Part shown: piece by piece, positions 1 to 34,435 of the stretch | Layout: every line of letters begins with the position of its first letter | Numbering within the stretch: the first letter of the stretch is position 1 | Program-made: the position numbers and the translations under genes | Notes under the pieces: generated by a model | Told to the model about the DNA's origin: nothing | Seen by the model: the letters and a program-made list of their open reading frames with translations, nothing else | Database searches by the model: none | Assembly (NCBI GenBank): GCA_015660855.1 | Contig: JACSDG010000090.1 | Span: 1-34,435, forward strand | Origin: Magnetococcales bacterium | GTDB lineage: Bacteria > Pseudomonadota > Magnetococcia > Magnetococcales > UBA8363 | Reading direction: 5' to 3' | Length of the DNA: 34,435 nucleotides

Positions 1-53
1 TGAGGGGGTGCTGGAAACGGGTTGAAAGACACCGCGCCTGTGCTCTACTCTAC

Positions 54-298
54 GGATCATCCCCCCCGGCGGAGGTTTGGAGGCAGAGCCTCCAAGGTTC
101 TTCTTTTGACTTTGACTTTGATTTTGACTTTGACTTTGATTTTTATTTTACTGCCCCCCAAGGGGGGTCTAGGGGCGCAGCCCCAGGGTTTTGATTTTGT
201 TTTTTTGCCCGAAGGGCATTATGTTCTTTTTTTGGTCCTTTGGACAAAAAGCTCCCTTCACTGTTTTTGACTTTGACTTTTGCCCACAGGGCATCATA
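54..298 (-). repeat. Mosaic hairpin repeat, copy 1 (inverted orientation)
   Basis: This copy of the window's dispersed repeat lies upstream of the periplasmic binding protein gene and is inverted relative to most others. Modules seen here in reverse order are a GGATCATCC box, the TTGGAGGC/GCCTCCAA hairpin, a tract of six-base TTTGAC/TTTGAT units, the CCCCCC-TT-GGGGGG hairpin, the GGGGC-TGC-GCCCC hairpin and the GCCC-TTC-GGGC hairpin. A second, partial set (six-base units and a GCCC...GGGC box) follows to 298. An 82-codon open frame crosses it but is made only of repeat sequence. Positions 1-53 show nothing recognisable, and 299-366 is a short leader without a clear promoter. Confidence 0.9.
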
Positions 299-366
299 TT
301 CCGTCTGTTTCGAGGTGGACGGTAGTTTACCGTCTTTCTTTAACTTCTGTTATGGGTTAGCATCTC

Positions 367-1581
367 ATGAAAAACAAATTGCTTGCCACCCTGGTGCTTT
401 GTCTGGCTGCGACGCCGGCCTGGGCAGCGGATACCCTCAAAATTGCCATCACCGGTCCTTTCTCTGGGGGTTCCGCCCCCATGGGTACGTCCATGCGCGA
501 TGGAGCCAAACTGGCAATCCATGAAATCAATCAGGCTGGCGGCGTCTCCGTAGCCGACAAAAAACTTGTCATCGATGTCCTCGAAAGGGACGACGAAGCC
601 AAAAACGAGCGGGGGGCGTTAATTGGCCAAGAGCTTGCCTCCATGGATGATTTGTCGGGGGTTATCGGCACGGTCAACACCGGCGTTGTCCTTGCCGGTG
701 ACAAATATCTGCAGGAAAAAGGCATCACCAAAATCATTACACCGGCAGCGGGATCGGCTTCCATGACCCAGTGGAGCAAGGCCGGGGTCACTGATTTGTC
801 CATTTTCCGATTTGCCGCCCATGATGGTATTCAGACCGCCATGGTCGTGGAAGAGGCCATTCGGCGAAATTTTACCAAAGTCGCTCTTTTCCATGACGCT
901 ACCAATTATGGTGTTTCTGGTCGGGACGACCTGTTGGAGCAGGTTAAAAAACAGGGCAACAAATTGGAAATAGTCGCCACCGAAAAGTTTAACATCGGCG
1001 ACAAAGATATGACGGCCCAACTTATGCGTGCCAAAACCAGTTCCGCACAAGCCATTCTGATCTGGGGTATTGGTCCCGAGTTGGCGGCTGTAGCCAATGG
1101 CATGGCCAAAATGGGAATGAAAGTTCCTTTGATCGGTGGTTGGCCCCTTTCCATGTCCAATTTTATCGAAAACGCCGGAAAAAATGGCAATGGTTCCTTG
1201 ATGCCGCAAACATTCATTGAGGAGCCTTTTACTCCCAAGGCGGCGCAATTTATTGAAAGTTACCATAAACTCTATAATGTTGCACGCATTCCTTCGCCGG
1301 TTTCAGCCGCCCAAGGTTACGATGCGGTGCAAATCTTTGTCGCCGCCGTGCGTCAGGCACAGAGCACGGATAGTCGCAAGATCAAGAAGGCTTTGGAAAA
1401 TCTCAAGGAACCGGTGGCCGGTGTTATTGCTTCTTGGAAACATCCTTACCAACCCTGGAACCCCGCAGATGTACAGACTCATGAAGCTTTTCGTCAGGAG
1501 CATGCGGTTATGGGCATGGTACAAGACGGTCGGGTTGTATTTGCCAATGAGGGTGACCGAAAGAAATTGGCGGGGCATTAA
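367..1581 (+). CDS. Periplasmic ABC-transporter substrate-binding protein, LivJ/amide-binding type
   Basis: The 404-residue product has a clear Sec signal peptide: a basic Lys-Asn-Lys start, a Leu/Ala core and a probable cleavage after Ala-Trp-Ala near residue 20. The mature protein starts TLKIAITGPFSGGSAPMG, the usual opening of the periplasmic binding protein type 1 family (Peripla_BP_6). That family feeds branched-chain amino acids, amides, urea or aromatic acids to Liv-type ABC permeases. Length and the two-lobed layout are normal. No permease or ATPase gene lies nearby, so it either works with a transporter encoded elsewhere or is a sensory binding protein. The ligand cannot be read from the sequence. 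No strong Shine-Dalgarno precedes the ATG, but this start gives an intact signal peptide. The upstream region is filled by repeat copy 1. Confidence 0.93.
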   Translation: MKNKLLATLVLCLAATPAWAADTLKIAITGPFSGGSAPMGTSMRDGAKLAIHEINQAGGVSVADKKLVIDVLERDDEAKNERGALIGQELASMDDLSGVIGTVNTGVVLAGDKYLQEKGITKIITPAAGSASMTQWSKAGVTDLSIFRFAAHDGIQTAMVVEEAIRRNFTKVALFHDATNYGVSGRDDLLEQVKKQGNKLEIVATEKFNIGDKDMTAQLMRAKTSSAQAILIWGIGPELAAVANGMAKMGMKVPLIGGWPLSMSNFIENAGKNGNGSLMPQTFIEEPFTPKAAQFIESYHKLYNVARIPSPVSAAQGYDAVQIFVAAVRQAQSTDSRKIKKALENLKEPVAGVIASWKHPYQPWNPADVQTHEAFRQEHAVMGMVQDGRVVFANEGDRKKLAGH

Positions 1582-1661
1582 TACGGGTTGTGGAACAATA
1601 TCGTTGGGATCAGGGGTAGTGGAAGCGAAACGTTATTGCGGGAGTTTTTGGGGGGGATCAT

Positions 1662-1935
1662 CCCATATGCGCTAACATAGACTTTTAAACATGATGCCCT
1701 TCGGGCAAAGAAACAAAATCAAAACCCTGGGGCTGCGCCCCTAGACCCCCCTTGGGGGGCAGTAAAATCAAAATCAAAGTCAAAATCGGGGGGGATGATC
1801 CCCCCCGGACCCCCGCAAAAATTTTTACCAATAACAATGTTAGCGCATATGGGGGATCATCCCCCCCGGTGGAGGTTTGAAGGCGACAGCCCACAAGGTT
1901 TTTTTTCCCGCAGGGCATCATGTTCAACGGCACAC
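1662..1935 (+). repeat. Mosaic hairpin repeat, copy 2, with 17-bp terminal inverted repeats
   Basis: Positions 1662-1678 read CCCATATGCGCTAACAT, and 1837-1853 hold its exact reverse complement, bounding a 192-bp element. Inside are the GCCC-TTC-GGGC, GGGGC-TGC-GCCCC and CCCCCC-TT-GGGGGG hairpins, a short run of TCAAAA/TCAAAG units and a GGGGGGATGATCCCCCC palindrome. From 1854 to about 1930 a partial inverted copy (ATCATCCCC, GGAGGTTTG, GCAGGGCATCATG) runs up to the next gene. The 370-nt space between genes therefore consists mainly of repeat. No promoter was identified in it. Confidence 0.9.
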
Positions 1936-1951
1936 AAGGATGGGAAACTCA

Positions 1952-3958
1952 ATGACGACACGTTTGATTCACTCCAGCCTGGTCATGCCCATGAATACCT
2001 CGCCGCTCCGCCTGCGTCCCATTTTCATCCTCGGCCTGGTATTGTCATTGGTCCTGGTCCTGTGTTGGCCTGGTTTGTCCGGTATTTTCATTTTGGACGA
2101 CATGATCAACCTGAAAGGTTTGAATTCACTGAAGGAGAACGCAGGATTCTATGACTGGTTGGAATTCATGTTCTCGGGATTGAGTGGACCCGCCGGACGC
2201 CCCGTATCCCTGTTAACCTTCGCCTTGCAACATTCCGCCTGGCCCAACGACCCCGACGAATTTAAATTTGCCAATCTTGCCATTCACCTGACCAATGGCG
2301 CATTGCTCTACTTTTTAATCCTGAAAATCGGGCACCTTGCCGCATGGCCCACATCCCGAACCCATAGTGTCGCCATCCTGGCTCCGACAATCTGGCTGTT
2401 GCACCCCATTCAGATATCCACGATTTTTTACGTTGTTCAGCGCATGACTCTGTTGTCAGCCACTTTTGTCCTGGCAGGTATGCTGATCTACCTGAAGGGT
2501 CGGGAACGGATGGTCAGAGACCAAAATACATCCGCCAACTCAAACACAGGGGTATTCATATGCGGCTCAGGCATTGCTGTTGGCGGTATCCTGGCGATTT
2601 TGTCGAAGGAAAGTGGAGCCTTATTGCCCTTTTTTTTGCTGGTCACGGAAAACACTCTCCTGGCCAGCCAGCCATGGCCGGAGAAATTAAAAAAATGGCG
2701 TCTCCTCGAACTTCATGGACCCTGGCTGGTCATGTGCGCCTATTTCATGCTGAGTTGGGACGCATTGATCAACAATTACGCATCCCGAACTTTTTCGCTG
2801 CCCGAAAGGTTGATGACCCAAACCCGCGTCGTATCCGAATACATGGGGCAAATCATCGCACCCAAATTGCAGGGCTTTGGTTTATTTCACGATGACTATA
2901 TCCCATCCCGCAGCCTGCTCCATCCCCCGTCCACCCTTTGGGCACTGCTCTTTTTAATCTCCCTGGTACTGATTGCCCTTCTACTGCGTCGCAGGGCAGG
3001 TTTTTTTTCCTTCGGTGTTTTATGGTTTTTTGCCGGCCACCTCATGGAATCCACCTTTGTACCCCTGGAACTTTTTTTTGAACACCGTAATTACCTGCCC
3101 CTATTTGGTTTCGCCTTCATCGTAGCCTGGGCCATGCAGTGGATGTATCACCTGACGCAAAGCAACAGAACTCGTATTCTTTCCGCTTTCCTGGGAGTCC
3201 TCACCCTGGGTTCACTGGCTTTCATGAGCCGTGAAGAAAGCACCCTTTGGGGTGACCCCGTGCGGCAGGCCTTCCTCTGGTCGAAGGAGAATCCCGACTC
3301 ATCCCGTGCTTTATCAAACTGGGCAGGTATTCTTTTTCGTGCCCAAATGGTTGATACCGCAGAAGAACTCATGGATCAATTTTCCAGATCCAACCCCGAC
3401 AATGCCACCATGCAGGTATTAAAATTGTCTCTGATCTGTAACTTGCCTGAAAAATCAGATCTCGTCGATGATGACTTCATCGCAGAGGTTACAAGTAAAC
3501 AGGGCGGCAATAAAGCGACCATTATCAGCAATCTTGATTTTATCACTGGCAAGGTGACTGGGGGAAAATGCAAAAGTTTGACGCTGGATCCCATCCTGAA
3601 AATATGCCTTAAATTACTGGAAAACCCCGCCTTTGGTGGTCCTGTCGTTAAAAACAGTCTGCATCTGATACTTGGTCAAATCTATGTGGCAAAGGGAGAT
3701 TTGAACAACGCCATGCTGCACTACGATCTGTCACAAAATTATGAACTCCGGTTTGATACCACCATAGAACAAATCAAATGGCTTATACTTGCCGGACTGC
3801 CCGAGGATGCCCGCATTTATCTTAAAAAGGCTGAAGATATGCCTTCAAAAAATTTTCTTATACGATCGATACGGAAAAACAAACTGAAACCGTATTATTC
3901 GCTCATCGATATACTGGAAGCACAACTTAAAAGCCAACCAGCCGTCACAAAACAATGA
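1952..3958 (+). CDS. Polytopic GT-C-type membrane protein with C-terminal TPR-like region
   Basis: This is a 668-residue integral membrane protein. A first membrane segment (about residues 23-46) is followed by an Asp-Asp pair at 49-50 in FILDDMINL, matching the acidic pair after TM1 of GT-C glycosyltransferases of the PMT/TMTC type. About ten hydrophobic segments follow. Near residue 375 is FEHRNYLPLFGF, a motif typical of bacterial TMTC-like TPR membrane proteins. The last 250 residues are soluble and TPR-like (for example LGQIYVAKGDLNNAMLHYDL). A role in sugar transfer from a polyprenyl carrier to a surface polymer or protein fits the family and the epimerase, flippase and glycosyltransferase genes nearby, but that is inference. 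The frame is open back to an ATG at 1877, but those codons are repeat copy 2. The ATG at 1952, preceded by AAGGA, is preferred. Confidence 0.8.
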   Translation: MTTRLIHSSLVMPMNTSPLRLRPIFILGLVLSLVLVLCWPGLSGIFILDDMINLKGLNSLKENAGFYDWLEFMFSGLSGPAGRPVSLLTFALQHSAWPNDPDEFKFANLAIHLTNGALLYFLILKIGHLAAWPTSRTHSVAILAPTIWLLHPIQISTIFYVVQRMTLLSATFVLAGMLIYLKGRERMVRDQNTSANSNTGVFICGSGIAVGGILAILSKESGALLPFFLLVTENTLLASQPWPEKLKKWRLLELHGPWLVMCAYFMLSWDALINNYASRTFSLPERLMTQTRVVSEYMGQIIAPKLQGFGLFHDDYIPSRSLLHPPSTLWALLFLISLVLIALLLRRRAGFFSFGVLWFFAGHLMESTFVPLELFFEHRNYLPLFGFAFIVAWAMQWMYHLTQSNRTRILSAFLGVLTLGSLAFMSREESTLWGDPVRQAFLWSKENPDSSRALSNWAGILFRAQMVDTAEELMDQFSRSNPDNATMQVLKLSLICNLPEKSDLVDDDFIAEVTSKQGGNKATIISNLDFITGKVTGGKCKSLTLDPILKICLKLLENPAFGGPVVKNSLHLILGQIYVAKGDLNNAMLHYDLSQNYELRFDTTIEQIKWLILAGLPEDARIYLKKAEDMPSKNFLIRSIRKNKLKPYYSLIDILEAQLKSQPAVTKQ

Positions 3959-3963
3959 GCGCA

Positions 3964-4040
3964 AAAACCTTGGAGGTTCTGCCTCCAAACTGCAGCACAG
4001 AAGGGATGATCCCCCCCTTAACCCCCACAATAGTTTACGG
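3964..4040 (+). repeat. Mosaic hairpin repeat, copy 3 (3' modules only)
   Basis: A truncated copy begins six bases after the preceding stop codon. It keeps the hairpin of the AACCTTGGAGG/CCTCCAAAC module (here with a TT loop change), a GATGATCCCCCC box and CCCCCACAATAGTTT, a relic of the tail module. The GGGC, GGGGC and hexamer modules are missing. Confidence 0.8.
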
Positions 4041-4085
4041 CAGAAAGAGGGGGAACTGAACGGTTACTTCTGGAGTCACCACCCC

Positions 4086-5198
4086 ATGATACGCATCCTC
4101 CTGGGCACCAAAGCCCAGTTGATTAAAATGGCACCGATCCTGTTGGAGTTGCAACATCGCCGACTCCCTTATGATCTGGTCCTGACCGGACAACACCATG
4201 AAACCATGGAAGACCTCCTTGATGTATTTGCCATCCCCCGTCCAGACATGGAAATTGTCTCCCGAATGGAGGCCAATACCCGTTTAAAAATGGTCCACTG
4301 GCTGGGGTTGCTGCTGTGGCGAAGCGGATTTTCCATGCGAAAACGGCTGTGGCAACCCAAACCCGGAATCGTCCTGGTTCATGGTGACACCCTGTCCACC
4401 CTGATGGGGGCCATTATGGCCAAAATGGCCGGTGTCCCGGTAGCCCATGTCGAGGCGGGATTGCGTTCCTTCAATCTGCTCCATCCCTTTCCCGAAGAAT
4501 TGACCCGGATTTTAGTTTCCCAACTGGCCGATGTCTTTTATTGCCCGGGAGAATGGGCCGCAAACAACCTCGGCAAAAAAAAACGTGGGACCATCATCGA
4601 CACGCAGCAAAATACCCTGCTCGATACGTTGCGTCTGGCCCTGAGTTCACCCAGCGACGGAGTATTATCAAAACAACCTTGCGAACCCTACGGTGTTGTT
4701 TCGGTACATCGATTTGAAAATCTTTCCAACCAACATCGCCTTGGGTTTGTCATGGAAACCGTCCTGCGAACCTCCAAACGAATTCGATTGTTTTTTGTCC
4801 TGCATCCGGCCACCCGTGCCAGACTGCAATCCAGCCCCTGGCAAGCCCAACTGGATGCCGCTCCAGGAGTGACCTTGATGGATCGCACCGATTATATCCA
4901 ATTTATCCAACTACTGCGGCGATCCCGATTCATCATGACCGATGGCGGCAGCAATCAGGAAGAGGCGGCCTATATGGGCCTCCCCTGTCTGCTGTTGCGT
5001 CAGGCCACGGAACGCCAGGAAGGGTTGGAACAAAATACCCTGCTCGCCAAATACGATAGCCATATCGTGGACACCTTTGTCGATCGTCATAGCGGACAGG
5101 AATGGACGACATTGCCTTTCCCCCAGGCCGAACCCAGCCGTATCATCGTCGATCATCTGGCCCGGTTGTTGGCGTTGGTCCCCTCCAATCCTCCATGA
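4086..5198 (+). CDS. wecB: UDP-N-acetylglucosamine 2-epimerase (non-hydrolysing, WecB-like)
   Basis: The family interconverts UDP-GlcNAc and UDP-ManNAc for surface polysaccharides and acts in the cytosol. The 370-residue length is normal. The N-terminal GTKAQLIKMAPI corresponds to the usual GTRPE-IKMAP motif, with Lys-Ala-Gln-Leu replacing Arg-Pro-Glu-Ala, which is unusual. Further family motifs are VLVHGDTLSTL, HVEAGLRS, FPEELTR, VSVHRFENL, TDGGSNQEEAAYMGLP and ATERQEGLEQN. All are recognisable but several are relaxed, so a related UDP-sugar epimerase specificity is possible. The next gene starts 10 nt downstream, so the two are probably co-transcribed. A TGGAG box precedes the ATG by about 11 nt. 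Confidence 0.85.
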   Translation: MIRILLGTKAQLIKMAPILLELQHRRLPYDLVLTGQHHETMEDLLDVFAIPRPDMEIVSRMEANTRLKMVHWLGLLLWRSGFSMRKRLWQPKPGIVLVHGDTLSTLMGAIMAKMAGVPVAHVEAGLRSFNLLHPFPEELTRILVSQLADVFYCPGEWAANNLGKKKRGTIIDTQQNTLLDTLRLALSSPSDGVLSKQPCEPYGVVSVHRFENLSNQHRLGFVMETVLRTSKRIRLFFVLHPATRARLQSSPWQAQLDAAPGVTLMDRTDYIQFIQLLRRSRFIMTDGGSNQEEAAYMGLPCLLLRQATERQEGLEQNTLLAKYDSHIVDTFVDRHSGQEWTTLPFPQAEPSRIIVDHLARLLALVPSNPP

Positions 5199-5208
5199 AC
5201 GTCAATCC

Positions 5209-6138
5209 ATGACCAACCCCAAAGAATCCTTTTCAACTCCAGAAGTTTGGCTCCGTATTCTCGTCCAGGCCCTGTTGGTCATTGGCCTGGCAGTGGCACT
5301 GCTCAAAATAACACTCGCCTACTCCGACAAAACCCTCACACTGCATCATCCAGAGTTTTTGCTGCCCACTTTTTTTCTCCAAGGATTGGTTATTGCCCTG
5401 GCCGCCACGCTTTGGCGTCGATCCCTTGCCATTGTTTCCCCTCTGGCGTTGGAACGCAGACAAGCTTTGGCACACGTTGGCATCATCCTGGTGGCCAAAT
5501 ATGTCCCTGGCAAACTGTGGGGATTGGTGGGGCGCGGGTTGCACGCCCGCCACCTGGGAATAACGGCGGGAGCAATCACCACGGCAACGGCTCTGGAACA
5601 ACTGGCCATCATGTCCTCGGCAATCATGATCATGGGGGCAGGCCTGTTCCATGAACATCTTCCCTGGCTGGTACCCGCACTTGCCGCAACCATCTTAATT
5701 CTATGTTCAACCTGGAAAAAAAGCTTTGATCTCCTGGCAAAATGGGCCAAAGGTCCATTGGTCCGGTTGCTCATCCTCATTGAACAAGGATCGGCGCATC
5801 TGTGTTCCAAAGCCTTTGCAGGTCTGTGTTGGCTGGCTTTTTGGCAATGGATCCTGACCAGCATCCTGCTGGCCGAAATCGTAGCCGCAACCGGTGCGAC
5901 GTTTTCAATAGATCTGGTTTTCGCGCTGATCATCGCCGCCCCGGCAGCCATCATTGCCGGATTTTTGGTTATTTTTGTCCCAGGTGGCATCGGAATACGA
6001 GAAGGAGTGCTGGTTTATTATCTGGAACCTGTCATCGGCATGGAAGCGGCCATAATGACCGCTATTGTTTTCAGAATCGTAGAAACCTTGCGCGACGTGG
6101 TGATGGGAATATGGGCCGCGAAGATGATTCGAACATAA
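5209..6138 (+). CDS. UPF0104/LPG-synthase-TM flippase-like membrane protein (first of two)
   Basis: This 309-residue polytopic protein has about eight hydrophobic segments. It carries KYVPGKLWGLVGRG near residue 105 and VPGGIGIREG near residue 260. The latter is the hallmark of the UPF0104 (AglD/YbhN, lysylphosphatidylglycerol-synthase TM region) superfamily, which is associated with lipid or polyprenyl-sugar translocation. The soluble aminoacyl-lipid synthase domain of MprF is absent, so this is the stand-alone membrane form. It starts 10 nt after the epimerase gene, suggesting a joint role in a surface glycan pathway (inference). The frame is open further upstream inside the epimerase, and the ATG at 5209 is the first sensible start. 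The last codons (Arg-Thr-stop) coincide with the opening bases of repeat copy 4, so the repeat supplies the stop. Confidence 0.82.
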   Translation: MTNPKESFSTPEVWLRILVQALLVIGLAVALLKITLAYSDKTLTLHHPEFLLPTFFLQGLVIALAATLWRRSLAIVSPLALERRQALAHVGIILVAKYVPGKLWGLVGRGLHARHLGITAGAITTATALEQLAIMSSAIMIMGAGLFHEHLPWLVPALAATILILCSTWKKSFDLLAKWAKGPLVRLLILIEQGSAHLCSKAFAGLCWLAFWQWILTSILLAEIVAATGATFSIDLVFALIIAAPAAIIAGFLVIFVPGGIGIREGVLVYYLEPVIGMEAAIMTAIVFRIVETLRDVVMGIWAAKMIRT

Positions 6139-6337
6139 TGCCCTTCGGGCAAAAAAACAAAATCAAAACCCTGGGGCTGCGCCCCTAGACCCCCCTTGGG
6201 GGGCAGTAAAATAAAAATAAAAGTCAAAATCAAAGTCAAAGTCAAAAGAAGAACCTTGGAGGCTCTGCCTCCAAACCTCCGCCGGGGGGGATGATCCCCC
6301 CCGGACCCCCACAATAATTTTTGCCAAACTATCCAAA
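6129..6337 (+). repeat. Mosaic hairpin repeat, copy 4 (complete)
   Basis: All modules are present in order: AACATAATGCCC with the GCCC-TTC-GGGC hairpin, AACAAAATCAAAA, the GGGGC-TGC-GCCCC hairpin, the CCCCCC-TT-GGGGGG hairpin, a tract of TCAAAA/TCAAAG six-base units, the TTGGAGGC-TCT-GCCTCCAA hairpin, the GGGGGGATGATCCCCCC palindrome, and the tail ATAATTTTTGCCAAACT. It separates two converging transcription units and overlaps the last codons of the upstream gene. Confidence 0.92.
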
Positions 6338-6356
6338 GCCCCCAGTCTTGCCGGCT

Positions 6357-7277
6357 TTATCGATCCGCCTCACCATCATCGTTGCCGGAATGTTTTTCAT
6401 TTTCCACCCCCACCTGCGCGACAGACAAATGCAAAGCGGTCACCTGCTCGGAAACCAAACCTATAAGAAATATCATTACAGACACGGTGAACAAAAGCAC
6501 CGGCATATTGGTGAAACGACCGGTTAAAGCATAAACATGGATATACCAACCCAAAGCGGTAAAAAAGAAGGTCAAGCTCACGGGTAAAAAAATGCGCATG
6601 GGCGAATAAAGGGTTACCACTTTCATGATGATGATTAAAAACTTGGAACCGTCGCGGAAAAATTTGATTTTGCTCACCCCTTGACGCGGCTTGGCCCGAA
6701 TGGGATGAAACACCACCGACAACCCGGAGCGAATAAAAGCCATGGTGATGGTGGTCGGGTAGGAAAAGCCGTTGGGCAAAAGGTAGAGAAACCGTTTAAA
6801 GGAGGCCCCGTGAACGGCGCGAACTCCGGAAGTCAAATCGACAATGGACTGGCCGGTCATCAGTGAAGCAAAACGATTCAGTGCGGCGTTACCCAGGCGT
6901 CGTGGCAAGCCGGCATGGGTATCCATGCTTCGCGCCCCCACGACCATGTCATAGCCCTTGTCCAGATGTTCCATGAGTTGCCCTGCAAGCTCAACCCCGT
7001 GCTGACCATCCGCGTCCATGAATACCAGATACCGACCCCGCGCATGCCGAGCACCCGTTTTGACGGCCGCCCCATTGCCCATGTTTTTTGGGTGACCCAC
7101 CACCCTGGCCCCCGCAGCACCGGCAATTTCCCGGGTTTGGTCCGTCGAACCATCATCCACCACCAAAATTTCCCATTCCGGATAAGTTTTACGCAGTGCC
7201 TGAATGACAGCCCCAATGGCCTGTGCCTCATTGAAAGCAGGCAGCACCACGGTCACTTTGGGATTGGGTTGCGACAT
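6357..7277 (-). CDS. Family 2 glycosyltransferase, polyprenyl-phosphate sugar synthase-like (DPM1/GtrB type)
   Basis: The 306-residue product starts at an ATG at 7277 with AAGGTG five bases upstream; an earlier in-frame ATG at 7301 lacks this. The GT-A domain shows VTVVLPAFNEA, LVVDDGSTDQT and the DxD motif in FMDADGQHG, followed by GARSMDTHAGLPRRLGN and SGVRAVHG, as in dolichol-phosphate mannose synthase-like enzymes. Two C-terminal hydrophobic segments (about residues 225-245 and 257-280) would anchor it in the inner membrane. Such enzymes load a hexose onto undecaprenyl phosphate for later transfer by a GT-C enzyme. The GT-C-like protein at 1952 and the UPF0104 protein at 5209 make a local glycan route plausible but unproven. 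Confidence 0.88.
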   Translation of the reverse strand: MSQPNPKVTVVLPAFNEAQAIGAVIQALRKTYPEWEILVVDDGSTDQTREIAGAAGARVVGHPKNMGNGAAVKTGARHARGRYLVFMDADGQHGVELAGQLMEHLDKGYDMVVGARSMDTHAGLPRRLGNAALNRFASLMTGQSIVDLTSGVRAVHGASFKRFLYLLPNGFSYPTTITMAFIRSGLSVVFHPIRAKPRQGVSKIKFFRDGSKFLIIIMKVVTLYSPMRIFLPVSLTFFFTALGWYIHVYALTGRFTNMPVLLFTVSVMIFLIGLVSEQVTALHLSVAQVGVENEKHSGNDDGEADR

Positions 7278-7347
7278 GAATTCACCTTGTTTTTTCAGCA
7301 ATGATCATCGCTTCGGCCACTGGCAACCGTGCCTGGAGAAAGATACG

Positions 7348-7572
7348 TCAAGAATCGGCACAAGACACACTGCAATAGAGTCCGTTGGGACGTTGAACCA
7401 TCAGTTGCCTGGGAACACGGGTGTTGCAACTGGAGCAGGAGACCAGGACATCATCTCCCCCCCCCGTTTCCGTACCCACCTGGCTTTTCTTTTGCGTTGA
7501 ATTAAAAAAGAAATAAGACACCAAGCGGTACCCCACATAAAGCAAAATTCCAAGAAGAAGGATACGTAGCAT
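7348..7572 (-). CDS. PP0621-family small membrane-anchored zinc-ribbon protein
   Basis: This is a 74-residue protein with one N-terminal membrane segment (LRILLLGILLYVGYRLV), a polar linker and a four-cysteine C-terminus (CSSCNTRVP, then YCSVSC) that would bind a metal. This matches the small PP0621-type proteins of proteobacteria, whose function is unknown. The frame is open to 7662, but the ATG at 7572 is preceded by a perfect GGAGGT with 8-nt spacing and puts the membrane helix at the N-terminus. It lies 70 nt upstream of the glycosyltransferase gene on the same strand. Confidence 0.75.
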   Translation of the reverse strand: MLRILLLGILLYVGYRLVSYFFFNSTQKKSQVGTETGGGDDVLVSCSSCNTRVPRQLMVQRPNGLYCSVSCADS

Positions 7573-7900
7573 CCGAATAAACCTCCAAACCATTTCCGTG
7601 AGTACCCCCCTGAGCACAGCCCTCTGACAGTAACGCAAGTCAAACATCGCCGCCCAGGACAAGGTTCACCACATCCAAAAGGCAATCCTTTCCCCATTAC
7701 ACCAAACACAACGGGACAGGATTGATAAAAACCGGCTTAAGAGTTCAATAACAGAGAGAAAAATATCGTCAATAAAAACAACAGTTTATGGACATAATCC
7801 ACAATACGACACGGCACACCAGGCTGACGCATGATCGGTACAAATATTGCTTACATGTGTTGCGTGAAAATCCAACAGACCGGAACCAAAGGAGAATCCC
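7573..7900 (+). other. Intergenic region between divergent genes; no gene seen
   Basis: This 328-nt region should hold the promoters of the minus-strand zinc-ribbon gene and the plus-strand leader ORF. I see no convincing -35/-10 pair, repeat module or RNA fold. It is one of the few intergenic spaces in the window free of the mosaic repeat. Confidence 0.5.
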
Positions 7901-8038
7901 ATGGATATTGATGTGTTGTCCAGGGTTTCACAACCGAGGATCCTAGCCTCACCACACGACCTCCAAGGGGTGTCGGTAATCGCCATGGACCCATCACCAA
8001 TGGTCAATCATGAAACCATGAGGAGGCATTATCTGTGA
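7901..8038 (+). CDS. Small ORF (45 aa) translationally coupled to the downstream CZB-like protein
   Basis: The ATG at 7901 is preceded by AAAGGAG with 6-nt spacing, one of the strongest ribosome sites in the window. The 45-codon frame ends in TGA at 8036-8038, overlapping the GTG start (8035-8037) of the next gene as GTGA. The product (starting MDIDVLSRVSQPRILA) has no membrane segment and no family I recognise. The AGGAGG that serves the next gene lies inside its last codons. It could be a real small protein or a leader that couples translation. Confidence 0.5.
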   Translation: MDIDVLSRVSQPRILASPHDLQGVSVIAMDPSPMVNHETMRRHYL

Positions 8039-9084
8039 GCCAACCAGGCCACAAAAGCGGCGGGTTTTTGGCGTTTAGGCAACGCAAAGGTCTCTTTGCG
8101 CTCCTGATTGGCCTGCTGCTGTTGTGCCTGCACGGGATTGCCGGTGAAAGCCGTGCGACCTCCGAACCGCTGTCCCCGGTCACGGAAAAACCACCCCACC
8201 TCAAATGGGTGGAGAGTGCACTCGATTCGGAACAAAAACGCGTCCTGGGGCTGTTGACGGACTCTGCTGACGACGCCTTCAGTGCTTGGTATGAGGGAGA
8301 AGGTCGGCAACATGTCGTTGAAAAAGTTCCTGCCCTGGCCCCAGCCCTGAAGGTCATGCACGGTCCACTGACGCGCCTGCGTTATGCCTTGAACCAGATT
8401 GCCGCCAACCATCGGGATGTGGATCCCAAACTTCCCAGCCTGATTGATCGCCTGGAAGTTGCCAATCTGGCTTGGGCCGCACGGGTCCACAAGGCGATCA
8501 CTGAGCGAAAAAATTCAATCCATCTGGATGAAAATCCCCTTAAGCTGGGCATCGGCCAATTGATTGGGGGCCAAGAGGGTCAACTGGCCGCCCGGTCTGA
8601 TGTCGTCCTTGGGGAACTGCTCGAAATGCTGCAACCGGTTCACCTGCAATTGTTTGGTGCCGGTCAGGCCATTGACCAGGCCCTGGCCCAGGGGGATGAC
8701 GCCTTGGCCCTTGAAATCTATCAGAAGAAACTCGTTGCCCTGTTGCGACAGGAGCAAGGCTATCTCAATTGGTTTGGCACCCGGGTACGCGAAAATCAGG
8801 AGGCCTTCGCCCAGGCAAAAAACCTTATGACGACCCACGTGTTGCCCAGCATCAACCAGCTCCAGGGTCTATTGGCCCATGTCACCCGGGTTTCGGGCAA
8901 TCTTATCCTGCACCAGAAACAAACGGTCGCCTTGCGTGGCGTGCCGTTAAAACCCTGGGATTATGTCCTCATCGGATCGCGCTTCAACCGGTTTTTCCCT
9001 GCGCGCCCGCCACGGCATCAAAAATTCCTGCCCCATCCAGACCGTGTCGTCATCCTGCGCAATATGTGGATGGCGGAAATTTAA
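8035..9084 (+). CDS. Membrane-anchored protein with two degenerate CZB-like domains
   Basis: The 349-residue protein has a hydrophobic helix at about residues 19-36 and a soluble remainder. Residues about 55-125 follow the chemoreceptor zinc-binding (CZB) pattern: HLKWV, then TDSADDAFSAWYEGEGR, then PALAPALKVMHGPL. Real CZB domains have Cys where this has Ala (D..C.FGKWYYGEGR). A second copy at about 145-220 reads NLAWAARVHKAI, LDENPLKLGIGQLI and QPVHLQLF, again without the Cys and without the first His. A helical segment follows, like the linker of CZB chemoreceptors. No HAMP, MCP, GGDEF or kinase domain is present. It looks like a sensor module that has lost zinc binding and its output, or a periplasmic partner. 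The start is GTG with AGGAGG eight bases upstream. The assignment rests on motif reading only. Confidence 0.6.
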   Translation: MSQPGHKSGGFLAFRQRKGLFALLIGLLLLCLHGIAGESRATSEPLSPVTEKPPHLKWVESALDSEQKRVLGLLTDSADDAFSAWYEGEGRQHVVEKVPALAPALKVMHGPLTRLRYALNQIAANHRDVDPKLPSLIDRLEVANLAWAARVHKAITERKNSIHLDENPLKLGIGQLIGGQEGQLAARSDVVLGELLEMLQPVHLQLFGAGQAIDQALAQGDDALALEIYQKKLVALLRQEQGYLNWFGTRVRENQEAFAQAKNLMTTHVLPSINQLQGLLAHVTRVSGNLILHQKQTVALRGVPLKPWDYVLIGSRFNRFFPARPPRHQKFLPHPDRVVILRNMWMAEI

Positions 9085-9135
9085 ATCGCAACCACCCTTA
9101 TTGATATTGAGTGACTTTCAGTTGCGCTCAGTAGA

Positions 9136-9185
9136 CACCTAATTTTTGCCAAACTTTGTTTTTCCGATACGTAGACATGATGTCC
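9136..9185 (+). repeat. Solo tail module of the mosaic repeat
   Basis: TTTTTGCCAAACTTTG followed by TTTTTCCGATACGTAGACAT is the tail seen after full repeat copies (for example near 14760). Here it stands alone upstream of uup, without any of the hairpin modules. Confidence 0.75.
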
Positions 9186-9261
9186 CGAGATTCTCAAGTG
9201 CAAGGATCTCTCAGCTTGTGATAACATGGCGTCATTATTCCTTATGCCGCAATGGTAAATC

Positions 9262-11115
9262 ATGGCCTGGATCAAAGCCCAAAATCTTCACCTGAGCCTT
9301 GGGGGCCCCGCCCTGCTGGATGGCGTCAACTTTGCCATTGAAGCCGGTGATCGGGTCTGTCTGGTGGGACGAAATGGTGTGGGAAAAAGTACCCTCCTCA
9401 AAGTCCTGGCACGCGAACTCCCCCTCGACAGTGGCAAAATTTTGCTCCAACCCGGAAGCCAGATCCGTTATCTTACCCAGGAAATTCCCACCGGCCTTGC
9501 AGGAACCGTCAGCGATGTCGTTGCCTCCGGTTTTGCTCCCCTCCCCCGCCAATCCCTGGAACATCCCCCATCCAACACCGATTGGCCGCCGGACCCGCCG
9601 TCTCCCGAAACCACCCTGGGATGGAACCCTTCGGTGCGATTGGAAACCATCCTTTCCCGACTAAACCTTGAAAGCGACAAAGAATTCACCACCCTTTCGG
9701 GAGGTCTGAAACGACGGGTACTCATGGCCCGCGCCCTGGTAAGCAATCCGGAAATCCTGCTGTTGGACGAACCCACCAACCATCTGGACATCACAGCCAT
9801 TGCCGGATTGGAAAAAATGTTCGCCGATTATACCGGCTGTCTGGTCTTCGTCACCCATGACCGCATGTTTGCCGACAAGGTCGCCACCCGCATTTTTGAA
9901 CTGGATCGTGGCAGGTTGACCGATTGGCCGGGCCATTACGCCAGATATATCGAGCTGCGGGAACTGCGACTTCAAACCGAGGCGGAACAGGAAGCCCTTT
10001 TCGACAAAAAACTGCAACGCGAGGAGGTCTGGATCCGCCAGGGAATCAAAGCCCGACGCACCCGAAACATGGGCCGAGTGCGCGCCCTGGAAAAATTGCG
10101 TGAAACCAGACGCGTCCGCCGGGAACGCATGGGTAATGTACGTCTGCGCCTGGAGGAGGCGGAAAAATCAGGCAAACTGGTCATGGAAGCGCGCAATGTC
10201 AGCTATCAATACGATGGCGTCCATTACATAAAAGATTTTTCCACTGTCATTCAACGCGGAGACCGCATCGGCATCATCGGTCCCAATGGTTGCGGCAAAA
10301 GCACCCTCCTGGGTCTGCTTTTGGGACGGCTGACCCCGCTGACCGGCCAGATACATCTGGGGACACGTCTGGAAGTCGCCTATTTTGACCAACTGCGCGC
10401 CACCCTGGATGAGGAAAAATCGGTGGCCGACAACGTCGCCAACGGGCGTCAGCAAGTGGACTTCGCCGGTCGCAGCCGTCATATCATCGGCTATCTGGAA
10501 GATTTTCTCTTTGCCCCCGATCGCGCCCGTATGCCCGTCAAAGCCCTGTCGGGCGGCGAACGCAACCGTCTGCTCCTGGCCCGCCTGTTTTTACAGCCAG
10601 CCAACCTCCTGGTCATGGATGAACCCACCAACGACCTAGATGTGGAAACCCTGGAACTGCTGGAAGGGGTTGTGGGCGACTACGCCGGCACCTTGATTTT
10701 GGTCTCCCATGACCGCACCTTCCTCAACAATGTGGTCACCTCCACCCTGGTCTTCGAGGGACAGGGAAAAATTGAAGAATATGTAGGTGGCTACGACGAT
10801 TGGCTGACACAACGTCCACCTGCCGAGGAGACCAGCAAAGAAAGACTGTCCGAAAAAAAGAAAAAAACCGGCGAAAAAAATCGCCCCCGGCGAAAAAATA
10901 TTGCCGAAAAAAAAGAGCTTGCGGCCATACCCGGCCAGATTGAAACCCTGGAGAAAGAATTGGCGACCCTGCACCAAACCATGGCGGATCCTGCCTTCTA
11001 CAAAAATGCCCAGGGTCAGGAAGTCGCCGAAGTACAACAAAAATCGCAGCAACTGGAACATACATTGGCCGAAACTTTCCAAAGGTGGGAAGCTTTGGAA
11101 GCCATTCCCGACTAG
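9262..11115 (+). CDS. uup: ABC-F family ATPase Uup
   Basis: The 617-residue soluble protein has two ABC ATPase domains and no membrane segment. Domain 1 has Walker A GRNGVGKST (36-44), signature LSGGLKRR (about 144) and Walker B ILLLDEPTNHLD (about 166). Domain 2 has GPNGCGKST (about 338), LSGGERNRLLL (about 427) and LLVMDEPTNDLD (about 448). A charged linker joins them, and a C-terminal coiled coil (about 550-616) is typical of Uup rather than EttA. ABC-F proteins act on ribosomes, and Uup also affects transposon excision and DNA-junction handling. It heads a likely operon with srkA 25 nt downstream. Confidence 0.93.
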   Translation: MAWIKAQNLHLSLGGPALLDGVNFAIEAGDRVCLVGRNGVGKSTLLKVLARELPLDSGKILLQPGSQIRYLTQEIPTGLAGTVSDVVASGFAPLPRQSLEHPPSNTDWPPDPPSPETTLGWNPSVRLETILSRLNLESDKEFTTLSGGLKRRVLMARALVSNPEILLLDEPTNHLDITAIAGLEKMFADYTGCLVFVTHDRMFADKVATRIFELDRGRLTDWPGHYARYIELRELRLQTEAEQEALFDKKLQREEVWIRQGIKARRTRNMGRVRALEKLRETRRVRRERMGNVRLRLEEAEKSGKLVMEARNVSYQYDGVHYIKDFSTVIQRGDRIGIIGPNGCGKSTLLGLLLGRLTPLTGQIHLGTRLEVAYFDQLRATLDEEKSVADNVANGRQQVDFAGRSRHIIGYLEDFLFAPDRARMPVKALSGGERNRLLLARLFLQPANLLVMDEPTNDLDVETLELLEGVVGDYAGTLILVSHDRTFLNNVVTSTLVFEGQGKIEEYVGGYDDWLTQRPPAEETSKERLSEKKKKTGEKNRPRRKNIAEKKELAAIPGQIETLEKELATLHQTMADPAFYKNAQGQEVAEVQQKSQQLEHTLAETFQRWEALEAIPD

Positions 11116-11140
11116 AAAAACAGGGGGAAACATCCGGGAT

Positions 11141-12139
11141 ATGAACGCAACCGCACAAGAAATTCCCTACAACGATCTCAGGCCCGAAGTGATCCTGGAC
11201 GCGGTGGAATCGGTAGGATGGCGCTGTGATGGGCACCTGATGGGACTCAACAGCTACGAAAACCGCGTCTACCAGATCGGCCTGGAGGATCATCCGCCGG
11301 TGGTGGTTAAATTTTACCGCCCCCAACGCTGGACCGATGCCGCCATCATCGAAGAACATGTTTTTTCCCAGGAACTGGCCGAGTTGGAAATTGCCGCCGT
11401 CGCCCCGTTGACCGTGGCCGGCCAAACCTTGCACAGCCACCAGGGTTTTCGTTTTGCCGTCTACCCACGACAGGGGGGACGCGCCCCCGATCTGGAAAAC
11501 CAGGAAATCCTGGAACGCCTGGGACGGTTTCTCGGGCGCATTCATGCCGCAGCCACGGTGCGACCCTTTGTGCACCGACCCCACCTTGACGTAGAAACCT
11601 TTGGCGTCACCCCCAGCCAATATCTGCTCGAAAGCGGATGTATTCCCCCAAACTACACCCAAGACTACCGCGACCTCATCGATGAACTTTTGCCGATGAT
11701 CAACACAGGGTTTGAACGTGCAAGCCCCTTTCGGCCCATTCGTCTGCACGGCGACTGTCACAGCGGCAACATGCTCTGGACCGATGCCGGTCCCTGCTTT
11801 GTCGATTTTGACGATGCCCGGATGGGGCCACCGATACAGGATTTGTGGATGTGCCTATCGGGAACCCGGGAAGAACGAACCCTTCAGATGCATGCCCTGC
11901 TGACCGGCTATCGTCAATTTCACCACTTTGAACTTAAGCAATTGCACTTGTTGGAACCCCTGCGTACCCTCAGGATGATTCATTACACCGCCTGGGTCGC
12001 CAAACGTTGGAACGATCCCGCCTTTCCCCTGGCGTTTCCCTGGTTTGCCGAAGGTCGTTTCTGGGAAAACCACCTTATGGCCTTGCGGGAACAGATTGCA
12101 TTGATGGAAGAACCGCCGTTGGACATTTTTTTGGATTGA
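11141..12139 (+). CDS. srkA: Stress response kinase A (SrkA/RdoA/YihE)
   Basis: The 332-residue length matches E. coli SrkA (about 328). It is a Ser/Thr protein kinase of the APH-like fold that limits stress-induced cell death. An N-terminal DAVESVGWRCDG and GLNSYENRVYQIG region is followed by VVVKFYRP, with the likely ATP-binding Lys. The catalytic loop LHGDCHSGNML is near residue 200, with the metal-binding FVDFDDA about 20 residues later. The WFAEGRFWENHLMALREQ C-terminal block is also family-typical. The reading frame is open upstream inside uup; the ATG at 11141, 25 nt after uup, gives the full-length family product. Confidence 0.92.
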   Translation: MNATAQEIPYNDLRPEVILDAVESVGWRCDGHLMGLNSYENRVYQIGLEDHPPVVVKFYRPQRWTDAAIIEEHVFSQELAELEIAAVAPLTVAGQTLHSHQGFRFAVYPRQGGRAPDLENQEILERLGRFLGRIHAAATVRPFVHRPHLDVETFGVTPSQYLLESGCIPPNYTQDYRDLIDELLPMINTGFERASPFRPIRLHGDCHSGNMLWTDAGPCFVDFDDARMGPPIQDLWMCLSGTREERTLQMHALLTGYRQFHHFELKQLHLLEPLRTLRMIHYTAWVAKRWNDPAFPLAFPWFAEGRFWENHLMALREQIALMEEPPLDIFLD

Positions 12140-12158
12140 ACAGGACCCTACCCGCCCG

Positions 12159-12824
12159 ATGGTGATCTTTAGAGCGTGCACCCTTCTTTTGTTTTTCCAC
12201 ACCTTGTTCGGAGCAAAAGCCGTCTTTGCCCTGGGCTTGTGCCCCCCCAAAACGCCCGACGTGAACATACGCGTTTTATTTGAAAAGGCCCGGCCCCATT
12301 ACAATAACGAATACTCGCGGACACGCATCGAAGCCATGATGCCCAAAAAAGAACCAGGAGTGCATTCGGTAGGTTTGACAAAATCATCATTGTACTGGAA
12401 AATTTCTTCAAAATTTACAATGGTATCCCGTCGCAACCCAGAGGAGATCTGCATTTTTTTGTCTGCCCTGACCCTGAATTATGGCTTTGGAGAAACCCCC
12501 GTTTTCATCGACCAACGTTACCGCCCTGGGGGCTGCCCCTACAGAGAGATCCTGGCCCATGAAAATGCTCATGTCGCCATTCTTGACCAGGAAGGAAAAG
12601 AGATCCAACGTTGGCTTGAAAGAAAACTAACCTCTCTGGTGACCTCGATTCCCCCCACCCCGACCCGATCACCCAAGACCACCCAACAACAATGGATGGC
12701 CAAAATAGATCGGGAAACCAAACCCCTGCTTGAAACCCTCAAAAAACGCCTGGAAACCGCGCATGCCCGCTTGGATTCCCCCCCCAGTCTGGCAAAAACC
12801 CAGAAACAATGTCCAAAATGGTGA
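12159..12824 (+). CDS. Secreted HEXXH putative metallopeptidase-like protein
   Basis: The 221-residue product has an N-terminal signal sequence (about residues 1-25, ending near VFA). CPYREILAHENAHVAILD near residues 126-143 contains HENAH, an HEXXH zinc motif, preceded by a Cys and followed by helical sequence. The region after it (SIPPTPTRSPKTT) is a proline/threonine linker and then a charged helical tail. I do not recognise a named family, and the small size resembles uncharacterised secreted zincin-like proteins. It begins 19 nt after srkA, so it probably belongs to that operon; its substrate is unknown. Confidence 0.65.
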   Translation: MVIFRACTLLLFFHTLFGAKAVFALGLCPPKTPDVNIRVLFEKARPHYNNEYSRTRIEAMMPKKEPGVHSVGLTKSSLYWKISSKFTMVSRRNPEEICIFLSALTLNYGFGETPVFIDQRYRPGGCPYREILAHENAHVAILDQEGKEIQRWLERKLTSLVTSIPPTPTRSPKTTQQQWMAKIDRETKPLLETLKKRLETAHARLDSPPSLAKTQKQCPKW

Positions 12825-12993
12825 CACTCCGGAAAAAGGCCGGTTTGTCATTGACCACCGGTAAATCAAACGACCTTTTATTAATGCCGTTTCGTCGCAA
12901 CCCTTTCCTGTGGCATACTGCATGCTTCGGATTTTTGCAGAAGGAAGAGAACCGGGTTGACCGAAAGTGCAATTCAAATCGATGGAGGGCCTG

Positions 12994-13422
12994 GTGAAAA
13001 AATGGCGTCACATTGTCACGGGGTTGATAAGCTTGGCATTGTTAGCCATGGTTGCCGGATTGTGGATCCGGATGCGGGCTGACACACAGATTGGTGAACG
13101 ATTGGCCAAAAACAATTGCGATGTTTGTCACGACATGACCCGCTCCAAAAAAACTGAAAAAGGCCCCTACCTTTGGGGAATCGTTGGCAGACCCGCCGGC
13201 TCCGTGGACTACCCCTACAGTGGCCCTTTTCTCAACCGCATCCAAGAAACCCCTCTGGTATGGACCGAAGAAAATTTGGAACGTTTCATCACCAATCCCA
13301 CCCTGTTCATTCCGCAAGTCCAAATGGCTCAGCATACCGTCGAGCACCCCCTTGCCTTTGAAGGGATGGACAGTTCGGCCAACCGCAGAGATCTGGTTGC
13401 CTGGCTGAAAACCCTTCGTTAA
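12994..13422 (+). CDS. Membrane-anchored class I cytochrome c
   Basis: This 142-residue protein has an N-terminal signal anchor (about residues 8-25) and one heme site, CDVCH at 42-46. The pattern KGPYLWGIVGRPAGS, then YPYS, VWTEENLERFITNPTLFIP and the likely axial Met111 in VQMA matches mitochondrial/c2-type cytochromes. It would carry electrons in the periplasm, tethered to the inner membrane. The chosen GTG follows GGAGGG by about 4-5 nt and puts the anchor at the start. In-frame alternatives are the GTG at 12967 and the ATG at 12982. It is not obviously co-transcribed with the flanking genes (gaps of 169 and 102 nt). Confidence 0.88.
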   Translation: MKKWRHIVTGLISLALLAMVAGLWIRMRADTQIGERLAKNNCDVCHDMTRSKKTEKGPYLWGIVGRPAGSVDYPYSGPFLNRIQETPLVWTEENLERFITNPTLFIPQVQMAQHTVEHPLAFEGMDSSANRRDLVAWLKTLR

Positions 13423-13524
13423 ATCCATCTTAAAAAAAAATCGATTTCATTCCACTCGCCCCCAAGGTGACAATCCAGACCGGTTCGTTTTGTCCACATC
13501 GTCCCATATCGAGATTCACCAACC

Positions 13525-14577
13525 ATGAATAAACTCTTTACCCGTTGGATTCTTCCAGCCCTCAAATTGATTCTTGCCGGAGCCGTCATGGTCTGGATGT
13601 TCAAGGGGGGCAAACTGGATTGGGGTTTGATCCTGGAAGGAGCTCTGGCCCCCTCGGTGGTATTGATGGGCATTGGATGCAACCTGTTTTTAATCTCCTC
13701 AGCCGCAGTGCGATGGTATCTTCTTTTGAAGGGACAAGGGACCTCCTTCCCCTTCAAATTTGCCCATTATCTGACTTACGTGACCTCTTTTTTCAACCTT
13801 TTGATACCCGGCGGCGTCGGCGGCGACGCCTTGCGCCTTGCCTTTGTGCTCAAACAACCCGCCGCGCGAAAAGGACAGGCGGCACTAACCGTTATCCTGG
13901 ATCGATTTCTGGGACTCTATACCATGTTGCTGATCGCAGCGGCTTTTTCGCTGATACTCCTGGACCACATCCTTGCCTCCCCCCCCTTGACCCTCCTGAC
14001 CTTTTCCACATTTCTTCTGGTGGTAGGCGGCCCCCCCGCAGCATTGTTCATCCTCTGGCTCATGCGTCGGTCCCACCAACGGCCCAACTGGTTGAAAGGC
14101 CGCCCTGGCGGTCGGTTGGAACGAATTTTTCAACTGGCGACCGAATTCGCCATCTTTTTCAACTCAAGCAAAAAAATGGTCGTGGCATCCATCCTGGTTT
14201 CCATCGTCGGACAGTTGGTGGGAATCTGCTCCATGCTGTGGATTGCCCACAACCTTGAAATACCCATCGTACCGATAGAAAACGTTTTTCTGGCTGCCCC
14301 CTGGGCCTGGATCGCCAACATACTTCCCATCTCCCCCGGAGGACTCGGCGTGGGAGAAGCCGCCTTTGATCAAGTGTGCCAATGGTTGTCATCGGCTCCT
14401 TTGATGGCTGCCTTCGGTACCGTGTTTTTGATCAACCGTCTGTTCCTGCTCCTGGCAACCCTTCCGGGATTGCTGTTTTTTCTTTTTCGTAGCCGTTGGA
14501 ATCCAGACAAAAAAAACATCCTTCCCACCGACTCCGAGGCCATCAATCACGGAGTACACAAATTCGTCGAACCATGA
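13525..14577 (+). CDS. UPF0104/LPG-synthase-TM flippase-like membrane protein (second of two)
   Basis: The 350-residue polytopic protein contains LLIPGGVGGDALRLAFVL near residue 95, then LDRFLGLYTMLL, and ISPGGLGVGEAAFDQ near residue 270. These are the two glycine-rich motifs of the YbhN/AglD-type lysylphosphatidylglycerol-synthase membrane domain. No cytosolic transferase domain is present. Members are associated with lipid or lipid-linked sugar movement and with hopanoid or glycan loci. The two squalene/phytoene synthase-like genes downstream make an isoprenoid link conceivable but not shown. It is clearly diverged from the shorter paralogue at 5209. Repeat copy 5 starts within a few bases of the stop. 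Confidence 0.87.
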   Translation: MNKLFTRWILPALKLILAGAVMVWMFKGGKLDWGLILEGALAPSVVLMGIGCNLFLISSAAVRWYLLLKGQGTSFPFKFAHYLTYVTSFFNLLIPGGVGGDALRLAFVLKQPAARKGQAALTVILDRFLGLYTMLLIAAAFSLILLDHILASPPLTLLTFSTFLLVVGGPPAALFILWLMRRSHQRPNWLKGRPGGRLERIFQLATEFAIFFNSSKKMVVASILVSIVGQLVGICSMLWIAHNLEIPIVPIENVFLAAPWAWIANILPISPGGLGVGEAAFDQVCQWLSSAPLMAAFGTVFLINRLFLLLATLPGLLFFLFRSRWNPDKKNILPTDSEAINHGVHKFVEP

Positions 14578-14578
14578 T

Positions 14579-14798
14579 TGAACATAATGCCCTTCGGGCA
14601 AAGAAACAAAATCAAAACCCTGGGGCTGCGCCCCTAGACCCCCCTTGGGGGGCAGTAAAATAAAAATCAAAGTCAAAATCAAAGTCAAAAGAAGAACCTT
14701 GTGGGCTGCTGCCTCCAAACCTCCGCCGGGGGGGATGATCCCCCCCGGACCCCCGCAATAATTTTTGCCAAACTTTGTTTTTCCGATACGTGGACAGG
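14579..14798 (+). repeat. Mosaic hairpin repeat, copy 5 (complete, long tail)
   Basis: This full-length copy lies between the flippase and the squalene/phytoene synthase-like gene. It has all hairpin modules; the fifth is altered (CCTTGTGGGCTGCTGCC). The palindrome GGGGGGATGATCCCCCC precedes the complete tail AATTTTTGCCAAACTTTG plus TTTTTCCGATACGTGGACA. A 670-nt minus-strand open frame crosses it but is mainly repeat and antisense sequence. Confidence 0.92.
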
Positions 14799-14867
14799 AT
14801 GCCCGCGAACCAACCACCAGGAGGATGACTGATGACTTTGTAAAAGAAAATGGGGTATTGTCAGAGA

Positions 14868-15749
14868 ATGGAAAAAGATCCTTTTGCCAGATGTCTTGAG
14901 ATTGCCGCGCACAACCGTTCCCCCTTGTTCCAGGTTTCACGTTTGTTTCCCCTGGAAAAAGGCAGGCTGTTTTTGGCTTCCTATGCCGCCATGCGTTTGG
15001 TTGACGATTTGGTGGATGAGCAGTTTTCGGCCCATTCCCGCCAGGATGACCATCAGGCAAAGGTCGTACGTGCCCAGGTGGAGCTGTGGCAGCAGCAAGC
15101 CTGTGCGGCTGCCGACGGCAGGTTTCAAAATGTGGAAGGTGCTTATGAGCCCCTGGTTTTTGTCGCCCTCAACCAATCCGCCGGTCGATCCAACCTGGGC
15201 GATTGGCCCTGGAATGCCCTTGCCGCCTCGATGAAGGCCGACATCGAGCGACGACCCATGGAAACCTGGGATGATTTTTTGGCCTACTGTGAAGGGGCAA
15301 CGGTCGCCCCGGCCACGGTTTTTGTCTATATCCTGGCCAGCCGTTTCCAAAATAACGGCTTCAACACCCCGGAACCGCTCTCCTTTTATCGCGATAAGGT
15401 GCGAGACATGGCCGTTTTTTGTTATCTGATGCACATTCTACGCGATCTGGCCCGTGATGTCGCTCGCTCCAATCAACTAGTAACCATTCCCAACGACATT
15501 CTGCGGCGTGCCGGACTCAACAAAACCCTCCTTGGTCAATGGATAACCGAAGATCCCCACCGCATTCTGCCACTGCAACGCCTGCTGCTGGAAAAAGCAG
15601 GTGAATGCCGGGAACGAGGTACCGAACAACTCATGAAGAATGTTTCCCTACCCGTACTGGAAAGACAAATTTTAAAAAAATTGGTAGGTCACTATGTGGA
15701 CTTGTATCACGAAATGACATCCACCTTTGCTGAACATGCATCACGATAG
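14868..15749 (+). CDS. Squalene/phytoene synthase family protein (HpnD-like position)
   Basis: The 293-residue all-helical prenyl-condensing enzyme carries FLASYAAMRLVDDLVDE near residue 50, containing the first DxxxD site, and MHILRDLARDVARSNQ near residue 195, containing the second. YCEGATVAPATVF matches the substrate-pocket block of the family. The usual Asn before the second motif is His here, and the gRiYlP block is SNQLVTIP, so exact chemistry is uncertain. With the opposing HpnC-like gene it could supply presqualene diphosphate for squalene and hopanoids (inference). An in-frame ATG at 14850 is an alternative start; neither has a clear Shine-Dalgarno. Confidence 0.8.
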   Translation: MEKDPFARCLEIAAHNRSPLFQVSRLFPLEKGRLFLASYAAMRLVDDLVDEQFSAHSRQDDHQAKVVRAQVELWQQQACAAADGRFQNVEGAYEPLVFVALNQSAGRSNLGDWPWNALAASMKADIERRPMETWDDFLAYCEGATVAPATVFVYILASRFQNNGFNTPEPLSFYRDKVRDMAVFCYLMHILRDLARDVARSNQLVTIPNDILRRAGLNKTLLGQWITEDPHRILPLQRLLLEKAGECRERGTEQLMKNVSLPVLERQILKKLVGHYVDLYHEMTSTFAEHASR

Positions 15750-15750
15750 G

Positions 15751-16665
15751 TCAGGGGTGCTGTGACGGGGATGAAGAACGATTGAGGGCACGCCAAAGAC
15801 AGTTGGCCCGCGTCCATGTGGAAAGTTGTGGTTTGGAACGCAGAGTGTTACCCCCATTTTCCTCGATTTTGTCCAATATGGCATGTCCTTGTTCCAGCAT
15901 GGTGGCCAGTTCCAACCTTATGGGCCACTGGACCATGTCGAGCAAGGGTTGGCCACGATCAAACAACTGACGGGTTTCGGCCACCAGGTGCAACACCAGA
16001 TCACCCAGCATAGGGGTAAACCTTCGAGCCAGGATCATCTCTTCGGTCACGCCAAACCGATCCATGGCCTCGATGGGAAGATACAAAGGCCGACCACTCC
16101 AGGGATCCTGACCCAGGTTTTGCCAGAGGTGCGTCAGCATCATCGCCGTGCATATAAAATCGGAGAGCCGAATTTTAAGGGGCACGGGTTGACCGGGTTC
16201 CTGGGTGGCTTCATCGGCAAGGTGCATGACGATCCGACCGATGGGATTGGCAGCGTACCGACAATATTCCTCCAACTCGATGATGCTGTCGTAGCGTTTG
16301 TTGGTCACATTCATGCGACAAGCAATCAGGAGTTCGTGAAGGTAGGAAGACGGAAGCGCAGTGACATCAAGGGTGTGGGCCAAAGCCCGGAAAATGGGAT
16401 GATCCGGCTCCCCGGATTCAGCAATCAACAATCGGCGCGACCAGTCATCCAAAAGCCGAAGACGAGAGGCATCGTCGCGCCCAGGCAAACCGGTAAAATC
16501 ATCGGCCGTTTTGGCAAAGGCGAAAATGGCGTAAAGGAAGGGCCGCAATTTACGCGGAACCAGGAGCGACCCCAGCGAATGCTGATCGGCACTCCTGCGC
16601 ACGATCTCTCGACAATAGTGGAAATCGTCTTCCAGATGAATGGGTGTGTTTTGGGCATGGAACAT
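15751..16665 (-). CDS. hpnC: HpnC-type squalene synthase homologue with altered metal motifs
   Basis: The 304-residue product resembles HpnC, which converts presqualene diphosphate to hydroxysqualene on the way to hopanoids. The N-terminal LLVPRKLRPFLYAIFAFAKTADDF is the HpnC signature block. YCRYAANPIGR and the block ending SGRPLYLP also fit. However, the first acidic motif reads DDFTG where DDxxD is usual, and the second reads QNLGQD where QDxxxD is usual, so one Asp is lost from each. It converges on the synthase-like gene at 14868, with stop codons one base apart. No HpnE oxidase or squalene-hopene cyclase is in the window. Confidence 0.78.
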   Translation of the reverse strand: MFHAQNTPIHLEDDFHYCREIVRRSADQHSLGSLLVPRKLRPFLYAIFAFAKTADDFTGLPGRDDASRLRLLDDWSRRLLIAESGEPDHPIFRALAHTLDVTALPSSYLHELLIACRMNVTNKRYDSIIELEEYCRYAANPIGRIVMHLADEATQEPGQPVPLKIRLSDFICTAMMLTHLWQNLGQDPWSGRPLYLPIEAMDRFGVTEEMILARRFTPMLGDLVLHLVAETRQLFDRGQPLLDMVQWPIRLELATMLEQGHAILDKIEENGGNTLRSKPQLSTWTRANCLWRALNRSSSPSQHP

Positions 16666-17009
16666 GACTTATCGAACATAACCGTTTTTTCATTCAAGTT
16701 AAAGCCTTTTCAAACCGCACCATGAAAAAAACGGCCTTTCAAATGAGGCATCCAACCCCCCTTTTGATTCCACCAACGAGGTCATCAATAAAAAATTGCT
16801 CCCGACTGCATTTCTAAACTAGACCAAACACAAAATATCAGGTTACATTAAACCCTTTTTCAACCTGTAGCCTATCGATACTGGAGCGTGATCGTTTCCA
16901 ACACGGACAAACCCGACGGAACAAAACTTCCATTTTCGCCATTCCAAACCAGTCCGTAGAGGAACCCCTCATAAACAAACCACGAAATAGAGCTTTATTT
17001 GGACCGCAA
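16666..17009. promoter_or_regulatory. Divergent intergenic region with a long inverted repeat upstream of hpnC
   Basis: CCGTTTTTTCAT at 16682-16693 faces ATGAAAAAAACGG at 16722-16734. These are near-perfect inverted arms (one extra A) with a 28-nt spacer, just upstream of the hpnC start. In the minus-strand transcript they would form a leader hairpin; as DNA they could be an operator. The rest of this 344-nt region must carry the promoters of hpnC and tkt but shows no convincing consensus boxes. It has no mosaic repeat. Confidence 0.4.
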
Positions 17010-19037
17010 ATGAAAGATAAACCTTCCCAAACCGTTACCGAAAATTCGCAAACCCAGGCCTTTACCGACCTTGACCGGCGTTGTGTCAACACGTTGCGCA
17101 TGTTGGCGGTGGACCAAGTGGAACAGGCACGTTCGGGACATCCCGGCATGCCCATGGGGTCGGCCCCCATGGCCTACGTCCTGTGGTCCCGAATCATGCG
17201 ATACAATCCCAAAGACCCGTCATGGCCCGACCGAGACCGCTTCATTCTCTCTCCCGGCCACGGTTCCAGCCTGCTTTATGCACTGCTCTACATGACTGGG
17301 TTTGGGCTTGAGCTGGAGGAATTGAGGCAATTTCGCCAATGGGGCAGCCGCACTCCGGGGCATCCGGAATATGGAGTCACCCCTGGAGTCGAAACCACCA
17401 CCGGTCCTCTGGGGCAAGGTTTTGCCATGGGAGTGGGGATGGCCATCGCCGAAAGGCACTTGGCGCAAAATTTCAACCGCCAAGAATTTCTCCCCGTCGT
17501 CGATCATTTCACCTATGCCATCGTTTCCGATGGCGATCTGATGGTGGGTCTGGGATGTGAAGCGGCGTCCCTTGCGGGACATCTGTGCCTGGGAAAACTG
17601 ATTTATCTCTATGACGATAACCGGGTCACCATCGACGGCCCGACCAGCCTGACTTTCAGCGAAGATGTCAAAGCCCGCTTTGAATCGTATCAATGGCAGG
17701 TATTGCGGGTTGAGGATGGCGAAGACCTGGATGCCATCGAGCGGGCCGTTCGCCAGGCTCAAGCAGAGGAAGAACGGCCATCGCTGATCATGGTACGCAC
17801 CCAAATCGGTTACGGCTCTCCGAAAGCGGGGACGAGCGCGAGTCACGGTGCCCCTCTGGGACCGACGGATATGGCGGTCACCCGAAATTTTTTCGACTGG
17901 CCCGAAACCCCGTTTCACGTCCCCCCCGAAGCCCTGGAACATTTGCGTAAAATGGTGGATCGGGGTCGGGAGCACATGGCGGAATGGGAAGCGCGCATGG
18001 GGGCTTTTTCGACCCGGTTTCCGGAGGAGGCCCAAAAACTGCGCGATTGGATGGCCGGTATCCTGCCAAAGGGTTGGGACGAGGGGTTATACCGCATCGA
18101 TTTTGGCGGCAAAATGGTCACCACCCGGCAAGCTTCCGGCAAGGCCCTCAATGCCCTGGCCCGCCGTCTCCCTTCCATGATCGGCGGATCGGCCGACCTG
18201 ACCGATTCCAATCAAACCTGGATATGGGATTCCGACGACCGTTATATTCACTATGGCATACGCGAACACGCCATGGGGGCCATCACCAACGGCATCGCCC
18301 GGCACGGGGGGACGTTGCCGTTCTGCGGTACGTTCCTGGTTTTTTCCGACTACATGCGTGGAGCCATTCGCATGGCTGCGGTCATGGGAACCCATGTCGT
18401 CTTCATCCTCAGTCACGACAGCATCGGCGTTGGTGAAGACGGTCCGACCCATCAGCCCATTGAGCACGTCATGAGCCTGAGACTCATACCCCACCTGACC
18501 ACCCTGAGACCTGCGGACGCCTTTGAAACGGCTGGGGCATGGAAGGTGGCCATCGCCAACAAAAGACCGGTGGCGTTGTGTTTGACCCGGCAGGCGGTGC
18601 CGGTCTTGACAGAAAGGTCTCGGGAAATGGTCGCCAAAGGGGCCTATATCCTTGATGATTGTGAGGGAGATCCCGACCTGATCATCATGGCAAGCGGCTC
18701 GGAAGTGCATATTGCCGTGGAGACCAAACAAGAATTGGCCAAGCTGGGCCATGGCCGGGTCCGCGTCATTTCCATGCCCTCCTGGGAATTGTTCAAGGAG
18801 CAACCGGAATCCTACCGCGAAGAAATTTTACCCAAGCGCATCCACGCCCGTCTCGGTATCGAGGCGGGGGTCACTCTGGGTTGGCGCGAATGGGTGGGCA
18901 ACCGTGGCGATGTGGTGGGACTCAACCGTTTTGGTGCCTCCGCCCCTTATAAAACGGTCATGGAAGAACTGGGTATCAGCGTCAAGGTTGCGTTGGAAAA
19001 ATCATTAAACCTGTTGCAAAAAAACAAAACCAACTGA
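17010..19037 (+). CDS. tkt: Transketolase
   Basis: This 675-residue thiamine-diphosphate enzyme moves two-carbon units between sugar phosphates in the pentose phosphate or Calvin cycle. Visible motifs are [38 protein letters not shown] and the ThDP/metal-binding block ([16 protein letters not shown] followed by [11 protein letters not shown]). The second domain has [16 protein letters not shown], and [19 protein letters not shown] is the classic transketolase pyrimidine-domain signature. The length and domain order are complete. It stands alone; no other pentose-cycle gene is next to it. Calvin-cycle use cannot be decided from this window. Confidence 0.96.
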
Positions 19038-19072
19038 CGCCAACCAAACATAAATCGTAACCATCCCATCGA

Positions 19073-19120
19073 CGTATCGGAAGACTAAAGTCTTTGCCAA
19101 ACTTTAGTTTTTCCGATACG
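19073..19120. terminator. Long hairpin between converging tkt and receiver gene, built on the repeat tail
   Basis: CGTATCGGAA (19073-19082) pairs with TTCCGATACG (19111-19120), and ACTAAAGT (19084-19091) pairs with ACTTTAGT (19101-19108). This gives 18 bp with one small internal loop and a 9-nt terminal loop. The right arm is the standard tail module, and only here is a matching left arm present. It lies 35 nt after the tkt stop and 40 nt from the stop of the converging receiver gene. There is no clean U-run, so bidirectional termination or mRNA 3'-end stabilisation is likely but unproven. Confidence 0.55.
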
Positions 19121-19160
19121 TAGACATAATATCCAAAAAAATGGGGGGGGAACCAAACGG

Positions 19161-19685
19161 TTACCCTTGGATTGCCTGTCTTCGGTTGGTTTTTTCGTAA
19201 TTCTTTGGGTCGTGCATTGATCCGTTTAAGCCTGAAAGCATTTTAATGTGGCTGAACATAATGGCACGGGCAGTGGTTTCCCAAAACAGGGGGGCATTTT
19301 CCCCTGCCATGGCAAGGGATGCGTTCTCTTTGCTGACCAAGTGGACATTGGCATTGGAACGATACATATCTTTCACCGCCACCAACCCATCCAGCCTTGT
19401 CAAAAGCAATACGCTCTGACCGGGAACCTTCTCCTCGACACGATGGACCAGCTCGCCACCCGTCATTCCCGGCATATCAAAATCGGTAATGAGCAAATGG
19501 TACTGCCGTCGGTTGAACTGAAACCAAGCGTCGAGTCCATCGCCCGCCCAGTCCAGACAGGAAAATTTCAGAGGCTTTAGCAACAGATCTATCACCCGGT
19601 CACGGAATCCGAAGTCATCCTCGGCGAACAAAACCGATAAATCTTTGGTGTTTTTTTTAAGATTGCGAAAAAATATCTCATTCAT
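19161..19685 (-). CDS. Stand-alone response regulator (receiver domain)
   Basis: The 174-residue protein holds a receiver domain with the acidic pocket at Glu22-Asp23-Asp24, phosphoacceptor Asp68 in LLITDFDMPGMTGGEL, Thr96 in LLLTRLDG and Lys119 in HLVSKENA. The last 40 residues form no recognisable output domain, so it may act as a phosphate shuttle or sink like CheY/Spo0F. Its ATG overlaps the stop of the upstream receiver-ATPase gene by one base (TAATG), indicating translational coupling. Confidence 0.88.
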   Translation of the reverse strand: MNEIFFRNLKKNTKDLSVLFAEDDFGFRDRVIDLLLKPLKFSCLDWAGDGLDAWFQFNRRQYHLLITDFDMPGMTGGELVHRVEEKVPGQSVLLLTRLDGLVAVKDMYRSNANVHLVSKENASLAMAGENAPLFWETTARAIMFSHIKMLSGLNGSMHDPKNYEKTNRRQAIQG

Positions 19686-20587
19686 TATTTGGTGTGCCCA
19701 TTCGTTGAAAAGGTTAAATGAACCCGGTTACCACAGCCCTGATACGCCACCTCGACTCCGTCCATCATCACGGACAAAGCGATCCCACGGCCATGGTTGT
19801 CAAAAACCCGCTCGGGACTCAAAACAAGATAAGGATTCCAGTCGAATCCTTCCCCCTCATCCTGAACGGAAATCATTGTAAACTCAGGCATTTTTTTGTA
19901 GGCCACGCGGACCCGTTTATGGGCATGGGCTTCCATATGTAAACGCCGTTGCACCTCCTCCAAAAATGTTCCCTCATTGTTTAATGCGGTTTTTTCGGCG
20001 TAGGTAATCCCCAGGTTACCGTGCTCCACAGCATTAAACAGCAATTCCAGCAATGCGGTCGTCACGCGAGCAGGGTCAAAGCACGCCCTACCCAGCAGAA
20101 AAGCGACGGCACGAGCCTCATCCATGTTTTGGAATTGTAATTCCCAAACTTCCGTCAACGCCAGGGCTTGTTCCGTCCGATGGGAATCGCGCCGAATCTC
20201 ACAAAAGCTCTGGAAATCATTGACAGCGGCCCGCACCATGGCCACCAAAATATCATCTTCGGGATAAGGCTTGGTTAAATAATAAAAAGCTCCGGCCTGC
20301 AACCCTTCAACGATTTCACTGGAATGGGCCATGCTGGTTTGAAAAATGACGGGCACATTTTTGAGCACCGGATGCTTTTTCATCGCCGACAAAACCTCCA
20401 TGCCATTCACCTTGGGCATGCGCCGATCTAAAAGCACGGCATCAAAATTCTCTGGTGCAGCCATCAGCTTGGCCAAAGCCTCGTCACCATCATGGGCCAA
20501 GTCCATGGTAAACTCGGTATCCTCGAGGATATCCTGAAGCAGCATCAGGTTATCATTGTCGTCGTCCACCAAGAGTATATGATTCAT
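19685..20587 (-). CDS. Response regulator with RsbW-like serine kinase/anti-sigma output domain
   Basis: This 300-residue protein has an N-terminal receiver: VDDDNDN, phosphoacceptor Asp54 in AVLLDRRMPKVNG, Thr84 and Lys106 in YLTKPY. The C-terminal half is a HATPase_c_2 domain of the RsbW/SpoIIAB type: N-box LLELLFNAVEHGN, G1 box DEGEGFDW and NHGRGIAL plus MMDGVEVAYQGCGN. Such domains phosphorylate anti-anti-sigma (STAS) proteins or bind sigma factors. No PP2C, STAS or sigma gene is in the window, so the partner must lie elsewhere. AAGGG precedes the ATG by 7-8 nt. It is coupled to the receiver gene downstream. Confidence 0.88.
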   Translation of the reverse strand: MNHILLVDDDNDNLMLLQDILEDTEFTMDLAHDGDEALAKLMAAPENFDAVLLDRRMPKVNGMEVLSAMKKHPVLKNVPVIFQTSMAHSSEIVEGLQAGAFYYLTKPYPEDDILVAMVRAAVNDFQSFCEIRRDSHRTEQALALTEVWELQFQNMDEARAVAFLLGRACFDPARVTTALLELLFNAVEHGNLGITYAEKTALNNEGTFLEEVQRRLHMEAHAHKRVRVAYKKMPEFTMISVQDEGEGFDWNPYLVLSPERVFDNHGRGIALSVMMDGVEVAYQGCGNRVHLTFSTNGHTK

Positions 20588-20641
20588 TTAATTACCCTTA
20601 TAAACTATGCCAAAGCTAAAGCAAACCACACAGAGAAAACA

Positions 20642-20905
20642 TCATACCCTTCGAGCAAGAACCAAAACCTTGGGGTGCTGCCCCGAACCCCGCCGGGGAT
20701 GGGGATAATCCCCCATATGCGCTAACATAGACTTTTGAACATGATGCCCTTCGGGCAAAGAAACAAAATCAAAACCCTGGGGCTGCGCCCCTAGACCCCC
20801 CTTGGGCCGGACCCCCGCAAAAATTTTTACCAATAACAATGTTAGCGCATATGGGGATAATCCCCCCCCCGGCACTCACAATAATTTTTGCCAAACTTTA
20901 TTTCT
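20642..20905 (+). repeat. Mosaic hairpin repeat, copy 6, including a second TIR-bounded element
   Basis: A type-2 segment (CCTTGGGGTGCTGCCCCGAA hairpin, GGGGATAATCCCC palindrome) is followed by a 146-bp unit bounded by CCCATATGCGCTAACAT (20712-20728) and its exact reverse complement (20839-20855). Inside are the GCCC-TTC-GGGC and GGGGC-TGC-GCCCC modules, then a junction CCTTGGGCCGGACC. At that junction the hexamer tract and palindrome present in copy 2 are deleted. A tail (AATTTTTGCCAAACTTTA) follows and overlaps the 3' end of the HD-GYP gene. It fills the 310-nt gap between the two genes. Confidence 0.9.
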
Positions 20906-21992
20906 CCGATATCTTGAAAGATTCATCCGCATGGTTCCGGCAAATCGTGCAAAGACTGGGAAAAATGGCCAAAAATACGGTAACGATTGCTGGATCGAAA
21001 TGCTTCCCACTCTGCCCCAGTATAAAATCCAAGGCGGCCTCTTGGGTCCAGGCCGACTTGTAGGGTCGCTCCGAAGTCAGAGCATCAAAAACATCCACCA
21101 CGGCAACAATTCTCGCTTCCAGTGGAATTTCCAAGCCCACCAAGCCATCAGGATAACCACTGCCATCCCATTTTTCATGGTGGCTTTTGGCAATCACCTC
21201 GGCCATGGTGACATGTTCCGTACTCCCACCCGACAAAATAGCCGCTCCAATGGTTGAATGGGTTTTCATGATGATCCATTGTGAATCTGTCAATTTTCCA
21301 GGTTTGAGCAGAATGCTGTCGGGGATACCGATTTTGCCAATGTCGTGCATGTGGGCGGCATGGCGGATGGATTCGGTAAAACGCGAATCGCAACCCAATT
21401 CAACCGCCATCCGCTCGGACATGCGCGCAATGCGCTGGACATGTTGTCCAGTCTCGTTGTCACGATATTCCGCAGCCAATCCAAGATGAAGCAAAATATC
21501 CATCTGGGCCTGGCGCAATTCCCGACTGCGAATTTCCACTTGCCGCCGTAGCTCTTTTTTTAAAATGCGCGATTCCAACAAATGGACACACCTAGCCAAA
21601 ACTTCATCTTCGTGGACCGGTTTGGCGATAAAGTCAGCGGCACCCCCTTGCAAAACCCTGATACAAGTCGCCCTGTCGTCCAGAGAAGTAACCACAATCA
21701 CCGGAATTTCCCTGAGATCACGCCGGCTGGCAAAGGCATTCAACACCCCGAAACCATTCATCCCTGGCATTATAAGATCCAATAACACCAAGTCGAATTC
21801 TTCCCTTGCAAACTGTGTGACCGCCTCATGGGGATCCACGCAGATAACGACATTTTTCAGATTGATAGACGCCAGGATATCGGCCAAAAGAGCCGCACTG
21901 GAGCTTTCGTCGTCCACAATCAATATTCGACCCCGATGGATATCCGGCCTAACGGACGCCTGAGTGAAACTTTCACAACCCATACGGATCAA
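20898..21992 (-). CDS. Response regulator with HD-GYP c-di-GMP phosphodiesterase domain
   Basis: The 364-residue RpfG-type protein has an N-terminal receiver: VDDESSS, phosphoacceptor Asp72 in LVLLDLIMPGMNG, Thr102 and Lys124. A helical linker leads to an HD-GYP domain with AHMHDIGKIGIPD, KTHSTIGA, SHHEKWDGSGYPDGL and VVDVFDALTSERPYK, all catalytic motifs intact. It should hydrolyse cyclic di-GMP when phosphorylated. Its likely TTG start overlaps the stop of the receiver-kinase gene by 4 nt (TTGA), with GGAG eight bases upstream; the ATG at 21983 is an alternative. The last codons (about Lys-Ile-Ser-Glu-Lys-stop) are encoded by the tail module of repeat copy 6, so the native C-terminus may have been replaced. 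Confidence 0.93.
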   Translation of the reverse strand: MIRMGCESFTQASVRPDIHRGRILIVDDESSSAALLADILASINLKNVVICVDPHEAVTQFAREEFDLVLLDLIMPGMNGFGVLNAFASRRDLREIPVIVVTSLDDRATCIRVLQGGAADFIAKPVHEDEVLARCVHLLESRILKKELRRQVEIRSRELRQAQMDILLHLGLAAEYRDNETGQHVQRIARMSERMAVELGCDSRFTESIRHAAHMHDIGKIGIPDSILLKPGKLTDSQWIIMKTHSTIGAAILSGGSTEHVTMAEVIAKSHHEKWDGSGYPDGLVGLEIPLEARIVAVVDVFDALTSERPYKSAWTQEAALDFILGQSGKHFDPAIVTVFLAIFPSLCTICRNHADESFKISEK

Positions 21993-23287
21993 TGCTGATA
22001 CTCCGTCGTCGGACTGGGGATTCGGACAACAAACACGGCACCACCGCCGTTTGGATTATTTTCGGCATGAATCCAACCACCATGCTGCCGCACAATTTCT
22101 TTACAAATTGCAAGACCCAGACCAATACCATCTTTAAATCCAAATGCCGGTTGCCTAGATTGTTGAAACTTATTGAAAATCATTCCAAGATCGGAAGAAG
22201 GAATCCCAGTTCCCTGATCACTGACCCGCATCTCCATAATTTGCACCCCAGGTTTGTTGGGATCGGGAAACAGGTATCCTTGGGAAAAAGACATGCCAAT
22301 GGTTCCGTATCGCGGGGAATACTTAATGGCATTTGAGACCAAATTAATCATGACCTGTATAAATTTTCCCCGATCCACGGTAGCAAAAAACCTCTGTTCA
22401 GGGGCATTGATCTCCATTACGATAGATTGGTCAACCAATTGCGAACTCAACTCCTGTCGAACAAATTGGGCCAGGTCCAGCAAATCGACCCGATCCATGT
22501 GAAAGTCCATCTGCCCCATTTCCAATTTGGACAAATCCAGAATGCCATTCAACATGTCCAAAAGCCGCAGGGAACTTTTCAAGGAAATGCTGGTAAAATT
22601 AAGCAGGTGTTCTTTTTGATGTTCCGTTATAGACAGTTCTTTGACATGTTTTTCAATGCGGCGCGTAAAGCCAATGATGGAATTGAGGGGACTGCGCAAC
22701 TCATGGCTCATGTTGGCCAAAAAAGCATCCTTCGCCTCGTTGGCTTCAAAAGCCACTTCCTTTTGCTCACAGGCCTGCAAGCAGGCCGTTTTCAATTGTT
22801 CCAGTTCCCAGTAACCTCGCAATGCACTTCTCACCAGGGTACGCAGCCGCGCAGCATCCAAGCCTGTTTTATTATAACAATCATTAATACCTACCGACTT
22901 GAATAAACCATCCTCATCCCATGGATCCTCTTTTGCCGAACATAAAACGATTCGTATTGTATTCATTTTTAGTTCTTTACGAATATAATGCGCAACTTCG
23001 ATTCCGGAGTCTTGCGTTTCCATTACCAAATCCAACAGAATCAGGGCCACATCCTTATTTTCTCGAATCCTCTCTTTGGCCTGGGATCCGGAAAAACTGG
23101 AAACCAATTGAACCGATCGGTTTTCGAAAAAAAAATCCTTCAGCAACTCTCCGTGTACCTTATGCACTTCAGGATCATCATCCACGATCATGATTTTCCA
23201 TGGCAAAAGATCTGCCGTGGACGCTCCTAATGCCCCTGAATAAGGATCATCAACTTTGAATCGGTAGATCTTATTTTCCGTTACCAT
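21989..23287 (-). CDS. Receiver-histidine kinase (cytosolic, phosphorelay type)
   Basis: The 432-residue soluble protein begins with a receiver domain: MIVDDDPEVHK, phosphoacceptor Asp in ALILLDLVMETQDSG, Ser in LCSAKEDPWD and Lys in CYNKTGL. A short helix leads to a HisKA domain with FLANMSHELRSPLNSIIGF (phospho-His) and a catalytic ATPase with NLVSNAIKYSP, VSDQGTGIP and DGIGLGLAICKEIVRQHGG. No membrane segment is present, so it is driven by phosphotransfer or a partner. The ATG at 23287 follows GGAGGGG by about 6-8 nt; an in-frame ATG at 23302 touches the repeat and is less likely. It is coupled to the HD-GYP gene, its probable phosphorylation target. Confidence 0.92.
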   Translation of the reverse strand: MVTENKIYRFKVDDPYSGALGASTADLLPWKIMIVDDDPEVHKVHGELLKDFFFENRSVQLVSSFSGSQAKERIRENKDVALILLDLVMETQDSGIEVAHYIRKELKMNTIRIVLCSAKEDPWDEDGLFKSVGINDCYNKTGLDAARLRTLVRSALRGYWELEQLKTACLQACEQKEVAFEANEAKDAFLANMSHELRSPLNSIIGFTRRIEKHVKELSITEHQKEHLLNFTSISLKSSLRLLDMLNGILDLSKLEMGQMDFHMDRVDLLDLAQFVRQELSSQLVDQSIVMEINAPEQRFFATVDRGKFIQVMINLVSNAIKYSPRYGTIGMSFSQGYLFPDPNKPGVQIMEMRVSDQGTGIPSSDLGMIFNKFQQSRQPAFGFKDGIGLGLAICKEIVRQHGGWIHAENNPNGGGAVFVVRIPSPTTEYQH

Positions 23288-23303
23288 GGTTCGCCCCTCC
23301 ATT

Positions 23304-23506
23304 GAACATGATGCCCTGCGGGCAAAAAAACAAAATCAAAACCCTGGGGCTGCGCCCCTAGACCCCCCTTGGAGGGCAGTAAAATCAAAGTCAAAATCAA
23401 ATTCAAAAACAAAACCTTGGAGGCTCTGCCTCCAAACCTCCGCCGGGGGGATGATCCCCCCCGGACCCCCGCAATAATTTTTGCCAAACTTTATTTTCCC
23501 GGCACA
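23304..23506 (+). repeat. Mosaic hairpin repeat, copy 7 (complete)
   Basis: A complete copy sits between the two histidine kinase genes. GAACATGATGCCC starts a few bases upstream of the kinase start codon. The module order is the usual one, with a CCCCCCTTGGAGGG variant of the third hairpin and the tail AATTTTTGCCAAACTTTA at the end. Confidence 0.92.
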
Positions 23507-23536
23507 TGGTCATAAAAAATATACCAAAATTATCTT

Positions 23537-24817
23537 TCAATCATGCAATGACGCATGAAAACGAATCTTTATCTCAAATCCTTCTCCTGGAGCACTATGC
23601 ATAACCATTTCCCCTTGAAGATCTTGAGCAATCAAGTTGGCAACCACATACATTCCAAGCCCAGAACCACCAGCGTCTTTCTTGGTGGTAAAAAATGGAT
23701 CGGTTATCCGTGCCAATACATCCTCAGACATTCCACACCCAGAATCACGATAACAAATCTCTAACATTGTGGCATCTCTATGAATATTAATTTCTATAGA
23801 ACCTCCATCCTGACCCGCAAAACCATGACTTAATGAGTTTTTAATAATGTTCACCATAATTCGAGTCAAAGATCCAGGCCGGCCAAAAATAACAATATCA
23901 GATGTGATCTCAAAATAAATTTGAACGTTCTTTTCCTCGAATTCACATTTAAAGCTATCCAATGTCGCTTGAATATTCTGAGACAATGAATAATTGCGTT
24001 TTTTTATGTCCGCCACACGCATCGGATTTTTTTCAAAATAACGAACCAAATCACCAGCCACTGTCATTTGATTTATAACAACTTCGCTCATTACTCCCAC
24101 AGTGTCCAAATAATCCCATAACTGCGTCTCCGTAATTCCATCACCTTCCATCAAGTGCTTCAAAACACCTGTCCGAAATCTTATTTCCGAGGCTGCCACA
24201 AAACTAAGCCCCAAGGAATTATTGATTTCGTGAGCAAATCCAGCCACAAAAAGCCCAAATTCGTCGCGTTTTTCTTGCCATGCAGAGCTTAAAGCCCATA
24301 GACGACCGATCGCCGAGGCCAAAATCATCCCGGCAATGTCCATAAACATCATACTTTCATTCCGAGTATCTGGCAGCCACGGTGACTCCACACGCAAAAA
24401 CAGATTAACGACACCAATAACCCGACCACAAAACACAATGGGGGTCACCAGGTGACCATGGCCAGCGATTCCGTCAATGTGAATGTCATGGCGTTCGTCG
24501 GAGGAAATAGCAACAATCATCTGGCCGTCAGCGGCAACCCGACCGCACAAACAACGACCCAAATCGAGCCTGGAACATCTGGAAAGCGTCGTTGGATCCA
24601 CATTGCGATGGGCCACCAAACGCAATCCATCGTCAGGTTTTTCCAACCGAAACAACATGGACCGTCCATCCCCACCAAGAAAATCATGGCCGGCAAAAAA
24701 ATCCAATGCCATGGCATACAGCTCTGCATCAGTATTTACACAATGCGATTGATTCATTAACATTTTCAAATCATCACTACGCGACCAACGGCTTTTCGAT
24801 AAATCCATTGCGCTCAC
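23537..24817 (-). CDS. GAF-domain histidine kinase
   Basis: This 426-residue soluble sensor kinase has an N-terminal GAF-like domain (about residues 30-190). It includes LGRCLCGRVAADG and LVTPIVFCGRVIGVVNLFL, a pattern typical of small-molecule or redox GAF sensors; the CLC cysteines may matter. The kinase core has the phospho-His in FAHEINNSLG, N-box NIIKNSLSHG, G1 DSGCGM, F-box DPFFTTKKDAGG and G2 GSGLGMYVV. It could feed the receivers downstream. The start is uncertain: GTG codons at 24820 and 24817 and an ATG at 24808 are in frame, and GTG 24817 has the best spacing from GGAG. Confidence 0.9.
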   Translation of the reverse strand: MSAMDLSKSRWSRSDDLKMLMNQSHCVNTDAELYAMALDFFAGHDFLGGDGRSMLFRLEKPDDGLRLVAHRNVDPTTLSRCSRLDLGRCLCGRVAADGQMIVAISSDERHDIHIDGIAGHGHLVTPIVFCGRVIGVVNLFLRVESPWLPDTRNESMMFMDIAGMILASAIGRLWALSSAWQEKRDEFGLFVAGFAHEINNSLGLSFVAASEIRFRTGVLKHLMEGDGITETQLWDYLDTVGVMSEVVINQMTVAGDLVRYFEKNPMRVADIKKRNYSLSQNIQATLDSFKCEFEEKNVQIYFEITSDIVIFGRPGSLTRIMVNIIKNSLSHGFAGQDGGSIEINIHRDATMLEICYRDSGCGMSEDVLARITDPFFTTKKDAGGSGLGMYVVANLIAQDLQGEMVMHSAPGEGFEIKIRFHASLHD

Positions 24818-24833
24818 CACGTCTCCAGCCTCT

Positions 24834-24957
24834 AAACATCATGCCCTTAGGGAAAAATTAATACCTTGGGGGTAATGCACAAAACCCCACGGGGGGGATG
24901 ATCCCCCCTAAACCCCCGCAATAACCTTAACTTAACTATATTTTTCCGATACATAGA
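24834..24957 (+). repeat. Mosaic hairpin repeat, copy 8 (degenerate)
   Basis: A decayed copy just upstream of the GAF-kinase gene keeps AACATCATGCCCTTAGGG, an ACCTTGGGGGTAATG relic, CCCCACGGGGGGGATGATCC and a tail with TATTTTTCCGATACATAGACG. The GGGGC hairpin and hexamer modules are absent. Confidence 0.75.
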
Positions 24958-25005
24958 CGAGTCAGCAGCAACGCCCCATTCCGTTAGACCCGGCCTGGGT
25001 TCGTA

Positions 25006-25321
25006 TTCGTACAAGTACGGAAATATACTAGAACAACCTTAAAGGTCTTGTCTAGTCGAAGTTATTGCTTTCAGAAGATAAAGGATAACGCAAGAAGAGA
25101 AAAATCCCCGGTTCGACAACTCCGGGGGTGAGAACCCCACACAAGGTTGGGCCAGGAAGCTTTTAGGCGGGAGCCTTGGACATGTGCCGCCCGCCCCCGG
25201 AGTGGCATATAAACCGCACATCATAGTCGCAATTCTACCCCAGCTCGGCCATAAAAGCACCAAGCTGGGATAGGATGGGCAAAATCCCCTTGTGTTTGAA
25301 GGTTCTCAGTCTTCAAACGCA
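25006..25321 (+). ncRNA. Candidate structured RNA with at least six hairpins and possible long-range pairing
   Basis: No coding region fits here, but complementary segments are unusually dense. Hairpins: 25006-25022; 25028-25055 (CTAGAACAA against TTGTCTAG, one bulge); 25061-25089 (GTTATTGCTTT against AAAGGATAAC); 25106-25127 (CCCCGG/CCGGGG); 25232-25276, about 13 bp with one mismatch, built on CCCAGCT/AGCTGGG; and 25291-25321, about 11 bp built on GTTTGAAG/CTTCAAAC. ACACAAGG (25139-25146) can pair with CCTTGTGT (25288-25295). ATGTGC (25182-25187) can pair with GCACAT (25216-25221), and GGCGGG (25166-25171) with CCCGCC (25190-25195). The last two compete, as may the long-range pair and the final hairpin. 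The strand is not proven. The layout recalls large guide-type RNAs such as HEARO/omega RNA, but no IscB or TnpB gene follows. Confidence 0.5.
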
Positions 25322-25324
25322 GAC

Positions 25325-25510
25325 TATCAAAACAAGTCACCGCATGTCAATATTTTATTTATTTATTTAGAGCATTTTTCTGTCTAACTGTAGAAATAAT
25401 TAGCCTATGATTTTTTATATAGTGTCTTAGAATAAAATATAAACCCATATAAGGATGACCCTCCCTTAATCCTATCAATGATTTTTTGTTTTTGCTAAAC
25501 TTTAGCTTTT
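25325..25510. other. AT-rich spacer, no gene seen
   Basis: This stretch, with runs such as TATTTTATTTATTTATTTAG, is clearly richer in A+T than the neighbouring genes. The only open frames are short and have no coding character. A partial tail module (TTGCTAAACTTTAGCTTTTC) sits near 25491-25510. The low GC suggests relaxed or foreign sequence beside the candidate RNA. Confidence 0.5.
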
Positions 25511-25555
25511 CAGGCGCTCCAGAATGCACAAAGATCCAGACAGGGAAAAATCCAG

Positions 25556-25668
25556 AGAACATAATGCCCTTCGGGCAAAAAAACAAAATCAAAACCCTGG
25601 GGCTGCGCCCCTAGACCCCCCTTGGGGGGCAGTAAAATCAAAATCAAAGTCAAAAGAAGAACCGATAC
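25556..25668 (+). repeat. Mosaic hairpin repeat, copy 9 (5' modules only)
   Basis: The GCCC-TTC-GGGC, GGGGC-TGC-GCCCC and CCCCCC-TT-GGGGGG modules and three hexamer units are present. The copy then ends at AAGAAGAACC and joins directly to CGATACGTAAATG, which looks like the end of the tail module. The TTGGAGGC hairpin and palindrome are missing, so this is an internal deletion. Confidence 0.88.
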
Positions 25669-25867
25669 GTAAATGTGGTGGCCATCGACACCAAAAAACA
25701 CCCGATACCGCCAGATCAACAATCAAAAGGGAAGGACAGCGATGTAAGAAAAGGACATCTACTTTGGAAGACGAAAAGGAGTATCTGCCCTGAAAGGGAG
25801 AAAAGGAACGACCACTTTGGAAGGTAAAAAGGATCCGACTTGCAGGGCCTTCCGGGCCTGGGGGCGG

Positions 25868-26035
25868 CTAATCCATCAGCTCACCCCAGACACCCGGAAA
25901 CACCCCTGAAAAAAATTTTGCATCCACTACACCGGCCCACCCCTCTTGATGAACCGAGGCAAAAGCCCACCAGCGCACTATCCGCTCCTTGAAACCCGGC
26001 GGCTCCTCCGACGGTAACCCGCCGTGAAACCGCAC
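25868..26035 (-). pseudogene. Possible gene remnant or short ORF downstream of the cold-shock gene
   Basis: A minus-strand frame is open from inside the cold-shock gene to a TAG at 25868. It reads as protein-like sequence including EEPPGFKERIVRWWAF and SVHQEGWAGVVDAKFF. No ATG with a ribosome site exists; the best start is a GTG at 26035 without Shine-Dalgarno, giving 55 residues. CGGCGG/CCGCCG arms (about 25998-26033) also form a hairpin here. It may be the tail of a lost gene. I do not recognise the family. The stretch 25669-25867 next to it shows nothing recognisable. Confidence 0.2.
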
Positions 26036-26085
26036 CTGACGCCGATCGGGTGGATCTACTTGGTCATGGCTCTGAGATAAGGAAT

Positions 26086-26295
26086 CTACACCACCTCCAC
26101 ATCGTTGGCCTGGAGACCTTTTTGGCCTTGCACTACGGTGAACTCGACTTTTTGCCCTTCCTTCAGTGAGCGAAAGCCGTCACTTTTGATCGAAGAGAAG
26201 TGAACAAATACGTCTTCACCATGCTCACGGGCGATGAATCCAAACCCCTTACTATCGTTGAACCACTTGACGGTTCCTGTTTCCCTATCAGACAT
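26086..26295 (-). CDS. cspA: Cold-shock domain protein
   Basis: The 69-residue single cold-shock-domain protein binds single-stranded RNA/DNA. It has the family opening [16 protein letters not shown] (RNP1), then DVFVHFSSI (RNP2), and ends [14 protein letters not shown]. The frame is open to 26367, but the ATG at 26295, with AGGAG about 10 nt upstream, gives the standard length. A long AT-rich leader (26296-26375) precedes it, as is common for csp genes, and could mediate cold control. The cspA label means the family, not a proven orthologue. Confidence 0.93.
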
Positions 26296-26375
26296 GTATG
26301 AAAAACTCCTGTTGGTTTGATCAATGTACGCCATGTTTATAACATGTCGCAGCCCAGATGAAAACAAATTTGTGC

Positions 26376-26427
26376 AAAAAAAAGGGCGTTTCGAAAAAAT
26401 AATTTAAAAATAGCGAAAAAACACCCT
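26376..26427 (-). terminator. Candidate Rho-independent terminator after the rhodanese gene
   Basis: In the minus-strand transcript AGGGUGUUU pairs with AAACGCCCU (one G-U pair) and is followed directly by eight or so U residues. The loop is long (about 27 nt) and AT-rich. It lies 57 nt after the stop of the rhodanese-domain gene and upstream of csp, so it would separate the two genes. Confidence 0.45.
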
Positions 26428-26483
26428 CTTCTGCGTACCTTCACCCCACCACGAACCCAAAGATTCGACCCGATGCAGCCCCC

Positions 26484-26951
26484 TCAGAACCAACGTTGCC
26501 AAAAAGTGCGCCGGTCCAACAAACCCCGCAGGACATGCCGGCACCGCTCCGCAGGCGTCGCCAAACTTGACAATTCCGCGACAAAACGTACCCCGTTACG
26601 CAACCTGCGGGTCAAACGGGCAATCTCTGCCTGATAAGCCTCCCAGCCCCCCTTCAAGATCAATAATTCCAGATTCAACTCGGGATTTTTTTCAATAAAC
26701 AGCTTCGCCGCCCTTTCGCTGAAAAGACCGTGTTCACACACCAACGCCAAAGGTTGCCGAGCCTGGAATTCCACCCCGAGCATGTCCTGTATCCAGGCGG
26801 CGTCCTCGTAGAAAATATCATAGTCGAACTGCGTAGGAATGGTGCCGGGAATGGCACGGGAATAGTCCCCGCGAAAATCAATGATCCGCATGGGCGACCC
26901 TTGAGCCACCATTTCCAAAAATTTTTTCGCGCTAACCCTTTTGATCTTCAT
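26484..26951 (-). CDS. Rhodanese-like domain protein
   Basis: The 155-residue cytosolic protein has a rhodanese fold: MRIIDFRGDYSRAIPGTIP, then the active-site loop LALVCEHGLFSERAA with the likely persulfide Cys, and LILKGGWEAYQAEI. It should move sulfane sulfur or act as a related phosphatase-like domain. The C-terminal 45 residues (RLTRRLRNGVRFVAEL to WQRWF) are a basic helical extension not required by the core fold. Repeat copy 10 lies immediately upstream of the ATG. Confidence 0.85.
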   Translation of the reverse strand: MKIKRVSAKKFLEMVAQGSPMRIIDFRGDYSRAIPGTIPTQFDYDIFYEDAAWIQDMLGVEFQARQPLALVCEHGLFSERAAKLFIEKNPELNLELLILKGGWEAYQAEIARLTRRLRNGVRFVAELSSLATPAERCRHVLRGLLDRRTFWQRWF

Positions 26952-26976
26952 GGTCTAGCTCTACGCAATAAACATT

Positions 26977-27082
26977 GAACATGATGCCCTGCGGACAAGA
27001 ACCAAAACCTTGGGGCACTGCCCCAAACCCCGCCGGAGGGGATGATCCCCCCCTTAACCCCCGCAAAAATTTTTACCAAACC
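26977..27082 (+). repeat. Mosaic hairpin repeat, copy 10 (type 2)
   Basis: This variant lacks the GGGGC, CCCCCC and hexamer modules. GAACATGATGCCC leads into ACAAGAACCAAAACC, a TTGGGGCACTGCCCCAA hairpin (in place of TTGGAGGC...GCCTCCAA), CCCCGCCGG, GGGGATGATCCCCCC and the tail AAAAATTTTTACCAAAC. It matches the first part of copy 6 and of copy 11. The remaining sequence to hicA (27083-27224) shows nothing recognisable. Confidence 0.88.
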
Positions 27083-27231
27083 AATCTTTAGACGCGCCCT
27101 GGTGGTTGCCGGGTAGGTAGCCGATAGATCGTCCCCCAATCCCATCCTGTTTGCGACGATTTCCAGAAGGAGACAAAGGGACCACTGCCGCAACCTTGGC
27201 TGTGGTGTCAAGGGGGATACGTTCTTGTTTT

Positions 27232-27253
27232 ATAGTATTACATTTGATACTAT
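27232..27253. promoter_or_regulatory. Operator-like palindrome upstream of hicA
   Basis: ATAGTAT (27232-27238) and ATACTAT (27247-27253) form a perfect 7-bp inverted repeat with an 8-nt spacer, ending 7 nt before the hicA ATG. TATAGT and GATACT inside it resemble -10 boxes. Toxin-antitoxin operons are usually autorepressed by the antitoxin's DNA-binding domain at such sites, so this is the likely HicB operator (inference). Confidence 0.6.
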
Positions 27254-27260
27254 CCCTTGC

Positions 27261-27488
27261 ATGAACACTTCCGCCAAACTTTTTGCAGCAATGAGTCGCA
27301 ACCCATTGGACTGGCGGATTGAACAGATTCAGACGGTTGCGCGGCAGCACGGAATTGTCTGGCGGCAACATGGAACGAGTCATTGTCAATTTGTTCGTAG
27401 AGATGGGAAAGTGATGTCCATCCCTGCCAAAAAGCCCATAAAACCTGTCTACATCAAAAATTTTGTCCAGTTCGTAAAGGGAGAGTAA
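27261..27488 (+). CDS. hicA: HicA-type mRNA interferase toxin
   Basis: The 75-residue dsRBD-like toxin cleaves mRNA. The conserved GTSHCQF segment carries the catalytic His (usual form GSHH or GTSH), followed by VMSIPAKKPIKPVYIKNF, the usual strand-helix end of the family. The chosen ATG at 27261 lies just after the palindrome; an in-frame upstream ATG at 27225 would begin before the operator and is unlikely. The antitoxin gene starts 3 nt after its stop. Confidence 0.85.
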   Translation: MNTSAKLFAAMSRNPLDWRIEQIQTVARQHGIVWRQHGTSHCQFVRRDGKVMSIPAKKPIKPVYIKNFVQFVKGE

Positions 27489-27491
27489 ACC

Positions 27492-27869
27492 ATGCACAAC
27501 CTTGAGGAGTACCCGTTTGAAATCAGACCCTTGACGAAAGATGAAGGTAGCGGATTTCTCATTTCCTTTACCGATTTCAATGAGTGTTGTTCCGACGGGG
27601 AAACCCCCCAGGAGGCTATTGAAAATGGCATGGACGCATTGCGAGGCGTCATTTTGACTCTTGAAGAACTCGGGCATCCAGTCCCGGCTCCCGGCTCTGG
27701 CGGGCACTCCGGCAAATTCGTGACCAGGGTTCCGAAAACATTGCACTCCAAACTTGTCACCAGAGCGCGGCGCGAAGGTGTGAGCCTCAATGCGCTGGTT
27801 ACAGCGTTGTTGGCTGAGGGAATCGGGGATGCACAAGGCCGTGAAAGGAAAAGCGCGACGGCAATCTGA
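27492..27869 (+). CDS. hicB: HicB-type antitoxin
   Basis: The 125-residue protein has an N-terminal HicB fold: EEYPFEIRPLTKDEGSGFLISFTDF, then NECCSDGETPQEAIENGMDAL, the degenerate RNase H-like part that blocks HicA. The C-terminal half, FVTRVPKTLHSKLVTRARREG plus SLNALVTALLAEG, is a ribbon-helix-helix DNA-binding domain. It should neutralise the toxin and repress the operon through the upstream palindrome. It is complete and not obviously degraded. Confidence 0.92.
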   Translation: MHNLEEYPFEIRPLTKDEGSGFLISFTDFNECCSDGETPQEAIENGMDALRGVILTLEELGHPVPAPGSGGHSGKFVTRVPKTLHSKLVTRARREGVSLNALVTALLAEGIGDAQGRERKSATAI

Positions 27870-27965
27870 GGCTCCCTGATCCATATTGCGACCCCCTTTT
27901 AGCGATGGTGCAAACGTGATGTTCTAAACGGAGCATGAAAGCTTTTTTGTTTATTATCAAAAAAA

Positions 27966-28120
27966 GAACCTTGGGGCGCGGCCCCAAACCCCGTCGGGGG
28001 GGATGATCCCCCATATGCGCTAACATAGACTTTTGAACATGATGCCCTTCGGGCAAAGAAACAAAATCAAAACCCTGGGGCTGCGCCCCTAGAAAAAATT
28101 TTTACCAAACTTTATTTTTC
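27966..28120 (+). repeat. Mosaic hairpin repeat, copy 11 (type 2 plus half of the TIR element)
   Basis: A type-2 start (CCTTGGGGCGCGGCCCCAA hairpin, GGGGGGGATGATCCCCC) runs into CCCATATGCGCTAACAT (28010-28026) and the GCCC-TTC-GGGC and GGGGC-TGC-GCCCC modules. It then jumps from CCCCTAG straight to AAAAAATTTTTACC and the tail. The right terminal inverted repeat is absent, unlike copies 2 and 6. Confidence 0.88.
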
Positions 28121-28129
28121 CATTACATT

Positions 28130-30319
28130 TCAAGAAGGCGCAGGAAGAGCCAATCCCGAACCAGACTCTATCACTTTATGACTGTCAAACGCCGAACCAC
28201 CGGAACGATAACCCACCGCCGTTGCAGGCGGAAGCTTGAAGAAGGAAATATTTTCCAAAAGTTCTTCGGACTTGGCCGCAAGAGATTCCGCCGTCTGAGC
28301 CACACCGGCGGCAACGGTGGCGTTGGCCTGAATGGCGTGATCCAACTGTTGCAAAGCGGTGTTGATCTGCCCAATGCCCGTGTTTTGTTCAACCGAGGCG
28401 GTGCTGATCTCCTGCACCAGGCTGGAAGTTCGACGAATTTCCGGCAACAAAGCTTCCAACATCTGCCCGGCTTTTTCCGAAACCTCCACCGTGGTCGCCG
28501 AAAGCTGGCCAATCTCCCCGGCAGCGGTTTGGCTGCGTTCGGCCAGTTTGCGCACCTCAGCCGCCACCACCGCAAAACCTTTGCCATGCTCCCCGGCACG
28601 CGCCGCCTCGATGGCGGCATTCAAAGCCAAAAGATTGGTTTGCCGGGCAATCTCCTCGATGATGGAAATTTTGCTGGCAATCTCTTTCATGGCTTTGACC
28701 GCTTTGGCCACCGCCGCACCACTCTCGTTGGCGTTGATGGCCACCTGGGATGATGTTTTTTCCGTCTGTTTGGCGTTGTCCATGCTCTGTTGCAGATTTC
28801 CCGACATTTCCTCCATGGCCGACGAGGTCTCCTCAACCGAGGCTGCCTGTTGCTGGGTCCCGTCCGAAAGTACACGCCCCCTCTCATTCAAATCTTCACT
28901 TTCCGCCGCCACCCCCTCCGCAACCGTTTTGACGCTGACCGCCACCTCCCTGAGCTTGATCACCAACATCTGAATCCCCCGCAGCAACTGGCTGCACAAT
29001 TCATCCCGGGTACACTGCGCATTCACGCTGACAGTCAGATCCCCTTCCACCAGTCGGTTGGTAGCGGCGACCGCCTGATGAATAGGTTTCAAAATTGAAG
29101 ACGTGAGAGACCAGGCAAGAAAAATCACAACGAAAACCGTCGCCGCAGCGACAATAAGAGCCAACATGCGCGTCGTCCTTGCCGCTTTCTCCGTACTCGC
29201 CCGGACTACCTTACCGTCCTCTTCAACTCGTGCTAAACTTTCCTGAAACACACCAGACAATTTTGCTTCTTGTTCCTCAATGGCACTCTTGATCGTTACA
29301 ATCTGTTTGCTATCCGCAACCAACGCATCAAACGCCTCCGCGTATTTTTTAAGGTCCGCCGACATCTTTTCCTTGTCTTGATCCGCAATTTGCGAGCCTT
29401 CCACCAGTTTTTTTATCTTATCAATTTCCTTGTGGGTGGAATCCACATATTTTTGCGCTCCCCGAAGAAGAAAATCCTTCTCGTGACGGCGCATGGTCAA
29501 ATAGCTTTCATTGATCCCAAAGACATAATTATCCGCCAGTTTTTTTTCCACGCCCCTCCCGGCATCCGACAACTGTTTGCCTGTTTCAGGGGTTACCTTG
29601 CCTTCCTTATCCAGAAGAACATAGTCTGCAAATGCCTTCTCGTAGGCTGTGATACCATCAACAAGCACCTTCTTCAACTCTGGCGTAACCGAGGATTTTT
29701 CCGTTGCCTTCAAAAAGGAATCCATCCATTTTTTGTGCTTGGACAGATATTCCTCTCCCTTGCGGATTTGATAATCTTTCTCAGCCCGACGTAACTGGAG
29801 AAGAATCATCTGCAATTCCTCCGTGTCCAACTTTTTTATCGTCCCTTCCAAAGCATGGGCCGCCGCGCGAAAGACCCCCTGCAAACCATCCTCAGGAGTC
29901 AACCCCTGTTTTTTCATCGCCTCGACAATCTTGTCAAACTGAACAAGATAGTCATCCATTTTCACTTTAATTGCTTTCACATTTTCAAGGCCGCCCAGAT
30001 CGTTGTCCAGGCGATCAAGTTCTTCCAACTCGGTAAAGTTAACGTCGGCCTCCTTACGCAATTTATTGACACTCTCCACGCTCTCCAGTTTGCGTGTTTC
30101 AACAAACTCCGCCTGCTCATGCCGAATTTCCAAAACCACCCGGTTGATGTCAATCAGATGAACATTTTTCTCTTTTGTCACATCAATCAGATGAGAAAAC
30201 CCACCGCTCAACTCAGTCATGGCAAAATTAAACATTGCAATGACTATTATAAACATTGCGGTTATAATACCAAATACCATGTTCATTTTCGAGCCAACCT
30301 TCATATCCAGAACAGCCAT
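28130..30319 (-). CDS. Methyl-accepting chemotaxis protein with HBM-type sensor domain
   Basis: This 729-residue transmembrane chemoreceptor has TM1 at about residues 13-35 and a long helical periplasmic domain at about 40-375. The latter contains paired helices [17 protein letters not shown] and [15 protein letters not shown], the mark of helical bimodular (HBM) sensors that bind organic acids or amines. TM2 is near 385-405, then a HAMP domain. The signalling tip [18 protein letters not shown] and [16 protein letters not shown] near 555-600 is canonical and contacts CheA/CheW. No CheR/CheB-binding pentapeptide is visible at the C-terminus (ends LALPAPS). GGGTGAT precedes the ATG. The gene ends inside the flank of repeat copy 11. 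Ligand unknown. Confidence 0.94.
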
Positions 30320-30427
30320 ATATCACCCTTCAAAAAAGATTGAAAAAACCCGCAGCTCCGCCCCCTCTGTAGGTTAGTGGCTATCATGGAGGAAGATCAA
30401 GAGGAAAAAATATATTCTATTACAGAT

Positions 30428-31258
30428 CTAATGATTTTTATCGCCCGTTTCCGTATCTGTCATTGCCAGGGCGGAAGAACGTATCCAGGTATTGCGGCCG
30501 TTGGCCAGAAGGATCCGGGTCCAGTCTTCCCGTCGATCCATCACCTCAACCTCGGTGCCGGCGGGCAATGGATTGGCAAAACTGGCTGGGGCGTTGATGG
30601 AATCGGCAGCGCGGGCCAAAGTTTCTTCCTGGATGATCACCCCATGGCCGACCCCCTCCCCAGCGAAAAAACCTTGTGTGACGATCAACAACCAAAGCAG
30701 GACAGGCAACAGAGTCACATAACGCGCAAGCAGACTGCCAAAGCGGACGGCCACGGCAATACCTCCCGCAGCCAGCAAAAAACACACACCACCCCAGGCA
30801 CTGCGTTGGGCAACGGAAAAAACCCGCCACCAGGAAAGAAAACTGTCCCAAACTCCTTCCTCCACCGGACGCGGCACCCAGGATGGCAACATCTCTCGCG
30901 CATGGTGAAGATTGATCCGGGAACGCTCATGGCCAGGGTCCAGCAACAAAGCCCGCCGAAACGCCAATACCGCCTGCCCCATATCTCCCCCCTGGAGTGC
31001 CGCAGCACCCAGGTTAGCGTATAAATCGGCATTGGCATCCACTTCTTCCAAAAGCTCCTTGAACAAGCGTGCCGCCTGGCGAAAACCTTCTTTGCGCACT
31101 GCCGGGTCTCCTTCCCCTTGCGCATGCACATAACTGTCAACCGCCTCCTGCACCCGTTCCCTGGGACCGGCCCAAACGCCCTGGCAAACAAAGATCACCG
31201 CCACCCAACCCCACACCACCAGCCAACGCCAAGCCGATTTTTTATCCACGGCATTCAT
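30428..31258 (-). CDS. batE: BatE-like TPR and SH3 membrane protein
   Basis: The 276-residue product has a signal or first membrane segment (about 10-30) and a TPR region (NADLYANLGAAALQGGDMGQ, then RALLLDPGHERSRINL). A pair of membrane helices lies near 150-200. The C-terminal SH3-like domain includes PLPAGTEVEVMDRREDWTRI and NTWIRSSAL. This TPR-TM-SH3 layout is typical of BatE of Bat (Bacteroides aerotolerance) operons, in which the products form a periplasmic/membrane complex with MoxR ATPases and VWA proteins. Its ATG overlaps the batD stop (ATGA). It is the last gene of the operon in this direction. Confidence 0.85.
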   Translation of the reverse strand: MNAVDKKSAWRWLVVWGWVAVIFVCQGVWAGPRERVQEAVDSYVHAQGEGDPAVRKEGFRQAARLFKELLEEVDANADLYANLGAAALQGGDMGQAVLAFRRALLLDPGHERSRINLHHAREMLPSWVPRPVEEGVWDSFLSWWRVFSVAQRSAWGGVCFLLAAGGIAVAVRFGSLLARYVTLLPVLLWLLIVTQGFFAGEGVGHGVIIQEETLARAADSINAPASFANPLPAGTEVEVMDRREDWTRILLANGRNTWIRSSALAMTDTETGDKNH

Positions 31259-33099
31259 GACCCTTCCCCCGCCAACCGTCTGGCCAACGCCACCGCCCTG
31301 GACTTCAACTCTGCCGCCACCCCCCCCGTTCCCCCACGCGGGGCATAGGCCAGATTATCCAATGTTTCAAGGAGTTTATCCAAGTCCCCACGCGGAACAT
31401 CCGCCGCCACCGCTGCCATCCGCCGCAAACAATCGGCCAACTGCCGGGGCGATTCGGCCTGTTGCACTCCCACCACCAACTCCCGCAATATTTTTTTTCG
31501 TCCACTCACCTCTGGGTCCAACCGCGACCGTCGCCACCACCACAACGAAAAACCCAAAAGTGCCAAACCACCCAGATAACTCCCCACCTTGACCCGTGCC
31601 AAAAACCAGGCCGATCCCCCCTTCCCCAACAAAACATCCACATCCCGTTCCACCGCCAGATCGGCCCCCACCCAAGTGGGTAATTCCGTCGTTTTCTTCG
31701 CTGCCGCGACACCTCCAGACCCGGCAACCGTCGGTTTTTCCGGTTCCGACCGGGAGGCAACACCAGAGGAAGGCGTTTTATCTCCCGCTTCACTTTCCTT
31801 GCCCCGCACCACATCCCCCGCCGAAACCATTTTGGCCGCCCCCACCGACAAGGCAATGGGACGGGAATAGGTCGTTTGGAAAACACCCTTGCGCGGATCA
31901 AACCAGGAATAAGCCATGGGGGGAATTTCCCTGACTCCTTCGTGCAACACCCGCACCATCACCTCAAATTTTTTACCGCCATCAACCACCACCCCCGCCA
32001 CATCCCCCTCCGGGACACGAAAATCCCGCTCCGGCAACCCCCCTTCCCCCCCCACCAGGGGCGGCAAAGAGGCCGAAGCCATTGACCCTTCCCCTTTGAG
32101 GGTCAGAGTTAAATGAATGGGATCCCCCACCTGCACCACCGAGCGTTCTGCCGTCACTTCCAAGGTAAAATCCTGACCGATGGCCCCGGCAAAACTGGCA
32201 GGTCGTCCCGCCTCCGGCAACCCCTTCACATGAAGCACCCGTGGCGTATCGGCCACCCGCAACCGCCGCACCTGCGTCGGAGTTCGCTCCCCAAAAAAAC
32301 TGCGCTGCCAACGAATCCCCTCTTCCAAAACAACACTGGCCCCGGGAATGGCATGCTCCCCAGCCTGCAAAGGGATCAAAATTCGATCCACGGTCAACAC
32401 CAGCCAGGAACGCCCATCCCACATCCCCTTGGTGGCCTCGGAGGCATACTTTTTCGCCCCCGCCGGCGATTGAATCACCATGGCATTGCTTTTGGTACCG
32501 CGTTCCACCTCTTCAAACTCAAACTGATCCACCATTTCAAACAGGGGAACCCTCGCCTCATGCCCTACCACACGTTCCACCAAATCTTCCTGAATCCACC
32601 ATTGCAGACGAACGGGAATACGTTGGCCAACAAAAACCGGATCTTCTGGAAAGTTCAGGAGAACCCGTTGATCCCCCCCCGAAGGGATTTCACCAAGTTC
32701 CAAAGTGACCTTCTGGGTGACCGCCTCCTTCCCCCCCTGGGATACACGAAAGGGACCCAAGGTGATTTTTCCGTTTTTTTCCCCTGCATAACGATAATGG
32801 TAGGTAAAGCGCACACTTTTCCACTGGCTGATCTGACCATTGATAATCTGCACGCTGCTGCTGACTTCAGGACTCACCCCCACCAGATCAAGCCGCCCCC
32901 ACGCCGGCGCATCCACGTCCACCTTGGGTTCCGGCGATTCTTCAAACCCCTTGGCGACAACCTCAAGATCCACCGGGACATCGGCATAATACGGCCCCTC
33001 GGCAATCCTTAACCCCGCCTCCTGACCCCAGGCCGAACAGGCCAGCAACAGCCACAGCCATCCAGCCAGCACCGCCAGCCATTGCTTAAAGCCTTTCAC
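31255..33099 (-). CDS. batD: BatD-like large periplasmic protein
   Basis: The 614-residue protein has a signal peptide (about residues 1-26), a long periplasmic beta-rich region with repeated BatD features (FPEDPVFVGQRIPVRLQWW; VGDPIHLTLTLKGEGS; LPERDFRVPEGD), a low-complexity Pro/Gly/Ser spacer and a C-terminal membrane helix (SYLGGLALLGFSLWWWRR) before a cytosolic tail. It is the core of the Bat complex. The start is GTG, overlapping the upstream stop as GTGA with GGAG eight bases upstream; the TTG at 33102 is an alternative. Both junctions (batC-like/batD and batD/batE) are 4-nt overlaps, so the genes are one coupled operon. Confidence 0.87.
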   Translation of the reverse strand: MKGFKQWLAVLAGWLWLLLACSAWGQEAGLRIAEGPYYADVPVDLEVVAKGFEESPEPKVDVDAPAWGRLDLVGVSPEVSSSVQIINGQISQWKSVRFTYHYRYAGEKNGKITLGPFRVSQGGKEAVTQKVTLELGEIPSGGDQRVLLNFPEDPVFVGQRIPVRLQWWIQEDLVERVVGHEARVPLFEMVDQFEFEEVERGTKSNAMVIQSPAGAKKYASEATKGMWDGRSWLVLTVDRILIPLQAGEHAIPGASVVLEEGIRWQRSFFGERTPTQVRRLRVADTPRVLHVKGLPEAGRPASFAGAIGQDFTLEVTAERSVVQVGDPIHLTLTLKGEGSMASASLPPLVGGEGGLPERDFRVPEGDVAGVVVDGGKKFEVMVRVLHEGVREIPPMAYSWFDPRKGVFQTTYSRPIALSVGAAKMVSAGDVVRGKESEAGDKTPSSGVASRSEPEKPTVAGSGGVAAAKKTTELPTWVGADLAVERDVDVLLGKGGSAWFLARVKVGSYLGGLALLGFSLWWWRRSRLDPEVSGRKKILRELVVGVQQAESPRQLADCLRRMAAVAADVPRGDLDKLLETLDNLAYAPRGGTGGVAAELKSRAVALARRLAGEGS

Positions 33100-34435
33100 C
33101 AATCTTTCTCCACCGGCTCATAGTTCATTCTGCCACGCTCACCGCGCTGCCTCTGGCGCATCGCCTCCCGATCCCGAATCCCCTGAAGCATGCGGGAACC
33201 GGTCGCATCGGATGGGGTTTCCTGAGGGTCTTTCTTTTCAGGTTTTTTGCCCTTCTCGTCCTCGTCCCCCCCTCCAGAATCGGTTTTTTTTCCATTTTCT
33301 CCTTTGGGATCCTGGGGCTTGGTTTCTTGTTTGGGGGGCGACAACAACGCCAACGCATCCATTAAAGCTTTCAGGGCATCTCCCTGCAACCCCTTAACCC
33401 CCGTCAACTCCGGTTTGGATACCTTCAACCCATTGACCGCCCCCTCCATGGCTTCTTTTGCCATTCTAACCTGGGTGATCACGGCTTCCCATTGTTTCAC
33501 CCCCTCCTGTTTTTTTTCCCCAGGAGAAGCCGCATCCTCGGCGGGCATTTTTTTTATGGCAGCCACCTGTTCACCCAAGGCGTCGCCAATGGCCCCTGCC
33601 GTCTGGGCCAAATTTTGCTGCCGCTCCTGCAACGGTCCCACCGCCTTTTGCAAAGGTTTTTCGTCCTGGCTGGCCGTCAACGGTTCCAACCTGTGGGTTT
33701 CATCCAACAAATCTTTCTGCCGCTGCGCCGTCTGGCGCAAATGCTCCTCCACCGAGAAAAACAATCCCCTTAATTCCTCAAGGCTCTTGAGAACCACCTC
33801 GACACGAGCACGTACCGGAGCCAGATCATCATCCCCCTTGCCCACTTTGGCAAAATCCTGCCGCACCAAATCCATTTTTTCAACGACTTCCGCCTGCAAC
33901 TGGTTGGCCCGTTCCAAACGGCGTATGTCGGCTTCCCGATTTTCTTTTTGATCCTTGGCATCCTCAGCCTTTTTTTCTGCATCTTCCGGCGCATCCGCCT
34001 TGCGGGCCTGTTGCAATTCTTCGACAATTTTCGGACCTACCCGACGCAAACGGGTCAAATTGGTCTCTTGCATCTCCAGGACGACCGCAACCTGTTCCTG
34101 CCCCTGGGGCTGGTCCGGTTTCAAGCCGGCCATGATACGATTTTCATCCTGCCAGGCCAAATCCAACAACCCCTTGATGGCCAGAAATAATTCCCGTGTC
34201 TTGGCCAGTCCCACCAACGCATTTTTTTGATGTTCTACCGCCTGCAACGTTTTGGCTGTGTTCAGGGAATCCAAGGCCTGGGAATATTGCTCCACCACCC
34301 CCGCCACCAACGGTTCGGCCTCTTTCAGGGTTGCCAGCAACTCAGCCGCCGGTCCCCCACCCGTTTCCGCCTTGCCTGAATCCAACCCCCCCTTGATCTC
34401 CTGATGCAACGCCTGGGTTCGCTCTTTGATGACCC
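33096..34435 (-). CDS. BatC-like charged coiled-coil protein, 5' end beyond the window
   Basis: The frame stays open to the right edge, so only the C-terminal 446 or so residues are seen; a TTG at 34409 inside it is not the real start. The visible part is almost wholly helical and highly charged (for example ARKADAPEDAEKKAEDA), then a Gly/Lys/Glu-rich low-complexity segment (KKTDSGGGDEDEKGKKPEKK). It ends with SRMLQGIRDREAMRQRQR and PVEKDW. The PVEKDW ending and its place immediately before batD match the BatC/TPR partner of Bat operons, although no TPR is visible here and the coiled coil is much longer than usual. Its stop overlaps the batD GTG. Confidence 0.7.
   Translation of the reverse strand, partial: VIKERTQALHQEIKGGLDSGKAETGGGPAAELLATLKEAEPLVAGVVEQYSQALDSLNTAKTLQAVEHQKNALVGLAKTRELFLAIKGLLDLAWQDENRIMAGLKPDQPQGQEQVAVVLEMQETNLTRLRRVGPKIVEELQQARKADAPEDAEKKAEDAKDQKENREADIRRLERANQLQAEVVEKMDLVRQDFAKVGKGDDDLAPVRARVEVVLKSLEELRGLFFSVEEHLRQTAQRQKDLLDETHRLEPLTASQDEKPLQKAVGPLQERQQNLAQTAGAIGDALGEQVAAIKKMPAEDAASPGEKKQEGVKQWEAVITQVRMAKEAMEGAVNGLKVSKPELTGVKGLQGDALKALMDALALLSPPKQETKPQDPKGENGKKTDSGGGDEDEKGKKPEKKDPQETPSDATGSRMLQGIRDREAMRQRQRGERGRMNYEPVEKDW

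Follow-up and report, generated by a model that had tools for sequence, protein, structure and literature searches.

The region analysed here lies in a 34,435-nt stretch of DNA from a Magnetococcales bacterium, hereafter referred to as the window. It is surrounded by genes for two-component, chemotaxis, rhodanese, transketolase and transport proteins, and no phage protein was found among the neighbouring genes scanned. No iscB/tnpB-type nuclease was found among the window proteins scanned. A histidine-kinase gene on the same strand as the element described below starts near position 24811, about 300 nt downstream of the conserved core of the element, and another G+C-rich inverted repeat lies between the two. 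The window also contains a dispersed repeat of ~200 nt (23302-23500), which is present in dozens of genomic copies, mostly 89-98% identical. The whole window contains no Rfam match at gathering scores, and the region itself gave no credible match at E-values up to 10.

An earlier note on this sequence had proposed a functional structured RNA at 25006-25321, with dense hairpins and an 8-bp long-range match. The hairpins are present as described, and the minimum free energy of the region is lower than that of dinucleotide-shuffled sequences (z = -3.45 on the plus strand and -3.86 on the minus strand). Homologues of an 84-nt stretch were detected by a DNA search of the same genome and 60 relatives: ten other genomes contain the stretch, as does a second contig of the same genome. 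The aligned and oriented homologues identified the minus strand of the window as the functional strand. A TTGACA box (25350-25345) precedes the start of the RNA, which lies near 25315. The conserved core consists of 83 nt (25202-25120, minus strand) and falls within the proposed extent, but the stretch 25006-25090 lies outside the core. The 8-bp match, ACACAAGG (25139-25146) with CCTTGTGT (25288-25295) in plus-strand letters, exists, is meaningful and corresponds to the b1/b' pair described below; it is accompanied by a second long-range match that the note had not listed, TGAGAACC/GGTTCTCA (25129-25136 with 25301-25308). The features of the window copy are as follows.

25345-25350, minus strand: -35-like box TTGACA, at the same place in most relatives
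25323-25328, minus strand: -10-like box GATAGT with a 16-nt spacer, by consensus match only
25295-25317, minus strand: a1 hairpin TTTGAAG-ACTGAGAAC-CTTCAAA
25301-25308, minus strand: a1, TGAGAACC, perfect complement of a' over 8 nt
25288-25295, minus strand: b1, ACACAAGG, perfect complement of b' over 8 nt
25235-25273, minus strand: strong hairpin CTATCCCAGCTTGG/CCGAGCTGGGGTAG with a 13-bp stem, at the attenuator position of relatives, without a terminator T-run
25120-25202, minus strand: C4-like core (P1, P2 and P3), 78 bits with the covariance model, covariation
25194-25202, minus strand: 5' strand of P1, CTCCGGGGG, covariation
25120-25128, minus strand: 3' strand of P1, CCCCCGGAG, covariation
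25166-25175, minus strand: inner hairpin of P2, GGC-TCCC-GCC, covariation
25136-25151, minus strand: P3 hairpin CCCAACCTTGTGTGGG, containing b', covariation
25139-25146, minus strand: b', CCTTGTGT, complementary to b1
25129-25136, minus strand: a', GGTTCTCA, adjoining the 3' strand of P1, complementary to a1
25100-25127, minus strand: possible intrinsic terminator CCCCGG-10 nt-CCGGGG-A-TTTTT (-11.7 kcal/mol), on weak evidence

The two promoter boxes together match 10 of 12 letters. The 13-bp stem, which had been noted earlier, is real but was found in the window copy only and is not a family-wide feature.

A covariance model built from 15 cores identified 34 places, the window core among them, in 24 of the 48 Magnetococcales genomes, as well as matches in six viral contigs and in Rhodospirillales (Roseospira/Rhodospira) and weaker matches in other families of the phylum. 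Among 49 distinct rows, 96.7% of the pairs in the P1, inner P2 and P3 helices are standard pairs, and real covariation is seen in all three helices, with 12 of the 17 pairs changed on both sides. The covariation score is 0.305, whereas shuffles score 0.089 ± 0.009 and slid versions no higher than 0.103; this comparison favours the structure somewhat because the alignment was fitted to it. Folding, homologues and covariation thus bear out the structured RNA. The same genome contains two further copies ~1.1 kb apart (L002:1172-1252 and 2353-2433, G000:C152) with different a/b words, the first of which has ATA at the position of the downstream-gene ATG in relatives.

In a typical locus, a TTGACA promoter box is followed by a1, which lies in a short hairpin loop, then by b1 and three arms (GGCGG, CCGCC and GGCGG followed by a T-run), and finally by the core, a2, b2 and an ATG. 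Both a2 and b2 lie inside the ~60 nt that follow the core, with b2 at the Shine-Dalgarno sequence, and the ATG is located 56-64 nt past the core in most loci. The words a' (beside P1) and b' (within P3) each have one complementary target upstream (a1 or b1) and one downstream (a2 or b2), and they vary by locus (35 and 38 distinct query words among 48 loci). When own and swapped loci were compared (n = 48), the mean longest perfect complement was 8.42 versus 5.22 for a1, 7.50 versus 5.23 for b1, 7.21 versus 4.73 for a2 and 6.94 versus 4.82 for b2, and no permutation reached the own-locus values. Complementarity that is maintained within each locus while the words vary is what one would expect of an antisense control whose address changes.

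The element usually precedes a prophage gene by ~60 nt, and this gene often encodes an antirepressor. The downstream proteins in many loci contain Phage_pRha, Bro-N, AntA or P22_AR_N domains; in the remaining loci small unknown or other proteins are encoded, and not all are recognisable antirepressors. Because several unrelated antirepressor domains are found behind one leader, what is conserved is the RNA module and not the protein. In other families of the phylum, several copies have a1/b1 and a core without a2/b2 (L077, L078, L079, L082, L083 and L084). Three of them (L077, L078 and L083) precede genes resembling those for secreted proteins or lipoproteins, and L083 has a clear terminator after the core.

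The position of b1 suggests a second level of control, since in each of the 29 attenuator loci scored it shares exactly 2 nt with a terminator/antiterminator arm (arm 1). In folding models of these loci, the mean pairing of the antiterminator (1:2) fell from 0.90 with b1 free to 0.23 with b1 occupied, and that of the terminator (2:3) rose from 0.02 to 0.34; 2:3 pairing increased in 29 of 29 loci and exceeded 1:2 pairing in 17. Antisense-triggered termination is therefore plausible in these models. In the parent module, a promoter would drive a leader with a1 and b1 and then a core whose a'/b' complement a1/b1 and a2/b2. The core RNA would probably be excised, as in phage P1, and would pair with a2/b2 at the ribosome-binding site, so that translation of the downstream gene is blocked. 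Its pairing at b1 would weaken the antiterminator (GGCGG:CCGCC) and favour the terminator (CCGCC:GGCGG plus T-run), so that transcription would also be cut.

This organization is shared with C4 of phages P1 and P7 (RF01695; targets a1/b1, RF03163), in which a1/b1 are followed by a three-stem core with a'/b' and by a2/b2 over the ribosome-binding site; b' covers that site, a' adds specificity, and the system controls an antirepressor (PMC5320573, PMC12197685). The window copy has a three-stem core in which P1 encloses P2 and P3, and its a'/b' are complementary to a1/b1. In contrast to C4 of P1/P7, it has neither a2/b2 nor an antirepressor gene, whereas a2/b2 over an antirepressor ribosome-binding site are present in most relatives. 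By anatomy and descent, the window element is very probably of the C4 type. Two further systems can be compared by description only: the P4 CI RNA with seqA/seqC, an antisense RNA that has targets on both sides of itself and acts by transcription termination, and IsrK/anrP of Gifsy-1, where a leader terminator precedes an antirepressor (PMC4825925). The Rfam C4 model (RF01695, gathering score 45 bits) matched neither the window nor the relatives; the model works in this order, as C4 copies exceeding its cut-off are present in 7 of 48 genomes. The family is a C4-like addition that goes unrecognised by Rfam in Magnetococcales. The genome that contains the window also has a tandem array of three classical C4 modules, Rfam C4 copies ~700 nt apart (L120, G000:C237:13851-15365), and the a/b words of the window are absent from the stretch of this contig that was read.

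These findings leave very little room for the earlier suggestion of a HEARO/omega RNA of an IscB-type nuclease, which size and the presence of several stems alone would favour. The corresponding model (RF02033) had no match in the region at E-values up to 10, and the relatives display C4-type anatomy in a family with a different, defined gene context. A search of 61 genomes with RF02033 also gave no match, which by itself is no proof of absence because the controls gave no signal. We regard this assignment as extremely improbable.

In the window copy, the promoter box, the a1 hairpin, a1, b1 and the core have been kept. Locus comparison revealed no T-run attenuator, a2/b2, antirepressor gene or any downstream ORF, and the attenuator region between b1 and the core has diverged with its length nearly unchanged. 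Because the antisense parts have been spared while the parts for antirepressor expression are gone, we favour the interpretation that this copy is a solitary, trans-acting C4-like RNA that functions as a free RNA, to which we would assign a probability of about 0.55. Most likely, such a free antisense RNA would act in trans, its targets being prophages or incoming phages that carry matching a/b words. Situated among chromosomal genes without the gene that it normally silences, it may serve as an immunity RNA against phages. Chromosomal C4-like RNAs have a precedent in the solitary C4-derived sRNAs (group 1) of Acinetobacter baumannii, whose expression was shown and for which action on phages or host mRNAs was proposed; unlike the window copy, they match the C4 model and occur in many copies per genome (PMC5320573).

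The main rival explanation is that the window copy is a relic: the prophage antirepressor module to which this leader belonged has been lost, and selection on the leader has ceased. The loss of the attenuator, a2/b2 and the antirepressor points in this direction, as do the lack of phage neighbours among the genes scanned, the negative target search described below and the presence of a single copy in one genome. However, the diverged attenuator region has an intact core on one side and an intact promoter box on the other, and both a/b complements are preserved; just these parts would not survive uniform decay. Moreover, the a1 hairpin, which in relatives has the form GGAG-loop-CTCC, still pairs in the window copy with letters that differ on both sides of the stem. 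We consider a relic less likely than a free RNA, but more likely than the other alternatives. A conserved neighbourhood was sought in sister genomes, where only a cold-shock gene region and repeats matched, at other sites, and the window sequence had no match in a plasmid collection.

The place of a2/b2 is occupied in the window copy by the possible terminator at 25100-25127, which was drawn by hand and then folded; an automated terminator scan gave no match, the 10-nt loop being longer than its loop limit. Since CCCCGG is common to P1 and this terminator, the two are mutually exclusive. When the RNA is folded at full length, the terminator is formed and a'/b' are engaged in cis by a1/b1; this cis pairing would hide the antisense loops unless the RNA is processed. 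Such a fold, the shared CCCCGG and the histidine-kinase gene downstream on the same strand would also be compatible with a cis-acting attenuator of that gene, in which the choice between P1 and the terminator is set by cis a/b pairing or by a core RNA from outside. This seems improbable to us, because the relatives act via a2/b2 at the ribosome-binding site and not via a terminator after the core, because the other G+C-rich inverted repeat intervenes before the kinase gene, and because no homologous arrangement is present in sister genomes.

The a/b words of the window copy make its specificity readable, so that an intergenic fold that had lacked an explanation becomes an antisense system open to testing. 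No gene with matching a2 and b2 was found in the 48 genomes of the order, and a search of the genome that contains the window with the Shine-Dalgarno words alone yielded five matches, none with a2. The other two copies in this genome use different a/b words; the window RNA, if active, therefore probably addresses an element outside this assembly. In one viral contig (L110:1276-1316), TGAGAACCG...ACACAAGGAG matching a'/b' of the window precedes the start of a terminase small-subunit-like gene. We did not accept this as a target, because about one chance match is expected by our estimate and the contig has no core.

By sequence, the closest Rfam family is sRNA-Xcc1 (RF02221), which has been described as an integron- and virulence-linked RNA (PMC12444791, PMC12189769). 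RF02221 matches many relatives over its full length and at the same place with 23-41 bits; all family matches are below its gathering score of 53 bits, and the window copy has no match. Both the covariance model of the present family (45.6 bits) and RF02221 (40.7 bits) match locus L077. Members above the RF02221 cut-off (63-86 bits) were found in Haemophilus phage Aaphi23, Acinetobacter phage 4316, Moraxella phage Mcat15, phage HEMP4 and a Pseudomonas plasmid. Four of the five precede an antirepressor-type gene according to annotation or Pfam (Ant with Bro-N, KilA-N, and Bro-N twice), the HEMP4 record being the unannotated fifth member. In all five (L105-L109) the a/b words are repeated up- and downstream of the core, and most have the three-arm attenuator. 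As in the window family, a1/b1, a core and a2/b2 thus precede antirepressor-type genes in these phage and plasmid members, and for these reasons sRNA-Xcc1 also looks like a C4-type antirepressor RNA. Its position upstream of symE in Xanthomonas integrons (PMC12444791) and its listing beside C4 and isrK in a Xylella genome (PMC12189769) fit this interpretation. No paper joining sRNA-Xcc1 and antirepressors was found among open-licence papers.

We tentatively propose, at clearly less than even odds, that an undescribed C4-like family, linked to sRNA-Xcc1 via intermediates, controls antirepressors in many proteobacterial prophages by translation block and antisense-triggered attenuation, and that bacteria have captured solitary copies, the window copy among them, for sequence-specific immunity against phages. 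In Xanthomonas integrons, sRNA-Xcc1 would be a further copy of this kind. This would suggest an origin and a function for sRNA-Xcc1, which has been regarded as linked to virulence with no mechanism known, and the solitary copies raise the question of whether bacteria retain phage antisense RNAs as immunity. In a different Magnetococcales genome, a type II hammerhead ribozyme (66 bits; L004:2890-2954, minus strand) was also detected close to a prophage-like locus.
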